A stretch of 64,000 nucleotides of DNA from Jeotgalibaca dankookensis. Its GTDB lineage: Bacteria; Bacillota; Bacilli; Lactobacillales; Aerococcaceae. Each line of letters opens with the position of its first letter. Positions within the stretch are counted from its first letter, which is position 1. The notes under the pieces are model-generated. The model saw only the letters and a list, made by a program, of their open reading frames with translations. It did not search any database and had not been told where the DNA came from. The stretch covers positions 1,240,001 to 1,304,000 of the forward strand of contig NZ_CP019728.1 of the NCBI RefSeq assembly GCF_002005405.1. The letters run 5' to 3'. This document shows, one piece after another, positions 1-64,000 of this stretch. A program made the translations under genes and the position numbers.

Positions 1-83
1 GGACCGTTCCATCCATTGATTCAACGAATTTTTTATACATTTTTATTAGAGAGAAGTAGGGTCATTTTTTTGACAAAAACTTA

Positions 84-394
84 TTATTGATTAAAAAAAG
101 ATAGATAATCTATTAACGATATGTAAGTTGTATCATTACTGATATCTTGATAATAAGGAACACTTTTCTCATTAAACAGAACCTGGTATAGATGTAAATT
201 TATCGTTTGATCAGAGATATTCTGAATGGAATGAGCTGCATTTTCCATAGAAAATTTGAGGTGTGCTGGGGTTAGCGTTCCAATGGGGATTTCTTTTATA
301 TCTACCAATCCGCGTATTACTTCTGTTACTGGCTTTTTTTATCAACTACAACAATATTATCCTGGTATTTTTTTATCAACTCTTCAATGTCCAT
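84..394 (-). pseudogene. frameshifted small hypothetical gene
   Basis: An ATG at 394 follows a good ribosome binding site (AAAGGAGC) and reads 22 codons, starting MDIEELIKKYQDNIVVVDKK, before a stop. The break lies at a run of seven A (minus strand) near 331-337. One extra A would join this start in frame to the open frame that ends at 84 (PVTEVIRGLVDIKEIPIG onward), giving about 103 residues. I do not recognise the family. The protein is soluble and acidic, with no signal peptide or membrane segment. It is either a one-base deletion pseudogene, a slippage-dependent gene, or a homopolymer sequencing error. The reading of the frames is direct; the intact ancestor is inferred. Confidence 0.6.
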
Positions 395-443
395 TTTTTA
401 AGCTCCTTTAGTCGAGCGTTAACTTATTATTCAACTAACTACT

Positions 444-803
444 TTATTTTACTTCGTGAAGTATCTCCTCAACAGATATTTTGTATAGTTTTGCGAGAGA
501 TATTAAGTTAGATGTACTAGGGTCAGATGTCCCATTTTCCCATTTAGATACCGCTTGTCTACTGACACCAATTGTTTCCGCAACAAATTGCTGGGTCATC
601 TTGCAATCTTCTCTTTGTTGTTTTAAGACTTCACCTAATGATTTTTTGAATGTTCCTTTTTCTTCTCTTACCTCTTTTGATTTGGTATATCGAATTAATG
701 CTTTTATAAGAAAAATACCTGTAACGATTATTGTTGTGATCGCTACTAATCCGATTAATAATACGCCACCAAAAATAAGAATACCTAATAAATCTAATTT
801 CAT
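444..803 (-). CDS. membrane-anchored XRE-family regulator
   Basis: 119 residues from the ATG at 803. The N-terminal 40 residues form one hydrophobic membrane segment (LLGILIFGGVLLIGLVAITT) followed by a basic stretch. The C-terminal 65 residues form a Cro/CI helix-turn-helix (MTQQFVAETIGVSRQAVSKW). The order membrane anchor then HTH is unusual, because most XRE proteins have the DNA-binding domain first. A longer frame to 857 exists, but a promoter-like element at 826-854 lies inside it, which favours the start at 803 with its AGAGGGG site. It probably acts as a membrane-tethered repressor. Target and signal are unknown. Confidence 0.75.
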   Translation of the reverse strand: MKLDLLGILIFGGVLLIGLVAITTIIVTGIFLIKALIRYTKSKEVREEKGTFKKSLGEVLKQQREDCKMTQQFVAETIGVSRQAVSKWENGTSDPSTSNLISLAKLYKISVEEILHEVK

Positions 804-825
804 ATACCCCTCTGCTTTCTTTTCT

Positions 826-854
826 ATATAATAGCAATTATTAATGGTTGTCAC
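826..854 (-). promoter_or_regulatory. putative sigma-A promoter of the XRE gene
   Basis: On the minus strand GTGACA (849-854) and TTATAT (826-831) are separated by 17 bases, about 20 bases upstream of the start at 803. An inverted repeat GCAACT-TTC-AGTTGC at 868-882 lies just upstream and could be an operator. Confidence 0.45.
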
Positions 855-928
855 CACCTACTATCACGCAACTTTCAGTTGCAATACGGTTACTACGCCT
901 TCTTTTCGCATAATTCTATTCATTCATC

Positions 929-970
929 AAAAAAAAGTCTCACTAACTTTCTCGCGAGACTCTTTTTTTT
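929..970. terminator. bidirectional Rho-independent terminator
   Basis: AGTCTC (936-941) and GAGACT (956-961) form a stem flanked by an A run on the left and eight T on the right, so it can work on either strand. It ends the transcript of the polyphosphate kinase gene on the minus strand. Confidence 0.8.
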
Positions 971-987
971 AGTTTGTTCTTTGTAAA

Positions 988-1854
988 TTACTGTTTTTTT
1001 AATTTTTCTTTATATTCTTCAAGTTTTGTTGCTTCTTCGCCACTTAATACAGGTAATTTCGGATTTAATTCTGATAAGGTTTGACTAAAAATTTCCGCTA
1101 TCACGAGGCGCGTAAACCAAGGATCATCTGCAGGAATAACATACCAAGGCGCATATCCAGTTGATGTTTCTTTTATGGCCTCATCATATGCATGATAAAA
1201 ATCTTCCCATTTATCACGGTCATCCACATCACTAAAAGAAAACTCCCAGTTCCTATTAGGGTTGTTCATGCGTTCTAGTAGTCGTTTTTTTTGAACATTC
1301 TTATTCACATTTAAATAAAATTTCAGAACAACAAACCCATTTTCAGTTAAATAGCGTTCATATTCGTTGAGGTGCCGGTAACGTCGTTTCCAAACCGGCC
1401 CTTCTTTCCACTTATCAGGCATGGGTTCATTTTGATAGCTGCCATGTACACGACTACCTAATACTTCTTCATAATATGAACGATTTAGAATCGCTATCTC
1501 GCCACGTTTAGGGAGCGTTTCATGATGACGCCACAAATAATCACGTTTTAGTTCTTTATCACTTGGTTCTCCCGGCTCGGATTCGCGGAGCCCTTGCACA
1601 GAAAGGTTAGAAAAAACGGTGGTTACTGCTTCATCTTTTCCTGCTGCGTCCATTGCCTGTAATATCACAACAATTCCTGATTTTGCTTCTGCGAACAGAC
1701 GCGTTTGTTGGTCACGTAAGGTTGAAATAACTTCTTCGAATAACGCTTCTTTAACTTCTTCTGTTGAATATGAAGCGGCATCTGGATGCGCTGTCGCGTA
1801 CTCAGAAAGCTTTTTTTCTGGGGATGCTAAAAAATCATGGCGGTTTATAGTCAT
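988..1854 (-). CDS. PPK2-family polyphosphate:nucleotide phosphotransferase
   Basis: 288 residues, full length for a one-domain PPK2. These enzymes transfer phosphate between polyphosphate and nucleoside mono- or diphosphates in the cytoplasm. The P-loop is QAMDAAGKDE (residues 66-75). The lid and Walker B region read DYLWRHHETLPKRGEI and AILNRSYYEEVLGSRVHG (about 105-138), as in class III-like PPK2 enzymes that phosphorylate AMP or ADP. A conserved GYAPWYVIPADDPWF segment lies near residue 235. The gene is monocistronic, closed by the terminator at 929-970. An exopolyphosphatase and a PPK1 gene lie at the other end of the window. The family is certain; the substrate preference is inferred. 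Confidence 0.93.
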   Translation of the reverse strand: MTINRHDFLASPEKKLSEYATAHPDAASYSTEEVKEALFEEVISTLRDQQTRLFAEAKSGIVVILQAMDAAGKDEAVTTVFSNLSVQGLRESEPGEPSDKELKRDYLWRHHETLPKRGEIAILNRSYYEEVLGSRVHGSYQNEPMPDKWKEGPVWKRRYRHLNEYERYLTENGFVVLKFYLNVNKNVQKKRLLERMNNPNRNWEFSFSDVDDRDKWEDFYHAYDEAIKETSTGYAPWYVIPADDPWFTRLVIAEIFSQTLSELNPKLPVLSGEEATKLEEYKEKLKKQ

Positions 1855-1989
1855 CTTTATTCTCCTTTTTTCAGCGGATTGAAATTATGGCGCATGAAAG
1901 TTATATCCTTGTCAATTACCTTCAGTTCATTACTTTAATAATCAGCGTAAGCGATATCAATTTAAAATTTTATCTCAACAGTAAATTCT

Positions 1990-2043
1990 ATAAAAAATCC
2001 CCCTACGCATCCGATTTATTAAAAAGCAGACGTGTAGGGGGAG
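1990..2043 (-). terminator. Rho-independent terminator
   Basis: On the minus strand, CCCCCTAC pairs with GTAGGGGG across a loop of about 26 bases, followed by ATTTTTTAT. It lies directly downstream of the stress-protein gene that ends at 2060. Confidence 0.75.
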
Positions 2044-2059
2044 GTTTAATAAGAAACGC

Positions 2060-2881
2060 TTATCCGTTTTGATCCGTATCTTCTATAACATGACCATCGC
2101 GTTCGATATCAATTTCTTCTTTTGCAACCGTATCGGTTACTTGTTTATTTTCTGTTACTTTTTCTTTTTTAATCGCTACTTCTTCAACCACTTCTGTTCG
2201 TTTTTTGACATCCAGTTGTTCTTCTGTCACTGGAATGACTAATTCTTCTGTGCCATCATTTGCCAAGAGCGGTTCTGTTGTTTCAACTTGTTCTTGATCC
2301 GTTACAGGACGACGTTCAATGATGACTTCATCATGTGACACGGGAACGTTTTTAGTTTCCGTTTCTTCAACGACACGTTTTTCAATGGTAACTTCACCCG
2401 TTTGAACTTTATTTTTATCAACATCCAATTTTTCTTCCTTTAATTGAATGGTGTCGTCAACAGTATCTCGGTACCCTTCAGCAGCTGTGTTTGTATGCAC
2501 TCCGCCTGTTACACTCGCGTCTTCGTCAACTAACACAATGATGTTCCCTTGAGCGATATCATCGCGATACGCATAAAGGGGGTCACGATCAGCGTCGTAA
2601 TTAGGTTGCGTACGTGGATCTGTTTCGTTTTCATCAAGTGTAAACGCATCTTTTATTTTTTCCCACATTGAGCGTTCATTCTCGTTTCCGGTGTTTTCAC
2701 GCAACTCACTTTGCGAACTCACTTCTGCTTCCATTGAATACGAAGGAATTGCGCTACGAACTGCTTCGTTTGCCACCACGTAAATATTCGAACGTGCGTA
2801 CCCTTTATCTCTTAAGCGTTGAACCGCATCAACCGCGTCCTCTACGCGTACATAACTACCTTCTACTCGTTTGTTATTCAA
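2060..2881 (-). CDS. general stress protein with YsnF/AvaK (DUF2382) domain
   Basis: 273 residues. Residues 1-120 resemble the YflT/GSP17M general-stress domain (SYVRVEDAVDAVQRLRDKGY). The C-terminal 130 residues are a charged DUF2382 domain typical of YsnF/AvaK proteins (KRVVEETETKNVPVSHDE, IDIERDGHVIEDTDQNG). No signal peptide or membrane segment is present, so it should be cytoplasmic. The start is TTG at 2881 behind AGAGGAGG. A perfect inverted repeat (CAGTTAG-ATTA-CTAACTG, 2906-2923) sits 25-42 bases upstream and may be an operator or a 5' hairpin. A role in oxidative or envelope stress is family knowledge; the molecular activity is unknown. Confidence 0.85.
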   Translation of the reverse strand: MNNKRVEGSYVRVEDAVDAVQRLRDKGYARSNIYVVANEAVRSAIPSYSMEAEVSSQSELRENTGNENERSMWEKIKDAFTLDENETDPRTQPNYDADRDPLYAYRDDIAQGNIIVLVDEDASVTGGVHTNTAAEGYRDTVDDTIQLKEEKLDVDKNKVQTGEVTIEKRVVEETETKNVPVSHDEVIIERRPVTDQEQVETTEPLLANDGTEELVIPVTEEQLDVKKRTEVVEEVAIKKEKVTENKQVTDTVAKEEIDIERDGHVIEDTDQNG

Positions 2882-3196
2882 AATAAAACGCCTCCTCTAA
2901 AGTTTCAGTTAGATTACTAACTGTGTGTCTATACCAAGTATAACGTTATTAATTAATTGATACCAATAAAACGCCTTATACCTTTTTTCTTCGAGAACGT
3001 TAGCTATAAAAAATTTAATACGGAAAAATATTACATCTAGCCTCTTATCGGTGAACATATTTATTTTTTTTCAAACAGTTCATGGTTATCTCTTTTAAAA
3101 GTTGTTAGCATTAAGAGTACTATTGTAATTCTAGATATATATTTTCTTTCACTTATTTCTAAAAATACTCCTTAGATGTAGATATAGTTATTATTT
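2882..3196. other. 315-base gene-free spacer
   Basis: It contains the upstream region of the stress-protein gene, including the 18-base inverted repeat at 2906-2923. The remainder (about 2960-3196) is very AT-rich. I see no convincing ORF, terminator or RNA structure in it. Confidence 0.5.
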
Positions 3197-3871
3197 TTAT
3201 TCTAATATGTCCCAACCATTTTCCATTGCAATTTCTCTTAATCCCTTATCAGGATTTACCGCAACAGGTGTTCCTGTTAATTTCAAGATATCATAGTCAT
3301 AAAAGCTATCGCCATAAGCACAACTGTTTTGCCAATCAATGTTTTTATCCTTGAATCGATCAAGTACAGCAATTGGTTTATTCTTACCGGTTGTCACGAA
3401 GAGCTCCGAATTAAAATCATACGTGCCATCTTCTAGAAAATGAAGTTTTGTACCAATAATGGTATCAATAGAGATGTACTGCGCAACTTCATTTAGTAAG
3501 AGAGTATTTGCACCCGAACACAGAACAATGTGGTAATCATCTGCTTTTCGTTCTTCAATACTTGCAACAACCATTGGATTAAAAGATTTCGCAAGCTCTG
3601 AAGCGCTCGCAGCGAAAAAATTAATAATTTCTTCTTCTTTCATTTCTTCAAAAAGGAGCATAAAGTTCTTAGCGGCGGTCTCTCTGTATTTTTCTTTATC
3701 AAATGAGGCATCTATTTTTGAAACATATTTTGCTGTTGCTCCCAACATTTTTAAATAGAATTTGCCTAATTTACGGTAAGAATAATTGTTTTTTCTATAA
3801 AAGGCAATTAAAAAAGGAATGGTTTCTTCCTTACACAAGGTTCCGTCAAAGTCATATATCGCTAGTTTCAT
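3197..3871 (-). CDS. HAD-superfamily (SerB-like, subfamily IB) phosphatase
   Basis: 224 residues. Motif I is YDFDGTL (residues 6-12) with both catalytic aspartates. Motif II is LCSGAN around 117. A lysine follows in the GKNKPIAVLDRF region, and motif IV is AYGDSFYDYDIL near 187. The all-alpha C1 cap between motifs I and II places it in the HAD-IB group with phosphoserine phosphatase and related enzymes. The substrate cannot be read from the sequence. It starts at ATG 3871 behind AGGAGG. It is the first gene upstream of a small DUF378 gene on the same strand, but the strong terminator at 3896-3941 lies between them, so each is probably transcribed alone. Confidence 0.85.
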   Translation of the reverse strand: MKLAIYDFDGTLCKEETIPFLIAFYRKNNYSYRKLGKFYLKMLGATAKYVSKIDASFDKEKYRETAAKNFMLLFEEMKEEEIINFFAASASELAKSFNPMVVASIEERKADDYHIVLCSGANTLLLNEVAQYISIDTIIGTKLHFLEDGTYDFNSELFVTTGKNKPIAVLDRFKDKNIDWQNSCAYGDSFYDYDILKLTGTPVAVNPDKGLREIAMENGWDILE

Positions 3872-3895
3872 ATGTCCTCCTGATTATTTTTTGAC

Positions 3896-3941
3896 ATAAA
3901 AGACACCCAAACGCACGCATAAAGCGTGCTGTTTGGGTGTC
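3896..3941 (-). terminator. strong Rho-independent terminator
   Basis: The arms GACACCCAAAC (3902-3912) and GTTTGGGTGTC (3931-3941), with inner GCACGC/GCGTGC pairing, form a long GC-rich stem. On the minus strand it is followed by TTTTAT. It closes the DUF378 gene. Confidence 0.85.
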
Positions 3942-3954
3942 CATAGTAATCCCC

Positions 3955-4167
3955 TTATTCTTTATAATTTCGGGAATTGATTAAGGTGAAAAACTTAATA
4001 GCATATAGTGCACAGATTCCGACAATAACATAAACTATTTTAGAACCGATAGCCGTTTGTCCACCAAATATCGTAGCAACTAAGTCGAATTCGAATAGTC
4101 CCACTAAGAGCCAGTTAACGCCGCCAACAATTAAAAGGGTTAAAACAATATTATCTAGTGTCTTCAT
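3955..4167 (-). CDS. DUF378 small membrane protein
   Basis: 70 residues with two membrane segments (VLTLLIVGGVNWLLVGLF and IVYVIVGICALYAIKFF) and the GGVNWLLVG signature of DUF378. The function of the family is unknown. The ATG at 4167 has an AAGGAAGGAGC site. About 90-140 bases upstream lies a cluster of GTTTAGGT/ACCTAAAC and GATTACCT/AGGTAACC half-sites (4264-4307) that could be a regulatory element. Transcription ends at the hairpin at 3896-3941. Confidence 0.85.
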   Translation of the reverse strand: MKTLDNIVLTLLIVGGVNWLLVGLFEFDLVATIFGGQTAIGSKIVYVIVGICALYAIKFFTLINSRNYKE

Positions 4168-4369
4168 AATAATGCTCCTTCCTTTGGGTTTTCCAAGGTA
4201 ATTTCCACAATGGTATTGGTTACTTTAACGTGAGTCTAGAAGTTTTGCGGTGTGACCAATAGTATGATTACCTACTTGTTTAGGTAACCTGAATACTCAC
4301 CTAAACATTAGCACTTAAGAAGAGTACTGTCAAAGTAAGTGCTATATTAATATATTGTTTGGTCATTCT

Positions 4370-5329
4370 TTAAAAAGAAAGTATCTGTTTGTCCGCATCC
4401 AATTGTACCTCTTGCCCAAGAGGAAAGGTAAAAATTGGTTGTGTATGTCCAAAATTGACATTATAAAGAACAGGAATTTCTTTTAAGATTGGATATTTCT
4501 CTAAAATATGTAGTAAAAGAACTTCTGTCATTCCAGTTTCTTTTGGAAATCTGCCAACAATAAGGCCTTTAGGGTTTGTTGCGACTTGGAGTAAAGAAGA
4601 TAGGTCACTTGCAAAATCTTGGTAAGAATGTTCCTCAGCTGATTCTACAAACCACAGTTTTTGATCCATATCATGCTGAAATGGCGTTCCCTGAATACGG
4701 ATAAATGTATTTAAATTACCGCCACAACTCAGTGCTTTCGTTTTTCCACCCGTATAAGTTTTCCAGGTATTCATTCGCAGATTTCGAGGTCTATCGGGTA
4801 AAAACCATAAGTCATCACTGTAGTGGGTTGAAGAAGAAATAGTCACTGCATCACCCGAAGCGCATGCTTTCAAAAAAGAATCTGTTTGATAATCTTGTAA
4901 ATCATTCATTTTAAAGCTGGAATAGTGTGGCCCTATATAAGTAACGAGGCCTGTTTTTGAAGTAATGGCATTATTTAAAGCGGTAATATCACTATAACCA
5001 CAAATAATTTTTGGATTCTTCTTGATCAATTGGTAATCAATATATGGCAGTAGTTCATTAGAGTTAAATCCACCAATCGATGTTAGAATTGCTTTGACTT
5101 CTTTATTTGCAAACGCCTCATGAAGATCTTCCAATCGCTCTTTAATTGAAGACGAACCGATAGCATCTTGCGCCTCGATATTTTTACTGAAAGTCACCTT
5201 ATAGCCTAACTCCTCCAGATTCTTTCTGGCTGCTTCGTTTTCATTCACTCCACCAATACGCGCAATATTACTGGAGGGTGATAAAATGCGAATGGTATCT
5301 CCCGGCTGTAAACGATTGGGTATAATCAT
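4370..5329 (-). CDS. LD-carboxypeptidase / MccF-like peptidase (family S66)
   Basis: 319 residues, usual length. The nucleophile is Ser113 in IICGYSDIT. The other triad members fit Glu229 in LWFVESAEE and His295 in VNFGHTQPIF. The N-terminal PGDTIRILSPSS and LTSIGGFNSNELL motifs are characteristic. S66 enzymes either trim the terminal D-Ala from murein tetrapeptides during recycling (LdcA) or cleave microcin C-type toxic nucleotides (MccF). The LWFVES context resembles the MccF branch. No signal peptide is present, so it is cytoplasmic. The gene stands alone. The fold and catalytic class are secure; the choice between recycling and detoxification is not. Confidence 0.88.
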   Translation of the reverse strand: MIIPNRLQPGDTIRILSPSSNIARIGGVNENEAARKNLEELGYKVTFSKNIEAQDAIGSSSIKERLEDLHEAFANKEVKAILTSIGGFNSNELLPYIDYQLIKKNPKIICGYSDITALNNAITSKTGLVTYIGPHYSSFKMNDLQDYQTDSFLKACASGDAVTISSSTHYSDDLWFLPDRPRNLRMNTWKTYTGGKTKALSCGGNLNTFIRIQGTPFQHDMDQKLWFVESAEEHSYQDFASDLSSLLQVATNPKGLIVGRFPKETGMTEVLLLHILEKYPILKEIPVLYNVNFGHTQPIFTFPLGQEVQLDADKQILSF

Positions 5330-5412
5330 AGAAGCCTCTCCTTTTCTTAAAATTTATATGTCCCGCTACAGTTGACTGAAATAAATATGTAATTGAAGTA
5401 TGCCATACACTG

Positions 5413-5841
5413 TTACTTAAAAACAAAAAAATAAAAAATAATAAGTATTATCCCTATTAAAATTAAATCAAATATCAATTGACTAATCGTGAGTACATAT
5501 GCTTTCCGATTTTCTGCATATTTCCATTCCATAAATGCTCTCGTTAATTCAGGAATCGCTATAGATAAAAGTGATACCTTAAGAGGAAGGGTTCTCCAAA
5601 AGAAATCATCTTTATAAGGATCATTAAATGTATAAAAAAGATATATTATCAAAATAATTACTAAAACAATTCGAAGTACCCAATCAATTTTCATATGAGT
5701 TTTATTCACGTAATCATAAGAAAGTATTTTTCGTTTTTCTACTTTTAAAAATTTGCTCATTATAGAATTGAAAATAAAGGATAACAGAAGCATGCCTACA
5801 ATTAATATTAACAAGTGTCTTGTCTGGAATACATTCTCCAC
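5413..5841 (-). CDS. DUF4181 integral membrane protein
   Basis: 142 residues with four predicted membrane segments (about 8-30, 53-70, 84-98 and 112-140). The cytoplasmic motif KRKILSYDYVNKTHMKIDW is the conserved feature of DUF4181 proteins of Bacilli. The function is unknown. The ATG at 5841 lacks a strong AGGAGG. The adjacent spacer 5842-6082 holds no other gene that I can support. Confidence 0.75.
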   Translation of the reverse strand: MENVFQTRHLLILIVGMLLLSFIFNSIMSKFLKVEKRKILSYDYVNKTHMKIDWVLRIVLVIILIIYLFYTFNDPYKDDFFWRTLPLKVSLLSIAIPELTRAFMEWKYAENRKAYVLTISQLIFDLILIGIILIIFYFFVFK

Positions 5842-6082
5842 TTAGTTCCCCCCTTCTATAACTTAAAATCGCAGTAAACTTACACAGGCAATTATAATTT
5901 TAACAACTATTCTAAAGAAACGGAGTGCCCACTGCATAACTGTCGCTACAATACTTTTCGCATATGTCCATCCTTTTTGACTTCTGCACCCGTTTAACTC
6001 TACGCTTATTATGGCAAATAAACATAGCCTCTTGCAAAGATTTCCTTTATATAGATATTTAAACTAATTTATTAGATTAGAA

Positions 6083-6126
6083 TAAAAAACAGACAGAGAT
6101 GAGATACCATCTCATTTCTGTCTGTT
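6083..6126 (-). terminator. Rho-independent terminator
   Basis: AACAGACAGAGATGAGAT pairs with ATCTCATTTCTGTCTGTT (6088-6126), followed on the minus strand by TTTTTATTC. It ends the aldo/keto reductase transcript. The outer stem AACAGACAGA is shared with the terminator after fni at 38048. Confidence 0.85.
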
Positions 6127-6137
6127 TGCTTAATTAA

Positions 6138-6989
6138 TTAGTCATATTCATGGTATTCATCTGGGTGCTGACCTTCAACACGGCCTTCTTCTCCTTTATC
6201 AAGGGAAAATATTTTTTCCATCTCAGCATCTGTTAACTCAAAATCAAAGATATTTAAGTTTTCTTGTTGATGAATTGGATCACCTGAACGAACTATGGGT
6301 ACAATATCACGTTGGTGTAACCAGCGGATAATTACTTGCGGCGCAGATTTATTGTATTTTTTCCCAATTTCAATAATATCAGGATGTTGTTTGGCATCAT
6401 TAATATCTCGACCGAGTGGACTCCAAGCTTCAGTGATGATGCCAAATTTTTCGTTGGCCTTTACGTTTTCCTTATTACTGAAGTAAGGGTGGATTTCAAT
6501 TTGGTTTGTTGCCGGTACGACACCTGTTTCGTCGATAATTTTTTCTAGATGATGTTCTAAAAAGTTTGAAACACCGATTGTGAGAATCATTCCTAGCTTT
6601 TGTGCTTGAATGAGTGCTTTCCAAGCTTCGACATATTTTCCATCATCTGGATTTGGCCAATGAATCAAATACTTATCGAAATACTCTAAATCAGTACGAG
6701 CCAATTGTTCTTCAATTATCTTAAGTGCACTATCAAAGTCATGATATTTACCTGGAAGTTTGGAACTTATCAGCAACTCGTCTCGAGGAATTCCTGAGTT
6801 TTTAACAGCCTTTCCAACAATCCCTTCGTTATCATAGTTTGTCGACGTATCAATTAGTCGGTATCCAGATTGAATTGCATTTAGAATTTGCAAGGTTCCT
6901 TTGTTCCCCAATATTTCTACCGTTCCAAACCCAATAGCCGGAATTCGGTAGCCATCATTCAACATAACATCTGGTATTTCTACTAACAT
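6138..6989 (-). CDS. aldo/keto reductase
   Basis: 283 residues, full length. NADPH-dependent reductase of the AKR5-like (2,5-diketo-gluconate reductase) group. The tetrad is visible: Asp in RLIDTSTNYDNE, Tyr in the same motif, Lys in ISSKLPGKYH, and His in DKYLIHWPNP. Cofactor-binding GVSNF and a KSAPQVIIRWLHQ helix follow. Cytoplasmic. Start ATG 6989 with AAAGGAAG upstream. It is monocistronic between a gene-free region and its own terminator. The substrate is probably small aldehydes or ketones and cannot be narrowed further. Confidence 0.9.
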   Translation of the reverse strand: MLVEIPDVMLNDGYRIPAIGFGTVEILGNKGTLQILNAIQSGYRLIDTSTNYDNEGIVGKAVKNSGIPRDELLISSKLPGKYHDFDSALKIIEEQLARTDLEYFDKYLIHWPNPDDGKYVEAWKALIQAQKLGMILTIGVSNFLEHHLEKIIDETGVVPATNQIEIHPYFSNKENVKANEKFGIITEAWSPLGRDINDAKQHPDIIEIGKKYNKSAPQVIIRWLHQRDIVPIVRSGDPIHQQENLNIFDFELTDAEMEKIFSLDKGEEGRVEGQHPDEYHEYD

Positions 6990-7100
6990 AGAATCTTCCT
7001 TTCAATTATATTGTTTACACTATTTACCTTATCACAAAATAAAACTGGACTCATGTAATATGAACATAATGAAGGTTATCTTTGTGCAAAGTGGTAATTA

Positions 7101-7130
7101 TTGTACTTAAAGCTTAGATTTTGATAAATT
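7101..7130 (+). promoter_or_regulatory. putative promoter of the SodC-like gene
   Basis: TTGTAC (7101-7106) and TAAATT (7125-7130) are separated by 18 bases, 45 bases before the ATG at 7176. The match is moderate. Confidence 0.35.
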
Positions 7131-7175
7131 AACAGTGAATTAAACAATGAAGGCCAACAAGGAGGAGAAGTACTA

Positions 7176-7796
7176 ATGAAAAGCTTTGGTAAGATACTAT
7201 TGTCATCAAGTGCTATGTTTCTTTTAGCAGCTTGTACCAATACAGCCACTGAAGAAACAGAAACTCCACAAGAAGATACCGCGGTTGTTACTTCAGTTGA
7301 GGAAACAGAAGATACAACCGAAATGGAAATTTTAGAAACCGTTTCAGTGACGATGATTGATAGTAATAGTAATGATTTAGGAATAGCTGTTTTCAGCGAG
7401 GAAGATGGAGAGGTAACCTTAAAGTTAGATCTTCAAGGAATGTCTCCTGGCGAATATGGGATGCATATTCACGAAGTTGGACAGGCTACACCACCAACGT
7501 TTGAAGATGCCGGCTCTCACTTTAATCCAACAAACGTTGAACATGGAACAGAATCAGAAACGGGTCCTCATATCGGCGACCTGCCCAATCTAGTAGTTCC
7601 CGAAAATGGTATTGTTCAAGAAAGTATTGTCATACCTAACACCAGTCTTCAAGAAAACGGTGAAAATACGCTGAATACAGAGCAAGGGACTTCACTTATC
7701 ATTCATACTGAAGCTGATGATTATGAAAGTCAACCTAGCGGCGATGCTGGTGACCGAATGGTCGGTGGCGTAATCTTCCCAGGAAACGAAGAATAA
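7176..7796 (+). CDS. Cu/Zn superoxide dismutase-like lipoprotein
   Basis: 206 residues. The signal peptide ends in the lipobox LLAAC (Cys20), so the protein should be anchored outside the cell. An acidic Thr/Glu linker (21-52) precedes a SodC domain. All metal ligands of the family appear present: Cu ligands His97 and His99 (GMHIHE), bridging His115 (GSHFNP), His177 (IIHTEADD), and Zn ligands His123, His132 and Asp135 (PHIGDLPN). Both cysteines of the usual intrasubunit disulfide are absent: the stretch after HIHE has none, and the C-terminal motif reads RMVGGVI. The catalytic arginine is plausibly Arg194. The start has a GGAGGAG site. An IS30 element is inserted 25 bases after the stop. Confidence 0.9.
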   Translation: MKSFGKILLSSSAMFLLAACTNTATEETETPQEDTAVVTSVEETEDTTEMEILETVSVTMIDSNSNDLGIAVFSEEDGEVTLKLDLQGMSPGEYGMHIHEVGQATPPTFEDAGSHFNPTNVEHGTESETGPHIGDLPNLVVPENGIVQESIVIPNTSLQENGENTLNTEQGTSLIIHTEADDYESQPSGDAGDRMVGGVIFPGNEE

Positions 7797-7821
7797 TTAT
7801 TTTTAAAAGATGAATTGTAAT

Positions 7822-8845
7822 ATTAAGTGCAACACCTAGGTAAAATAAAAGAAACCCATGACGACCTCGTGTAGAATGGAGTTACCACACAACATTCGAC
7901 TGGAGGACTCGCCATGAGCTACACTCATTTTACCATAGCCGAACGCTCAAAAATAGAAACGCTTCGTGATCTAGGTTTTTCGATCCGCCGGATCGCTCGA
8001 ATCCTTGGTCGTGCCCCTTCTTCTGTTTCACGGGAACTGAACAGGAACCCATATTATCAGTGTGATCAGGCACAGGAACGCTATAAACAAAAGAAAGCGA
8101 ACTGTGGAGCAAAATCAAAGTTGACTTCTGAAATCAAAGAAAAGGTTCAGGAAAAACTAACTCTTACCTGGTCTCCAGAACAAATTGTAGGCCGGCTATT
8201 TCAAGGGAAAATTTCTTTCAAAACAATCTATCGCTGGCTCTATTACGGTCTCTTACAAGTTCCATTGTCCGTTCTGAGACAAAAAGGCAAACGACAGAAA
8301 CCAAAAGAAACCAGAGGAAGATTCAATATCGGAACCTCTATTTCAAAACGACCAAAAGACGTCAAGAAGCGAACGACCTTCGGTCACTGGGAGCTGGACA
8401 CCGTCGTATCAGGACGCGGACAGGCAAAAGGTTGCGTTGCTACTTTCCTAGAGAGGAAAAGCCGCTGGTACCTCGCCATCAAAATACCCAACCGTTCCGC
8501 TTCCTCAATGGAAGGGGCTATACGAAAACTGACTACGCTTTTTCCTGAAACTGCCTTCCAAAGTTTTACGACAGACAGAGGAAAGGAATTCAGCTGTTAT
8601 CCTGTCATTGAAGAAGACTTAAGCATCCCTGTTTATTTCGCAGATCCTTATTCTTCTTGGCAACGAGGAAGCAATGAAAACAGTAATGGACTCCTGAGGG
8701 AGTTCTTTCCGAAGAGAACCAACTTTGATCATGTGGAACAGGAAGAACTTCAAAAAGCTTTGTACCTGATTAATAATAGACCAAGAAAATGTCTTGGCTA
8801 CCGAACGCCTCACGAGGTCTTTATGGAAGAGGTGTTGCACTTAAT
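7822..8845 (+). mobile_element. IS30-family insertion sequence (IS1062-like)
   Basis: The element is about 1,024 bases long and bounded by perfect 16-base inverted repeats, ATTAAGTGCAACACCT at 7822-7837 and its complement at 8830-8845. It carries one transposase gene. The right repeat forms the last codons of that gene. A clean 2-3 base target duplication could not be read, so the exact ends may differ by a few bases. It lies between two convergent genes and disrupts no recognisable frame. Confidence 0.9.
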
Positions 8846-8849
8846 TTGA
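7914..8849 (+). CDS. IS30-family transposase
   Basis: 311 residues, intact. The N-terminal HTH (FTIAERSKIETLRDLGFSIR, then SSVSRELNRN) binds the ends. The catalytic DDE core shows Asp in HWELDTVVSG, Asp in TTDRGKEF, and Glu in the SNENSNGLLREFFPK helix. It starts at ATG 7914 behind TGGAGGA. The reading frame runs through the right inverted repeat and stops 4 bases beyond it. The element looks capable of transposition. Confidence 0.95.
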   Translation: MSYTHFTIAERSKIETLRDLGFSIRRIARILGRAPSSVSRELNRNPYYQCDQAQERYKQKKANCGAKSKLTSEIKEKVQEKLTLTWSPEQIVGRLFQGKISFKTIYRWLYYGLLQVPLSVLRQKGKRQKPKETRGRFNIGTSISKRPKDVKKRTTFGHWELDTVVSGRGQAKGCVATFLERKSRWYLAIKIPNRSASSMEGAIRKLTTLFPETAFQSFTTDRGKEFSCYPVIEEDLSIPVYFADPYSSWQRGSNENSNGLLREFFPKRTNFDHVEQEELQKALYLINNRPRKCLGYRTPHEVFMEEVLHLI

Positions 8850-8891
8850 CAAACTATCAAAAGATAAAATAATTAGTGTACATCGATAACA

Positions 8892-8948
8892 ATAGAGCCT
8901 CACATTTAGGTTTATATTCTAAATGTGAGGCTCTATCTATTTTATAAT
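8892..8948. terminator. long hairpin between convergent genes
   Basis: A perfect 18-base stem, ATAGAGCCTCACATTTAG (8892-8909) with its complement at 8919-8936, is followed on the plus strand by a T-rich tract (CTATTTTAT). It probably terminated the sodC transcript before the IS insertion, and may also serve the minus-strand gene ending at 8969. Confidence 0.75.
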
Positions 8949-8968
8949 GTTCAAAAATCTATGCTTAT

Positions 8969-9526
8969 TTAAACTTTTTCAATTTCTCCTACACCAATAG
9001 GTAATGTTGTGTGGGGACCGTATCCTTTAACGGTTCCTTCAACAGTATCAGGAAGCTCAACCGATTCTGGCACACCGTGAATTAAAACTGTCCGTGTATC
9101 TAACTGTAAATCTTCTGAGCCAAATTTTTCTTTAAATTTCTTTTTAAGTTCACCAAGAGGAACCTCAAATTCATATTTCCAGTTCCCATTTTCGTCAGAA
9201 TGCGGATAATTGTCATGAGGAATGTTTATGTCTTGTGGAGCATTATCGAACGGAACCATTGTTTGACCAGCTACAGCATATAGCTCTGGTAAATCAATGA
9301 CCCCATCACCATTTGTATCTGCATCTTTTGTCGGGACACGTCCTTTTGTTCCATCAGGGAATCCATGAAAGTGACTCCAATGCATCATGTTAGGTGGCGT
9401 ACCTGTCGCCTCGATTTTTATTTTTAACGTATCACCATCTTCAATAAGTTCAGCTTTTCCGGAAACAGAAGTTCCAATGACCGCTTCATTCAGTGGCATT
9501 ATTTTTGCTGTATATCTCGTTGTCAT
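8969..9526 (-). CDS. His-rich CHRD/SodC-like protein with EF-hand loop
   Basis: 185 residues from the second ATG (9526), which has ideal spacing to AGGAGG. The first ATG (9535) abuts that site. A beta-rich domain carries HWSHFHGFPDG (His49, His52, His54) and VLIHGVPESVELPDT (His150), reminiscent of CHRD or superoxide-dismutase folds. Between them is a textbook EF-hand/dockerin-type calcium loop, DTNGDGVIDLPE (residues 70-81). There is no signal peptide or membrane segment. The neighbouring plus-strand gene encodes a SodC lipoprotein. The domain assignment is by motif resemblance, and I know no characterised close relative. A metal-binding role is an inference. Confidence 0.6.
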   Translation of the reverse strand: MTTRYTAKIMPLNEAVIGTSVSGKAELIEDGDTLKIKIEATGTPPNMMHWSHFHGFPDGTKGRVPTKDADTNGDGVIDLPELYAVAGQTMVPFDNAPQDINIPHDNYPHSDENGNWKYEFEVPLGELKKKFKEKFGSEDLQLDTRTVLIHGVPESVELPDTVEGTVKGYGPHTTLPIGVGEIEKV

Positions 9527-9668
9527 AGTATACATCCTCCTAATATAGACTTAGCATCTCTCTACATCCTTATCTTAAACAATCCTTACTCAATATTCAA
9601 ATAATTCGATTGGAATAGATAGTAAAAACAAGTAAGGGATTAGTCTCTTAGAATAGTAATGTTCATTT

Positions 9669-10187
9669 TTAAGGAAGGGACTTATCCACTCTTCTATACA
9701 ATAAATACTCTTTTTGATTGCCTTCAGAATCAAATTCACGTTTTTCTTTTATATCATATAACCGCGAATCAATTTCTTCTTTAGGGTAAATACCAGGCTC
9801 TAAATCTAACAAAAACCCCATTTTGTAAGGTTCTCCGAAGAGGTAAGCAACAGCCTCTTGATCCTTTACAAATAAAATACGGGTCAAAGGACCTCTTAAT
9901 ACTTCATAAGTGTCTTTCCCTTGAAATTGCTCCAAAATTTCCATACTTATTCCCGATTCATCTGACAGATTGTCCAATGATTGGTATTCCCCAGCCACAT
10001 GTACACGATCATATTCAAAAGGAAATAAGTCCGCTCCTGTTTGAGGTTCTTCGATTCCGGTGGCTAGTATTTCTTGTAAACCACGTGACTGCTTCTTATA
10101 TGGCGTATTCCAATCGCTTACGAAAAAAACAATGAGTAACAACAGAACTGAAGCGATGATGAACCCAATTGTTGTCTTTTTTTTCAT
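9669..10187 (-). CDS. hypothetical membrane-anchored protein
   Basis: 172 residues. An N-terminal anchor (IGFIIASVLLLLIVFFVSDW, about 7-26) precedes an extracytoplasmic domain of about 140 residues without recognisable motifs. The C-terminus is rich in charged residues. It is the third gene of an apparent operon (10496-11215, 10211-10471, this one) with gaps of 23-24 bases. I do not recognise the family. Confidence 0.6.
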   Translation of the reverse strand: MKKKTTIGFIIASVLLLLIVFFVSDWNTPYKKQSRGLQEILATGIEEPQTGADLFPFEYDRVHVAGEYQSLDNLSDESGISMEILEQFQGKDTYEVLRGPLTRILFVKDQEAVAYLFGEPYKMGFLLDLEPGIYPKEEIDSRLYDIKEKREFDSEGNQKEYLLYRRVDKSLP

Positions 10188-10210
10188 ATTTTTCTCTCCT
10201 CTCTATCAAT

Positions 10211-10471
10211 TTATGCCAAGTCTCCATAAATTTGCGCAATTACAAAAATAGTAAAAACAATGCCAATTAATAAATGTCCCATCGACTTCTTTTTCTTATA
10301 TAAATATAACTCTTGTAAACTCACTGCTAAATAAGCCGGATCATGAAATTCAATCCCTTGTAACGAGAGTTTAGCAAAGGGGATATGAAAATCAAAAAAC
10401 AATAAGCTGATGACAATCGAAACACCTAGAAATATATTCAAAGTTAATAAGATTGGATCCCTTTTTTCCAT
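10211..10471 (-). CDS. small hypothetical membrane protein
   Basis: 86 residues with two membrane helices (ILLTLNIFLGVSIVISLLFF and MGHLLIGIVFTIFVIAQIYG) joined by a loop of about 40 residues that ends in a lysine-rich patch. It is the middle gene of a three-gene operon of unknown function that begins with a lipoprotein. It starts at ATG 10471 and is preceded by AGAGAGGG. No family recognised. Confidence 0.6.
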   Translation of the reverse strand: MEKRDPILLTLNIFLGVSIVISLLFFDFHIPFAKLSLQGIEFHDPAYLAVSLQELYLYKKKKSMGHLLIGIVFTIFVIAQIYGDLA

Positions 10472-10495
10472 TCTAGATTTCCCTCTCTTCTTTAA

Positions 10496-11215
10496 TTAGT
10501 TACCTGCTTGATAACGTGGAAACGCTGTGATATCTCGAGATAATATTTTCCCATCAGGAAGGTAAATATAGCCATCAGAATATACTTCATAGTCTCCTTT
10601 TTCTCCTGGGAAGATATAAGTCTTACCAACCAGACCATAGTCGAAATCAATCACATCGTCAGTTACTGCTTCTATCAAAATAGTATAAGCTTCCTCTAAA
10701 TTATTAGGATAGAGCGGGTTTGTTTCAGGATCAATCTCATCTTTTTTGTCTTCATTGCTTGGGAAGCTATTAGGATTACGATTAATGGACTCTCCTGAAG
10801 GGAGTTGAATGAGCCCATCTAAGAGGACAGTGTATTTTCCACTACTAACAGGGAATATATAACCGTTATTCTCGCTTTCTATGTATCCTTCTTCAAAATA
10901 AATAGTATCATCACTGACTGTATTTTGTAATATCTGTGCTGCTTCTTCAATATCTCTGATATATAAATCACGTTCATCTAGAGTAGAAGATGAACGATCG
11001 TCAGAGCTTTCTTCTGATGACTGAAGCTCGCTACTTTCTATTACTATTTGCTGACTACTCTCTTCTGAGGAAGTAGTCTCTTCACTAGAAATTTGCAAGC
11101 TACTCATACTTACAGATGAGCTTTCTTTACTAGATTGGTCAGTTTCACCACCCAATGAACCACATCCCACTAAAATACTGGTCGCAAATAAGAGAGCTAA
11201 TTTTTTATTCATCAT
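10496..11215 (-). CDS. Ser/Glu-rich lipoprotein with duplicated domain
   Basis: 239 residues. The signal peptide has lipobox ILVGC (Cys18). A low-complexity Ser/Glu linker (26-78) likely spans the wall. Two copies of a module of about 62 residues follow (89-152 and 173-233). Each has the plan xEEAxxIL...VxDDxIxF, then YIFP, then xYxVxxDGxIxLPxG, then a final FP, so the pair is an internal duplication. It is the first gene of the operon with the two membrane proteins at 10211 and 9669. No known family; surface exposure is well supported. Confidence 0.7.
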   Translation of the reverse strand: MMNKKLALLFATSILVGCGSLGGETDQSSKESSSVSMSSLQISSEETTSSEESSQQIVIESSELQSSEESSDDRSSSTLDERDLYIRDIEEAAQILQNTVSDDTIYFEEGYIESENNGYIFPVSSGKYTVLLDGLIQLPSGESINRNPNSFPSNEDKKDEIDPETNPLYPNNLEEAYTILIEAVTDDVIDFDYGLVGKTYIFPGEKGDYEVYSDGYIYLPDGKILSRDITAFPRYQAGN

Positions 11216-11565
11216 GTTGTCCCCTTTCTAATAAAAAATAATTTGTTCGAAATTAATTATTGCTATATTGTTATTTTACTACTCTTCTCACTCGATGTAT
11301 AATTATCTATTGAGCATTACTGTTAGTAATATACGTCCACATTTATGTATAAATAATAGTTGTTTATTTTTTATTTTTTCTATAAACTATGCTTGTATAA
11401 ATTTGTGTTAGTTTTTAGTCATTCACTCTTTGCTAAGTGCTCACACCTCCCCTCAGTTTCTGACCAAGCCATTCCCTCCTGTCACAAGGATAGCCAATTC
11501 GGTAATGTGTAAGCGTTATCAATACGGCTGTTACTACTATAATTCTGAAGATGGGGGAATAAGAA
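11216..11565. other. 350-base intergenic region
   Basis: It carries the divergent control regions of the lipoprotein operon (minus) and the MFS gene (plus). The plus-strand part contains a perfect cre site at 11508-11521. I see no additional gene. Confidence 0.6.
11508..11521 (+). promoter_or_regulatory. cre site (CcpA operator)
   Basis: TGTAAGCGTTATCA matches the Bacilli cre consensus TGWAARCGYTWNCW at all positions. It lies 45 bases before the MFS start. Its position around the expected promoter suggests CcpA-dependent catabolite repression. Confidence 0.65.
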
Positions 11566-12843
11566 ATGAGCCAAACAAATAAAGCAACCCCACGAGTCGT
11601 TGATGGTGCGACTTATGTATCGGATAAATATTGGTGGAAAACAGTCGCTTTGTTTTTTATCGGTTGGGTGTTAATGTATGCGGATCGAACCATTTTAAAC
11701 CCGATTATGCCGCAAATTGCAGAAGAGTTTAATTTGAGTAATACGCAACTGGGTTTAGTGAGCAGTGTCTTCTTCTTAACATACGCCATTACACAAATTC
11801 CTTTTGGTGTCATTGGTGACAAATATGGTAGAAAACTGGTTATTGCGATTGGATTCGTTTTTATGGGTATCGCAACATTCTTTAGTGGTATTCTTTCAGG
11901 ATTTGGTATGTTCATGATCTTCAGAGCTCTGACTGGGATGGGTCAAGGATCCTATTATGGTCCGCAGTATGCCCTGTCAACGGAAGCCATTCCAACGAAA
12001 CATTTAACGCTGGGAAATGCTATTATAAATAGCGGGATGGCATTGGGAACTTCTGGTGGGTATTTGATTTCCAGTAAATTAGTCTTAGAAAATGGTGAAC
12101 ATTGGACGCTTCCTTTTAAAATTATGGCGATCCCTACCGTCATCGTTGGATTCTTATTCTTTTTCCTATTAAAAGAAAAAGTCGTACGTCCAGAGGATCA
12201 AAATGTTTCTACTGAAAATGATCACATCGTTTCTGAATCCATTAAAAAAGTATCTGTGGCTTCTATTTTTAGAAATCGAAATTTAGTTCTAACCTTTATC
12301 ATGTGTTTTTGTTCCATCTACGGCTTTTATGTTGTTTTAACATGGTTACCACAATTCTTACAAGTAGAGCGTGGATTTGAAGGTACTCGGGTTGGTTTTA
12401 TCTCCTCTCTCGTACCATGGGCTTCCATCCCTGGAGCATTAATATTCGCTTTCCTGTCCGATAAAGTGAAACGGACAAAATTATTTATTTTTATTTTAGT
12501 TCCTGTTGCGGCAATCTCTATTTTTGCGATTGCGTTTGTAACAAGCCAAACCTTATTAATTATTGCATTAATTGCCTACGGCTTAACTGGGAAATTGGCA
12601 ATAGACCCCATACTCGTGGCATTCGTTTCTAAAAATGCACCAAAAGGTTCTTTATCGACTGCCTTAAGTGCGTATAATTTTATAGGCATGTCGAGTTCAA
12701 TTTTAGCGCCATTCCTAACCGGATTTATTTCAGATCAATTCGGATCTATGCAGCTCGGCTTTTATTTAGCCGCGGCACTCTTACTATTTGGGATGATCGT
12801 TTTCAGCTTTGTTAGAGAAGACGAAGTCGTTGCTTTTAAATAG
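11566..12843 (+). CDS. MFS transporter (anion:cation symporter-like)
   Basis: 425 residues with twelve membrane segments. The first loop carries the MFS signature GDKYGRKLV near residue 85. The N-terminal segment FFIGWVLMYADRTILNPIMP and the loop FRALTGMGQGSYYGPQYALS resemble the ACS family of sugar-acid and organic-anion symporters. The family is known to import hexuronates, glucarate or related acids; the substrate here is unknown. The perfect cre site upstream fits a carbon-source transporter under CcpA. It stands alone, with a bidirectional terminator at 12873-12920. Confidence 0.85.
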   Translation: MSQTNKATPRVVDGATYVSDKYWWKTVALFFIGWVLMYADRTILNPIMPQIAEEFNLSNTQLGLVSSVFFLTYAITQIPFGVIGDKYGRKLVIAIGFVFMGIATFFSGILSGFGMFMIFRALTGMGQGSYYGPQYALSTEAIPTKHLTLGNAIINSGMALGTSGGYLISSKLVLENGEHWTLPFKIMAIPTVIVGFLFFFLLKEKVVRPEDQNVSTENDHIVSESIKKVSVASIFRNRNLVLTFIMCFCSIYGFYVVLTWLPQFLQVERGFEGTRVGFISSLVPWASIPGALIFAFLSDKVKRTKLFIFILVPVAAISIFAIAFVTSQTLLIIALIAYGLTGKLAIDPILVAFVSKNAPKGSLSTALSAYNFIGMSSSILAPFLTGFISDQFGSMQLGFYLAAALLLFGMIVFSFVREDEVVAFK

Positions 12844-12872
12844 TATAGAGATTAAAAATATTTTCGTCATAG

Positions 12873-12920
12873 AAAAAACTCTAAGTTAATACTTTTACAG
12901 TAACGACGTAGAGTTTTTTT
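12873..12920. terminator. bidirectional terminator
   Basis: AAAAAACTCTA (12873-12883) pairs with TAGAGTTTTTT (12909-12919). The stem has A and T runs on both sides, so it can end both the MFS gene and the convergent hydrolase gene. Confidence 0.75.
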
Positions 12921-12951
12921 CACTTTTATGTTTAGCTGAAGATCACCACAT

Positions 12952-13911
12952 CTATATATCCATAGTCTTGGCTAATTCGATAAACTTTACTTGTGTATCA
13001 TTTTTAAAGTCTTCCAAATAAAAACTTTGGATATTAATATTGGTATGGCACTTCACATGGTATGAGCTTTTTTCTGTGTCAAATATAGAGGTATAAAGGG
13101 TTTCATCTTTATGCTTTTCAATTGGGTCAATGATAGCTCCTTCTGGAATATCAAATTGTGATAAAATGCGAAAACCTTGAAGAATTGCGGCATGACGGTC
13201 TAAGTTTTTATCCGTATTTGAAACATAGTAGGCAGCACGTACAAATCTCGAAGGAGGTGTAAAATCGCCAGGCAAGCTCAGCATCTCCGTTCCTTCACCA
13301 AATTGTGTGATTTTCGTTCCATTTATATACGCTTCTTTTGTATTTTCTGGTTTCAAATTAATAAAATTCTTCAGATTTGTTTGATGCCATGGAAAATTCG
13401 GCGCATTTGTTAAAACACCATAAGGGTTGTCATAAGCAATTAGTTTTCCGTTTTTTGGTTCTAAAACAAGTTTATTACCGTCCGTATCCATAAAAAAGAA
13501 ATGGTTGGCTGAAGACTCTTGGTCGAGAATTTTTTCAACTAAGTTTATTTTTTTTGCTTCTTTTCTAACTTCTTCGATACTTTTGCATCTGGTTAGGAGA
13601 AAGTCAAAAGCATGGGAAGTTGTTGTATTTATCATACCCGTTACTTTTTCTTTTGAAAAACTTGCGTAGCCGGGAAAGAAATTATTAGAACCCATTAATC
13701 CCGCCTCGTTAATACCATCTCCGAAAGAAATGATTTCAAAAAAACCAGATCCTAGCGTATTGTATGTCGATTCGTAGATTTGAGTATCGGTTTCAACGAT
13801 TTGATAGCCTTTAGGAACAAAAAGGACCTTATTGTCCAACACCACTCCTAGTTCCAAAGTCCGACCAAAAACCTGACCATTGTTATGAGAAAAACCTATT
13901 GTGGTACACAT
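12952..13911 (-). CDS. choloylglycine hydrolase / penicillin V acylase family protein
   Basis: 319 residues, usual length for this N-terminal-nucleophile family of C-N amide hydrolases. The catalytic Cys2 is exposed after Met removal (MCTTIGF). Arg17 lies in FGRTLEL, Asn169 in VLTNAPNF and Arg222 in PSRFVRAAY. The position that is usually Asp in bile-salt hydrolases (RxxD) is Glu20. No signal peptide, so it is cytoplasmic. Possible substrates are conjugated bile salts, penicillin V or N-acyl-homoserine lactones; the sequence does not decide. It is a single gene convergent with the MFS transporter. Confidence 0.88.
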   Translation of the reverse strand: MCTTIGFSHNNGQVFGRTLELGVVLDNKVLFVPKGYQIVETDTQIYESTYNTLGSGFFEIISFGDGINEAGLMGSNNFFPGYASFSKEKVTGMINTTTSHAFDFLLTRCKSIEEVRKEAKKINLVEKILDQESSANHFFFMDTDGNKLVLEPKNGKLIAYDNPYGVLTNAPNFPWHQTNLKNFINLKPENTKEAYINGTKITQFGEGTEMLSLPGDFTPPSRFVRAAYYVSNTDKNLDRHAAILQGFRILSQFDIPEGAIIDPIEKHKDETLYTSIFDTEKSSYHVKCHTNINIQSFYLEDFKNDTQVKFIELAKTMDI

Positions 13912-13968
13912 ATCACCATCTCCTCTTTATAATAAGTGTATAAGGACATATATTGTTTTGTCAAAAAA

Positions 13969-15420
13969 CTACAAAATCGGAGAAAATAACCTCGAAAATA
14001 TTTGTTTAAATTTTAACCAATTTGATTGGTTATTAAGGATGTTCTGAGTGAGTAAATAGCTTTTTTTGATATCTTCATAAAAAATCTCTTCTTGTTGTTT
14101 CGCTACTTTGGGATCATAGATAAAGGCATTTACTTCAAAATTTAATTTGAAACTTCTAACATCAAAGTTAGCAGTTCCTATTGAGCAAATTTCACCATCA
14201 ATCACCATCGTTTTGGCATGTAAAAAACCATTATCGTAAATATAAACTTGAGCGCCTGCTGCCACCATTTCTGCTGCATAGTAGGTTGTTGCACGGTAAA
14301 TAAACGGATGATCCGGTTTATTAGGAATCATAATTTTAACATCTATTCCCGACATAACGGCTATTTCTAGAGTTTCTAATAGAGAGTCATCGGGAACAAA
14401 ATAAGGGGTTTGAATGAAAATTGACTCTTTTGCTAAACTAATCATTTTAATATAACCTTTTTTAATTTGTTGGATTTCAGTATCGGGACCACTGGAAACA
14501 ATTTGAATATTTGTTTCCCCTTTTTTTATAATCGTAGGGAAATATCCTTCTTGGTATGCCAACTGGTCTTGTTTAGCAGCAGCATTCCAATCCATTAAGA
14601 ATCTGTTTTGCAAAGCCAAAACCGCGCTACCTTCAATTTTGAGGTGCGTATCGCGCCAGTAACCAAATTTTTCATATTCTCCTAAATACTCATCCCCTAC
14701 GTTAAAGCCTCCTGTATATCCAACCTTTCCATCTATCACAACAATTTTTCTGTGATTGCGATAGTTAAATCGTAAATTTATTATACTAAAGCGTGAACCA
14801 AAAAATGATTGCGTTTTGCCACCTAGTGACTTTAAATGATCAAAGAAAGATGCTTTTAAAGAACGCGAACCCAAAGCATCATATAAAACTAACACTTCCA
14901 CTCCTGCAGCTGCTCTTTCTTCTAATGCTTTTAAGACTTTTGTTCCAATTTTATCATCTTTGAAAATATAATACATAACGTGTACATGGTGTTTGGCTTC
15001 GTAAATATCAGAAATTAAAGATTCATATTTTTCAAAACCATCGGTAAACAGATGAACAGAATTGTCTTTCGTTAAAATAGAGCCATCATCTTCTAGAAAT
15101 AATCGAACGATTTCTTTCGTATTTTCCGACTCTTGTTTTCGAGAAAGTAATTGCTCATCTTCGATTAATTTCCTTTTTTGGGCTTCAACGAGTTGAGACA
15201 TCCCGATACTTTCTTGATTTTTTATATCGAAAATCTTTTTACGAGATGGTTTCTTCCCAATGAATAAGTAAAATATAAACCCCACAACTGGTAATAAAAC
15301 CAAAACAACTAACCATGCCCATGTCGCTGCGATATCCCGTTTTTCTCTAAAAACAGTTATAATTGAAAAAAGAATATTTAAAGCTAAAACAGCAGTTATG
15401 ATCGATAGAAATAATTGCAT
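13969..15420 (-). CDS. cls: cardiolipin synthase
   Basis: 483 residues from the ATG at 15420, which has GGGAGG at correct spacing. An upstream in-frame TTG at 15435 would overlap that site. Two N-terminal membrane helices (LFLSIITAVLALNILFSII and AWLVVLVLLPVVGFIFYLF) lead into a phospholipase-D-type enzyme with two HKD motifs: HRKIVVIDGKVGYTGG (from about His223) and HAKTMVIDGEICSIG (from about His401). It condenses two phosphatidylglycerols to cardiolipin at the membrane. Monocistronic. Confidence 0.95.
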   Translation of the reverse strand: MQLFLSIITAVLALNILFSIITVFREKRDIAATWAWLVVLVLLPVVGFIFYLFIGKKPSRKKIFDIKNQESIGMSQLVEAQKRKLIEDEQLLSRKQESENTKEIVRLFLEDDGSILTKDNSVHLFTDGFEKYESLISDIYEAKHHVHVMYYIFKDDKIGTKVLKALEERAAAGVEVLVLYDALGSRSLKASFFDHLKSLGGKTQSFFGSRFSIINLRFNYRNHRKIVVIDGKVGYTGGFNVGDEYLGEYEKFGYWRDTHLKIEGSAVLALQNRFLMDWNAAAKQDQLAYQEGYFPTIIKKGETNIQIVSSGPDTEIQQIKKGYIKMISLAKESIFIQTPYFVPDDSLLETLEIAVMSGIDVKIMIPNKPDHPFIYRATTYYAAEMVAAGAQVYIYDNGFLHAKTMVIDGEICSIGTANFDVRSFKLNFEVNAFIYDPKVAKQQEEIFYEDIKKSYLLTQNILNNQSNWLKFKQIFSRLFSPIL

Positions 15421-15506
15421 GTGCATCCCTCCCAAGCAGTTTTGTTTATCTTACTATGTTATTCTCTTTTAGGAAAGAAAGAAAAGCTTGGTAAATACAC
15501 TGACAG

Positions 15507-15556
15507 AAAAAAGAGGCTGAACCATCCATTAATTGGATAGGTTGAGCCTCTTTTTA
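15507..15556. terminator. Rho-independent terminator
   Basis: AAAAAGAGGCTGAACC and GGTTGAGCCTCTTTTT form a stem with one mismatch, plus inner ATCCA/TGGAT pairing. It has runs of A and T on both sides. It ends the esterase gene and insulates cls. Confidence 0.8.
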
Positions 15557-15564
15557 TGTATTTT

Positions 15565-16386
15565 TTATAGCATTGTTAATATTTCTTTTATAACAATCGG
15601 CCATGCTTCAGATTCTGGGTTAATCAATTTAAAGTGTTCAGCAGAAGGTATTTCTATAAATTCCACATTTTTATTTATATTATCCGCTACTTTTTTATAA
15701 TTTTGACTGATACCAATTGGGATAGTCGCATCCAATGCACCGTGAATGAGGACTTGTGGTACATCTAATGGAAGCAAACGAATGGGAGAAGCTTGTGCAT
15801 AACGCTCTGGTAACTCGGCTGATGAGCCACCAATTAACTCTCGTACAGGATTAAATTCTTCCCTAGTGACTTCTTCACTGATACTAAGAACTTCTTCCAT
15901 CAGTGAAAGATCAACAACACCTGCTAAACTAATGACACCTTTTACAGAAAGCGGCGTTCCATCTGTTTTAATTTCACTACTTGATGGAAGGCGATGGCGC
16001 CCTGCCAGCCATAAAGCTAAGTGTCCCCCTGCGGAGTGTCCGACTATTACAACACGATTTAAATTGAGATTGTTTTTCTTAGCTAATTCAGGTAAATAAT
16101 CGATTGCTTGGGAAACATCTGTAAAGGTTCCCGGCCACCCACCGCCAGCTTGTCCGATTCTGCGATATTCGATACTCCAGGTGGCTATTCCTTGTTTCGT
16201 TAATTTTTCAGATAGTGCCGCAATACTATCCAGTCCAACATCTGATTGCCAATAACCACCATGAATTACTACAACCACGGGATGAGGGCCTTTGCTCTCG
16301 GGAATTCTTAAGTCGCCAAACTGATCATCTAGAGGTCAATAATAATACTTTGTCATTTTAATTTGGTTTTCGTAGCGTTTTTCCAT
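15565..16386 (-). pseudogene. alpha/beta-hydrolase (esterase) gene with in-frame TGA
   Basis: An ATG at 16386 with a good site (GAGGTGA) reads 16 codons to TGA at 16336-16338. The same frame then continues uninterrupted to the stop at 15565. The sequence after the TGA (PLDDQFGDLRIPESKGP) leads straight into the oxyanion-hole motif HGGYW and the nucleophile elbow VGHSAGGH. Asp in HGALDATIP and His in SAEHFKL complete the triad. The family is the BD-FAE/acetyl-esterase type. A single GGA-to-TGA change would explain the break. A downstream GTG at 16278 might make a shortened protein, but that lacks the first 36 residues. Either a recent nonsense mutation or a base error. Confidence 0.8.
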
Positions 16387-16536
16387 ATTTTCACCTCATA
16401 ACAATTTTTAACATATTAGTCGGACACTTTTAAACATTTGTCCGATAAATACGACCTTCGTAGGATAGCTATCGTACAAAAATCTGGGTATAATGATACA
16501 AACAAATATAGAATTCAATAAGGAAGAGTGGTTTCT

Positions 16537-16785
16537 ATGGATTTTGATGATTTTAAAAGTAATATAAATGCGATTAAAAGTCTCTCAGGTATAAGTCAAA
16601 AAAAGAGGGCTACCTTACTCTTTACACAAATGAATGCTTTAGAAATGCTTCTGTCAGACGAAAAGTCTACTTTAAACTGCCAAGAAATAGCAGACGCACG
16701 TAATTTATATGGCAGCATAGATACTTATCGTCATAGACTTTTAGATGAAGAGCCGAATAATCTAGATATGCATCTACAAAAGTAG
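16537..16785 (+). CDS. small hypothetical protein
   Basis: 82 residues from ATG 16537, which is well spaced from GGAAGAG. A GTG at 16528 would overlap that site. It is helical and charged, with no membrane segment and only one cysteine. The C-terminus is acidic. No recognised family. It stands alone, ended by the hairpin at 16818. Confidence 0.55.
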   Translation: MDFDDFKSNINAIKSLSGISQKKRATLLFTQMNALEMLLSDEKSTLNCQEIADARNLYGSIDTYRHRLLDEEPNNLDMHLQK

Positions 16786-16817
16786 GAATGAATCTGCAAC
16801 TCACTGAAACTCCGTAT

Positions 16818-16852
16818 AGAAAAAGTCCCTCTATTTTTTAGAGGGACTCTTT
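16818..16852. terminator. bidirectional terminator
   Basis: AGTCCCTCTA (16824-16833) pairs with TAGAGGGACT (16839-16848), with an A run to the left and T-rich sequence to the right. It serves the small plus-strand gene and the FAS1 gene on the minus strand. Confidence 0.8.
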
Positions 16853-16876
16853 GGCTTTCGTAAATTTATACACGAA

Positions 16877-17539
16877 TTAATTTGCTTCGACTTCTTGTAA
16901 TTCGAAATCAGAAGGAACTAAAACTTTATCAATTACATGAACAACACCATTTGTTGCTTCTAGGTCAGTTGTTGTAATCATCGCATCATTAACCATTGGA
17001 TCTCCAGAAAGATCAAACATTAATTCTTCTCCATTGACTGTTTCAGCTTCCATACCATCTGTTAAATCAGCAGCCATAATATCTCCTGAAACAACGTGGT
17101 AAGTTAAAACATTTGCTAGATCTGGTTGAGCAAGTAATTCCTCTGCTGTAATATCTAGATCCATTAATAATTGTTCAAAGGCAGCGTTTGTAGGTGCAAA
17201 TACAGTAAAAGGACCATCACCTTGGAGTGTTTCAACAAGGTCTGCTTCTTGAAGTGCGGATACTAAAATACTGAAATCAGGATTACCTTGTGCAATAGCG
17301 ACAATGTCTTCTTCGTTTTCAGCTGATTCTTCCATCCCAACAGATTCGATTTCCATTGAAGATTCCATTTCAACGGATTCTACTTCAACAGGTTCTACTA
17401 CTTCGACGGATTCTTCAGTCATAGGATCTTCAATCATCGTGTCATCTGTAGTGTCATTTGTTGAACACCCTGCTAAAACTCCAGCTGCTGCAAACGAAAC
17501 AAGACCTAATTGTACCTTCTTCAATAATTCTTTACTCAT
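16877..17539 (-). CDS. fasciclin (FAS1) domain lipoprotein
   Basis: 220 residues. The signal peptide ends in lipobox VLAGC (Cys25). Residues 30-78 are an acidic spacer of Val/Glu/Ser/Met repeats. Residues 80-212 form one FAS1 domain with the H1 motif GPFTVFAPTNAAFEQL and the H2 motif TNGVVHVIDKVLVP; the YH motif appears as LTYHVVSGD. FAS1 domains mediate adhesion or matrix binding outside the cell. The start at ATG 17539 follows GAGAGGGTGG. A palindrome and a near-cre lie 35-57 bases upstream. Confidence 0.92.
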   Translation of the reverse strand: MSKELLKKVQLGLVSFAAAGVLAGCSTNDTTDDTMIEDPMTEESVEVVEPVEVESVEMESSMEIESVGMEESAENEEDIVAIAQGNPDFSILVSALQEADLVETLQGDGPFTVFAPTNAAFEQLLMDLDITAEELLAQPDLANVLTYHVVSGDIMAADLTDGMEAETVNGEELMFDLSGDPMVNDAMITTTDLEATNGVVHVIDKVLVPSDFELQEVEAN

Positions 17540-17573
17540 CTAAATCCACCCTCTCTTGTAGTTTAAAAGTACA

Positions 17574-17596
17574 CTTACACTGTGTAAGCGTATACT
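17574..17596 (-). promoter_or_regulatory. palindrome overlapping a near-cre site
   Basis: CTTACAC-T-GTGTAAG at 17574-17588 is a 7-base dyad with a one-base centre. TGTAAGCGTATACT at 17583-17596 overlaps it and matches the cre consensus at 13 of 14 positions. Both lie upstream of the FAS1 gene. Regulation by CcpA or another dimeric regulator is inferred. Confidence 0.4.
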
Positions 17597-17667
17597 TTAT
17601 CTACAAGCTAACCTTAATTCAAAGGTAGATAGATGTCAAAGAATACGTATTGTAACCAGCTAATTTT

Positions 17668-17895
17668 TTAATCTTTTGTAATGAGATCTAAAAATTTGTT
17701 AATCAATGGAGGTAGTCCTAATGCTGGAATTAAAGAAGCAAAAAAACCAACCAGCCAAGACCGCATCCAAATTTGAAAGAACATAGGTGGAAACCCAGCA
17801 TTTACCACTGTCATCACGAAGGACATGAAAAATGACATACCGACACCCATCAAAAGACTGAATACAATCATCCTGTGTTCTTTTATTAATTTCAT
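17668..17895 (-). CDS. DUF2798 small membrane protein
   Basis: 75 residues with two membrane helices (MIVFSLLMGVGMSFFMSFVM and SWLVGFFASLIPALGLPPLI) and the pattern typical of DUF2798. Function unknown. It starts at ATG 17895 with a GAAAGG site. Confidence 0.75.
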   Translation of the reverse strand: MKLIKEHRMIVFSLLMGVGMSFFMSFVMTVVNAGFPPMFFQIWMRSWLVGFFASLIPALGLPPLINKFLDLITKD

Positions 17896-17969
17896 TTATT
17901 TCGAACCTTTCTAATTAGTAATAATTTATTCTATCATATTTGTACTAAATTCGAAAGAAAGGAGCTTAT

Positions 17970-18077
17970 TTGAATATCTTACTTGTTATTATTTTATCTA
18001 TATGGGTTATTCTAATTATATTACTCAAACAACCACTCTTTCTCTGTTTTTTAAGAGAACCGCCACTAACAAAATGA
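17970..18077 (+). CDS. possible 35-residue hydrophobic peptide
   Basis: A TTG start at 17970 follows AAAGGAGC at ideal spacing and opens a peptide beginning NILLVIILSIWVILIILLK, a single membrane helix, with a basic tail. The 3' half overlaps the end of the ABC-2 permease gene on the other strand. Small hydrophobic peptides with strong ribosome sites can be type I toxins or transporter modulators, but nothing else supports that here. It may be spurious. Confidence 0.25.
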   Translation: MNILLVIILSIWVILIILLKQPLFLCFLREPPLTK

Positions 18078-18876
18078 CAGTAAAAACGAGTAAGTATATC
18101 CAAGAAAATTGATTCGAAAGAATCTGATTATCCCATTTTAGTTGGACACCTAACGTGGTGAGAAGTTGCTGATAAGTATCTGCCGGTAATAAATCCTGAA
18201 GTGGTAGGAGTACATCTTCCATTACTATTTTACGTAGCAATACAGTCACTTGTGTTGTAGGAAAAAAAATCATGACCTTTTGTAAATAAGATGGAAGTGC
18301 ACCAATGGGAACATAAATACCTGCTAAAAACCCAATTAAAGTTCCTACAAGTGTTGAGAAACCAGTAAAAGCACTCATTGTTTTCAAACGAGATGTTACT
18401 AGAAAAAAAATGAGCGTATGCATAAGCGTGCTGATCGCAAGTGTAGCAACCAGGGACACAGATAGGGGCAGTATTAAGTCAAACGCAATCCATGTATAAA
18501 TCAGACCACTAATAAGTAATAAACTTGTAAAAATAAAACCAATTATGAAGGAATAATAAACGTATGAATAAGCAAGAGTTCGTTTTGAAATTTTTGTAAT
18601 AAGTAAATCATCACTTTTTTTACTAACCATATCTTCAATAAATTTACCTAATGCCCCAAGTGGAGCGGTTGCAGTTGTAACAGCAAGAATACCTGCAAAC
18701 ATCCAAAGAAAAACAAAGGCTTTGCGATCTGGGTACTCGGGTAAACCTGATGTGATATTATCAGATAGAAAAAGGAGATAAAGAGCAATAATAATAAATA
18801 CCGAAAGCAAAGAGAAGAATACACTTGCTTTGTCTTTGAGAAATAATTTTATATGTCGCTTGATTAGTACACTCAT
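18025..18876 (-). CDS. ABC-2 type transporter permease
   Basis: 283 residues with six membrane helices in the ABC-2 pattern: one N-terminal helix, a cluster between residues 55 and 200, and a last helix at 265-280. The amphipathic VPIGALPSYLQKVMIFFP segment matches drug and polyketide exporter permeases. The start overlaps the stop of the ATPase gene by four bases, so the two are translationally coupled. It works as a dimer with that ATPase to export a drug, lipid or peptide; the substrate is unknown. Confidence 0.85.
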   Translation of the reverse strand: MSVLIKRHIKLFLKDKASVFFSLLSVFIIIALYLLFLSDNITSGLPEYPDRKAFVFLWMFAGILAVTTATAPLGALGKFIEDMVSKKSDDLLITKISKRTLAYSYVYYSFIIGFIFTSLLLISGLIYTWIAFDLILPLSVSLVATLAISTLMHTLIFFLVTSRLKTMSAFTGFSTLVGTLIGFLAGIYVPIGALPSYLQKVMIFFPTTQVTVLLRKIVMEDVLLPLQDLLPADTYQQLLTTLGVQLKWDNQILSNQFSWIYLLVFTVILLVAVLLKNRERVVV

Positions 18877-19766
18877 GGTTTCACCCGATTCTTTATTTGC
18901 TTAGTTACCTGCAAGAATACACGCTCTAAGCTTGCCTTTTCAATTGAAAAATCAGTAATATTAGCCATTGTTTGATATAAAATTGGAATTGCTTCTTTGC
19001 TATTTTCTATTTCAATGTGGACTGCTCTGCTATCTTGAAAAAATGGCAGCGAATGAGCGGTTAAAAAAGTTAGTAATGCTTCTATTTTTTTTGGAATGAT
19101 TGTCAGAACTGTTTTTGAGTAGGTTTGTCTCAATTGGTTTGGCGTCCCTTCTACCTCTATTTTACCTTCATGCATAATAACGACATAGTCCACGTATTCT
19201 GCTTCTTCAATATAATGTGTAGTCAGGAAAATAGTCATTCCAAAATCAGTTTGTAATTTTTTTAAAAAAGCCCAAATTTCTTCGCGTGATTCTGCATCTA
19301 GTCCCGTGGTGGGTTCATCTAAAATTAAAAATCGCGGACGATGCAGAAGCGCACGAAGGATATCTGTCTTTCTTTTTTCTCCCCCTGAACATTCACCATA
19401 TATCCGGTGGCGTTTACTTGTTAAGTTCATCACTTCTAACAATTCTACTACTCGTTCTTTGGCTTCCAATTTGTCCATTCCGTACAATTGGGCACGTACT
19501 AATAAATTTTCTTCTAGTGTAAATACATCATCTAAACGATGACTCTGAAAAACCACACCAATTTCTTCTTGTCGCATATTCTCATCGAAGGTTATTTCAC
19601 CACTATCTGGATTTAATAAACCAATTAACATATGGATAACCGTTGATTTCCCTGCACCATTCGTTCCAAGAAATGCAAACGTAGAACCTTCCTTAACAGT
19701 AAAAGAAAGATCCTCAACGGCTTGAACATCTCCAAAACGTTTACTTAAATGACGAACCTCTAACAT
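18873..19766 (-). CDS. ABC transporter ATP-binding protein (CcmA/drug-export type)
   Basis: 297 residues. Walker A is GTNGAGKST (about residues 34-42). The Q-loop is IGVVFQSHRLDD, the signature is YGECSGGEKRK (SGGEK for LSGGQ), Walker B is FLILDEPTTGLD and the switch is TTHYIEEAE. A C-terminal domain of about 80 residues (from residue 215) is typical of the DrrA/NatA exporter group. First gene of a two-gene exporter operon with the permease at 18025. The ATG at 19766 is preceded by AGGAGGG. Confidence 0.9.
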   Translation of the reverse strand: MLEVRHLSKRFGDVQAVEDLSFTVKEGSTFAFLGTNGAGKSTVIHMLIGLLNPDSGEITFDENMRQEEIGVVFQSHRLDDVFTLEENLLVRAQLYGMDKLEAKERVVELLEVMNLTSKRHRIYGECSGGEKRKTDILRALLHRPRFLILDEPTTGLDAESREEIWAFLKKLQTDFGMTIFLTTHYIEEAEYVDYVVIMHEGKIEVEGTPNQLRQTYSKTVLTIIPKKIEALLTFLTAHSLPFFQDSRAVHIEIENSKEAIPILYQTMANITDFSIEKASLERVFLQVTKQIKNRVKP

Positions 19767-19978
19767 ATTAGCCCTCCTATTCCTTTACAAAAGATGTAAC
19801 TGCATTGAGTAAATGCTTAATGACTTGGCAATTAAAGTAGGAGTAAATATTTTCCGATTGTATAGCGTGATTCGAAGTCATTTTTATTAGATTTATACTT
19901 TCTACTTTACACTTATCTAAGATTGTGTAAAGTAGAACTGCTAAATTTATTTTGTACTTGATGAATTAACGTCTATTT

Positions 19979-20257
19979 CTATCTGACTAATTTAAAGTTT
20001 ACATAAAAAACTTCAAGTAAGACAATTATGACTCCTATAATAGCTAAATATTCTAATGTTTTAAGAGAAAAAAATCCATTAAGAATTAAGATGACACCTA
20101 GTATGAAATAGGTTATACCAACTAATTTTGAAAGTTTATCTTTATCAATAACTCTTCTTTCATTATAACCTGCTAATAACCAAGTAAATTTTTTGATTCC
20201 TACTAAATAACTAAGTACTACAACTATGATTCCTATAACTAATGATTCTATGTTCAT
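19979..20257 (-). CDS. DUF3784-like small membrane protein
   Basis: 92 residues with three membrane helices. The motif FTWLLAGYNERRVIDKDKL after helix 1 is the DUF3784 hallmark (WLIAGYN). It is the last of three genes in the order XRE regulator, membrane protein, DUF3784. The start at ATG 20257 follows GAGGTGAAG. Function unknown. Confidence 0.7.
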   Translation of the reverse strand: MNIESLVIGIIVVVLSYLVGIKKFTWLLAGYNERRVIDKDKLSKLVGITYFILGVILILNGFFSLKTLEYLAIIGVIIVLLEVFYVNFKLVR

Positions 20258-20281
20258 TTTACTTCACCTCATCAATAAATT

Positions 20282-20641
20282 TTAATACCGTTTGATAATT
20301 GTTGGAATAATATAGAATGGAATAAACAGTGTGAATAATAAGTAAGCAACAACAAATTCCAGGTATAGCGTGTTTAACAACATCTGATTGAAAAAAATTA
20401 AAACAAAAATTAATAACAGATTGGCAAAAAACATAAATCGGAGTGACCACTTTGAAATATTAGCATTTATACGGTCATCGTATTCAATTTCTTCTTGTTT
20501 TATTTTACTTCGCTTATATTTAGCTACGATCATTAAAGAAATAACACCTATTGATAAAAAAGCTTTTAATGGTGAATTTTCTATAAAAATCAAAATAGTT
20601 AAAAATACAAGAACCGGTAGATAGGTAAATAGCTTCTTCAT
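20282..20641 (-). CDS. small integral membrane protein next to XRE regulator
   Basis: 119 residues from ATG 20641 (MKKLF), which overlaps the stop of the upstream XRE gene as ATGA and has GGAGGAG. Four membrane helices are arranged as two pairs around a charged loop (KRSKIKQEEIEYDDRINANI). The plan resembles the DUF2178-type proteins often coupled to small XRE repressors in Firmicutes. Function unknown. Second gene of the operon. Confidence 0.7.
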   Translation of the reverse strand: MKKLFTYLPVLVFLTILIFIENSPLKAFLSIGVISLMIVAKYKRSKIKQEEIEYDDRINANISKWSLRFMFFANLLLIFVLIFFNQMLLNTLYLEFVVAYLLFTLFIPFYIIPTIIKRY

Positions 20642-20856
20642 TGTTTCTCCTCCATCCAAAATAGCTTTTCAATTGACGTTCCTAATACATTCGCAATGGC
20701 TAGACAGACTTTAATTGTTGGATTATATTTATGTGCCTCAATAAGATTGATAGTCTGCCTAGTAACTCCGACAAGTTTTGCTAGATCTCCCTGAGTTAAA
20801 GTTCCGATTTCTATTCTTTTTAATTTAACGTTATTTTTAACCTTAAATTCCTGCAA
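20638..20856 (-). CDS. small XRE-family transcriptional regulator
   Basis: 72 residues, essentially one Cro/CI HTH domain (LTQGDLAKLVGVTRQTINLI, then PTIKVCLAIANVLG). The start is TTG 20856 after AGGAGG. It leads an operon with two membrane proteins. Direct repeats upstream (20883-20916) may be its operators. YgzD-like stand-alone regulators in this setting usually autoregulate. Confidence 0.88.
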   Translation of the reverse strand: MQEFKVKNNVKLKRIEIGTLTQGDLAKLVGVTRQTINLIEAHKYNPTIKVCLAIANVLGTSIEKLFWMEEKQ

Positions 20857-20882
20857 ACTAATCCACCTCCTTTTTATGAATC

Positions 20883-20916
20883 TGTCATATATAATTTACT
20901 TATGTCACATATATAT
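20883..20916. promoter_or_regulatory. direct repeats upstream of the XRE operon
   Basis: TGTCATATAT (from 20883) and TGTCACATATATAT (20903-20916) are repeated with a 20-base register, about two helical turns, 27-60 bases upstream of the XRE start. They are candidate operators. Confidence 0.35.
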
Positions 20917-20940
20917 TACTATAAATTTTATTAATTTACA

Positions 20941-20984
20941 ATAAAAAAAGACGTAGTGAGTATCTCACTACGTCTTTATTTGAA
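20941..20984. terminator. Rho-independent terminator
   Basis: AAAGACGTAGTGAG and CTCACTACGTCTTT form a 14-base stem with a TAT loop. On the minus strand it is followed by TTTTTTAT. It ends the mepB-like gene. Confidence 0.85.
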
Positions 20985-20991
20985 ATATCTA

Positions 20992-21501
20992 TTAAAAAGT
21001 ATAAAGCTTATTAATTCTATCCATAGAGGCCTGATTAAGAATACTGATATCTACAAAATATGGAAGTTGCCATTTTTGAGTATGAATGGCTTGTTTGCTA
21101 GTTGGTTTATCCCAGCTTGGATAAACACGCATCGCCATTTTTCCTTTTGAAAATGAAGTTTGTAAAATGTTTTTTTCGATCAAAATTTTTTTAGGAAAGA
21201 TAAATTGCCCCCATTCATCCTTATTTTTAAAGGTTGTTATAACCAACAAGTCAGGGGCTTCTTCAGATAAATAAGGCCGATTTTTATTAGTACTATCTTT
21301 TTCCCAAAAAACCACAAACTGCCCGATTTTTGTAGGAGTCCTTTTGGCTACTCTAAACCGAACTGTTTTAGAAGCGAGTTGAAATGTACCAGCGCCATAC
21401 TCAGCATTTTGATTTTCTGCCTGAATTGACTCTGCTATCAATTGATTGGGTTCATAAATCGTTTGATTCATAAATTCTAAGACTTCGTAAAATTCATTCA
21501 C
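20992..21501 (-). CDS. MepB-family protein
   Basis: 169 residues, full length for the MepB family. Motifs include AEYGAGTFQLASKTVRFRVAKRTPTKIGQFV and PYLSEEAPDLLVI in shortened form here; the typical FPKKIL and YPSWDKPTSKQA segments follow. MepB is encoded next to the MepA efflux pump in staphylococci, but its biochemical role is unknown. Here it stands alone. It has no membrane segment. The start at ATG 21501 has AAAAAGGAGCG. Confidence 0.8.
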   Translation of the reverse strand: MNEFYEVLEFMNQTIYEPNQLIAESIQAENQNAEYGAGTFQLASKTVRFRVAKRTPTKIGQFVVFWEKDSTNKNRPYLSEEAPDLLVITTFKNKDEWGQFIFPKKILIEKNILQTSFSKGKMAMRVYPSWDKPTSKQAIHTQKWQLPYFVDISILNQASMDRINKLYTF

Positions 21502-21583
21502 TATTTCGCTCCTTTTTCATTCGTGATTGTTTTGGAGCCATGTTTTTGATAGTCTAATTAATAAGAGGAAAAGGAGGGGTCAT

Positions 21584-21973
21584 ATGACCATCACGGTAAT
21601 AAATCACACCAATTGGTTAGGAAATGGAAGTATTCTCACCATTAAACTAAATGGCAAAAAAATAGTAAAAATAAATCCCGAACAACGATTACGGATTAAT
21701 CTCCCACAAGAGCCAGCTACATTAAGCGTATCGCAACTCGGATCAAAAAGTAATCACTTAGAAGTTCAAGACGGTGAGATTATTGAAATTACAATTAAAA
21801 AAGTAACAAGCAAAATCTTCTTTTCCTCTCTACTTACTTTTAATATACTCATACTTCTCACCAATATGTTTTTTCCAACTATTTCATCTAAAATGGCAAC
21901 TATCTCTATTCTTGGGGTTATTTATATCTCTCTATTATTTCAAGTAAAATGGTATCAATTAAAAAAAGTATAG
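21584..21973 (+). CDS. hypothetical protein with two C-terminal membrane helices
   Basis: 129 residues from ATG 21584, which follows AAAGGAGGGG. A longer frame to 21527 lacks a ribosome site. The first 75 residues are beta-rich (HTNWLGNGSILTIKLNGKK) and resemble small carbohydrate- or peptide-binding beta folds. Two hydrophobic helices follow (88-103 and 108-122). No family recognised. Convergent with the hydrolase at 21985, with no clear terminator between them. Confidence 0.6.
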   Translation: MTITVINHTNWLGNGSILTIKLNGKKIVKINPEQRLRINLPQEPATLSVSQLGSKSNHLEVQDGEIIEITIKKVTSKIFFSSLLTFNILILLTNMFFPTISSKMATISILGVIYISLLFQVKWYQLKKV

Positions 21974-21984
21974 TTTGTAGGCTT

Positions 21985-22776
21985 TTAAGAAGTTTGTTTA
22001 TTAATCATGATACATTCATCAGGAAAAGACTTATTATTAAGCCACGTTTCTATAATTTGATTAAACAAGTCTGGATCTGACAAAAGGATACCATGCCCAA
22101 CATTGGGAATGATGACACCGGTACAGTTTGGATTATTTTGGGCTAAAAGCCAAGCTGATTTTTTCATTATTTGCTTTTCTTTTTCCCCAACTGTTACTAA
22201 TATATGGCCTCTTGCTTTATGAAAACTTTTTGGCAATTTAAAGGTCATATTTTCTTTTAATATTCTAATAAGCGTTTCAGCGCGCATATCTTTGCTTTCA
22301 CTGTAGTATTTTTCAAAATATTCATCACCAATATAGAGTGTTTTTGCTTGTATTTTTGAGAACTTCCAGTTTTTAATCAAAGGGAAAAACGATTTAATTA
22401 TAGGTCCCATATATTTTTCACCTCTCATTGGTACTACTAAGGCACTGTTTATAATTGAATAATCTACTAAATCTGGCTCCAAACTTAATATTTCAACCAA
22501 AACTTGAGCACCTAATGAAAAGCCTACGATGGTTATAGTTTTACCCTTGGATAACTTTTTGGTAATTTCTATAACACTACGCGCACTATTTTCTATTGAA
22601 AATGTGTGACTCATTTTATTATTGCCTTGTTCTGGTAGATCAATTGTCACACAGTGGTTGTTATTAAAGTATTGAATTTGCTTACTCCACATCCAACTAC
22701 TTACTCCTCCGCCGTGTAAAAAAATTAAGAGCGGGCCGTTTTTATTACCATATTCTTGGTACTTTAAAACCATCAT
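21985..22776 (-). CDS. alpha/beta-fold hydrolase
   Basis: 263 residues from ATG 22776; a GTG at 22782 is possible. The oxyanion motif is LIFLHGGGVSSWMW, the nucleophile elbow GFSLGAQ (serine around residue 94), and the catalytic histidine lies in IPNVGHGILL. The acid is probably Asp or Glu in the strand before GEKEKQIM. The substrate is unknown. Cytoplasmic and stand-alone. The core is compact with a helical cap between residues 125 and 200. Confidence 0.82.
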   Translation of the reverse strand: MMVLKYQEYGNKNGPLLIFLHGGGVSSWMWSKQIQYFNNNHCVTIDLPEQGNNKMSHTFSIENSARSVIEITKKLSKGKTITIVGFSLGAQVLVEILSLEPDLVDYSIINSALVVPMRGEKYMGPIIKSFFPLIKNWKFSKIQAKTLYIGDEYFEKYYSESKDMRAETLIRILKENMTFKLPKSFHKARGHILVTVGEKEKQIMKKSAWLLAQNNPNCTGVIIPNVGHGILLSDPDLFNQIIETWLNNKSFPDECIMINKQTS

Positions 22777-22884
22777 TTCCACAGCCCTTTATTTTTTGAT
22801 AGTAAGTAAAATAAATACTCATGAATGATTAATGATATTACAGATATAAAACTACCAAAAAAACATAATTATCATTCCTTTTCA

Positions 22885-23178
22885 TCATCTTCCCCACCAG
22901 ACTAGGGTTGCTGCAATAGTTCCAGAATATTTCATCTGTTCTTTTCGAACTAATTCATATAAAACAATTAAAGATTGCGGTGTCTTTAAATTATTTCGCC
23001 GTGTATAACGTTCGATTGCGACATTAAGATGAACACTGATTACCCGATAGTCGCCTCCGTTTGTTAGTTTTTTCGCAGCTTTAATCAAGTCTTCTCGGAT
23101 AGTTTTATCTTTTTTTACTTCTGGATCCGAATAAGCAACACTAATTGCATCCATTATCTGTTGCTCTTTTTTATTCAT
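22885..23178 (-). CDS. enterocin A immunity-like (EntA_Im) protein
   Basis: 97 residues, all-helical and charged. The layout resembles class IIa bacteriocin immunity proteins: an early helix, then DPEVKKDKTIREDLIKAAKK, then a GGDYRVISVHLNVAIERY segment and PQSLIVLYELVRKE. No class IIa precursor (YGNGV motif) or bacteriocin transporter was seen nearby, so this would be an orphan immunity gene protecting the mannose-PTS receptor. The assignment rests on remembered pattern only. Confidence 0.5.
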   Translation of the reverse strand: MNKKEQQIMDAISVAYSDPEVKKDKTIREDLIKAAKKLTNGGDYRVISVHLNVAIERYTRRNNLKTPQSLIVLYELVRKEQMKYSGTIAATLVWWGR

Positions 23179-23289
23179 AGCAAACTTCCTTCCTTTTTTC
23201 CAAACCTATCTTTATACTCATATTATGACAAACGCACATACTTAGTTGCAAACTATTCCCCTATTTTAATAGAAGGAAGGTGATGTATT

Positions 23290-23505
23290 GTGAATTTTAT
23301 TCAGCGCTCGATTGAAATGAAAGGGCCTTTACTATTATTTGAATTTATTTTTCTAGTTGGTGGTATTTTACTTGTTGTTATTGGATTAAAAATACGTAAG
23401 CAGAGTAGGTCTTCAGCATTAATGAGTGTTATTATAGGATTAATAATCGCTCTTATTTCTATCTATTTATTATTTTGGACCTTTATATTCGGCTATAACT
23501 CTTAA
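23290..23505 (+). CDS. small hypothetical membrane protein
   Basis: 71 residues, GTG start behind AAGGTGAT. Two membrane helices (LLLFEFIFLVGGILLVVIGL and LMSVIIGLIIALISIYLLFW) are separated by KIRKQSRSS. It is followed 39 bases later by a DUF3021-like gene on the same strand, and both may form one unit. Family not recognised. Confidence 0.6.
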   Translation: MNFIQRSIEMKGPLLLFEFIFLVGGILLVVIGLKIRKQSRSSALMSVIIGLIIALISIYLLFWTFIFGYNS

Positions 23506-23544
23506 TTTCAAATAAAAAACTGTACTAACGAGGTGGTAAATTTT

Positions 23545-23943
23545 ATGGATATATTTTTCAAAGGATTAAAAAGAGGTTTCTTACTATTCAGTTTTATGTC
23601 TATCTTAGCTATAATATTTTACTGGTTTGATATGACTAACAATGCGATAGCTCCTCTCTTTTATGGTTTTATTCTTTTATTCTTAGGACTGGCCAGTATT
23701 ATCTATGAAATAAAAAAATGGAGCTTTAAAAAGCAGATAACCATTCATTACCTGATTATGCTGATAACTATTTTCCCAACACTCCTAGTTAGCGGATATT
23801 TCCCACTTAATTCCTTACAAGATTTAGTTAGGATCTTTATTCGTTTTAATAAAACGGGTCTTACCCTTTTTGCAGTAACCTTTATCATTTCTTATATCCG
23901 TAGGAAATACAGCCAACTACAATCATTTTCAAAAAACCGCTAA
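23545..23943 (+). CDS. DUF3021-like membrane protein
   Basis: 132 residues from ATG 23545 (GAGGTGG, eight-base spacing). Four membrane helices. The motif YEIKKWSFKKQITIHYLIM, then FPTLLVSGYFP, matches DUF3021. In other Bacilli DUF3021 genes often sit beside a LytTR regulator; none is present here. The function is unknown. A bidirectional terminator follows. Confidence 0.7.
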   Translation: MDIFFKGLKRGFLLFSFMSILAIIFYWFDMTNNAIAPLFYGFILLFLGLASIIYEIKKWSFKKQITIHYLIMLITIFPTLLVSGYFPLNSLQDLVRIFIRFNKTGLTLFAVTFIISYIRRKYSQLQSFSKNR

Positions 23944-23969
23944 CCTATATAGGCTAGCGGTCTTTTTTA
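23931..23969. terminator. bidirectional terminator
   Basis: ACCGCTA (23936-23942) pairs with TAGCGGT (23955-23961), plus an inner CCTATATAGG, between A6 and T6 runs. It lies between the convergent DUF3021 gene and formamidase remnant. Confidence 0.8.
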
Positions 23970-23973
23970 TAAC

Positions 23974-24859
23974 TCAGATTGATTCTTCATTTTTCTCTAA
24001 TTCTTTATAAGCCTCTTTCAAGATGCGACAGTGAACGCCTACAATCCGATTGGATACTTGCGTAATGTGAAAATCTGCTTTTACGCTTAAGGTCGAATAG
24101 GCTAATTCTCTTGATATATTATACCGATGAGTTAAGAAATCAACGGCTTCTAAAGCAGCTTGGTGGTTAGCTAAGTCCAACGTATACCCATATCCATGCG
24201 TTTCCCAATGGGTATCCGATTCTAAGATTTGATTTCTAAACAACTTTTTATTTTTATGTAAGATAATTTGAATACGCCCATTTACACTTCCCTCAATGGC
24301 CGTGCCACTCAATTCGCCGTCTCCTTGGGCGAAATGACTGTCTCCTACATAAACACCGGCTCCGGCTACTTGTACTTTGTAATACATCGATGTGCCAACA
24401 ACGAAGTTTTTATTATCCACATTTCCGCCAAAATCATAGGGAGGAAGCGAATGGATTTTACCATTCTTAGCTGGTAAGACCCCCGTTACTCCAAAAAACA
24501 TATTCATTGGAATGGTCAGCTTTTCAGTAACTGGAATTCTCTCCACTGTGCCTGGTATGGTAACAAGTCCGGGAGCGTTTATCGGTCTTGGATACCGATA
24601 AGAAAAAATTGGATACGTTATGCCTTTTTCTGGGTCTACCTCGTAAATAAAAACTGTTTCTTCACGATTAAATTCATTGGATAAATTTCCCCAGTTTGCC
24701 AAGACACTAGACCCATAGTTCATTCTAGGTTTAGCACTAATCATTTTTACTTCCACAACATCGTTTGGTTCGGCATCTTTGACGTAAATCCCAAGAGTTA
24801 TCAAAATACCCCCACTTAACCGTTTCGACTGTCGCTTTTAATTCATAAATAGTATTCAT
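23974..24859 (-). pseudogene. acetamidase/formamidase gene with internal deletion and frameshift
   Basis: The gene starts at ATG 24859 behind GAGGAGG and reads MNTIYELKATVETVKWGYFD, the normal N-terminus of FmdA/AmdA proteins. It then shifts frame around 24800. The other frame continues with LGIYVKDAEPNDVVEVKM and keeps the rest of the family (GNVDNKNFVVG, HFAQGDGELSG, TDTHWETHGYG). Compared with the family as I know it, about 50-60 residues between the GYFD motif and the IYV motif are missing, including the THH-containing segment. The enzyme would release ammonia from formamide or acetamide. It is unlikely to be active. A near-cre lies upstream. Confidence 0.75.
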
Positions 24860-24888
24860 AATAGCCTCCTCAAAGGATGTGTACCGGT

Positions 24889-24902
24889 TGTTTGCGCTTA
24901 CA
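24889..24902 (-). promoter_or_regulatory. near-consensus cre site
   Basis: On the minus strand TGTAAGCGCAAACA matches the cre consensus at 13 of 14 positions, 30 bases upstream of the formamidase start. CcpA control is inferred. Confidence 0.4.
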
Positions 24903-24990
24903 TTATTAGTTTAGCTATATACTAGCTGTAAGTAATTATCTAACACCATATCGATTTTATCAAATCTAAGCAATCATTAAGAAAAAAATT

Positions 24991-25019
24991 TTGTTGTTTT
25001 AAAATAAAATCTGTATAAT
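24991..25019 (+). promoter_or_regulatory. sigma-A promoter of carbonic anhydrase gene
   Basis: TTGTTG (24991-24996), a 17-base spacer and a perfect TATAAT (25014-25019), about 70 bases before the ATG at 25088. Confidence 0.65.
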
Positions 25020-25087
25020 AGATTAATAAACATTTACCTATTATATGTTTTATTAAGTATATATTTGAAAGAAAGTAGGCCTCACCG

Positions 25088-25756
25088 ATGGAAGAAAAAA
25101 CGAATAACGTATCTTTATCCCATATTACGGATCCAGATATAGCTTTACAAGCTTTAAAAGATGGGAATAAGCGATTTATCAGTGGCGACACACTCAACCA
25201 AGATGTTGATTTTGCGCTTAAAAAGAAGCTCAGTGAATCAGGTCAAGCTCCTTATGCAGTTGTCCTCTCATGTGCCGATTCTAGGTTATTACCTAAAAGA
25301 GCCTTTGACCAAACGATTGGCGATTTATTTTTATTACAGATTGCTGGCAATATTGTCAGTCCAGAGGAAATTGGCAGTATGGAATTTGCGGTTGAGTTCT
25401 TTAATAGTTGTCTCATTGTTATTATGGGGCATCAAGGTTGTGGCGCTATTACGGCAGCCGTAAAATCCTCGCCAGATGACCAAGCATTTTCTACAATACA
25501 TCTTGATACGATTATGAATCGATTAAAAGCAGTTGTTGAAGACAGTGCCGATCAAAGATCAGCACTATCTGAAGAAGACTACATCGATTATTGCGTCGAT
25601 CACAACGTTAGACGTGGACTTGAAGAATTAACCAACCAAAGTGAATTCCTAAGAGAAAGAATGAAGAGTGGAAAATTAAAAATGGTTGGTGCAAAATACA
25701 TTTTGGATACAGGTGAAGTTGTATTTGATGACTTCCATACCCTACCTGCTGATTAA
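25088..25756 (+). CDS. beta-class carbonic anhydrase
   Basis: 222 residues. Interconverts CO2 and bicarbonate in the cytoplasm. Zinc ligands are Cys62 (LSCADSR), His115 and Cys118 (GHQGCGA); the catalytic dyad is Asp64-Arg66. The usual CSDSR is CADSR here. The start at ATG 25088 follows GAAAGTAGG. A single gene with a strong promoter and its own terminator. It probably supplies bicarbonate for carboxylations at low CO2. Confidence 0.93.
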   Translation: MEEKTNNVSLSHITDPDIALQALKDGNKRFISGDTLNQDVDFALKKKLSESGQAPYAVVLSCADSRLLPKRAFDQTIGDLFLLQIAGNIVSPEEIGSMEFAVEFFNSCLIVIMGHQGCGAITAAVKSSPDDQAFSTIHLDTIMNRLKAVVEDSADQRSALSEEDYIDYCVDHNVRRGLEELTNQSEFLRERMKSGKLKMVGAKYILDTGEVVFDDFHTLPAD

Positions 25757-25764
25757 AAAATCGC

Positions 25765-25803
25765 ATTAAGAAAACTCCCCAATATTACTGGGGAGTTTTC
25801 TTA
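25765..25803 (+). terminator. Rho-independent terminator
   Basis: AAGAAAACTCCCC (25768-25780) pairs with GGGGAGTTTTCTT (25790-25802). It closes the carbonic anhydrase transcript and also lies downstream of the convergent DUF421 gene. Confidence 0.85.
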
Positions 25804-25834
25804 TATCTGTATATCTGTACTTCTAACCTCATTG

Positions 25835-26503
25835 TTACCCGTCTATTTTATAACTGACACTTTCTGTATCGGCGTAAGTGATTACGTAGAAACCTTTTTC
25901 TTGTGACCATTCGGCATAAATTATTTCTTTTAAATTCGTATACCCTTCTTCTTGTAACTTCTTTCTTAACCACGAATCATCTAAATTGTTTGTTTGTAAA
26001 ACTTTATTCTTAATCTTTCCTTCATCCACAAGTAAAAGCGTCATTGTTTTATCTTCTTCTGACTTTGCAATAACGCTTATTTGCCCTGCCGTTTCTAATA
26101 TGACGTGTTTAGCATTTTCAAGCGAAAAACATTGTTCCTGTCTAAGCATGGCTCTTAGCTGTTCCATTTCAATATGATTTTTAGTTATTTCTTTTACATT
26201 TAACTTGCTATTTCTAATAAGTACAGCTGGCTCGCCTTTTACCCATTTATTTACCTTGTCATTTTTTTGGACGAATTGCTCGATGAGGTAGATCATTATT
26301 GCCCACAATCCTATGGCGAATAATAAATGGCCCGTGTTTACGGCATCATCATAAATTGACTCTTCTAATATTCCCCCTAAAACAAGTGTATAAATAAGAT
26401 CAAACGGAGTGATTTCTGACATGGACTTTTTCCCGAGGAGCCGAACTACAAGCAACAAGCCTAAAAAACCAAATAATAGTTTCAGTGCTATTAAGGCAAA
26501 CAA
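25835..26503 (-). CDS. DUF421 (YetF/YrbG-family) membrane protein
   Basis: 222 residues, TTG start with GAGGAGGGG. Three N-terminal membrane helices include the family motif RLLGKKSMSEITPFDLIYTL. The cytoplasmic part has GEPAVLIRN and a DUF421 core (MLRQEQCFSLENAKHVILET). Function unknown; relatives are linked to spore or envelope stress in Bacillus. Monocistronic. Confidence 0.88.
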   Translation of the reverse strand: MFALIALKLLFGFLGLLLVVRLLGKKSMSEITPFDLIYTLVLGGILEESIYDDAVNTGHLLFAIGLWAIMIYLIEQFVQKNDKVNKWVKGEPAVLIRNSKLNVKEITKNHIEMEQLRAMLRQEQCFSLENAKHVILETAGQISVIAKSEEDKTMTLLLVDEGKIKNKVLQTNNLDDSWLRKKLQEEGYTNLKEIIYAEWSQEKGFYVITYADTESVSYKIDG

Positions 26504-26676
26504 ATTTTCCCCTCCTCACTAGTAAACAATCATTAACTTCTATTAGAATTTTTAATTTAACTTTTTCAAGTACAATTTTTCTCTCCTTTTTACTTTTACT
26601 TTTTATACGTTTATTATAGGAACGGCAACAGTAAATTCAAAGAAAAACGAGTTTTAACAGTAATTTAAAGGAATAA

Positions 26677-27138
26677 ATGGAAGCTTACGAGCAAGTTAAA
26701 GAAAAACTAGATACTCTTAAAATCGGTTTCGAAGTTGTTGAACACGAACCCGCACTTATTACCGAACAGGCCAATCATTTTATCGAAGGCGTTGAAGGTG
26801 TCCGTACAAAAACTATGTTTCTGACCGACAAGAAAAAAAGAAACTTTTATTTAGTGATTATGGATGACAGTAAGCGGATGGATATGAAACGCTTTTCAGA
26901 AATTATTCAAACGAAACGCATTAAAATAGCTTCATCAGAATCATTATACGAAAAGATGCACTTACCACCTGGTGTTGTCTCTCCGTTTGGACTTCTTAAT
27001 AATACCGATAACGATATTCGCGTCTACATCGACAAGGAGATTATGTCAGAGCAACGAATGAGTTTTCATTTCAAGACTGATGAATTGGTAAAGTATCTTG
27101 AGTCAATTGGGTATGAAGTTCATATGTTTGAAATGTGA
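26677..27138 (+). CDS. prolyl-tRNA editing protein (ProXp-ala/PrdX-like, YbaK fold)
   Basis: 153 residues. A stand-alone trans-editing domain that hydrolyses mischarged Ala-tRNA(Pro) or a related product. The motifs GVRTKTMFLTDKKKRNFYLV (catalytic Lys in the RTKTMFL segment) and LPPGVVSPFGLLNN are characteristic of PrdX. The start is ATG 26677, with no strong Shine-Dalgarno beyond TTTAAAGG. The gene stands alone, convergent with 27214. Confidence 0.85.
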   Translation: MEAYEQVKEKLDTLKIGFEVVEHEPALITEQANHFIEGVEGVRTKTMFLTDKKKRNFYLVIMDDSKRMDMKRFSEIIQTKRIKIASSESLYEKMHLPPGVVSPFGLLNNTDNDIRVYIDKEIMSEQRMSFHFKTDELVKYLESIGYEVHMFEM

Positions 27139-27213
27139 ACTCTTAAAACTGGGCGAAATAAAAGGAAATCAAATAATCCCCTCATCTATTAAATGGAAAA
27201 AATTATTTTCTCA

Positions 27214-28167
27214 CTATTCAAACTTAAACCATTTTTTCGCGGTATTAGATGTCACATTTTTAGTCGCTTTTAAAACGGACCTAGCAACGACTTTACCGTT
27301 TTCTTTGATAATTCCGCCAATTTGCGTTAATGCACGTACAGACGCATTTTTTTGGATGAAAGATTTTGTCTCAGGTTTTTCCATTCCTAAGTAACTTTGA
27401 GTAATAATTCCCACTCGAAAGGTCAAGAGTGCATTTAAGGATCCTTCCATTAAGGAAGAGACAATTAAATTTGTAATGGGAATCATACCGGGAATGGCTG
27501 AAGCGATGCTCTCGCCTAAAATAGTTGTAATGAGTAGCTCCATCTGTGATTCAATTAAATCTGAATCCTCTATGGTCCGTGCCATAAAGACGACAGAAGC
27601 GACTTGGATATACAGTTTACCAAGGCTTTTAAAAGTAGGTCTTGTTTGGTAAATCGCTGCCAATCGCCAAACCATCTTCATCAGCGTTATCAAAACGGCA
27701 ATACTGTCTAAAGAGCCATTTTGAGAAATAGCCGTAGATAGAAAAATTTCGTTGGCATTTTTTTGAATAATCGGTGTTGATAACTGATCAAGTTTTTGAA
27801 AACCTATCTCAACTAACTCTTCCTTTGATAACGTATCATCATCAAAGTTGATCTCTTTCATATTAGGATTACGTTTCAAGAAATAAATCATAGACTGATA
27901 ATAAGTTTCTCTTTCTTCTTCAGTGGGATTATCTGGTAAAATAGCTAGTTTAGAACTCTTTTTCCATAGTAGAAGCATCCGAATGATTAAATAAAGAATA
28001 GTAAGGGCTAATAGTGACGTGACTATGTTAGCCAAATAAGGGTGGATACGTGTCAATAAATCAAAAAATAAAACAAATTGGTTTGCCATAAAAATAAGAA
28101 AGAATAAGCCAAAGAGTATAGATACCATTAAGAGAAGTTTACGAGATGTTTTAACAATGGAATTCAT
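27214..28167 (-). CDS. DUF697-like (YcjF-type) membrane protein
   Basis: 317 residues. Two N-terminal membrane helices (12-30 and 45-66) precede a helical domain. The C-terminal half (from about residue 150) carries IAVLITLMKMVWRLAAIYQ and further hydrophobic helices, as in DUF697 proteins. No enzyme motif. Start ATG 28167 with AGGAGGG. Function unknown. Confidence 0.65.
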   Translation of the reverse strand: MNSIVKTSRKLLLMVSILFGLFFLIFMANQFVLFFDLLTRIHPYLANIVTSLLALTILYLIIRMLLLWKKSSKLAILPDNPTEEERETYYQSMIYFLKRNPNMKEINFDDDTLSKEELVEIGFQKLDQLSTPIIQKNANEIFLSTAISQNGSLDSIAVLITLMKMVWRLAAIYQTRPTFKSLGKLYIQVASVVFMARTIEDSDLIESQMELLITTILGESIASAIPGMIPITNLIVSSLMEGSLNALLTFRVGIITQSYLGMEKPETKSFIQKNASVRALTQIGGIIKENGKVVARSVLKATKNVTSNTAKKWFKFE

Positions 28168-28245
28168 AACACCCTCCTAGTATTTTTATATAATATACCA
28201 CAAACTTAACAGACTTAGCTTGTTAGAAGAATTACATCATCCCAC

Positions 28246-28280
28246 TCAAAATAAAGAAGCCTTTCAAAAAGGCTTCTTTA
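28246..28280 (-). terminator. Rho-independent terminator
   Basis: TAAAGAAGCC (28252-28261) pairs with GGCTTCTTTA (28271-28280), with T-rich sequence after it on the minus strand. It ends the MFS gene at 28283. Confidence 0.8.
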
Positions 28281-28282
28281 CT

Positions 28283-29476
28283 TTACTGAACTTGACTACT
28301 CGTCTTTTTATAGACACTTGCCATAAAAAGTGCTGCTATTAAAATAGCCATACTTGCTAATATGAATGGACCAATTTTATACCATTCGTAAAGGAAACCA
28401 GCTATGAGCGCCCCTACTATTAACCCTAAAGATTTCATTGTGTTATATAAACCCATTAAGACATGAGATTCGTGATAGTCTGAAGACATCCCCGAGACAA
28501 TCGTTTGTTGCAACGGTTTACTCATAGCATCAATAGCAAGGAAAATGAAAGCAAAGACAATAAGTAACCACAGTTGATTAACTAGTACAACAGTCACACC
28601 TGACAGCGCCATCACGACCATCAAAATCGTATAAGAGCGCTTGACATTGGTCTTTTTAATGAGGTACATACTAATAGTAAAGTTAGCAATAATACCGATT
28701 AATCCTGTCCCCATCTTAAGAACGCCGTTATAAGACGGTGGGAAATTATAGACATCACGGACAAAGTAATTAAAAGTTTGATCAAATGACGTAATCGAAA
28801 CGTATGACAAGAACACTGATACCATGAGAATTACAACTACTGGAACTAAGATCACTCTCACGTTCGCAAAAGACTTAAATGGATTTAATTTCTTAATCTC
28901 AAACGGTTCCGAGTCCTGAACGGATTCAGTTTTGTTAAGAAAAATAAAATAGGATAACCCTACGATCATGCAGAGCGCAATTTGGATTTGGAAAGTTAAG
29001 AAGATAGAAATATCGCCAACAAAACCACCTATGAAAAAGCCGACAGTTCCAGCTGCACTAATAAAAATACTGCTCAAGGTCAATTGATAACCACGATCTT
29101 CGGGTTTACTTTGGCTGACAAGGTAGTTAAGCTGTGAAACTTGGAAACCACCGGAAAAAATTCCTGCCAAAAAGCGCGCTAAAATGACAGAAATTTCTGT
29201 CGTGGCATTCATAAATAAATACTGCGCGAAACCATAACCAAATAAGGTAATTAAAAGAATGGTCGACTTTTTAATACGAGAGGACAATTCTCCCCAAAAT
29301 AATGAAAATAAAAAAATTCCTAAGGCCATACTGGCAAATGCCGTACCAAACATGGAATCCCGTAGTTCTAGATTATTTATAAATGCGGGGGTAACAGGAT
29401 GCGCTAAATTATTAGAAATCCCCTGAAACATGGTGATAATGTGAAAAATAATAAGCGACGTCTTTGTTTTTCTCAT
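28283..29476 (-). CDS. MFS transporter (multidrug-efflux-like)
   Basis: 397 residues with twelve membrane helices. The loop 2-3 motif is degenerate (GELSSRIKKSTIL). The central loop contains KLNPFKSF. The protein resembles drug:H+ antiporter family 1 proteins, but motif C is not clear (SIFISAAGTVGFFIGG). Substrate unknown. Start ATG 29476 with AAGGAGGC. Confidence 0.8.
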   Translation of the reverse strand: MRKTKTSLIIFHIITMFQGISNNLAHPVTPAFINNLELRDSMFGTAFASMALGIFLFSLFWGELSSRIKKSTILLITLFGYGFAQYLFMNATTEISVILARFLAGIFSGGFQVSQLNYLVSQSKPEDRGYQLTLSSIFISAAGTVGFFIGGFVGDISIFLTFQIQIALCMIVGLSYFIFLNKTESVQDSEPFEIKKLNPFKSFANVRVILVPVVVILMVSVFLSYVSITSFDQTFNYFVRDVYNFPPSYNGVLKMGTGLIGIIANFTISMYLIKKTNVKRSYTILMVVMALSGVTVVLVNQLWLLIVFAFIFLAIDAMSKPLQQTIVSGMSSDYHESHVLMGLYNTMKSLGLIVGALIAGFLYEWYKIGPFILASMAILIAALFMASVYKKTSSQVQ

Positions 29477-29570
29477 AGTGCCTCCTTTTAACGAACAGTT
29501 GTATTCTTAATAGTTTAACAGCATTCTGTTAATATTCAATGAAAAGTAAACTTTATATTTATAAAAGTCA

Positions 29571-29606
29571 TAAAAAAACTGAAACCCTTTTACGAAGGAT
29601 TTCAGC
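29571..29606 (-). terminator. Rho-independent terminator of guaA
   Basis: CTGAAACCCTT (29579-29589) pairs with AAGGATTTCAG (29595-29605) with one mismatch and is followed by seven T on the minus strand. Confidence 0.85.
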
Positions 29607-29617
29607 ATATTTAAACA

Positions 29618-31171
29618 TTATTCCCACTCAATAGTAGCTGGTGGCTTGCTGGTAATATCATAGACAATTCGGTTGACGTGGTCCACTTCGTTTACGATGC
29701 GGCGTGAAACAACTTCAAGAACGTCATACGGAATGCGTGCCCATTCAGAAGTCATCCCGTCTACAGAATTAACTGCACGGATACCGACTGTATAGTCATA
29801 AGTACGTCCATCTCCCATAACGCCCACACTTCTGATACCTGGTAAGACAGTGAAGTATTGCCAGATTTCGCGGTCGAGTCCTGCTTTTGCAATTTCTTCG
29901 CGAAGAATCGCATCAGATTCACGAACGATTTCCAGTTTTTCTTCGGTAATTTCGCCAAGAACACGAATACCGAGGCCTGGTCCTGGGAAAGGTTGACGCC
30001 ATACTAGCGTTTCAGGCATCCCTAATTCGACACCTAGTTTACGGACTTCATCTTTAAATAATGTATTTAAAGGTTCAATCAATTTGAATTGCATATCGTC
30101 TGGTAACCCACCAACATTATGGTGTGATTTAATTGTTTGTGCTGTTTCAGTCCCACTCTCAATAACATCTGAATAAATGGTTCCTTGTGCAAGGAATTCA
30201 ATTCCTTTTAATTTGGTTGCTTCATCATCGAACACACGAATAAATTCTGTTCCGATTACTTTACGTTTTTTCTCTGGATCAGAAACACCTGCAAGTTTAG
30301 ATAAGAAACGCTCTTTTGCATCCACTTTTATAACATTCAAGCCAAATTTACCTTCTAAACTAGCCATAACAGAATCTGCTTCGTCCTTACGCAACAAGCC
30401 GTGATCTACAAAAATACATGTTAATTGATTGCCAATCGCACGTTGCAGTAATACACCCACAACAGACGAGTCTACCCCACCAGAAAGTCCGAGTAGCACT
30501 TGTTTATCGCCGACCGTTTGACGGATTTTCTCCACTTCCATATCGATAAAGTCAGCCATCGACCAATCTCCTTGGCAACCACAAATATCAAAGGCAAAAT
30601 TATGAAGCATTTCGTTACCATGCACAGAATGACGCACTTCTGGATGAAATTGCACCCCATATAATTGGCGTTCAGGGTTAGCAAATGCTGCGACTGGACA
30701 GTGTTCGTTTTTAGCTGTTACTTGGAAATTTTCAGGGACAGCAGTAATTAAGTCACCATGACTCATTAGCACGGTTTCGTTTTGGTCTAAACCTTTAAAT
30801 AGCCCTGTTTCATTTTCGAGGATTTCAATTTCAGAACGACCATACTCACGTTTATGACTGCTTTCAACACGACCTCCGAAAGCCATCGTCATTAGCTGCA
30901 TACCGTAGCAAACACCTAGAACAGGTAAGCCAAGCTCGTAGATAGCAGGATCAACGGTAAAAGATCCTTCTTGATAAACACTATTTGGTCCACCAGAGAA
31001 AATAATTCCTTTCACGTTCTCCATTTTTTTGATATCTTCTGCTGTCGTCCGGTGTGAAAGTAATTCTGCAAATACCCCTAGTTCACGTATGCGGCGTGTC
31101 AACAGTTGGTTGTATTGACTACCAAAGTCGAGCACAATTATTTTTTCGATGGTCGTAAAATCTTTTGTCAT
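29618..31171 (-). CDS. guaA: GMP synthase (glutamine-hydrolysing)
   Basis: 517 residues from ATG 31171 ([10 protein letters not shown]), which has GGAGGATGA at good spacing. An upstream in-frame TTG overlaps that site. The class I amidotransferase domain has GVCYGMQLM (catalytic Cys) and [11 protein letters not shown]. The ATP-pyrophosphatase domain has [12 protein letters not shown]. The C-terminal dimerisation domain ends [11 protein letters not shown], as in all GuaA. Amidates XMP to GMP. It follows coaA with 18 bases between them, so they are probably cotranscribed. Confidence 0.98.
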
Positions 31172-31189
31172 GAGTGTGTCATCCTCCAA

Positions 31190-32113
31190 TTAATATTTTT
31201 TTATATTTAAATAATCAATAAAATGATTATCTGTTTTGTGAATAATCAAGTCTGCTCGCGTCATCGTTGGTGCGATAAAATTCACCAAGTTAGGCAAGTT
31301 AACCGTCTTCCAAACCCCTCTCGCCATTTCAATAGCTTCTTGGCGATTGCCAATTGCATAGGAATAGTAATAGTTATCCGGTTGGTCGATTGCTAAATCC
31401 ATTAACATTTCAAATCGTTCCAGATACCAATTTTCAATGTTCTCAACTGCAGCATCCACATAAATAGAATAATCAAAAAAATCACTGGCATAAATCTGTT
31501 CATTTGTAGGAAGCTGTAAAACATTGATCCCTTCCACAATCAATATGTCAGGCTGATGTATTTCATTATACGCGTTTGGAACCACATCGTAAATACGATG
31601 TGAGTAAATAGGATATTTCACATGCGGTTTTACTGTTTTAATATCCAACAAAAACTGAATCAATTTTCCCATGTCGTAGCTTTCAGGGAATCCTTTTCGG
31701 TTTAAAATCCCCCGCCTTTTAAGCTCAGCATTCGGATACAAAAACCCATCCGTTGTAATCATACCAATTTTTTTATCCGGATAAAACTTCTGAAGTAATT
31801 TTTGCAAAACGCGGGCTGTTGTACTTTTACCAACCGCGACACTACCGGAAACACCGATAATTAAAGGTGCTGGTTCATAGGAGCGGCCTAGAAAAGAACT
31901 TTTCATTCGTCTTAAATTACGATAGTTTTTGGCATATAAGTCAATGACTTCTACTAAAGGGACGTAAATATCTTTTACATCCGCTAAAGATAATTTATCA
32001 TTTAGAGAAATTAAACCTTTTAGTTTATCTTCAGATAATAAAGGTACTGAATCTTGATGAAAATTTTTCCACTCATCACGATCAATTCTATAGTAGTTAC
32101 TATTTGAATTCAT
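31190..32113 (-). CDS. coaA: type I pantothenate kinase
   Basis: 307 residues from ATG 32113 (MNSNSNYYRID), behind AAAGGAAAG. An ATG at 32128 would overlap the site. The P-loop is GVSGSVAVGKST. Further family motifs are MITTDGFLYPN, KGFPESYD and ILIVEGINVLQ. Catalyses the first, regulated step of coenzyme A synthesis. Upstream of guaA in a two-gene unit. Confidence 0.97.
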   Translation of the reverse strand: MNSNSNYYRIDRDEWKNFHQDSVPLLSEDKLKGLISLNDKLSLADVKDIYVPLVEVIDLYAKNYRNLRRMKSSFLGRSYEPAPLIIGVSGSVAVGKSTTARVLQKLLQKFYPDKKIGMITTDGFLYPNAELKRRGILNRKGFPESYDMGKLIQFLLDIKTVKPHVKYPIYSHRIYDVVPNAYNEIHQPDILIVEGINVLQLPTNEQIYASDFFDYSIYVDAAVENIENWYLERFEMLMDLAIDQPDNYYYSYAIGNRQEAIEMARGVWKTVNLPNLVNFIAPTMTRADLIIHKTDNHFIDYLNIKKY

Positions 32114-32244
32114 GAACTTTCCTTTCATGCTACATACATTTTAAATAATTGTATCATAATTTACGATTAATTCACTAGTTTCTATCATTACCAATCTTTT
32201 TTTTAGAATAGCAGTTAAGTTTTCTTAAAATAAGCCGTGATTTG

Positions 32245-32273
32245 TTTACTTTATACAGTCCCTTAGCTAAAAT
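32245..32273 (+). promoter_or_regulatory. putative promoter of the permease/mevalonate operon
   Basis: TTTACT (32245-32250), a 17-base spacer and TAAAAT (32268-32273), 34 bases before the first start codon at 32307. Confidence 0.5.
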
Positions 32274-32306
32274 GAAGAAAATAGAAATACAGAAAGGATG
32301 AGTACC

Positions 32307-32549
32307 TTGAAAAAAGAAACAAAATACCTAGAGCTATGGGGCGACTTAGTCAATTTGAAAGATTTAGTAGTAGCCATCATCCTGTCTGGTAGCTTAACTA
32401 TGCTTGGTTATTTTCTAGCGCCAAATGGTGATACCACCAAGCAGCTTTTCTTTGGATTAGCGGGCGCTATTATAGCGCTTCTTATTAATACCTTTTTTAT
32501 AAAACCTAAACGACTCATCTCTAAAAGTCCTTCACAGGAGGTTGATTAG
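32307..32549 (+). CDS. small two-helix membrane partner of TctA-type permease
   Basis: 80 residues from TTG 32307, which is correctly spaced from AAAGGATGA. An ATG at 32298 is part of that site. Two membrane helices (LVVAIILSGSLTMLGYFLA and LFFGLAGAIIALLINTFFI). Its stop directly abuts the ATG of the TctA-like gene, so the two are tightly coupled. By position it could replace the TctB subunit of tripartite tricarboxylate transporters, although TctB usually has four helices. That role is inferred. Confidence 0.65.
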   Translation: MKKETKYLELWGDLVNLKDLVVAIILSGSLTMLGYFLAPNGDTTKQLFFGLAGAIIALLINTFFIKPKRLISKSPSQEVD

Positions 32550-33905
32550 ATGGATCTAACACTTCTTTTGCAAATGTTTTTAGCTTCAATAGGAGCCACC
32601 GTTCTTTATACAATGATTGGGTTTATTCCTGGAACAGATGAAACGGCCGTTTTAATGCCAATTACTCTTGCAGTTATTTTAGCTGGTGTTCAACCTATTG
32701 TCGTTTTAACCTTTTTCATCTCAGCAATTGTCGCTTTGAATTTAATGAATGCGATGCCGACACTCGTAGTAGGTTTACCTGGTGGTGTCATGTCAACCCC
32801 AATGATTCCTCATGCTATGACTATAAAAAGAGCGGGTTTGACACATGAAAACATTCGTAAAGCGGCCGCTGGTTCTTTGATTGGTGTCTTAGTGGCTCTT
32901 CCAACAAGTCTCTTAATTGCCAACCTAATCGCATCACAAGCTGGCGTTATTAAAGAATATGCGAGTTGGCTCTTTGTTTTTGGTGCTATTTTTCTCTCAC
33001 TCATGGGCAAGGCTAAATTACTTTCATTACTCATGATTATCCCTTTAGCTATGCTTTTTCAAAGTTTGCGAACCATTTATTGGGAATTAGGTATTGTTTT
33101 ACCGGAAAAAAATATTACGACCTCATTTTTCCTAGGAATTACTGTAGGACCACTATTAGTTAATCTATTATCTTTCCTTATCCCTGCTAACCGCTCGAAG
33201 CTTGAGACTGATAAACTTAAAGAAACGCTGATTCCAACGATTTCTAAAGAAAATCTAACTTTAAATCCTTTCCAAATTATTAAAAAAGACGAATCCATTG
33301 CGGCGATGCTAGCTTCTTTCTTTTCAACCTTTGTTTTTGTTTTAAGCCCGGTTGGATTGATTATTCTTTTTGGAGAATTGGTTGGTAAACGGAAAAAAGA
33401 TCCCATCGAAAAGGCGAGTACCTCGATTGTTACAATGAGTGCTTTAGCGCAGTCTACTTATCTTTCAGGAATTATCATCTGTGTAGTCGCCTTAGGAATT
33501 CCTTTGTCTCCTGCAGCCATTGGCCCTGGTGGTGCTCTCTTTACAGCTCCGCCAATTTTTTCAATGGAAAATAATATTCATCACGCTCTATCTGGTTTTG
33601 AGTTTGTTGTAGCGATTACTATGGGAGCTTTAGTTGCGGTTACAATTGTCTATTACCTAGCTTTGCGCTACGCTACTCAAATTACTACTTTTGTACTAAC
33701 AAAAATTCCCCATGAAGCGATTTTGGGTCTTTTTATCGGTTTAGTTTTGTTACTGGCTTATATGGACGCTGGTCTATTAAATATTTTTGGTGTCATCTTG
33801 ATTGGCTTTATTGGTGGCTACTTGAATAAACTAGGAATGAATTTTGGTATTCAATTTATGACTCTTTATGCAGCGCCATTTATTCTATCATGGTTTGCAA
33901 AATAG
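32550..33905 (+). CDS. TctA-family (DUF112) permease
   Basis: 451 residues with about eleven membrane helices. The N-terminal GFIPGTDETAVLMPITLAV and the VVGLPGGVMSTPMIPHAM segment are the two pseudo-repeated glycine/proline motifs of the TctA transport subunit. The repeat reappears at SPAAIGPGGALFTAPPIF. It is slightly shorter than typical TctA (about 500). No periplasmic-type binding protein (TctC) is encoded nearby. The next gene downstream is mvk after 28 bases, so a substrate linked to mevalonate or isoprenoid precursors is possible but unproven. The ATG follows AGGAGG. Confidence 0.82.
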   Translation: MDLTLLLQMFLASIGATVLYTMIGFIPGTDETAVLMPITLAVILAGVQPIVVLTFFISAIVALNLMNAMPTLVVGLPGGVMSTPMIPHAMTIKRAGLTHENIRKAAAGSLIGVLVALPTSLLIANLIASQAGVIKEYASWLFVFGAIFLSLMGKAKLLSLLMIIPLAMLFQSLRTIYWELGIVLPEKNITTSFFLGITVGPLLVNLLSFLIPANRSKLETDKLKETLIPTISKENLTLNPFQIIKKDESIAAMLASFFSTFVFVLSPVGLIILFGELVGKRKKDPIEKASTSIVTMSALAQSTYLSGIIICVVALGIPLSPAAIGPGGALFTAPPIFSMENNIHHALSGFEFVVAITMGALVAVTIVYYLALRYATQITTFVLTKIPHEAILGLFIGLVLLLAYMDAGLLNIFGVILIGFIGGYLNKLGMNFGIQFMTLYAAPFILSWFAK

Positions 33906-33933
33906 AGTACGCTCTTATAAAGGAAGATGACAA

Positions 33934-34884
33934 ATGAAAAATGAACAAATTATCGGTACGTCACACGGAAAAATTATCTTAATGGGAGAACATTCAGTTG
34001 TTTATGGACATCCCTCCATTGCTCTTCCCTTTCCAGCTGTTCATATGGAAGCAACCATTAAACCAGCTAATGAAGCCACAATTATTGACTGTTCTTACTA
34101 CAGTGGTATTGCCGATGATATGCCTGAAGTCTTGCAAAGTTTAAAAACAGCAATTGAGACTGCTCTACTTAGTTTAGATAAAGAAAACGAAAAACTAATG
34201 ATATCGGTCAATAGTACCATTCCTCCAGAGCGAGGAATGGGTTCCAGTGCAGCAGTAGCGGTAGCCATTACCCGAGCAATTTATCATTACTATCATCAGC
34301 CGCTTTCCCACCAGCGGTTACTGGAATTGGTTGATGTTTCTGAAAAAATTGCACACGGTAATCCGAGTGGTCTGGATGCCATCATGACAAGTGGTGATCA
34401 TCCTGTTTTCTATAGAAAGGGACACCCTTTTGTTGAGTTTGACTTGCGTTTGGATGGCTACCTTGTAGTAGCAGATACGGGTGTAACTGGACAAACCAAA
34501 GCAGCAGTTGGTAGTATTGCCAGTCGCTTAGAAACGAATGAAAAACAAAAAACTAAGCAACAAATAGAAAAATTAGGCTTATTAGCTGAAAAAGCACGCA
34601 CTTATTTAGAAACCAACCAACCAATTGCATTGGGTCAAGCCATGAGTGAAGCACATGATTTATTATCTGACCTAGGTGTCTCAAGTACGGAATTAAACCG
34701 CCTTGTAGAAGCTGGCAAAGAGGCTGGTGCATTAGGTGCTAAACTAACTGGAGGCGGACGTGGTGGCTGTATGATTGCTTTAGCGGCTAATAAAAATGCT
34801 GCTGATAAAATTAGTCAAGCTCTACTAAATTCAGGTGCTGTTAAAACATGGATTACTTATTTAAATGAGGAGGTTAAGGTTTGA
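33934..34884 (+). CDS. mvk: mevalonate kinase
   Basis: 316 residues. GHMP kinase that phosphorylates mevalonate at C5. N-terminal GKIILMGEHSVVYGHPSIAL, ATP-binding PPERGMGSSAAVAVAITRA, catalytic Asp in HGNPSGLDAI and C-terminal KLTGGGRGGCMIAL are all canonical. It leads the mevalonate cluster and its stop overlaps the TTG of mvaD (TTGA). The ATG has AAAGGAAG. Confidence 0.97.
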   Translation: MKNEQIIGTSHGKIILMGEHSVVYGHPSIALPFPAVHMEATIKPANEATIIDCSYYSGIADDMPEVLQSLKTAIETALLSLDKENEKLMISVNSTIPPERGMGSSAAVAVAITRAIYHYYHQPLSHQRLLELVDVSEKIAHGNPSGLDAIMTSGDHPVFYRKGHPFVEFDLRLDGYLVVADTGVTGQTKAAVGSIASRLETNEKQKTKQQIEKLGLLAEKARTYLETNQPIALGQAMSEAHDLLSDLGVSSTELNRLVEAGKEAGALGAKLTGGGRGGCMIALAANKNAADKISQALLNSGAVKTWITYLNEEVKV

Positions 34885-35888
34885 AAAACGCTGCCTTTCG
34901 CGCACATACGAATATCGCGTTAATTAAATACTGGGGCAAGGAAGATGAGACGCTATTTATCCCTATGAATAGCAGTTTGTCGCTCACGTTAAACGAATTG
35001 TACACCGATACCTTTGTCAGCCGTTTAGATGAAGGTGCAAAAGATTCTTTCATATTAAATAACCACGAACAATCGGAAGAAGAAACAAAAAAGATTTCAA
35101 AATTTCTTGATTTATTTCGAAAAGAGGCTGGTATTTCTTCGGCTTTTCGAGTAGAAAGTATCAACCATGTCCCAACTGCTGCAGGGTTAGCATCTTCTGC
35201 TTCGGCCTTTGCTGCTTTAGCGGGTGCAATGAACCAGGTAACCGGTCTTCAGATGGATCCACAGAAACTATCTACATATGCGCGTCGTGGTTCTGGCAGT
35301 TCCACTCGGAGTCTTTTTGGAGGATTCGTTGAATGGCAAAAAGGAACTTCATCAGAAGATTCTATGGCAATTCCGATTGACCCTGCCGATTGGGATATTG
35401 GCATGGTTATTGTGGCAGTTAATAAAACTGCTAAAAAGATATCAAGCCGCTTAGGTATGAAACAAACGGTTGAAACCTCTCCTTTTTATCCGGCTTGGGT
35501 TTCTTCTGCTAAAGATGATTTAATTGCTATTAAGGAAGCCATTCATGAACATGATTTTAAACGATTAGGTGAAATTACAGAGCATAGCGCCATGAAAATG
35601 CACGGATCGATGTTGGGGGCTAAAAGACCGATTATCTACTTTGAACCGGATAGCATGAAAGCTATACAAACTGTCAAAAAGTTGCGAGAGGAAGGCCTTT
35701 TATGTTATGTTACCATGGATGCCGGACCAAACGTTAAAGTACTCTGTCGTCTCTCAGAAGCGGAAAAAATCAAGCAAAAATTGCTAGAGGATTTCACTGA
35801 GGAACAAGTACTCATTAGTGGTCCTGGACCCGGAATTCGCCCCCTTACAGACAATGAAGCACAGGTCTATGGGTGGTCCATTCGTTAG
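34881..35888 (+). CDS. mvaD: diphosphomevalonate decarboxylase
   Basis: 335 residues. TTG start preceded by GAGGAGG, overlapping the mvk stop by four bases. Family motifs: HTNIALIKYWGKEDE, the ATP loop VPTAAGLASSASAFAALAGA and GSGSSTRSLFGGFVEW. Converts mevalonate 5-diphosphate to isopentenyl diphosphate with loss of CO2. Third step of the lower pathway, though encoded second. Confidence 0.97.
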   Translation: MKNAAFRAHTNIALIKYWGKEDETLFIPMNSSLSLTLNELYTDTFVSRLDEGAKDSFILNNHEQSEEETKKISKFLDLFRKEAGISSAFRVESINHVPTAAGLASSASAFAALAGAMNQVTGLQMDPQKLSTYARRGSGSSTRSLFGGFVEWQKGTSSEDSMAIPIDPADWDIGMVIVAVNKTAKKISSRLGMKQTVETSPFYPAWVSSAKDDLIAIKEAIHEHDFKRLGEITEHSAMKMHGSMLGAKRPIIYFEPDSMKAIQTVKKLREEGLLCYVTMDAGPNVKVLCRLSEAEKIKQKLLEDFTEEQVLISGPGPGIRPLTDNEAQVYGWSIR

Positions 35889-35902
35889 AGAGGAAGAGGA
35901 CA

Positions 35903-36988
35903 GTGATACAAGCCAGTGCACCAGGAAAGTTATTTATAGCAGGTGAGTATGCCGTGGTAACACCCGCACATCCTGCTATTTTAGTGGCCGTTAATCAATT
36001 TATTACGGTAACCTTAGAGGAAGCTATCGATAGCGGCTCCATCCATTCATCTTTAAACCAAGGCTTACCCATTCCTTGGACACGATTAGATGGTTCCCTC
36101 TACATTGATCAAAGAGAAAACACCTTTATTTATATTACAGAAGCAATTAAAATTACCGAAGATTATATTCAAGAACAAGGAATTTCCCTGCGGTTTTTCC
36201 ATCTTTCAGTTGAAAGTGAACTGGATAATGCTAAAGGAAAAAAATATGGTCTTGGCTCTAGTGGTGCGGTAACCGTGGCAACGGTTAAAGCTTTACTGCA
36301 ATTTTATGGTCTTACTATTTCCCCCGAACTTGTTTATAAATTATCTAGTCTGGCTCATTTAGTTGTCAAAAGTAATGGTTCTTTTGGTGATATTGCAGCG
36401 AGTGCTTATACCGGTTGGATTGCTTATGCTTCTTTTGACCGCGATTGGGTCATCGAAAAACAAGCCAGCTTATCAATAACCGAGCTCGTGGCATTAAATT
36501 GGCCTGGGCTTATGGTTCACCGCTTAACTGTTCCAAAGGAAATACAGCTTTTAATTGGCTGGACTGCTAGCCCTGCATCAACCACGCATCTTGTTGATAA
36601 AGTGAACCAACAACGCGTCGATATGGCTGAGTTTTTCCCACAATTTTTACAAAAAAGTAAACAAATTGTGACTGACTTAATCTCTGCTTTTGATAATAAA
36701 AATATATCAGAAATTAAAGACAACATTCGTAAAAACCGATTTATTCTTAAAGAACTCGCTGCTAAAGCTGGGGTGCCGATTGAAACCACTTTATTAGAGC
36801 AGTTAATTAAGATTGCCAGCTCCTATGATGCGGCTTCAAAAACATCCGGTGCAGGTGGTGGAGATTGTGGTATTGCCTTATTAAATGATAAAGCTGCTGC
36901 TCACCTCCTCCTCCAAGAATGGGAAAAAGCTAGGATTCAACCTCTGCCGTTAGAGGTTTATCAAGAAGACTGTGAGGGTGAAAAATGA
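35903..36988 (+). CDS. phosphomevalonate kinase
   Basis: 361 residues from GTG 35903, eight bases after AGAGGA and beyond the mvaD stop. A frame starting at 35873 would overlap mvaD with no ribosome site. GHMP kinase motifs: ASAPGKLFIAGEYAVVTPAH, KKYGLGSSGAVTVATVKALL and SGAGGGDCGIAL. Phosphorylates mevalonate 5-phosphate. Its stop overlaps the fni start as ATGA. Confidence 0.95.
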   Translation: MIQASAPGKLFIAGEYAVVTPAHPAILVAVNQFITVTLEEAIDSGSIHSSLNQGLPIPWTRLDGSLYIDQRENTFIYITEAIKITEDYIQEQGISLRFFHLSVESELDNAKGKKYGLGSSGAVTVATVKALLQFYGLTISPELVYKLSSLAHLVVKSNGSFGDIAASAYTGWIAYASFDRDWVIEKQASLSITELVALNWPGLMVHRLTVPKEIQLLIGWTASPASTTHLVDKVNQQRVDMAEFFPQFLQKSKQIVTDLISAFDNKNISEIKDNIRKNRFILKELAAKAGVPIETTLLEQLIKIASSYDAASKTSGAGGGDCGIALLNDKAAAHLLLQEWEKARIQPLPLEVYQEDCEGEK

Positions 36989-38046
36989 ATATAGACTCGA
37001 AACGTAAAGATGAACACGTAGAACTAGCTGAAAAACAATATGTCTCTGGAAGTCAATCTGATTTTCAAAAGGTCCGCTTTGTCCATCATTCCTTTCCCGA
37101 AATGGCCACAAAAGATGTGTCGCTTCAAGCGCATCTATTAGGACACGATATGCCCCTCCCCTTTTATATTAATGGGATGACCGGTGGTAGTGAAAAAACT
37201 AAAAAAATCAATGCCGATTTGGCAGAAGTTGCACGTCAATTGAACCTTGTAATGGCTTCTGGATCCGTTAGTGCCGCTATTAAACATCCCGAGCTTGTAG
37301 ATAGCTTTAAAGTTATTCGCGACGTTAATCCTAATGGGTTTGTGCTTGCTAATATGGGCCCCAATCACTCTGTCGAGAATGCCAAACGTGCGGTTGATAT
37401 TTTGCAGGCAAATGGGTTACAAATTCATATAAATGCACCTCAAGAACTGGTTATGCCTGAAGGCGACCGCGATTTTTCTATCTGGCTCAAACAAATTGAA
37501 CAGATTGTGGCTCACGTCGGTGTCCCTGTTATGGTCAAAGAAGTTGGTTTTGGAATGAGCCGTCAAACTATTCAACAGTTGATGTCTATAGGCGTACAAT
37601 GGGTGGATGTTTCAGGCCGTGGTGGTACAAACTTTGCTGCAATTGAAAACGAACGTCGGACAAGTTTTTCTTATGATGATTTGGAAAATTGGGGTCAATC
37701 AACGGTTATTTCCTTATTGGAAGCCTATGAGTTCAAGAGCGACGTTCATATTTTAGCTTCTGGTGGAGTTAAAACACCTTACGATATTATTAAAGCGCTC
37801 AGTCTAGGAGCAGAAGCAGTTGGTCTATCTGGTCAACTCTTAAACATGGTCGTAAATGATGGCCCTGAAAAGACTATTATGACCCTAGAAGGATGGCGTG
37901 ATAAACTAATCGCTATTATGACTTTACTTGGTAAAAAATCAATTACAGAATTGCAAGAAACAGATCTTATTTTCCAAAGAGACATCATCGATTGGTGCGA
38001 CATGCGCATGATTGATTACCGTTCCTTTAGCCTGCGATCAAAATAA
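36985..38046 (+). CDS. fni: type II isopentenyl-diphosphate delta-isomerase
   Basis: 353 residues. FMN- and NADPH-dependent isomerase interconverting IPP and DMAPP. Motifs include FYINGMTGGSEKTKKIN, HINAPQELVMPEGDRDF (the LQEL-type motif reads APQEL), KEVGFGMS, VSGRGGTNFAAIEN and LASGGVKTPYDIIKAL. Last gene of the operon, with a terminator directly after it. mvaA and mvaS are not in the window. Confidence 0.96.
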   Translation: MNIDSKRKDEHVELAEKQYVSGSQSDFQKVRFVHHSFPEMATKDVSLQAHLLGHDMPLPFYINGMTGGSEKTKKINADLAEVARQLNLVMASGSVSAAIKHPELVDSFKVIRDVNPNGFVLANMGPNHSVENAKRAVDILQANGLQIHINAPQELVMPEGDRDFSIWLKQIEQIVAHVGVPVMVKEVGFGMSRQTIQQLMSIGVQWVDVSGRGGTNFAAIENERRTSFSYDDLENWGQSTVISLLEAYEFKSDVHILASGGVKTPYDIIKALSLGAEAVGLSGQLLNMVVNDGPEKTIMTLEGWRDKLIAIMTLLGKKSITELQETDLIFQRDIIDWCDMRMIDYRSFSLRSK

Positions 38047-38047
38047 G

Positions 38048-38097
38048 TAAACAGACAGACTCAAGTTAGACTTGAATCTGTCTGTTTACTTTTTATT
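38048..38097 (+). terminator. Rho-independent terminator of the mevalonate operon
   Basis: TAAACAGACAGA pairs with TCTGTCTGTTTA around an inner CTCAAG/CTTGAA stem, followed by CTTTTTATTT. The outer stem equals that of the terminator at 6083. Confidence 0.9.
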
Positions 38098-38107
38098 TGT
38101 ATTTAAA

Positions 38108-38431
38108 TTAAGTAAGCCAAATGAATAGTGCGATGGAGAAAACGCCAGCTAGAATGGCATAAATCATACTTTTGGTTTTATAGGCGACCAAGACGGTTAT
38201 AATGGAGGGTAACAGTTTAACATTGGTCATTAAGTTAAAAGTTAATTGATCCTCCTAAAAGAAAATATCAGTCGCGATAAGAGAAGCAAAAATTGATATT
38301 GGTAAATAAGTCATCCATTTTTGAAACCACTCCGGCAATTGTGCATTTCTAAATGCAAGAATGGGTATTAAACGCGGTAGGTAGGTTACCAAAGCGGCTC
38401 CAAAAATAATTAGCAAGATATCAGGATTCAT
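38108..38431 (-). pseudogene. azlD-like gene interrupted by in-frame TAG
   Basis: From ATG 38431 (GGAGCG site) the frame encodes MNPDILLIIFGAALVTYLPR and three helices, then meets TAG at 38255-38257 after 58 codons. The same frame continues without a gap for another 48 codons (EDQLTFNLMTNVKLLPSIIT, then a final helix) to TAA at 38108. The full 107-residue product matches the normal AzlD length. AzlD is the small subunit of the AzlCD branched-chain amino acid exporter. The start overlaps the end of azlC by 11 bases. A recent nonsense mutation or a base error. Confidence 0.82.
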
Positions 38432-39128
38432 GTAGTCGCGCTCCTTTCCAATCTTTAAATAATTCCAGGCTAAGACCAAATAAAGAGGCTAACACTGAAG
38501 CAAATAATATGACAATTCCGCTCGGCAAAATGAGCTTTAATAAAATAGCTACAGCCATTCCAAATATCCCCGTCCAAACAACAATCTGATTATCCATCTG
38601 AGAAACAAGTAAAAAAATAAACATAGCTGTTAATACATAATTCATCACAACCGTTGACAAAGCGATCGTATTGCCTAATAAGGAACCAATAAAGGTACTA
38701 CCAACCCAAGTCATGTGGGCAATAATACCTGCTGCTAATGCTTTTTCGGGTGTCCAATCTTTATCCACTTTAAACTTCATCGTATTCACTGCAAAGGACT
38801 CGTCGGTAATGATTTGGGCAAATAAGAGGTTAAAGCGTGTTGATTGCCTTTTGAGTCTTTTAGCGAAGGTTGAAGCCATCAATAAATGCCGTAAGTTTAT
38901 AAAGAAAACCATGGTAATGATTTCAATAATTGCCGCACCACTTAATAGCATGGACGCTATTAGAAATTGAGAAGCCCCTCCATAAATCAATAAGCTAGCC
39001 ATAAAAACTGAAAAAGGATGAAAACCTGATTGTTGAAGTAAAATTCCACATGCTAACCCCAACGGTATATAGCTAATACTAATCGGAAAAATAATTTTAG
39101 CGCCGGCCAACCAATCGTCTTTTTGCAA
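38421..39128 (-). CDS. azlC: AzlC-family branched-chain amino acid exporter subunit
   Basis: 235 residues, TTG start with GAGGAGG. Hydrophobic, with six to seven helices. Motifs PISISYIPLGLACGILLQQ, LLIYGGASQFLIASMLL and INLRHLLMAST are typical of AzlC. The complex exports valine and relatives or azaleucine. Its partner azlD immediately downstream is broken by a stop codon, so export function is doubtful. Confidence 0.88.
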   Translation of the reverse strand: MQKDDWLAGAKIIFPISISYIPLGLACGILLQQSGFHPFSVFMASLLIYGGASQFLIASMLLSGAAIIEIITMVFFINLRHLLMASTFAKRLKRQSTRFNLLFAQIITDESFAVNTMKFKVDKDWTPEKALAAGIIAHMTWVGSTFIGSLLGNTIALSTVVMNYVLTAMFIFLLVSQMDNQIVVWTGIFGMAVAILLKLILPSGIVILFASVLASLFGLSLELFKDWKGARLHES

Positions 39129-39259
39129 AAGAATACCTCCTCATTAAATTTTAGTAGTTTTGATTTTAACATAATTTGGTACGATAGTAATCAGCTTCTT
39201 TTGTACATTTTGCTTGTAATGCATTAAAATAGATGCAAATAGGAACGGGAGGTGCGTTA

Positions 39260-39961
39260 ATGTATATTTTAGACAATATGGAAGTCACCGTTCGATTGGT
39301 TGTGGCTGTTTTAATTGGTTCAATTATTGGACTTGAAAGAGAGCGCAAAAACCAATCAGCTGGAATTCGAACGAATATCATTGTATGTGTATCTGCCTGT
39401 ATTCTAACGATTATTCAAATAAAGATATCTTTTTCTGTTATACAAATGGTTTCTGCTGATCCAGAGCTACATGGGGTACTGTCAACAGATTTCGCGCGTA
39501 TTACCGCTCAAATTGTTAGTGGTATTGGTTTTTTAGGAGCGGGTGCAATTTTGACTACACAGATGGATACCATATCCGGTTTAACAACAGCCGCGACCAT
39601 TTGGGCCGTTTCAGGTCTTGGTATTGCTGTTGGAATGGGTTATTACTTCTTATCTATTTCTTCAACACTCATTCTCATCTCAGTTTTATACTTATTAAAA
39701 AAAGTCACCAAGCCGGGAGAAAAGCACGTATTAATTATCAAAATGACTAATGATAGGCATATCAAAGAAGTTCGGAAAGTATTTGAAACCTATGAACTTC
39801 ATAAAATTAATGAAGACTTTGCGATGTCCCGAGTAGATGGCGAATTAATTTATACCTTTACTTATTTTTTATACATCCCTAATAAACTTGACAATAGTGA
39901 CTTAATTGATGCTTTTTTAGATATTAGTGATGAAATTGTTGGGATTACTATTAAAGATTAA
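39260..39961 (+). CDS. MgtC/SapB-family membrane protein
   Basis: 233 residues from ATG 39260, spaced seven bases from GGGAGG. Five N-terminal helices carry the family motifs IGSIIGLERERKNQSAGIRT and GIGFLGAGAIL, followed by GLTTAATIWAVSGLGIAVGM. The C-terminal 75 residues form an ACT-like cytoplasmic domain. Relatives affect Mg homeostasis and F-ATPase in pathogens; the role here is unknown. Closed by a bidirectional terminator. Confidence 0.9.
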   Translation: MYILDNMEVTVRLVVAVLIGSIIGLERERKNQSAGIRTNIIVCVSACILTIIQIKISFSVIQMVSADPELHGVLSTDFARITAQIVSGIGFLGAGAILTTQMDTISGLTTAATIWAVSGLGIAVGMGYYFLSISSTLILISVLYLLKKVTKPGEKHVLIIKMTNDRHIKEVRKVFETYELHKINEDFAMSRVDGELIYTFTYFLYIPNKLDNSDLIDAFLDISDEIVGITIKD

Positions 39962-39999
39962 AAAAATTCGTAAGGTTTTTAGCCTTACGAATTTTTTTA
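39961..39999. terminator. bidirectional terminator
   Basis: AAAAAATTCGTAAGG (39961-39975) pairs with CCTTACGAATTTTTT (39983-39997). It lies between the convergent mgtC-like and pdp genes. Confidence 0.85.
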
Positions 40000-41298
40000 T
40001 TTAGTAATAACTTCATGGATCAGTGTGGGGATAAGTTGCTCTTCCCCAATTTTGTAAGCAGCTAACGCCATATTTTCTGCTTCAGTCATCTCTTCTTTAT
40101 TAGCATATAAAGTGACGATGACTTCGCCAACTTCAACTGCGTCGCCTACTTTTTTATGTAGCATTAAACCGGCTGCTAGATCAATTTCTGATTCTTTGGT
40201 TGCACGTCCTGCACCTAACTTCATCGCAGCTACACCAATGTTATCGGCAATAATTTCAGTCACAAATCCTGACTGCTCTGCTTTGACATCTTTAGTAAAG
40301 GATGCTTGCGGCATGAGGCTATAGTCATTTACCACTTCGGGATTTCCGTCTTGAGAGGCAATGAATTCTTTGAATTTTTCTAGTGCTTGTCCATTAGCTA
40401 ATTTTTCTTCTAGCAAGGTTCGTGCTGCTTCTAGTGAGTCTGCTCCTCCACCTAGATAAACCATTTGCGCTCCTAAAACCAAACACAATTCTTTTAAATC
40501 ATCTGGGCCTTTTCCTTTTAAGGTTTCAATCGCTTCTTCTACTTCAAGCGCATTACCAATTGCTTGTCCAAGTGGTTGGCTCATATCAGAAATAATTGCC
40601 ATTGTATTGCGTCCAGCTAGATTTCCAATTCGAACCATGGCTTTAGCTAATTCTTCAGCAGCTTCTGTTGTTTTCATAAAAGCTCCTGCGCCCACTTTTA
40701 CATCCAGAACAATTGCATCTGCTCCTGAAGCGATTTTTTTACTCATAATAGAACTTGCTATTAATGATAAGGAATTAACGGTTCCTGTTACATCACGTAA
40801 GGCATATAATTTTTTATCAGCAGGAGTCAAGTCGCCTGATTGCCCGACGACTGATAGTTTATTTTTATTTACTAATTCAATGAATCGCTCTTCTGATATT
40901 TCAACGTGAAAACCAGGGATTGATTCCAATTTATCAATTGTCCCACCAGTATGTCCCAGACCACGTCCACTCATTTTAGCAACTGGAACCCCAGTACTTG
41001 CAACAAGTGGTGCTAATACCAATGTAGTTGTATCCCCTACTCCACCAGTAGAGTGTTTGTCTACTTTGATTCCTTCAATCTCAGACAAATCAATTTGATC
41101 CCCTGATTCTGCCATTGCCATGGTCATTTCCATCCGTTCATTATCAGTCATATCTTGGAAATAAATCGCCATCGCAAGTGCGCTCATTTGGTAATCTGGG
41201 ATACTCCCATTTGTAAAACCGTTAATTATATAGTGAATTTCTTCTTTAGATAATTCCTTACCTTCTTGTTTTTTAACAATGAGATCAACCATTCTCAT
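39997..41298 (-). CDS. pdp: pyrimidine-nucleoside phosphorylase
   Basis: 433 residues from ATG 41298 ([10 protein letters not shown]), preceded by AAAGGGTGG; this equals the usual family length. Phosphorolyses uridine, thymidine and deoxyuridine. Motifs: [40 protein letters not shown] and [12 protein letters not shown]. Together with rpiA directly upstream (gap 23 bases) it channels nucleoside pentoses to the pentose phosphate pathway. Confidence 0.97.
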
Positions 41299-41321
41299 AA
41301 GTATAGCCACCCTTTCAATTT

Positions 41322-41999
41322 TTATCGTTCAACTTTGATATCTTTGACGCCTTCATCTGTTCCGACTAATACACGGTTGACACGATTTAAGAAAAGCCCA
41401 TGTTCAACCACACCAACCATTTCAATCAATTCATTTCCTAATGAAAGAGGATCGGTAATTTTACCCATATGTAAATCTATAATATAGTTTTCTTCATCGG
41501 TTAGATAGCGACTGCCATCTTGGTTAGTACGAAATTCTGGGTTATACCCTTTTGCTTTTAATTGATTGAATATATGTTGTGAACCATATTTAATCACTTC
41601 AATTGGTAGTGGAAAAGCTCCTAGCTCATCAACCATTTTGCTCTGATCAACAATCCAAATTACTTGGTCAGAATTATTAGCAACAATTTTTTCAATTAAG
41701 AGCGCACCACCGCCACCCTTAATCCCTTGAAAATCTTTACTGATTTCATCTGCTCCATCCACTGTAATAGCGATTCGTTCGACTTCATCAACACTTTTTA
41801 GTGGTATTCCTAAACTTTCAGCCTGTTCTTTTGTTCGTGTCGATGTTGTTACACCGGTTACATTTAAATGTTCTTCCTTGACACGACGACCAATTTCTTC
41901 AACAAAATAATATGCGGTTGAGCCTGTCCCTAATCCTACAACCATTCCATCTTCAATATACTTCGCGGCTTCGATACCCACTGCTTTTTTCAATTCCAT
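41322..41999 (-). CDS. rpiA: ribose-5-phosphate isomerase A
   Basis: 225 residues. Interconverts ribose 5-phosphate and ribulose 5-phosphate. Motifs: [29 protein letters not shown] and the catalytic segment [16 protein letters not shown]. First gene of the rpiA-pdp pair. The ATG at 41999 is preceded by GAGGATTGG. Confidence 0.97.
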
Positions 42000-42219
42000 G
42001 GTTCACCAATCCTCTGTATTTGTAGTAACCACATTATAACATAGGCTATTCTTTCGAAAATAAGATATAGATGAGAAAATCAATCAAAATAATTGTTAAT
42101 GTCCACTTTTGTATATATTTTAGAGCCAGGGTGGGGATAAAATAAAAATAATGACCACATCAACTTATTTTGAAACTCTAATCTGAGAATTAAATCAATA
42201 TAATAACCACTTTTGCACA

Positions 42220-42258
42220 AAAAAGACTAGAAGGAATTAGATTCCTTCTAGTCTTTCA
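42220..42258 (-). terminator. Rho-independent terminator of the pot operon
   Basis: AAAGACTAGAAGGAAT (42222-42237) and ATTCCTTCTAGTCTTT (42241-42256) form a perfect 16-base stem, followed on the minus strand by TTTTTTGTG. Confidence 0.92.
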
Positions 42259-43329
42259 TTAATTTCGATACATTTTTACTTCTAAAAACAAATCATTATA
42301 AAGACCTAACCATTCTGGCCCTAAATTTTCGTAAACTTCCATATTTTCAATGGCTGCATCAGATGGATAAAATTGCGGATCGGCAATAATTTCGGGATCC
42401 ATTAATTCTTTAGCAGCATCGTTTGGTGTTGAGTAACCCACATATTCTGCATTGATGGCGGCATTTTCAGGTTCGAGTAAAAAGTTTATAAAGGCATAGG
42501 CACCTTCCACATTTTTAGCTGTTTTAGGAATCACAATATTGTCAAACCATAAGTTTGTGCCTTCTTCTGGGATTACGTAGTGTAAATTCTCATTTTCCCA
42601 AACCATTTCACTTGCTTCACCAGAAAAACTAACCGCAATGGAGGCTTCTTCTTGAATCATATACATCTTAATTTCATCGGCAATAATGGCTTTTACATTG
42701 GGAGTCATTTCTTTTAATTTCGCAGCTATTTCGACTAGTATTTGTTTATTCTTTAAGTTTAAAGAATAACCCTCGCTCTGCAAACCAATTCCCATTACTT
42801 CACGGGCACCATCTATAAGCATTAACTCATTGCGGTAACTATCATCCCATAAATCATTCCAGGAGGTAGGTATATCCTCAATCATCTTATCGTTATAAAT
42901 AATCCCTAAAGTACCCCAAAAATAAGGAATAGAATAGTCATTGCCTCTATCAAAACTTAAATCTAAAAAGCGCGGATTAATATGCTCTAATCCTTTAATT
43001 TGGCTATGGTCTAATTCTCGTAACATGTTTTCCTCAATCATCCGGGAAATCATGTATTCTGACGGAACGGCAATATCATAAGACGTTCCACCTTGGTTTA
43101 TTTTTGTATACATGGCTTCGTTGGAGTCAAAGGTTTCATAAGAAATTTTATAGCCGGTTTCTTCTTCAAATTCTTTCAATAAAGAAGGATCAATATAATC
43201 GCCCCAGTTATAAACCGTTAGCGTATTATCCCCGGTAAACCCCTGCGCATGATTCAAATAGTCAATTCCAGAAACAAGTAATAAGGAAAAAGCCAAAACT
43301 GAGAGAATCCCTATCAATAGCTTTCTCAT
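42259..43329 (-). CDS. potD: spermidine/putrescine-binding protein PotD
   Basis: 356 residues. An N-terminal hydrophobic anchor (LLIGILSVLAFSLLLVSGI) has no lipobox cysteine, as in streptococcal PotD. The binding-protein core shows LTVYNWGDYIDPSLL, YETFDSNEAMYTKI, YDIAVPSEYMISRM and FWGTLGIIYND. Captures polyamines outside the membrane. Last gene of potRABCD, overlapping potC by four bases. Confidence 0.96.
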   Translation of the reverse strand: MRKLLIGILSVLAFSLLLVSGIDYLNHAQGFTGDNTLTVYNWGDYIDPSLLKEFEEETGYKISYETFDSNEAMYTKINQGGTSYDIAVPSEYMISRMIEENMLRELDHSQIKGLEHINPRFLDLSFDRGNDYSIPYFWGTLGIIYNDKMIEDIPTSWNDLWDDSYRNELMLIDGAREVMGIGLQSEGYSLNLKNKQILVEIAAKLKEMTPNVKAIIADEIKMYMIQEEASIAVSFSGEASEMVWENENLHYVIPEEGTNLWFDNIVIPKTAKNVEGAYAFINFLLEPENAAINAEYVGYSTPNDAAKELMDPEIIADPQFYPSDAAIENMEVYENLGPEWLGLYNDLFLEVKMYRN

Positions 43330-44168
43330 AATGAAATCCCCTCACTTTCTATAAAGTGAACTGTTTTAGCGGCTTTTTCGCGGCGCTTCTGTCCATAAAT
43401 CTGAATGCCATTATATCCAAGTACTAAAGCTAGTGTAAATATGAACATTAAAGCACTCAAAGCATTGATTTCTAGACTGACACCACGGCGGGCGCGTGAA
43501 TAAATCTCAACTGCTAATGTACTAAAGCCATTCCCGGTTACAAAGAAAGTTACCACAAAATCATCTAAAGAGTAGGTAAAAGCCATAAAGAAGCCACTTA
43601 AAATCCCTGGTGTAATACTTGGCAGTAAGATGCGTGAAATCACTTGCCAAGAATTGGCTCCTAAATCTTCTGCTGCTTGAATCATCGAGTCTTTCATTTC
43701 ATAAAGACGTGGTAGAACCATCAAAACGACAATCGGAATAGAAAAGGCAACATGCGAAAGAAGAACGGAAACAAATCCTAAATTAAAACCAATTAAGGTA
43801 AAAAGGATCAAGAGGCTGGCACCGATAATAACATCTGGTGATACCATTAAAATACTATTTAAACTCAATAACAGTTTTTTATTTTGCTTCTTTTTAACAT
43901 AATAAATATAAATGGCTCCAAAAGTACCAATAAAAGTCGCTAATAAAGCGGCCAGCATGGCTACTAATAAGGTATTTAATACAATCCCAATTAAACGTGT
44001 GTCTTCAAAAACCGCTTGATAATGCTCCCAGGTGAAGCCAGTAAACTGATTCATCGTTCCACCGGCGTTGAAAGAATAAAAAATCAGATAAAAAATAGGT
44101 AAGTAAAGGATAACAAATATTATGAAAAGGAAAATATTATTTCCTTTGGAGTTAGAAGTTAATTTCAT
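43326..44168 (-). CDS. potC: polyamine ABC transporter permease PotC
   Basis: 280 residues with six helices. The EAA loop is AAEDLGANSWQVISRILLPS, and GFFMAFTYSLDDFVVTFFVT is typical of PotC. Overlaps potB by four bases and potD by four bases, so the genes are translationally coupled. Confidence 0.95.
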   Translation of the reverse strand: MKLTSNSKGNNIFLFIIFVILYLPIFYLIFYSFNAGGTMNQFTGFTWEHYQAVFEDTRLIGIVLNTLLVAMLAALLATFIGTFGAIYIYYVKKKQNKKLLLSLNSILMVSPDVIIGASLLILFTLIGFNLGFVSVLLSHVAFSIPIVVLMVLPRLYEMKDSMIQAAEDLGANSWQVISRILLPSITPGILSGFFMAFTYSLDDFVVTFFVTGNGFSTLAVEIYSRARRGVSLEINALSALMFIFTLALVLGYNGIQIYGQKRREKAAKTVHFIESEGISL

Positions 44169-44980
44169 ACTTTACTTCCTCCTTTATTTTTTCGGTCACC
44201 GGTTAAAAGTAAAATTAGGATCATCGATATAATTAAGACCACTCCAATTGTTGAACCCATTCCCCAATTTTGAGTCACTAAGAAATGTTGTTCCACAGCC
44301 GTCCCTAGAGTAATAACGCGGTTTCCACCGATCATTCGCGTCAACATAAAGAGAGAGAGCGAAGGAATAAATACTGCTTGAAAGCCACTTCGAACGCCTG
44401 TCATACTTAATGGAAAAATAACCCGTTTTAGGGTTTCCCAACGCGTCGCTCCTAAGTCGAAACTCGCCATTTGTAGCGAGGGATTTATTTCCATAATGGA
44501 GTTATAAATAGGTAAAATCATAAAAGGTAGTTCAATATAGGTTGCTACAAATATAAAACTGAAATCGGTAAAAAGAATTTGTTGCGGTCCCAATCCTAGA
44601 AAAGTCAGAAATTGATTGACCGAACCGCTTTGACTAAATATTCCAATAAAAGCGTAAGCTTTTAAAAGGAGATTAACCCAGGTTGGTAGAATGACTAGCG
44701 ACAGCCAGAGTTGTTTGTACTTTGTTCGACTCAAAAATAAAGCAGTCGGATAACTAATCAAAAAAGTAAAACCTGTTATTAATAAGGCATAAAAAAATGA
44801 ATTGATTGTCATTGTTAAGTAATTACCTGATGTGAAATAAGCGGTATAGTTACTTAATGTAAAGTTACCTGAAATATCAAAAAAAGATTGATATAGAATT
44901 AATAAAACAGGAACAATGACGAATAGTCCTAACCATAAAACATATGGGGTCGCGAACCAGTATTTAGCTTGTTTTGTCAT
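44165..44980 (-). CDS. potB: polyamine ABC transporter permease PotB
   Basis: 271 residues from ATG 44980 (MTKQAKYW), preceded by GAGGAGGG; a GTG at 44995 overlaps that site. Six helices, EAA-type loop SFDLGATRWETLKRVIFPLS and IPSLSLFMLTRMIGGN. Forms the channel with PotC. Confidence 0.95.
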   Translation of the reverse strand: MTKQAKYWFATPYVLWLGLFVIVPVLLILYQSFFDISGNFTLSNYTAYFTSGNYLTMTINSFFYALLITGFTFLISYPTALFLSRTKYKQLWLSLVILPTWVNLLLKAYAFIGIFSQSGSVNQFLTFLGLGPQQILFTDFSFIFVATYIELPFMILPIYNSIMEINPSLQMASFDLGATRWETLKRVIFPLSMTGVRSGFQAVFIPSLSLFMLTRMIGGNRVITLGTAVEQHFLVTQNWGMGSTIGVVLIISMILILLLTGDRKNKGGSKV

Positions 44981-44991
44981 CTTGGCCCTCC

Positions 44992-46080
44992 TCACTCATC
45001 ATAACTTTCCAGACGTGCATCAAATTCTTCTTCGGTTTCTCCTAGACGCATGACATGAATATCTTCGGCATTGAAATACAAGCCCACTTCAGAGCCAATA
45101 TCGGCTTTTTTAGTTGAGTGAACCATCCACTCATTTCCATCCTCATCATATCCAATTATTTCATAATGGACGCCGCGGAATAGTTGCGTATCAACTTTGA
45201 CAATTAACTTTCCTTTTTCGACCGATGTTAATTCTAAATCCTCTGGACGAATAACAATTTCAATTTTTTCCCCAGGCGTAATTCCAGCATCGGCACATTC
45301 AAATTCTTTACCGACGAAACCTACACGGTAGTCTTCAATCATTTTACCAGGAACAATATTACTTTCTCCGATAAAGTCAGCTACAAATCGATTAATCGGT
45401 TCATCGTAAATATCAACCGGTGTTCCACTTTGAACGATATGTCCCTTGTTCATAACAAAAATCCAATCGCTCATAGCTAATGCTTCTTCTTGATCATGAG
45501 TGACAAAAATAAAGGTGATTCCTAATCGCTGTTGGATTTCACGCAACTCATATTGCATATCCGTCCGCAACTTCAAGTCTAAAGCAGACAAAGGCTCATC
45601 CAACAAGAGTACTTCTGGTTCATTCACAATTGCTCGCGCGATTGCTACTCGCTGTTGTTGCCCACCAGACATTTCACGAATTTCACGTTTTTCATAGCCA
45701 GACAATTGCACGAGTTTCAGAGCATTTTTCACTTTTTCTTGAATCTCATTTTTAGGTAATTTCTTTAATGATAATCCAAAAGCAACATTGTCATAAACAT
45801 TCATATGGGGAAATAAAGCATAATCTTGAAAAACCGTGTTTACTTTTCTTTTATTGGGCGGTACCTCGTTGACTCGTTCATTATTAATCCGAATTTCTCC
45901 ACCAGATGCCTCTGTGAATCCAGCAATTAAGCGTAAAATAGTCGTTTTCCCACAACCAGATGGCCCTAAAAGGGTATAAAATTTTCCACGTTCTACTTCA
46001 AAATCAATATCATGTAAAACTGTCTCATTATCATAGACTTTGTTAACATTTTCTAAGGTAATAATCATTTCATCTGCCAT
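44992..46080 (-). CDS. potA: polyamine ABC transporter ATPase PotA
   Basis: 362 residues. Walker [11 protein letters not shown]-loop [11 protein letters not shown], signature [16 protein letters not shown], Walker [13 protein letters not shown] and switch THDQEEAL. The C-terminal TOBE domain starts near residue 265 ([14 protein letters not shown]). Energises spermidine/putrescine uptake. The start at ATG 46080 lies 25 bases after the regulator gene. Confidence 0.97.
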
Positions 46081-46105
46081 ATTGACACCTGCTCTTTCGT
46101 TTCAT

Positions 46106-46648
46106 TTATAAATAAGAATTCGTCACGACGATTAAGACTTCTGCTGGTCCGCGACTTCTATTTCTTAACTGATGGTATTCTCTTGCTTGAAAATAAAAAG
46201 ATTGTCCCCTTTTTATAGAATAGACTGTCTCCCCTAATTGTAATTCTACCGAGCCTTGCATAACATATCCAAATGTTTCGGATAATGAAGGCGGGAATTG
46301 CTTATGTTCTCCATTTGGTTTTAAGGTTAACATAACTGCTTCCATTTCTTTATCATTTGAATCAGCCATGAGCCAATTCATTGAAAAACCCTTTTCTTCA
46401 TCTTCAAAAATAGTCCCATCACTCGCTGTATAGACAACCGGTTGACTTGAGTAATCTGAATCAAAAAAAGTTTTAGGATTGGTGCCCAGTACTTCTAATA
46501 AATTAAAAAAGGTTTCCATAGAAGGTGAACTTAGTCCATTTTCAAGTTGCGAAATATACCCTTTGGTCAAATCGGTTCGCTCTCCTAACTCTTCCTGCGT
46601 TAAGTTTTTTCGGAGACGTAATTCTTTTAATTTTTTGCCGATATCCAC
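46106..46648 (-). CDS. XRE-cupin regulator of the polyamine operon
   Basis: 180 residues, GTG start with AGAGGT. The N-terminal HTH (LTQEELGERTDLTKGYISQL) is followed by a C-terminal cupin (FGYVMQGSVELQLGE, then GQSFYFQAREYHQLRN). Same plan as PuuR, which senses polyamines. It is the first gene of the pot operon, and a palindrome over its own promoter (46664-46678) suggests autoregulated repression of potABCD. Confidence 0.92.
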   Translation of the reverse strand: MDIGKKLKELRLRKNLTQEELGERTDLTKGYISQLENGLSSPSMETFFNLLEVLGTNPKTFFDSDYSSQPVVYTASDGTIFEDEEKGFSMNWLMADSNDKEMEAVMLTLKPNGEHKQFPPSLSETFGYVMQGSVELQLGETVYSIKRGQSFYFQAREYHQLRNRSRGPAEVLIVVTNSYL

Positions 46649-46663
46649 CGTCTTACCTCTTCT

Positions 46664-46678
46664 CTAAACTTAGTTTAG
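46664..46678. promoter_or_regulatory. palindromic operator upstream of the pot operon
   Basis: CTAAACT-T-AGTTTAG is a perfect dyad with a one-base centre, 16-30 bases upstream of the regulator start. It directly follows TATACT on the minus strand (a possible -10), so a bound regulator would cover the transcription start. Confidence 0.6.
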
Positions 46679-46749
46679 TATAAGTAATTATATTGTTTAG
46701 CTGCATTTAAAATTATAAAGATTATTTCCTAAAAAAACAATGCTTATAG

Positions 46750-46793
46750 GCAAAAAAACAGAAAAGATGAGAAATAGGAACTCAGCTTTTCTT
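46750..46793 (-). terminator. Rho-independent terminator
   Basis: AGAAAAG-A-TGAG pairs with CTCA-G-CTTTTCT with one mismatch, followed on the minus strand by TGTTTTTTTG. It ends the murB/ATPase transcript. Confidence 0.75.
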
Positions 46794-46809
46794 GTAGGTA
46801 GGATTTTTA

Positions 46810-48513
46810 TTAAAATAATCGAGCAACACGGTCATAATGAATGAATTTCTCGGTGAACGCGTATGGATCTGTCATATTAATTTGTTTCGCAAAGGTATAT
46901 AAATTTGTCTCTTTCAGAGACGAAGCTTCAATAATTTCTGGACTTGCTAACACAAATACAGGACTCGCATCGGCAATAACTTTTCCCTTCACCATTACGA
47001 TTGTACGTTTAGAATACTCTAACATCAAATGCATATCATGAGTGACAATTAAAACAGTGACCCCTTGGACGTGGATGGATTGGAGAAAATTCATTATTTC
47101 TGTGTAGTTGCTAAAATCTTGCCCCGCTGCTGGTTCATCCACAATAATTAACTCAGGATTGAGAACGAGAACCGAACCGATGGCAACACGGCGTAGCTGC
47201 CCAAAACTCAAAGCTGTCATTGGTAACTGCCGAATATACTGTAAGCTACAAATGCGAATTACTTTTTCAACACGCCTTGAGATTTCTTGATCAGTAAAAT
47301 TCCGTTCCCGTAGACGATAAGCAAGTTCTTCATCAATCGTTTCTTGTGAGATGGAATCAAATGGATTTTGTGGGATGTAGCCAATACAAGTTTCTAGTTC
47401 CTCTTCGCTGTAAGCAGAAATATCTTCTCCCTTCCAAAGTATTTTTCCAGTCTGAATCTTCTCTTGACCGGACAACACTTTAGCTAAGGTTGATTTTCCT
47501 GAGCCATTAGGACCCACTAGACTCAACATTTCGCCTTCATTAATTCGAATACTCACTTGGTTTAGGATGGGTCTGACATTCCATGGATATTTAAAGCTGA
47601 TATCTTGTAACTCTAAGAGGGCAGTTGACTGAACAGGGTATTCAAATTGCGGTAAATAAGATAACCATTGTTCCATCTTCTCTTTTAAATTCGGACCATT
47701 CAGTTTATGGACCAGATCCAAATGGTTGACCTCGTCCAAATTAACACCGGCATAGCGCATAGCAGTAATATAGAGTGGCTCGCGAATACCGATTTCGCTC
47801 AAGACTTCTGTTTTTAAAATATCAGATGGCGCACCATCTGCCATAATACGGCCGTCGGAAAATAAGATAAGGCGTTCCACAGGATATACAAGTGCATCCT
47901 CTAAGCGATGCTCGATGATAATAATCGTAGTATTAGTCTGGTTGGCTAGTTCATCAATAAATTTCATGGCTGCATCCCCTGATTTAGGGTCTAAGTTTGC
48001 TAATGGTTCATCTAATATTAAAACTGGTTTATCATCAATAAAGAACCCTGCTGAATGTATCTTTTCAAATTGATTATCAGTGAGTTTGCTAAAGCTTTCT
48101 TTCAAATCAGGCGTTCGACTTAAAAACCAATCCATACCGGCTAATTTTTTCTTTTCTAAGTATGTTTGGAAGGGTTGGACTGCTGTTTGATTGTTACTGT
48201 CACGATTTTTTTCATTAAGAGCTGCCATACTGGCTGCCATACTAATGGCAAGTTCATTTGGCAAAAAATTAGAAATAGTGGGAGTCGTTCCTTCTCTTCC
48301 GTATACAATACGTCCCATATAGTCGTTGTTGTCTTTATTAGGTAAAACCCCAGACAGACAACGTGCAAAGGTAGATTTTCCTGAACCACTTGGCCCAACA
48401 ACTAATATTTTTTCTCCTTCATTAATCGTTACGTTTAATTCATTTAAAACAGGAGTAACTTGGTCTGAATAAGTAAATGTAAAGTTCTGAAAGCTTATAA
48501 ATGGTTTTTTCAA
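46810..48513 (-). CDS. double-ATPase ECF-type ABC protein (YkoD-like)
   Basis: 567 residues, TTG start behind AAAGGAGG. Two ATP-binding domains in tandem, as in YkoD/EcfA fusions for vitamin or metal uptake. The C-terminal domain is complete: GPNGSGKST (334-342), Q-loop YIPQNPF, signature LSFGQLRR (435-442), DEPAAGQD and THDMH. The N-terminal domain keeps Walker [10 protein letters not shown] (40-48), Walker B LILDEPLANLD and EHR, but its signature region reads FSKLTDNQFEKI with no SGG, and no Q-loop glutamine is obvious. No S or T subunit gene (ykoE/ykoC) is adjacent; it follows murB by 34 bases. Confidence 0.85.
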   Translation of the reverse strand: MKKPFISFQNFTFTYSDQVTPVLNELNVTINEGEKILVVGPSGSGKSTFARCLSGVLPNKDNNDYMGRIVYGREGTTPTISNFLPNELAISMAASMAALNEKNRDSNNQTAVQPFQTYLEKKKLAGMDWFLSRTPDLKESFSKLTDNQFEKIHSAGFFIDDKPVLILDEPLANLDPKSGDAAMKFIDELANQTNTTIIIIEHRLEDALVYPVERLILFSDGRIMADGAPSDILKTEVLSEIGIREPLYITAMRYAGVNLDEVNHLDLVHKLNGPNLKEKMEQWLSYLPQFEYPVQSTALLELQDISFKYPWNVRPILNQVSIRINEGEMLSLVGPNGSGKSTLAKVLSGQEKIQTGKILWKGEDISAYSEEELETCIGYIPQNPFDSISQETIDEELAYRLRERNFTDQEISRRVEKVIRICSLQYIRQLPMTALSFGQLRRVAIGSVLVLNPELIIVDEPAAGQDFSNYTEIMNFLQSIHVQGVTVLIVTHDMHLMLEYSKRTIVMVKGKVIADASPVFVLASPEIIEASSLKETNLYTFAKQINMTDPYAFTEKFIHYDRVARLF

Positions 48514-48547
48514 GAAATATCCTCCTTTGCAGCATTCTTTGTCTGAA

Positions 48548-49492
48548 TCACGAAGGTACAGCTGCTATATTTTCAACTAAATTTTCGCCGATAACGCGCA
48601 CTTCTGTTTCAAGCGTAACATCATACACTTCTTTAATGGTCTTTTGGATATAAGCAATTAATTCCAAATAATCAGTTGCAGTAGCATTGTTTATATTGAC
48701 AATAAAGCCTGCGTGTTTTGTAGAAATTTGGGCGCCTCCCCATATTTTACCTTGGAGACCTGCATCTTGAATAAGTTTCCCTGTAAAATAGCCCGTTGGA
48801 CGCTTAAAGACACTTCCACACGATGGATATTCAAGAGGTTGTTTGGATTCACGTAATTCGGTTAATTCATCCATTTTTTCTTTAATATGCTCAAATTTTC
48901 CTTTTTCAAGTTCAAAAACGGTTTCTAAGACAATGTCTCCTCGCTCTTGAATCACACTCGTGCGGTAACCAAATGCCATTTCTTCATTGCTATAAACATG
49001 ACGCTTTCCTTCTAGAGTGACCACTTCGACTGACTTGATCACTGTTTTAACTTCACCGCCATAAGCACCAGCATTCATAAATACGGCACCCCCGACACTA
49101 CCAGGAATACCACAAGCAAATTCTAGGCCAGTTAAGTTAGCACTTAAAGCTTTTTGAGCTGTTTCGATAATGGAAGCGCCACTTTGGACGACTAGTTTAT
49201 TTTTCTTAATTTCAACTTCATTTAAGTCAGTTAAAATTATGACAACACCACGTATGCCGCCATCTTTGATAATGACATTACTTGAATTTCCTAAGATAGT
49301 TAGTGGGACTTTATGTTCGTGTACCCATTTGACAATACCTTGTACATCTTCTTTGGTATTAGGAAAAACGACGATATCTCCAGCGCCACCCGTTTTCGTA
49401 TACGTATATTTATTTAAAGGTTCATTTTTTTTAACAATGGTTAATGGAAAAAGCTGACGCAATTCCTTAGCTATTTGTTGTTTTTCTAGCAC
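48548..49492 (-). CDS. murB: UDP-N-acetylenolpyruvoylglucosamine reductase
   Basis: 314 residues. Second committed step of peptidoglycan precursor synthesis, FAD- and NADPH-dependent. Motifs: NTYTKTGG-type FAD-binding start (NKYTYTKTGGAGDIVVFP), LGNSSNVIIKDGGIRGVVI, GIPGSVGGAVFMNAGAYGGE, the catalytic Arg/Ser region SCGSVFKRPTGYFTGKLI, and the Glu-containing C-terminus TLETEVRVIGE. Type II-like MurB length. Confidence 0.97.
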   Translation of the reverse strand: MLEKQQIAKELRQLFPLTIVKKNEPLNKYTYTKTGGAGDIVVFPNTKEDVQGIVKWVHEHKVPLTILGNSSNVIIKDGGIRGVVIILTDLNEVEIKKNKLVVQSGASIIETAQKALSANLTGLEFACGIPGSVGGAVFMNAGAYGGEVKTVIKSVEVVTLEGKRHVYSNEEMAFGYRTSVIQERGDIVLETVFELEKGKFEHIKEKMDELTELRESKQPLEYPSCGSVFKRPTGYFTGKLIQDAGLQGKIWGGAQISTKHAGFIVNINNATATDYLELIAYIQKTIKEVYDVTLETEVRVIGENLVENIAAVPS

Positions 49493-49635
49493 ACTTCTCG
49501 CCTCACTATGTTTTGTTCTTATATATGGTATAAGTATCCCAGCATATAGTCCTTATCATTAATAATTGTAGCATAACATATTTTTATGATAAACTGTGAT
49601 AAAATCATTTTATTACCAGAAAGGATGAACGTATT

Positions 49636-49887
49636 TTGAAAAATAAGCAACTCAGAGATGCAACTATTTTTACTGCGCTCAGCATTCTCTATCCCGTTTA
49701 TCTTTTTACGACACGCAACCCTGAATCAATTGCGACAGTGTCTATTTTACTTGCACTTCTCTTTCCAATTGTAGGCGTTATTTATGGGTTAAATGTAAAA
49801 GAAGCAAAATTTAAATGGTCCATTGTTATCATTAATTTAATTGTTTTAACTATTTTTACTAATTACGCCTTAGTCATTTTATTTTAA
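49636..49887 (+). CDS. small hypothetical membrane protein
   Basis: 83 residues, TTG start with AAAGGATGA upstream. Three membrane helices with a short RNPES loop. No family recognised. It lies between divergent murB and a convergent GNAT gene. Confidence 0.6.
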   Translation: MKNKQLRDATIFTALSILYPVYLFTTRNPESIATVSILLALLFPIVGVIYGLNVKEAKFKWSIVIINLIVLTIFTNYALVILF

Positions 49888-49897
49888 GATAAACAAA

Positions 49898-49932
49898 AAC
49901 CACTCGAAATAAAATTCGAGTGACTTTTTTAG
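49898..49932. terminator. bidirectional terminator
   Basis: CACTCGAA (49901-49908) pairs with TTCGAGTG (49915-49922), followed by six T on the plus strand; an A-rich flank allows activity on the minus strand. Confidence 0.75.
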
Positions 49933-50456
49933 TCAATTAATAAACTCATCATGACACCATCAACAAAGGTACCATTAATACACATGATACGTGATAAAAG
50001 ACCTTCACGATGATACCCCATTTTCTCGTATAATACAATAGCTCGTTCGTTTTCAGAGTGAACTGTTAACTCTAAGCGACGAATCACACCTGATTCTTTG
50101 GCCCATATTTCAATTTCTTCCATTAAAGCTGTTCCTAGTCCAAATCCCCAAAATTCTTTCGAGACGGTAATACCCACTTCACCCACATGTTGGGTTTTTG
50201 GCTTATCATCGGCCCCAACTGATGCCATTCCAATTATTTCTTCATTATTAATAATTGCCACAAGTAAAATTGCATTTTGCTTATCCATTAAACCTTCTAG
50301 ATACATCTCTTCAAATGCTTCGGACAATTCTAAGCCCTCTTCACCATATGTTAAGAAATCAGTTTCAGCACCTGTTTGTCGGCTAAAAGCTAATATTTCT
50401 TTCGCATCAGAGGGGATAGCTTCCCGTATCATAATCTCTATTTTTTCAGTTTTCAT
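49929..50456 (-). CDS. GNAT-family N-acetyltransferase
   Basis: 175 residues. The acetyl-CoA loop is TVSKEFWGFGLGTALMEEI (Q/RxxGxG/A type), and the C-terminal LTVHSENERAIVLYEKMGYH is the typical GNAT motif B. Acceptor unknown. It overlaps the tsaE stop by 11 bases, so it is coupled to it. The position after tsaE resembles rimI-like genes, but the sequence is of the general YjcF/RimL-type and not clearly RimI. Confidence 0.88.
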   Translation of the reverse strand: MKTEKIEIMIREAIPSDAKEILAFSRQTGAETDFLTYGEEGLELSEAFEEMYLEGLMDKQNAILLVAIINNEEIIGMASVGADDKPKTQHVGEVGITVSKEFWGFGLGTALMEEIEIWAKESGVIRRLELTVHSENERAIVLYEKMGYHREGLLSRIMCINGTFVDGVMMSLLID

Positions 50457-50922
50457 TTACATCCTTCCAATCTAATAACAATTTTTCGTAACGTTCTCCT
50501 AATGCTTGGACAGTGAACCGGCGTTTTTCCATTTCTTCACCGACTTTATTAATTTCTATCAATAAATAAGTTGTTGGTAGATCTTCCGAAATAAATTTTG
50601 ACCATTCAACCACACTAACGCCCTTACCATAAAAATACTCCTCTAATCCCAGCCCTTCTCCACCTGCTTCTTCTAAACGATAAACATCCAAGTGGTAGAG
50701 TGGTAGGCGCCCTTTGGTATATTCGCGGATCAATGTATAAGTCGGACTTTTAATGATTTGATCAATTCCCATTCCTTTTGCTAATCCCTTTGTAAAGGTT
50801 GTTTTTCCACTACCTAAATCTCCTTCGAGCAAGATCACATCACCTGGTTGTACCCGCTCACCTAGAAGTTTGGCAAAAGCTAGTGTTTCTGCTTCTTGAA
50901 TCGTTTCGAAAACGTATGTCAT
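50446..50922 (-). CDS. tsaE: tRNA threonylcarbamoyladenosine biosynthesis ATPase TsaE
   Basis: 158 residues. P-loop LEGDLGSGKTTFTKGLAKGM, PTYTLIREY and LYHLDVYRLE motifs, plus VSVVEWSKF. Works with TsaB and TsaD to make t6A in ANN-decoding tRNAs. Start ATG 50922 with AAGGAGG. Confidence 0.96.
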   Translation of the reverse strand: MTYVFETIQEAETLAFAKLLGERVQPGDVILLEGDLGSGKTTFTKGLAKGMGIDQIIKSPTYTLIREYTKGRLPLYHLDVYRLEEAGGEGLGLEEYFYGKGVSVVEWSKFISEDLPTTYLLIEINKVGEEMEKRRFTVQALGERYEKLLLDWKDVNEN

Positions 50923-50972
50923 CTGACTACCTCCTTGTAAAACTTTGGTCTATTATAACCCAAAATCGTTTT

Positions 50973-51009
50973 AAAAAGACAGCCTTAACAATAAAGTTAA
51001 GGCTGTCTC
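50973..51009 (-). terminator. Rho-independent terminator of pta
   Basis: AGACAGCCTTAAC (50977-50989) pairs with GTTAAGGCTGTCT (50996-51008), followed on the minus strand by TTTTTAAAAC. Confidence 0.88.
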
Positions 51010-51019
51010 AAATGATTTA

Positions 51020-51997
51020 TTAAGCTAAGGTTTGGTTTGCAGTAATAATGGCAGTTTTGTAAACATCTTCTTCAATACATCCCCGTGAAAGGTCAGAAAT
51101 TGGTTTATTTAGTCCTTGTAGAATTGGACCAACAGCTTCAAATCCACCAAAACGTTGCGCAATTTTGTAGCCAATATTTCCTGATTGAATTTCTGGGAAA
51201 ACAAAGACAGTAGCTTTACCAGCAACTTTTGATTCGGGGGCTTTCTGGTTAGCGACCGATTGAACAAAGGCAGCATCAAACTGTAGTTCGCCATCAATAT
51301 TGTATTGTGGTGCTAATTCTTGTGCAATTTTTGTTGCTTCTGCAACTTTTTCTTGTTCAGGCGATGAAGCGGAACCTTTAGTAGAGAAGCTAAGCATGGC
51401 TACATTTGGTTCAATTCCAAACATTTCAGCTGTTTTAGCCGATTCTACCGCAATTTCAGCCAATTCTTTGGCATTTGGATTAATGTTAATCGCACAATCC
51501 GCAAATAGATATTTTTCTTGGTCACGTCCACGAAGCATAATGAAAGCTCCTGATGTCCGACTGACGCCTGGTTTTGTTTTAATAATTTGAAGTGCCGGAC
51601 GAACGGTATCACCGGTTGTATAAACAGCACCACTGACTAATCCATCAGCGATTCCCATATGTACCAACATCGTTCCAAAGTAATTACTATCTTGGAGCAT
51701 TTGGCGTGCTTGCTCTTCTGTTGCTTTACCTTTACGACGTTCAACAAATGAAGCAACCATTTTATCAATGTCAGCATAGTTTTTTGGATCTTCAATTGTA
51801 ATGCCATTGATATTAAAGCCACGGTCTTTAGCAGCTTGTTCTACAGCTTCTTTATTTCCCACTAATACAGGCTCTACCAATTCTTCTGACTTTAAGCGTA
51901 CAACTGCACCTAAAATACGTGGATCAAGTGATTCAGGAAAGACGATTTTAATTTTTTTTCCTTTAATTTTTGCTTCTAACGCTTCAAACATTTCCAT
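51020..51997 (-). CDS. pta: phosphate acetyltransferase
   Basis: 325 residues, the short single-domain form. Interconverts acetyl-CoA and acetyl phosphate. Motifs KIKIVFPESLDPRILGAVV, VSGAVYTTGDTVRPALQIIK, ADCAININPNAKELAEIA and GIEPNVAMLSFSTKGSA are canonical. Monocistronic, AGGAGGA site before ATG 51997. Confidence 0.97.
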   Translation of the reverse strand: MEMFEALEAKIKGKKIKIVFPESLDPRILGAVVRLKSEELVEPVLVGNKEAVEQAAKDRGFNINGITIEDPKNYADIDKMVASFVERRKGKATEEQARQMLQDSNYFGTMLVHMGIADGLVSGAVYTTGDTVRPALQIIKTKPGVSRTSGAFIMLRGRDQEKYLFADCAININPNAKELAEIAVESAKTAEMFGIEPNVAMLSFSTKGSASSPEQEKVAEATKIAQELAPQYNIDGELQFDAAFVQSVANQKAPESKVAGKATVFVFPEIQSGNIGYKIAQRFGGFEAVGPILQGLNKPISDLSRGCIEEDVYKTAIITANQTLA

Positions 51998-52138
51998 TTA
52001 GAGTTTTCCTCCTCAGAATTTTTATACCTTCTTTATCATACATGACTTGTCTAAATATTTCACTGTTTTTATCTGAAACAGTAAAAAAAACTGTTTCAAA
52101 TGTACTTGAATGTATAAAGATAACAGGTATTAGACCTT

Positions 52139-52813
52139 TTAAAAAGTCCAAGTCCGCAATATTTCTTCAAGTGTTGGTACTAAATACTCATCTTCTGGTT
52201 CATATTCTTTCTTATAATCTTTTTCAGCTATAACAAGGTGGTCATAAAAGACGTAGGGTGTATCGGAAAATCCAATCGTTTCAAAATCGGGATTCACTAG
52301 GTGATAAGTGGTTCCGATTGCAGCCGTTTCTTTTGCTTCAGGATCAAAGACCACACTTGCTTCATATTGCTTAAACTCAATTCCATCTTTTTCAAAATAA
52401 AAATGGCGTTGTTTTTTCCCTAAAAACCTTACTGGTTCAGAAACCCACTCTTCTTGGTAGAGACCAGTTGCTTTAATTCCTTCAACATCATGATAACGCG
52501 TATAAGCTTCAATCGTTTGGCGTGTCAAGGGCTCATACCCTGTAAAGGGTTTGTACTGCATCTGGCGGATTAAAGGCGTTACGTGACGAACTGATTCAAG
52601 ATAAGCCTGAAATTTCCTATTATTGATTACTGTCACTAGTGCCATGCCACTGACTATTAGAAGTGAAAACACGAATAGACTCTTACCAATTTTTGTATAT
52701 CGCTTGTAAACAGAAAAGACCGCAATCAAAATTAATAAGAAAATAGAACCTAACAACAAAGGAGCCCATAAGTGATACCATTTCTCTGCTGAAACCCAGT
52801 ATTCTAAAGTCAA
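52139..52813 (-). CDS. hypothetical two-helix membrane protein
   Basis: 224 residues. Two N-terminal helices (LWAPLLLGSIFLLILIAVFS and SLFVFSLLIVSGMALVTVI) and an extracytoplasmic C-terminal domain of about 150 residues. It lies 20 bases downstream of the LLM oxidoreductase gene on the same strand and may be cotranscribed. No family recognised. Confidence 0.6.
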   Translation of the reverse strand: MTLEYWVSAEKWYHLWAPLLLGSIFLLILIAVFSVYKRYTKIGKSLFVFSLLIVSGMALVTVINNRKFQAYLESVRHVTPLIRQMQYKPFTGYEPLTRQTIEAYTRYHDVEGIKATGLYQEEWVSEPVRFLGKKQRHFYFEKDGIEFKQYEASVVFDPEAKETAAIGTTYHLVNPDFETIGFSDTPYVFYDHLVIAEKDYKKEYEPEDEYLVPTLEEILRTWTF

Positions 52814-52833
52814 AATTGTTGGCTCCTTTTATT

Positions 52834-53832
52834 TTATAAATTAAATTCTTTGGCTATTAAGCGGTAAGATTCATGACGTATTTCTTGTGGATCGGCAAAG
52901 GTCATAATCATCGCTTCGTCGATTTGGTAGGTTTCGGCATAGCGTCTTAGTTTTTCAGCAATTAACTGGGGTGTACCAATTAGTAGCGCGTCTTTTACCT
53001 TTTCTACTAATGCACGGTCCAGTTCAGTTAACGGATACGTGGTTGCTTCTTCAGCGGTTAAAAATTTGTTCATACGTTGACCACGTAATAAATTCATCAT
53101 GGCAATTAAATAAGGCAGCGCATAATAGTCAGCTTCTTCTGTTGTTTCACAGGCCATTGCATAAAATGCAACTGATAATTTTTTTTCTGGCATAAACGGT
53201 GAAGGTTTAAAGTTTTTATTGTAGTAGTTAAAAGCTTCTGGATTCATCTTGCCACTAAAAAATTGTGCATAAGAGTATCCCATCCCTTTTAGGGCAGCTT
53301 CTCTGGCACTTTCCCCACTTGATCCTAACAACCAAATGGATGGAACGGTTTCAATTTCAGGAGTTGCTAATGTTTTTTGGTAGAGTTCATATTGGGGTTG
53401 TTGATCCAATAAAAGTGCTCTCACGATATCAACTTTGTCATAAATGTTCGTTGCATTTGGTAATTTACCTTGTGCCAAAGCCATAATGGCATGGCGGTCA
53501 CCGCCAGGAGCACGACCAATCCCTAAATCAATTCTGTTTGGGTAGAAGGCTTCTAAAGTTTTAAACACTTCTGCTACTTTTAAGGGCGAATAATGCATCA
53601 GCATGATGCCTCCTGCCCCAATACGGATTCTTTGTGTTTGAGATGCGACATGTGCAATAACAATTTCTGGTGCCGAGCTGGCTAAATTAGGTGCACCATG
53701 GTGTTCTGAATACCAGATACGTTTATATCCCAGTTTTTCGCCCATTTGAGCGAGCTTCACTGTATTTTCTAGCGCCATTTTCGCGTTTCCTTGCGTTGAT
53801 ATAGGTATCTGATCGAGTATGCTTAAATCCAT
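52834..53832 (-). CDS. LLM-class flavin-dependent oxidoreductase
   Basis: 332 residues. Luciferase-like TIM barrel. Motifs: RIWYSEHHGAPNLASSAPEI, RIRIGAGGIMLMHYSPLKVA, RIDLGIGRAPGGDRHAIMAL and IWLLGSSGESAREAA, all typical of the YhbW/MsnO8-type group. Uses FMN or F420-like flavin; the substrate is unknown. Confidence 0.9.
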   Translation of the reverse strand: MDLSILDQIPISTQGNAKMALENTVKLAQMGEKLGYKRIWYSEHHGAPNLASSAPEIVIAHVASQTQRIRIGAGGIMLMHYSPLKVAEVFKTLEAFYPNRIDLGIGRAPGGDRHAIMALAQGKLPNATNIYDKVDIVRALLLDQQPQYELYQKTLATPEIETVPSIWLLGSSGESAREAALKGMGYSYAQFFSGKMNPEAFNYYNKNFKPSPFMPEKKLSVAFYAMACETTEEADYYALPYLIAMMNLLRGQRMNKFLTAEEATTYPLTELDRALVEKVKDALLIGTPQLIAEKLRRYAETYQIDEAMIMTFADPQEIRHESYRLIAKEFNL

Positions 53833-53902
53833 TTTAATAAAACCTCCTATAAATGCTGTCTTTTTAGATCTTTTACCTGTCCGTTTCGTTACCTTAATCT
53901 AA

Positions 53903-53940
53903 CACAAAAAGACTAACAAATTAACCTGTTAGCCTCTTAT
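53903..53940 (-). terminator. Rho-independent terminator
   Basis: On the minus strand AGGCTAACA pairs with TGTTAGTCT (one G-U pair), followed by TTTTTGTG. It lies about 40 bases after tyrA and probably ends the pheA-tyrA operon. Confidence 0.65.
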
Positions 53941-53978
53941 TTTCTATAAATGATACTTATACTTCTTCCCTTTATTTT

Positions 53979-54851
53979 TTACAGCTGATTCAGTTTCGTA
54001 TCGGCTTCTTCTAAACGTTGGCGTCGCTCAGTTGATTCTTGAAACATTTCTTCTAACTCACACCCATTCTCAGTTACAAGTGCGTGTTTCATCGCAACAA
54101 ACTGTTTTTCAAAATCAGCCATCGCGTTTAACAAAGCCTCTTTATTTTCTAAAAATAACTCGGTCCATAATGGGGCATTGATTTTAGCAATTCGCGTTAA
54201 ATCCCGATAGCTATCACCAACAAACGATGCCGTCTCTCTTTCAGGATGATCACTGTTTATTAGTGAAACTGCAATCGCATGGCAAAGTTGACTGGTGAAA
54301 GCAATCATTTCATCGTGCTTCTCAGGTGTAACGATGGAAATTCGTTTAAATCCTAATCGTTCAAAACGTTTTTTTACTTTCTCAATATTTGCCAGTTGGT
54401 TTTCCGGTCGGGGCGTGATGACATAGTTTGCACCTTGGAAAATAGCTCCATCTGCGTATGCGTAACCTTTACTTTCACGACCAGCCATCGGGTGACCAAA
54501 AATAAAATCAACTTGCTTGGGTAAACTTTTTTCCATGTTAGCCATCAGCGCGCCTTTTACTCCTGTTACATCCGTTAAAATCGCACCCTTTTTAAATTCA
54601 GACTTGTGGCTTTGTACGAAATTTTTTAAGGCTTCTGGATAAAGACAAATAATGACGAGATCAGCGCGTTGTAGAATGGTTTGGTTATGACTTTCGCCTT
54701 CCTCAATTACACCGTCCGCTAAGGCTTTATCTAGGGTTTCTTGGTCGCTGTCAATCGCTAATACACATTCATCAGAAAGCGGCTTCTGTTTTAAAGCTTT
54801 CGCAAACGAGCCGCCTACTACTCCTAAACCTACAATTGCTATTGTTGTCAT
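53979..54851 (-). CDS. tyrA: prephenate dehydrogenase
   Basis: 290 residues from ATG 54851, preceded by AAAGGGGGAAG; the longer frame to 54950 overlaps the transporter gene. NAD-binding GLGVVGGSFAKAL at the N-terminus, LTDVTGVKG, and the catalytic His in FGHPMAGRES. Oxidatively decarboxylates prephenate to 4-hydroxyphenylpyruvate for tyrosine. No ACT domain. Third gene of the pheA-transporter-tyrA operon. Confidence 0.93.
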   Translation of the reverse strand: MTTIAIVGLGVVGGSFAKALKQKPLSDECVLAIDSDQETLDKALADGVIEEGESHNQTILQRADLVIICLYPEALKNFVQSHKSEFKKGAILTDVTGVKGALMANMEKSLPKQVDFIFGHPMAGRESKGYAYADGAIFQGANYVITPRPENQLANIEKVKKRFERLGFKRISIVTPEKHDEMIAFTSQLCHAIAVSLINSDHPERETASFVGDSYRDLTRIAKINAPLWTELFLENKEALLNAMADFEKQFVAMKHALVTENGCELEEMFQESTERRQRLEEADTKLNQL

Positions 54852-54864
54852 CTGTCTTCCCCCT

Positions 54865-56130
54865 TTATGAGATACGAGATTCTTGTTCAATAATTTGAGG
54901 AAGGGGTTTATCCACCATACTGGCATCCCAAATACCTTCCGATTTCGCAATAATTAAATTTGCTTGAATATCACTTAACATATTTGTCGTTGTAAAGGCC
55001 ATGTCTAAAAGGCGATAAACAGCAGCAATAGGACCCATCAAAGCAAATGGTAATCCAACAATAGATAAATAAGTGGCCCCTAAGATTATTCCACCACCAG
55101 GAATACCAGGTGCTCCCATATTTAGTAACAATGAAACAAACATACCAAAGGCAATTTGTTGCCAAGATAAACTTAATCCATAGAAATCAGCAACGAATAC
55201 CGTTAAACAAGCAAAAGATACAGATCCTCCAACCATATGAATAGTCGTTCCTAAGGGTAAAATAAAGCGAGAAATTTCTTTAGGTACTTTAAAATGCCCT
55301 TCTCCTACTTGAATTGATGTCGGTAAACTTGCAGCTGAACTTGTAGTGGATAGCGTCATTAAAGAAATAGGATACATTCCTTTTAAAATCGTTAAAGGAC
55401 TGATTCCAGTAATGAGAACAGTTGGTAAAATAATAACGAGAATAATGACTACGAGGCAAGCAATATAAGCAGTCAGAATGTACATTCCTAAAGCTGAGAA
55501 TATCCCAGCGCCATATTGCGTTACCGCAACAGCCATCAAAGAGGCAACGCCTAACGGAGAAAACTCCATAATAATCCCTAAAACTTTAAACAGAACTTGG
55601 GAGAGGCTGTTCACGAAATCTTTTACGGGTTTAGCGGGTTCACCAACTGTAATGACTGCCATTCCGAACAAAGCGGTAAATAAAATAACTGCTAAAATAT
55701 TTCCCTCAGTCATAGCTAAAAGAATATTTTTAGGCACAATACTGGTCACAAAACCAATTAGTGATGGATTGGCAAGCTCGCCTTCAAAAACGGGAGCCGA
55801 TGCTAAGGAAACACCTCTTCCTGGACGAATTAATAAAGCAACGCCGTAAGCAATGAGCGAACTCACTATTAAATTAACAATAAAGAGGGCAACTGTTTTC
55901 ATACCCACTCGACCTAATTCACGGCCGTCCCGCATACTAATGATTCCGGTTGAAACAGATGCGAATATAATTGGAACAATCATCATCTGGATACCATTTA
56001 AATAAATTGTGCCTAAAAACTCTGTTGCTAATGCCAATCTCGGTGCAGCAATTCCAATAATAATTCCGAATACAAATCCTAAAGTAATTCGAATAAATAA
56101 GTATTTTTTTGACATTATCTTTTTCAACAT
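54865..56130 (-). CDS. DAACS-family cation symporter, probable aromatic amino acid carrier
   Basis: 421 residues with the glutamate-transporter fold. HP1 is normal (STTSSAASLP, 261-270). Two ligand-binding motifs are altered. The TM7 NMDGT motif is HMVGG (298-302; N, D and T lost, compared with GltPh 310-314). In TM8 the arginine that binds the substrate carboxylate (Arg397 in GltPh) is Phe379 in DMAFTTTN, while Asp387 is kept. This argues against dicarboxylates. The gene lies between pheA (gap 3) and tyrA (gap 13) on one strand, so a Phe/Tyr carrier is the natural guess. Ion coupling is likely unusual. Confidence 0.78.
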   Translation of the reverse strand: MLKKIMSKKYLFIRITLGFVFGIIIGIAAPRLALATEFLGTIYLNGIQMMIVPIIFASVSTGIISMRDGRELGRVGMKTVALFIVNLIVSSLIAYGVALLIRPGRGVSLASAPVFEGELANPSLIGFVTSIVPKNILLAMTEGNILAVILFTALFGMAVITVGEPAKPVKDFVNSLSQVLFKVLGIIMEFSPLGVASLMAVAVTQYGAGIFSALGMYILTAYIACLVVIILVIILPTVLITGISPLTILKGMYPISLMTLSTTSSAASLPTSIQVGEGHFKVPKEISRFILPLGTTIHMVGGSVSFACLTVFVADFYGLSLSWQQIAFGMFVSLLLNMGAPGIPGGGIILGATYLSIVGLPFALMGPIAAVYRLLDMAFTTTNMLSDIQANLIIAKSEGIWDASMVDKPLPQIIEQESRIS

Positions 56131-56133
56131 TAC

Positions 56134-56967
56134 TCATCCCTCTTTCTTTATTTCTACATCAAATTGTCCTAACAATTGAACGTATTCCGATACTTGTTGT
56201 AAGGTTTGCCATAATATTTCAAACGGCACTTGCATGCTTGCGATATTTAATTCAATAAAAAAACCATAAACAAATGACTTTCCGGATATGGGTCGGGCAT
56301 TTAAAGCTAGCAGGTTACAATCAAACAAATTAAAAACTTGTAATAACTTAGATAAGGCACCTGATTTATGACGGGTTTCAGCGTAGAGTGACAACTGATT
56401 ACCAGTTAAAACCGCGTTATCTTTATATTTCATCATGTAAAAGCGCGTGGTATTGCTGTTTTCTGTTTGAATTTGAGACTTTAAATCTTTTAATCCATAT
56501 AACTTACCGGCTCTCGGGCTTGCAATTGCCGCTTGGTTTGTATCCATTTTTTCTTTAATAAATAAAGCTGCCTTAGCGGTATCTTCGTAAGCTTTCGCTT
56601 CTAAATAAGGGTGAACTTTAAAAAAATGATCACATTGAGAGAGTGCTTCTGGATGCGAATAAACAGTTTGGATAGTTGATAGCTCACTTCCAGGTAATCC
56701 CCATAAAGTATGTTGAACGGACTCATAATGTTCAGCAGTAGCAACAATAGGTTGATAACGAAATAAATCAACTGATCGAGCGATAAGTCCTGTTGTCGAG
56801 TTCTCTACTGGAATGACAGCACAATCTAATTTTTTAGTCGCTAAATCATGAACCAAATCAGGAAAATTTGAATAACCAACCACGTCTAATTCTTCGGTTG
56901 CCTTGTATTGACTTTGAACAACCGTTTCACTATATGAACCGGGAATACCTTGATAACCTACTTTCAT
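56134..56967 (-). CDS. pheA: prephenate dehydratase
   Basis: 277 residues. Converts prephenate to phenylpyruvate. Catalytic region GYQGIPGSYSETVVQ and NTTRFYMM (TRF motif); C-terminal ACT domain for feedback control (HKSGALSKLLQVFNLFDCN, NARPISGKSFVYGFF). First gene of the operon; ATG 56967 after AAGGAGATG. Transcription must pass the attenuator at 56995-57032. Confidence 0.95.
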   Translation of the reverse strand: MKVGYQGIPGSYSETVVQSQYKATEELDVVGYSNFPDLVHDLATKKLDCAVIPVENSTTGLIARSVDLFRYQPIVATAEHYESVQHTLWGLPGSELSTIQTVYSHPEALSQCDHFFKVHPYLEAKAYEDTAKAALFIKEKMDTNQAAIASPRAGKLYGLKDLKSQIQTENSNTTRFYMMKYKDNAVLTGNQLSLYAETRHKSGALSKLLQVFNLFDCNLLALNARPISGKSFVYGFFIELNIASMQVPFEILWQTLQQVSEYVQLLGQFDVEIKKEG

Positions 56968-56994
56968 TCCATCATCTCCTTATATAATGATAAT

Positions 56995-57032
56995 AAAAAA
57001 GAAGCACCACTTAGTTTTCTAAGCGATGCCTC
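56995..57032 (-). terminator. attenuator terminator before pheA
   Basis: On the minus strand GAGGCATCGCTTAG (57019-57032) and CTAAGTGGTGCTTC (57001-57014) form a 14-pair stem with G-U pairs and an AAAA loop, followed by six U. It lies 28 bases upstream of the pheA start, inside the leader. Confidence 0.85.
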
Positions 57033-57039
57033 TTTTCTA

Positions 57040-57182
57040 AGTTCTTCAAAAGAACTATGAGAGTAGACTCATATTGACCGCTCAGTATTTCTAAGCGGCT
57101 GGAAAGACCATGAATAAGCCACTTTAGATATGAAAGTTCTTCACTGTTCATACCCAAAGTTTGAATACGAACTATCTAAAGT
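57040..57182 (-). promoter_or_regulatory. switchable leader structure of the pheA operon
   Basis: Six ordered segments (minus strand): 1 ACTTTAGATA (57173-57182), 2 TATCTAAAGTGG (57119-57130), 3 CCGCTTAG (57091-57098), 4 CTGAGCGG (57078-57085), then 5 TCGCTTAG (57019-57026) and 6 CTAAGTGG (57007-57014) in the terminator. Pairs 1:2, 3:4, 5:6 are possible, and equally 2:3, 4:5 leaving 6 free. A separate hairpin AGTTCTT-TTG-AAGAACT sits at 57040-57056. Segment 1 overlaps the last codons of the leader ORF, so a stalled ribosome would force the antitermination arrangement. Confidence 0.7.
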
Positions 57183-57225
57183 AGCGATAAAAAACAGATA
57201 GATGCGTTCGTTGCTTATTTAACAT
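57172..57225 (-). CDS. Phe/Tyr-rich leader peptide of the pheA operon
   Basis: 17 codons, MLNKQRTHLSVFYRYFR, ATG at 57225 with GAGGTC at good spacing; an in-frame ATG at 57241-57243 would add six residues. Four of the last six residues are aromatic (Phe-Tyr-Arg-Tyr-Phe-Arg), and these codons overlap the first arm of the leader stem. This is the layout of a ribosome-mediated attenuator like that of enterobacterial pheA. Confidence 0.7.
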   Translation of the reverse strand: MLNKQRTHLSVFYRYFR

Positions 57226-57257
57226 GTTCTGACCTCGTTTCATTTTTTATTCTCTCT

Positions 57258-57286
57258 ATCATAAATGATTAAGATTAAAATTACAA
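57258..57286 (-). promoter_or_regulatory. sigma-A promoter of the pheA operon
   Basis: On the minus strand TTGTAA (57281-57286), a 17-base spacer and TATGAT (57258-57263). The transcript would begin near 57250, just before the leader ORF, giving a leader of about 285 bases. Confidence 0.65.
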
Positions 57287-57308
57287 GTTTATTTTAATTT
57301 TTTTCTAA

Positions 57309-57983
57309 TCATTCTGTTAATTGCCAGTTTATCGGCTCTTTTCTTAATTGTTTTAAAGCATCATTCGTCTTTGAAAAAGGTTTAGATCCAAAGAAACCTC
57401 TCCTTGCCGAAAGAGGACTTGGATGGGGTGCAGTCAAAACAATATGTTTATCCGTATTAATCAGCGCTTTTTTTGCGATAGAAGCATTTCCCCATAAAAT
57501 AAAAATTACAGGGTCTTCCCGTTCATTTAAGCTATGAATGACTGCATCCGTTAGCTGCTCCCAACCCTTTTTCCGGTGTGAATAAGCTTGTCCTTTTCGA
57601 ACAGTCAAGACGGTATTTAAAAGAAGAACGCCTTGCTCTGCCCACTGGTTTAAATGTCCATGATGAACGGGTTTCACACCTAAATCACTTTCTAGCTCTT
57701 TATAAATGTTACGTAAGGAAGGTGGAATCGGCACGCCTTTTTGAACAGAAAAACTTAATCCATGAGCTTGGTTTGGTCCATGATAAGGATCTTGTCCGAG
57801 AATGACTACTTTAACATCTTTAAAGGGGGTTTTTTCAAAAGCAGTCCACAAGTTGTTCATACTTGGATAAATGATGTGATTACTGTACTCTTCTTTTAAA
57901 AAGTCTCTTAACTGAAGATAATAGTCTGATTGAAACTCTGATTCTAAAATATCTTGCCAGTCGTTTTTGATAAGCGTCTTCAT
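57309..57983 (-). CDS. ung: uracil-DNA glycosylase
   Basis: 224 residues, family 1. Motif A GQDPYHGPNQAHGLSFSV (catalytic Asp), LLLNTVLTVR and motif B HPSPLSARRGFFGSKPFS (catalytic His). Removes uracil from DNA. Start ATG 57983 with AAAAGGAGATG. Divergent from the Cof-type phosphatase, with an inverted repeat between the two. Confidence 0.97.
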   Translation of the reverse strand: MKTLIKNDWQDILESEFQSDYYLQLRDFLKEEYSNHIIYPSMNNLWTAFEKTPFKDVKVVILGQDPYHGPNQAHGLSFSVQKGVPIPPSLRNIYKELESDLGVKPVHHGHLNQWAEQGVLLLNTVLTVRKGQAYSHRKKGWEQLTDAVIHSLNEREDPVIFILWGNASIAKKALINTDKHIVLTAPHPSPLSARRGFFGSKPFSKTNDALKQLRKEPINWQLTE

Positions 57984-58000
57984 TTCTCACATCTCCTTTT

Positions 58001-58040
58001 AGACTAGTGTACCAAAACCAAAAAAATGTTACACTAGTCT
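58001..58040. repeat. inverted repeat in the ung/Cof divergent region
   Basis: Perfect 11-base arms AGACTAGTGTA (58001-58011) and TACACTAGTCT (58030-58040) with an 18-base A-rich spacer, centred between two divergent genes. Each arm ends in TACACT, a possible -10 in outward direction. It may be a shared operator or symmetric divergent promoter. Confidence 0.45.
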
Positions 58041-58069
58041 TATCTAGAAAAATTTTAGGAGGCGCTATT

Positions 58070-58939
58070 GTGATCCAATTAATTGTATCTGACATGGATG
58101 GTACCTTACTGGACAATAAATTAGCTGTTTCAGAAGGAAATCAGTTGGCGATTCAAGCAGCTGAAGAAAATGGGATTAAGTTTATGGTTGCAACAGGACG
58201 TGGTTATACTGAAGCTGTACCAGCTCTTACTGAAGCAGGTATAAGTTGCCCTATGATTTCCGTTAACGGCGCACAGACCTATGATAAAAACGGGCAACTT
58301 ATTGATAGTATCGGTATTGATAAAAAAGATATTCGCGAAATCCTCGCTTTTACAAAAGCAAATGGTTTGTATACAGAGCTGGTCATGTCAAGTGGGGTTT
58401 ATTCCAACGACAAATTGCAATATGTTGAAACCTTGACGCACTTACTTAAAACGACGAATCCTCATACTAGTTATAAAATGGCTTTGGTCTTAGCTCTTGG
58501 TCGGATGGACCAGTTTAATATGAATTACGTGGATGAATACGAGGAAGTTCTAGCCGATGATAAAGATTTAGCCCTTAAAGTTTTAGTTTTTAGTAACCAA
58601 GGACAAACTGAATTACAATCGGTTCGTGATGAATTTGGAACAGACAGCCAACTAGTAATCACTTCTTCTTTCTTCAATAATATTGAAATCAACCATGTTG
58701 ATGCTCAAAAAGGGATTGCCCTTGAACGGGTTGCAAAAAAACTAAATATTCCAATGGAAAAGGTTATGTCAATTGGTGATAATTTCAATGATGTGTCTAT
58801 GTTAAAACGAACAGGAGTTAGTTTTGCTATGGCCAACGCAGAAGATGGTGTGAAAGAAAGGGCCAAATACATGACAGCTTCCAATTCAGAAGATGGTGTT
58901 GCTGAAGCAATTTACCGTTGTATTAACGAAAAATTGTAA
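58070..58939 (+). CDS. Cof-type HAD-IIB sugar-phosphate phosphatase
   Basis: 289 residues from GTG 58070, seven bases after AGGAGG; the longer frame to 58007 runs through the inverted repeat. Motif I VSDMDGTLLD, motif II MVATGRGY, C2 cap in the middle and motif IV SIGDNFNDVSMLKRTG. Hydrolyses sugar or flavin phosphates; substrate not deducible. Confidence 0.9.
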   Translation: MIQLIVSDMDGTLLDNKLAVSEGNQLAIQAAEENGIKFMVATGRGYTEAVPALTEAGISCPMISVNGAQTYDKNGQLIDSIGIDKKDIREILAFTKANGLYTELVMSSGVYSNDKLQYVETLTHLLKTTNPHTSYKMALVLALGRMDQFNMNYVDEYEEVLADDKDLALKVLVFSNQGQTELQSVRDEFGTDSQLVITSSFFNNIEINHVDAQKGIALERVAKKLNIPMEKVMSIGDNFNDVSMLKRTGVSFAMANAEDGVKERAKYMTASNSEDGVAEAIYRCINEKL

Positions 58940-58988
58940 CACTTTAGGGATTTCAAACGTCTTTATTAATAGAAAGGAGGCGTTTGGA

Positions 58989-59132
58989 ATGGAACCAGGA
59001 TTACTTCCCTACATTGAAATGATCAGTAACACAGGCTTTCCGATCGTAGTTTCACTCTATTTACTTAACCGTATGGAAAAGAAACTCGATACGTTAGTCC
59101 TAGCTATTGAAAAATTAGGTAGGAACGAATAA
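58989..59132 (+). CDS. YvrJ-family small membrane protein
   Basis: 47 residues from ATG 58989, behind AAAGGAGG. One membrane helix (TGFPIVVSLYLLNRMEKKLD) with the family signature. Function unknown; YvrJ proteins are scattered among phage holin-like and regulatory loci in Firmicutes. Lies 49 bases after the Cof gene. Confidence 0.75.
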   Translation: MEPGLLPYIEMISNTGFPIVVSLYLLNRMEKKLDTLVLAIEKLGRNE

Positions 59133-59138
59133 AATCAG

Positions 59139-59177
59139 TGAAAGGCTAAAATAAATGTTTCACTTTAGCCTTTCTAC
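59139..59177. terminator. hairpin between yvrJ and the ABC ATPase
   Basis: GAAAGGCTAAA and TTTAGCCTTTC form an 11-base stem but have no strong T tail. It may be a weak terminator or an mRNA-processing structure. Confidence 0.4.
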
Positions 59178-59202
59178 TAGCGATACTCAAAGGAGAACAA
59201 AC

Positions 59203-59937
59203 ATGGTAAAAACAAAAGTAAAGGTTAGCGACCTCAAAAAAAGTTTTGGTACAAACGAAGTTTTAAAAGAAATCAATGTAACAGTAACAGAGGGTGAAGT
59301 TGTTTGTATTATCGGCCCTTCTGGCTCTGGAAAAAGTACCTTTCTACGCTGTCTAAACGGATTAGAAGAAATCAGTGGTGGAAAGGTAGAAATCGACGAT
59401 TTCGACATCACAGATTCGGAAACAGACATCAATAAAGTTCGCCAAGATATTGGTATGGTTTTCCAACATTTTAACCTTTTTCCACATTTGACGGTGGCTG
59501 AAAATATTGTTTTGGCTCCGGTAGAATTAAAACGCATGACTAAAGAGGAAGCCCACCAAAAGGCTGTAGAATTACTGGAAGTCGTTGGGTTAAGTGAAAA
59601 AATAGATGTTTATCCTAATTCTTTATCAGGTGGACAAAAACAGCGGGTCGCTATTGCGCGTGCTCTAGCTATGAATCCAGATATTATGCTTTTCGATGAG
59701 CCTACTTCTGCTCTTGACCCTGAGATGGTTGGTGAAGTTTTAGAAGTTATGAAACGTCTAGCGAAACAAGGGATGACTATGATCGTAGTGACGCATGAAA
59801 TGGGCTTTGCCCGTGAAGTTGGCGATCGGGTTATTTTTATGGATGGCGGCTATATTGTAGAAGAAGGTACGCCAGAAGCTATTTTCCAACACGCAAAACA
59901 ACCTCGTACACAAGATTTCTTAAATAAAGTTCTATAA
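59203..59937 (+). CDS. polar amino acid ABC transporter ATPase (GlnQ-type)
   Basis: 244 residues from ATG 59203 with AAAGGAG. Walker [20 protein letters not shown]-loop [18 protein letters not shown], signature [18 protein letters not shown], Walker [15 protein letters not shown] and [10 protein letters not shown] are all GlnQ-like. No permease or binding-protein gene lies nearby, and terminators flank it, so it must partner with subunits encoded elsewhere. Confidence 0.93.
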
Positions 59938-59940
59938 ATC

Positions 59941-59979
59941 AAAAAAATCCATTCGCATCTGCGAATGGATTTTTATTTT
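59941..59979. terminator. bidirectional terminator
   Basis: AAAAATCCATTCGCA pairs with TGCGAATGGATTTTT around a two-base TC loop. It lies between convergent glnQ-type and 3D-domain genes. Confidence 0.88.
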
Positions 59980-59982
59980 CCT

Positions 59983-61110
59983 TTAATTTAAAACGGTAAC
60001 TGTCATCCCTTGTCTTCCGAAAGCATGAACAGCTCCTAAATCTTCCATATGAATATCAATACGGTTCCCGATAATTGCCCCACCAGTATCTCCAGCTACA
60101 TAAATACCATATCCTGGCACTTCAACTAAAGACCATAATGGAATAACTGACGGGTCAACGGCGATAACTGCGGAATTTGAACGAAGATCAATTCCTGTTG
60201 CCGTAAAGTTAGTTAGCCCTGGCTCGTTACGTGAATAAGCAGTTGCTTCTACCGCGATTTTTTGACCAGAAGCAGGACTCGTTTCTACTGGTTTGGCAGC
60301 AGGTTTTACGGGTTCTGTTACTGGTTCTTGTTCTTCTACGACTGTTGTTGTTTCTTCAGTAGTAGGAGTTGCTTCTTCTTGTTCACTTGCTTCTTTTTTA
60401 GCTGCTTCTTGTGCTGCTAATTTTTCTGCTTCAGCTTTCTCAGCACGAGCAACTTCCGCTAAGCGATTTTCTTCTGAGTTCTTTTTCGCTAAAATACGAT
60501 CGAGTTCTAATTGATTATCATTTAAAACGGTTTGTAGCGAACTTAATTCTTGCTCTAATTTTTTTGATTCTTCATCTGCTCGTTTTGTTTTTTCTTCACT
60601 TGCTGCAAGTTCTTGAGCAAGTTCGGTTTCTAGCTCTTTCAATATTTCTTCCGCTTCAACAGCTGCAGAAATACGTTCGTTATCTGCCCCTTGGAGTTGG
60701 CTAATGATTAGCAACATATTAATAAATTCTCCAAAATCTTCTGCTTCTAGTAGCATTAATATCATATTATTTGTTGAAGGAGATGTTTGTAAAGCTAATA
60801 ACCGTTCTTGTACTTGCTCTTTTCTAGCTAAAACAAGTTCTTCTTGAATCGCGATTTCTTCAATCGTTTGTTCTTTTTCAGCTTCTATTTCTTCTACTTG
60901 AGAAAGTAAGTTTGAAACTTCTGCTTTTTTCTCATTTACAACAACAAGTTTTTCATTAATTGTTTCTTCTAATTCTGAAATTTCTTGGGTTTTAGATGTC
61001 TCTTGGCTTTGTAATTTGTCTAAGGTACTTGCTTGAATTGGAGCTGCAAACATCAATTGGCCTGCTAAAGCAGCTAGTAAAAACTTTCCAGCTTTATTTC
61101 CTTTACGCAA
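59983..61110 (-). CDS. secreted 3D-domain cell-wall protein with CwlO-like coiled coil
   Basis: 375 residues. Signal peptide (FLLAALAGQLMFAAPIQA, cut near 27). Residues 30-240 form a long coiled coil like the N-terminal regulatory domain of CwlO/PcsB-type hydrolases. A Thr/Glu/Pro-rich linker (about 241-283) leads to a C-terminal 3D domain with the three aspartates in VIAVDPSVIPLWS, YVAGDTGGAIIGNRIDIHMED. 3D domains adopt the MltA/lytic transglycosylase-like barrel, so peptidoglycan cleavage or binding is probable. Start ATG 61110 with AAAGAGGAG. Confidence 0.9.
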   Translation of the reverse strand: MRKGNKAGKFLLAALAGQLMFAAPIQASTLDKLQSQETSKTQEISELEETINEKLVVVNEKKAEVSNLLSQVEEIEAEKEQTIEEIAIQEELVLARKEQVQERLLALQTSPSTNNMILMLLEAEDFGEFINMLLIISQLQGADNERISAAVEAEEILKELETELAQELAASEEKTKRADEESKKLEQELSSLQTVLNDNQLELDRILAKKNSEENRLAEVARAEKAEAEKLAAQEAAKKEASEQEEATPTTEETTTVVEEQEPVTEPVKPAAKPVETSPASGQKIAVEATAYSRNEPGLTNFTATGIDLRSNSAVIAVDPSVIPLWSLVEVPGYGIYVAGDTGGAIIGNRIDIHMEDLGAVHAFGRQGMTVTVLN

Positions 61111-61249
61111 TTTATTCTCCTCTTTCCTTAAAAATTCTTCTACTCATTATACGACTAATTCATATTAGAGCCATTGCACAGACCTTACGATTGTGTATCA
61201 ACTCATTACATCATGTAACACTCTCGTAATATGTACGATTAAAATCCTC

Positions 61250-61279
61250 TTTACAATTGTTACCTGAACTTGCTATGAT
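61250..61279 (+). promoter_or_regulatory. putative promoter of the deoxyribosyltransferase gene
   Basis: TTTACA (61250-61255), an 18-base spacer and TATGAT (61274-61279), 32 bases before the start at 61311. Confidence 0.5.
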
Positions 61280-61310
61280 GAATGGAATGAAATTTAAAGG
61301 AGAATGTCTC

Positions 61311-61787
61311 ATGACAAAAAAAGGTTACTACGCTGCTCCCCTCTTTTCTCATATGGAATTAGAGTATAATAGTAGGATGGTTGAAAGAATCCGCGACTCT
61401 TATCCACAACTAGATCTCTATGTTCCCCAAGAAAATGGTGCGATTAATGATAAAAGTGCTTATGCAGACTCCGTCACAATTGCTAAGCATGATACGGATG
61501 CTCTTTTAGCTTCTGATATCATGATTGCGATCTTAGATGGTCAAACAATGGATGTTGGCGTTGCAACAGAAATCGGCGTCGCTTATCAAGCCGGTATTCC
61601 AGTTGTTGCTCTCTTTTCTGATTCCCGCCAGCAAGGCGCAACTAATTCAAAAAAATTAGCAGCTTTACAAGAAGTGGCTGAATCACAGTTTCCTTATGTT
61701 AATCTGTATACGATTGGGCTTATCAAGTCACATGGTGTTGTTGTTAACAACCCTGAAGCTTTAATTGAACACATACATATTTTTTAG
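61311..61787 (+). CDS. nucleoside 2-deoxyribosyltransferase
   Basis: 158 residues from ATG 61311 (AAAGGAGAATG); the longer frame to 61257 crosses the promoter. Exchanges the base of deoxynucleosides in purine and pyrimidine salvage. Motifs YYAAPLFSHMELEYN and LDGQTMDVGVATEIGVAYQA, with the catalytic Glu in ATEIG. Typical of lactobacilli and relatives. Own terminator. Confidence 0.92.
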   Translation: MTKKGYYAAPLFSHMELEYNSRMVERIRDSYPQLDLYVPQENGAINDKSAYADSVTIAKHDTDALLASDIMIAILDGQTMDVGVATEIGVAYQAGIPVVALFSDSRQQGATNSKKLAALQEVAESQFPYVNLYTIGLIKSHGVVVNNPEALIEHIHIF

Positions 61788-61799
61788 ATAAATAAAAAT

Positions 61800-61843
61800 T
61801 AAGAAGTGGTTCGGATACATTAGCCGAGCCACTTCTTTTTTTA
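61800..61843 (+). terminator. Rho-independent terminator
   Basis: AAGAAGTGGTTCGG pairs with CCGAGCCACTTCTT (one mismatch), followed by a T run, between the deoxyribosyltransferase and ppx. Confidence 0.85.
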
Positions 61844-61855
61844 TCTGCCTATTCT

Positions 61856-61884
61856 GTGACATTACGGGTGCTTTTCGGTAAAAT
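61856..61884 (+). promoter_or_regulatory. putative promoter of ppx-ppk
   Basis: GTGACA (61856-61861), a 17-base spacer and TAAAAT (61879-61884), 34 bases before the ppx start. Confidence 0.5.
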
Positions 61885-61917
61885 AGATGTAATTGTTAGA
61901 CTCAAAGGAGAGTAACT

Positions 61918-63486
61918 ATGAATAACGAAAAAATAGCCTTAATCGATATCGGTTCCAATACAATCCGTTTAGTAATATTTGGTGTAACGGACGACTATAA
62001 TATTTTTGAATTACAAAATATTAAAACACCGGCACGACTTACTCAGTATTTAGATGAAGACTTATATATGTCTCAAAAAGGAATTCAGGTATTAATTGCA
62101 ATCTTAAAAAACTTTTCCGAAGTTATAGATTTATACCAAGTTACGCAAACGCTCCCAATGGCAACAGCAGCGATTCGTCAATCTAAAAATCGAAAGGATA
62201 TTGTTCACCAAGTCTGGCAACAAACCGGTATTGAAATACAAATTCTACCGGAAGAAAAAGAGGCTTTTTATGGTAGTTACGCAGTTACTTTATCAACCGA
62301 AACGGCCGATGGTATTACAGTTGATATCGGTGGTGGTAGTACGGAAGTCACCTACTATGAAAAAAAAGAAATCATTCACCAACATAGTTTCCCGTTTGGA
62401 GTGGTGAGTCTTAAGCAGTTATTTTTTGCGGATAAAAAACATAATAACGAAAAAGCAATTGAAACAATGACCGATTACATCCAAGAACAATTTGAATCTC
62501 TACCTTGGTTACGTAAAAAGCGTGTACCGATTACTGCAATAGGGGGTTCGGGGCGTAGTATTGCTAACGTCCACCAACGCCAAATAAATTATCCCTTAGC
62601 CGGTGTCCATGGGTACCGTATGTCGCGTAAAGACTTAACACAGACACTGGAACTATTTAAATCTTTATCGATTCCCGAGTTAAGAGATTTAGATGGTTTA
62701 AGTCAAGACCGAACCGATATTATTATTCCAGCTAACATTGTATTTCAAACACTCTTTGATTATGTAAAAGCACCGATTTTTATTTTCAGTAATCAAGGTC
62801 TTCGTGAGGGAATTATCATGGATTATCTCAATAATAAATCTGACGGTGAAGCTTTTTCTAAAAAAAATACTGCTACACAAAGTATTTATAAACTCGGTCT
62901 CAGCTATCAGACACAAAACAAAGTTGCTGACCAACGTGGACATTTAGTTGGTATGTTGTATGAAGAGCTATGTAAAGTTGGTGTCTTTGAAAAAGATGCC
63001 TATGATGGACGTCTCTTACAATATGGAAGCTATTTATACTTCTTAGGTTCTTATGTGGAGAATGGTGCTGTTTCACAACATACTTTCTATATCATTTCTA
63101 ATAGTGAACTCAATGGACTGCCTCATAAAGAAAGAGTAGTCGTTGCTTTACTAGCCGGCTATAAAAATAAATCTCTTTTTGAGCAGTATTTAGAATCCTT
63201 TAAAGGTTGGTTTGATTCAGATTTCACGGATCAACTTCGTGATTTCGGTGGGCTAATCAAGTTTGCAAATGCACTAAATGATTCTCATCTAAACGTCGTT
63301 AAAAACATACAAATTGAAAAGAAAAAAGATGACATTGAGATTCAACTCTTTTATAAAGGGACAATTATTGCTGAAAAGTATCGAGCGCTCCGTCAACAAA
63401 AGCACATTCACCGTCTCATAAAAGGTGATACTCGTATTGTCTTTATCAATTTAGAAACTGGCGAACGAGATCAACTGGAATATTAG
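61918..63486 (+). CDS. ppx: exopolyphosphatase (Ppx/GppA family)
   Basis: 522 residues. The ASKHA-fold core carries ALIDIGSNTIRLVIFG, the TAAIRQSKN motif, a glutamate in ILPEEKEAFYG, GITVDIGGGSTEV and ITAIGGSGRSIANV. The C-terminal 200 residues resemble the HD-like domain II. Removes terminal phosphate from polyphosphate or hydrolyses pppGpp. Followed by ppk1 after 29 bases, so the degrading and synthesising enzymes share one operon. Confidence 0.94.
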   Translation: MNNEKIALIDIGSNTIRLVIFGVTDDYNIFELQNIKTPARLTQYLDEDLYMSQKGIQVLIAILKNFSEVIDLYQVTQTLPMATAAIRQSKNRKDIVHQVWQQTGIEIQILPEEKEAFYGSYAVTLSTETADGITVDIGGGSTEVTYYEKKEIIHQHSFPFGVVSLKQLFFADKKHNNEKAIETMTDYIQEQFESLPWLRKKRVPITAIGGSGRSIANVHQRQINYPLAGVHGYRMSRKDLTQTLELFKSLSIPELRDLDGLSQDRTDIIIPANIVFQTLFDYVKAPIFIFSNQGLREGIIMDYLNNKSDGEAFSKKNTATQSIYKLGLSYQTQNKVADQRGHLVGMLYEELCKVGVFEKDAYDGRLLQYGSYLYFLGSYVENGAVSQHTFYIISNSELNGLPHKERVVVALLAGYKNKSLFEQYLESFKGWFDSDFTDQLRDFGGLIKFANALNDSHLNVVKNIQIEKKKDDIEIQLFYKGTIIAEKYRALRQQKHIHRLIKGDTRIVFINLETGERDQLEY

Positions 63487-63515
63487 TTCTCAATGATTAA
63501 AAGGAAGTGGCCACT

Positions 63516-64000
63516 TTGACGATACCCATTAATCAATATGACTTACACGCACCTGAATATTTTTTTAATCGTGAATTGAGTTGGTTAGCTTTTAATCAAC
63601 GGGTCATTTTAGAAGCTAAGGATGAAACCAACCCCTTGTTAGAAAAAGCTCGTTTTCTAGCGATTGGTAGCTCAAACTTGGATGAGTTTTTTATGGTTCG
63701 AGTGGCACGGCTACAGGACCAACTTAAGTTAGCACCCGCGCATAGAGATTTGAATTCCCAATTGACTGCTCACCAACAGTTACAAGCAATTTCAGAAATG
63801 AATCGCGAAAATACGCATCTTCAATATGAGCTGTTTTCTCAACTGAAAAAGGAATTCAGTGACCAGGATATTTTCTTTTCTTCTTTTGATCAGCTCGATC
63901 CCCTAGAAAAAGATGAGGCTACCAATCACTTTAGAAAAAACATTTTACCTTTGCTTGATCCCATTAGGATTGATAACCGCGGCGAATTCCCTAAATTACA
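63516..64000 (+). CDS. ppk: polyphosphate kinase 1 (N-terminal part, runs off the window)
   Basis: About 161 codons are present, open at the right edge. TTG start with AAAGGAAGTGG; the ATG just upstream stops at once. The N domain is unmistakable: YFFNRELSWLAFNQRV, NPLLEKARFLAIGSSNL and DEFFMVRVAR. The catalytic HKD-type part lies outside the window. Together with ppx and the PPK2 gene at 988 this gives a full set of polyphosphate enzymes. Confidence 0.93.
   Translation, partial: MTIPINQYDLHAPEYFFNRELSWLAFNQRVILEAKDETNPLLEKARFLAIGSSNLDEFFMVRVARLQDQLKLAPAHRDLNSQLTAHQQLQAISEMNRENTHLQYELFSQLKKEFSDQDIFFSSFDQLDPLEKDEATNHFRKNILPLLDPIRIDNRGEFPKL

Follow-up and report, generated by a model that had tools for sequence, protein, structure and literature searches.

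Aromatic amino acid genes of lactic acid bacteria are usually expected to be controlled by T-boxes; the leader described here, which precedes the pheA gene of Jeotgalibaca dankookensis, offers a possible answer as to how they are regulated. The window analysed was a stretch of 64,000 nucleotides of this genome, and the order of the genome was taken as Lactobacillales. The conserved Phe and Tyr codons over the first pairing segment, the covarying alternative pairings, the terminator and the aromatic genes downstream together suggest that the leader is very probably a ribosome-mediated transcription attenuator sensing charged Phe- and Tyr-tRNA.

Organization of the pheA leader

The leader was confirmed on the minus strand, at 57286–56995 of the window, directly 5′ of pheA. 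Its parts and the genes behind it are as follows.

57258–57286, minus strand: promoter-like site TTGTAA-17-TATGAT, 9 of 12, weak alone
57232–57236, minus strand: Shine–Dalgarno-like GAGGT before the leader ORF, from sequence
57172–57225, minus strand: leader ORF, ATG at 57225, 17 codons plus TAG: MLNKQRTHLSVFYRYFR
57173–57189, minus strand: segment 1, codons Tyr-Arg-Tyr-Phe-Arg
57161–57172, minus strand: alpha, 5′ arm of the hairpin immediately 3′ of the stop codon; partner beta; alpha:beta has 10 of 13 pairs with two-sided change
57146–57158, minus strand: beta; partner alpha or gamma, from fold and covariation
57115–57133, minus strand: segment 2, its 5′ part being gamma; partners 1, beta or 3
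57090–57100, minus strand: segment 3; partner 2 or partner 4, and additionally 6 in the window copy
57076–57088, minus strand: segment 4; partners 3 or 5
57041–57073, minus strand: two small hairpins within the linker between segments 4 and 5; the linker differs in other pheA leaders, by eye
57018–57037, minus strand: segment 5, 5′ arm of the terminator
56995–57014, minus strand: segment 6, 3′ arm of the terminator and T run
56134–56967, minus strand: pheA, prephenate dehydratase (PF00800, 1.7e-50; below the NCBIfam equivalog cut-offs)
54865–56130, minus strand: SDF-family (dicarboxylate/amino acid:cation) symporter (PF00375)
53979–54950, minus strand: tyrA, prephenate dehydrogenase (PF02153, PF20463; below the NCBIfam cut-offs)

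The preliminary description had placed a 17-codon aromatic ORF with its own ribosome site and a terminator before pheA, with the aromatic codons overlapping segment 1. All of these elements were found in place: the ORF ends in V-F-Y-R-Y-F-R, the overlapping codons are the Tyr-Arg-Tyr-Phe-Arg codons of 57173–57189, and the terminator with its T run spans 57038–56995 on the minus strand, ahead of the pheA start at 56967. An additional in-frame ATG lies six codons 5′ of the ATG at 57225. A promoter had also been claimed, and the site is present but weak, since four sites of such quality occur in the 701-base region against 2.7 expected in the scan, which is about chance frequency. The gene order of pheA, symporter and tyrA was borne out by domain scans, with ung upstream. 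The SDF-family symporter lies within the pheA–tyrA operon, and a similar-looking symporter was seen 3′ of pheA in one locus outside the order (L174).

The absence of a T-box was likewise confirmed, as no Rfam family reached its cut-off anywhere in the window. The T-box family (RF00230) was rejected as the identity of the leader, having no match at its cut-off in the window and none up to E 5 in 56900–57400. The trpB ncRNA motif (RF04312) scored 18.8 in the window against a cut-off of 59.

Pairing in the window copy

The predicted duplex energies of the window copy were −17.9 (1:2), −13.0 (2:3), −15.3 (3:4), −12.3 (4:5) and −26.4 (5:6) kcal/mol. Shuffled partners were as good as the real ones in at most 5 of 1000 cases for 4:5 and in none for the other four neighbour pairs. 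Five non-neighbour pairs were tried in the window, of which 1:3, 1:4, 2:5 and 2:6 were unremarkable (78 to 678 of 1000 shuffles) and 3:6 stood out (−13.1 kcal/mol, 0 of 1000 shuffles). The fold of the window leader was 9.8 sd below dinucleotide shuffles. It had been proposed that the six segments pair in two exclusive orders, either 1:2, 3:4 and 5:6 or 2:3 and 4:5 with segment 6 free; these pairings exist, but the minimum-energy fold pairs segment 2 with beta, as beta:gamma, and not with segment 1.

Relation to Rfam family RF02863

In a permissive scan the window leader matched RF02863 (sRNA_2410, 'Enterococcus sRNA 2410') at 40.9 bits (E 2.3e-5), below the cut-off of 61, and the match covers the whole model (1–196) with the same segments alignable. 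Other pheA leaders scored 61.9 (L003), 58.0 (L006), 52.8 (L005) and 34.1 bits (L004). A second, stronger copy was found in the window genome outside the window (L062) at 72.9 bits, over the cut-off. At E ≤ 0.01, RF02863 was detected in 222 of the 395 genomes searched in the order, representing 57 of 80 genera; 98 were over the cut-off, and 0 of 14 control genomes had a match. A class-level search at E ≤ 0.001 gave matches in 35 of 398 genomes, five of these outside the order. The leader family is therefore wider than the window alone and widespread in lactic acid bacteria.

The RF02863 matches begin at the FSYFR codons, so that the leader ORF starts further upstream than the match does; some members also have their terminator past the match end. 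The Rfam type of the family is 'Gene; sRNA', and its name presumably derives from the sRNA_2410 of Enterococcus faecium, described as a 195-nt RNA with two transcripts on a Northern blot (PMC5593968). Given this sRNA listing and the start of the matches at the FSYFR codons, RF02863 was read as the same leader under another name. On this reading, the RNA listed as an Enterococcus sRNA acquires a likely function. As an independent explanation RF02863 was rejected, because its members share the leader ORF and the gene neighbours. The preliminary description had held that a match to a known Rfam family would count against it; RF02863 does match, below its cut-off, but as the same leader and not as a rival mechanism.

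The set used below comprised 135 hits, namely 130 of the 150 matches listed and the five pheA leaders, two of which are also among the 150. One genus in the set, g24, we infer to be Streptococcus.

Genes behind the leader

Among the matches listed, the next gene in the 135 hits was TrpX-like in 75, aroE in 45, DAHP synthase in 6, pheA in 5 and aroC in 1; the remaining three were followed by aroE behind a transposase, another solute-binding protein and a contig end. The names of the next-gene clusters come from NCBIfam scans of nine members, and three of the 45 aroE genes were named by eye, one of these being cut by the end of the fetched DNA. Of the 134 hits with a readable neighbour, again among the matches listed, 132 lay immediately 5′ of a co-directional gene that is TrpX-like or belongs to the aromatic pathway. 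One genome was read further, by eye, and carries aroE, DAHP synthase, aroB, aroC, tyrA, aroA, aroK and pheA in a row. On sequence grounds, the genes predicted to be regulated make or import the amino acid sensed.

A PheA match was present in 50 of 100 genomes, including that of the window, and 30 pheA loci were obtained. The leader motif was located at most 700 bases before pheA in five of these: the window's own locus, those of three relatives in the same genus (L003, L004, L006) and that of a relative in a different genus (L005). The other 25 of the 30 were read without a leader, which indicates that pheA lacking the leader is common in the family. No leader was seen by eye before a distant pheA (L002, 27 % identity), the sole pheA obtained from a scan of the genome contigs. 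The genome of L005 (G020) has two pheA copies, on L005 and contig 22, which are 60 and 52 % identical to that of the window; the first copy has the leader.

Outside the order, three genomes belonging to a single genus carry the leader ahead of DAHP synthase (names by eye), and two of these three have a weaker match (34.8 and 33.8 bits) before pheA, with a symporter next where that part was read. One further leader precedes a TrpX-like gene and one precedes transketolase and then DAHP synthase (by eye). A weak RF02863 match with IWYSYRR codons (L165 of genome G542, about 230–500; 37.1 bits) lies before a sodium:neurotransmitter-type symporter (PF00209), which suggests that this symporter is an aromatic amino acid importer.

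Two single loci differ in arrangement. The protein encoded behind the Phe/Tyr leader of L115 (G016) has three solute-binding stretches of family 3, the best family matches of which are for cystine or basic amino acids and fall below or near the cut-offs; the ligand of this protein may be Phe or Tyr. In L096 (G344) the leader is followed by a short ORF resembling the start of aroE and then by DAHP synthase, as if aroE had been lost from the head of the operon.

Conservation of the leader peptide

An in-frame start with a Shine–Dalgarno-like site was found before 129 of the 135 hits among the matches listed. The six misses were one truncated stretch and five leaders of g24 without such a site. 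The other four pheA leader ORFs each have 17 codons and end in YFSYFR. Codons were tallied over the 96 readable non-redundant leaders among the matches listed, L065 being excluded as its stretch starts at the hit, and the consensus of the leader end was (Y/F)(F/Y)-x-(Y/F)(F/Y). Within these 96, codons −1, 0, +2 and +3 were Phe or Tyr without exception at each position, with swaps between the two. The tallies were Y 45, F 36 and 15 others at −2; Y 88 and F 8 at −1; F 94 and Y 2 at 0; S 93, G 2 and R 1 (the window) at +1; Y 86 and F 10 at +2; F 93 and Y 3 at +3; and R 95 and G 1 at +4. Further upstream, LNN, LNT or LNK was present in 64 of the 96, with the Leu codon of this stretch being CTG in 42, TTG in 15, TTA in 5 and CTA in 4.

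Exceptions occurred outside the order, namely FFFSDFR (with Asp at +2, in two relatives), YFSYF without Arg, YYYFGWFS, and the IWYSYRR before the sodium-dependent transporter. The aromatic leader ORF is kept in related genomes, as had been anticipated, with its codons retained in the four other pheA leaders and in the wider family.

Conservation of the alternative pairings

Segments were found in 92 non-redundant leaders among the matches listed, which formed the structural set. Seven of the 135 hits were dropped, two without a recognized segment 2 (L065 and L091, the latter having one by eye) and five without an accepted hairpin (L040, L092, L123, L142 and L150). All five pairings were better than −5 kcal/mol in 92 of 92 leaders (4:5 in 91), and shuffled partners were far weaker. 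When partners were permuted within the TrpX-like class (47 leaders) and the aroE class (31 leaders), none of 1000 permutations equalled the cognate 2:3, 3:4, 4:5 or 5:6 in either class; the same held for 1:2 in the TrpX-like class, but in the aroE class 1:2 was not beyond permutation (82 of 1000).

Pair-by-pair counts cover 1:2, alpha:beta, beta:gamma and 2:3 and were made on an alignment, A1, of 89 of the 92 non-redundant rows (L063, L100 and L148 were left out). The controls ignore relatedness and the structures were derived from the same sequences, and counted in this way 1:2 with alpha:beta had 16 pairs with two-sided change against 6.6 when shuffled and at most 6 when slid. For beta:gamma there were 28 two-sided cells against 5.3 shuffled; its 6 two-sided pairs were reached by 10 of 500 shuffles, and its 17 further pair types by 107 of 500. 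The signal for 2:3 was modest, with 10 two-sided cells against 2.2 shuffled, 3 two-sided pairs (111 of 500 shuffles) and 11 further types (112 of 500). Phe replaced Tyr at +2 in nine rows of A1, in four of which segment 2 was one base short, as it was in one row with Tyr.

The covariation that the preliminary description had proposed to look for in relatives was thus observed: the segments change together, 2:3 least clearly, in counts that include relatedness. This covariation supports a predicted mutually exclusive terminator and antiterminator.

TrpX-family importers and leader specificity

For a comparison of TrpX-family binding proteins, 27 genomes were chosen from the leader carriers. Exactly two such proteins were present in 26 of the 27, one above the TrpX cut-off of 390 bits (397–480) and one below it (313–354); the exception, G404, has a single one at 383.7 bits. 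The weaker paralogue sits behind a Phe/Tyr leader in 26 of 26 genomes (25 by position, G096 by sequence). The stronger paralogue, the true trpX, is preceded by a T-box in five of five g24 genomes and, in all 21 loci elsewhere, by a short ORF containing W(Q/H/R)(S/N), a pattern that demands no Shine–Dalgarno site and that also matched one of the five g24 loci. Of the 21 loci, which carry Trp-codon leaders, five matched RF04312 above its cut-off.

A sister Trp-codon leader is found in the window genome itself (L201, region of G000:C1:843964): MSATVTINFMTFYWQSHME. Among this locus and L176–L200, such a leader, with similar hairpins by eye, lies before the true trpX in all 21 loci outside g24, and LNN also occurs in some of the Trp-codon sister leaders (L176, L177, L199 and L200). 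In L183, L184, L187 and L190 (g24) and in L189, L193 and L194, the T-box or Trp leader is separated from trpX by another very short ORF, which encodes Lys-Arg-Trp-Arg (for example MERKRWRRL or MEKKRWRMY) and is perhaps a further Trp-codon control step.

Gln at a published specificity site is described as marking the Trp-binding protein and Tyr as marking the Tyr- and Phe-binding ones (PMC6816091). In the corresponding column, Tyr was present in 75 of 75 TrpX-like proteins behind Phe/Tyr leaders (among the matches listed) and Gln in 26 of 26 paralogues behind a Trp leader or T-box, so that the leader codons track the ligand pocket. A second specificity site is occupied by Glu in the Tyr-binding protein, and there the 75 TrpX-like proteins (among the matches listed) had Ser in 69, Ala in 4 and Phe in 2; with no Glu, Tyr as against Phe is not indicated. 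Against solved structures, one paralogue behind a Phe/Tyr leader was closest to the Tyr-binding 6hni (248.8 bits, against 213.1 for 3lft), and one behind a Trp leader or T-box was closest to the Trp-binding 3lft (306 against 209.7 bits). In Streptococcus suis, TrpX is described as serving Trp uptake and as being controlled by a T-box (PMC9382623).

Two signs that are independent of each other, the leader codons and the pocket residue, divide the TrpX family into importers of a Phe/Tyr type and of a Trp type, which would allow annotations of 'tryptophan ABC transporter' to be corrected.

Proposed mechanism and modelled folding

When Phe or Tyr is short, the ribosome would stall at the aromatic codons and cover segment 1. 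The alpha:beta hairpin would then form as it is transcribed, and segment 2, left free, would pair with segment 3; with 2:3 in place, 4:5 would form and segment 6 would be left without a partner, allowing readthrough into pheA. When Phe and Tyr are ample, the ribosome would reach the stop codon and mask alpha, and beta would pair with gamma, the 5′ half of segment 2; alternatively, segment 1 would pair with segment 2 after ribosome release. Segment 2 would be sequestered either way, so that 3:4 and then 5:6 would form and transcription would terminate. Termination would release a leader of about 200 nt, which would correspond to the 'sRNA' of Enterococcus faecium. The alpha/beta/gamma switch could in this way distinguish stalling of the ribosome from its arrival at the stop codon, and the leader offers a compact natural test of how that distinction is made. 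We infer that the ribosome would stall, that alpha:beta would persist and that the polymerase would read through.

The modelled transcripts end before segment 6, and the model sketches thermodynamics and not kinetics. When segment 1 was masked and alpha:beta was locked, at least five expected pairs were obtained for 2:3 in 78 of 92 leaders and for 4:5 in 78 of 92; five expected pairs were reached in 18 and 33 of 92, respectively, as free RNA, and in 7 and 34 of 92 with the ribosome at the stop codon. Without the alpha:beta lock, the stalled state raised 4:5 in 36 of 92 leaders and lowered it in 9. The locked model was devised after this unlocked result and is a model choice, not an independent test. 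Even with the lock the window copy barely switches, with 1.5 expected pairs for 2:3 and 1.3 for 4:5, and L003, L004 and the second copy of the window genome (L062) also switch only slightly; switching in these copies would need the co-transcriptional order of folding. The fold with segment 1 masked, as suggested in the preliminary description, favoured 2:3 and 4:5 across most leaders when locked, but barely in the window copy. Equilibrium folding was rejected as proof of switching, the unlocked 36 up and 9 down of 92 being insufficient for it.

Alternative explanations

TnaC is an example of nascent-peptide arrest that responds to a free amino acid, and a comparable arrest of the ribosome by the QLNN-YFSYFR peptide, on free amino acid and not on tRNA shortage, would account for the conservation of residues that are not aromatic: among the matches listed, Ser is kept in 93 and Arg in 95 of 96 leaders, LNN, LNT or LNK recurs in 64 of 96 with Leu encoded by varied codons, and LNN appears in some Trp leaders. 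The Ser and Arg codons, however, are part of segment 1, so that pairing may account for their conservation; Phe and Tyr replace each other at several positions, and the window leader and its four pheA relatives are without QLNN. Biosynthetic genes would moreover require arrest at low amino acid, and nascent-peptide sensing is considered unlikely. The codon-level pattern, together with the overlap of the ORF with segment 1, is left unexplained if a protein (TRAP-like, or a streptococcal 'PCE' factor) or a small molecule binds the leader and the ORF is mere by-play. Such binding would fit the strong conserved hairpin structure and a regulatory motif proposed in 2003 before aromatic genes in Streptococcus and Lactococcus; Panina et al. 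reportedly treated aromatic regulation in low-GC Gram-positives in that year and named the 'PCE' motif in streptococci. Direct binding appears the least probable of the explanations weighed here.

The Rfam type 'Gene; sRNA' and the detected 195-nt RNA (PMC5593968) are what would be expected of a trans-acting small RNA, for which the position before aromatic genes would be incidental. That position is nevertheless directly before a same-direction aromatic-pathway or TrpX-like gene in 132 of 134 hits among the matches listed, with one more behind a transposase, and both the leader ORF and the terminator are kept, making a dedicated trans-acting RNA very improbable. A leader released by attenuation could still act in trans as a by-product.

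With attenuation by a translating ribosome as the preferred reading, a broader one is put forward tentatively, as somewhat less likely to hold than to fail. One leader design of the Bacilli may have been re-used for all aromatic amino acids, its Phe/Tyr form serving aroE operons, DAHP synthase, pheA and an ABC importer for Phe/Tyr, its Trp form serving the true trpX, and the codons and the transporter pocket changing together. The alpha/beta/gamma switch would read the ribosome position twice, at sense codons and at the stop codon, ahead of the two-step relay, and LNN may add a nascent-chain input.

Comparison with known systems

The his leader of Escherichia coli and Salmonella pairs as A:B, C:D and E:F or as B:C and D:E, a relay through two antiterminator steps. 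The leader described here resembles it in having six segments in two exclusive chains with the first segment covered by the ribosome, and differs in its Phe/Tyr codons, its occurrence in Bacilli, its aromatic genes and the extra alpha/beta/gamma switch; the likeness drawn here is one of mechanism. The preliminary description had regarded a two-step relay of this kind as unreported, which is not supported, the scheme being that of the his leader. The E. coli pheA leader combines a Phe-rich leader peptide and a terminator with a simple two-state pairing. It is like the present leader in placing such a peptide and a terminator before pheA, and unlike it in that Tyr codons and the relay are found here. 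The anatomy of RF04312 is similar to that of the window leader by eye, and its loci carry Trp codons.

Leader-peptide attenuation in Firmicutes is also in print (PMC5794164, PMC9413887, PMC8632094), which likewise counts against the claim of an unreported system. No Phe/Tyr attenuator of lactic acid bacteria was found among the matches listed in the open-licence literature, by titles and the starts of abstracts, which is a weak negative. T-boxes are described for pheS of Streptococcus pneumoniae (PMC6212727) and for the his genes of Lactobacillales (PMC9413887). The uORFC-13-1 motif of Acholeplasma aroF, with 24 representatives, is a predicted Phe-codon uORF with a terminator before DAHP synthase (PMC8632094); unlike the window leader it belongs to another lineage, and the available part of that source describes no relay. 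The ilv leader of Staphylococcus aureus is described as working by leader-peptide attenuation, with predictions cited for branched-chain genes of Lactococcus and Streptococcus (PMC5794164), and his attenuators are described in the Bacillus cereus group, Eubacteriales and Erysipelotrichales (PMC9413887). As these sources present them, the S. aureus ilv and Firmicute his attenuators serve other amino acids, unlike the window leader with its Phe and Tyr codons.
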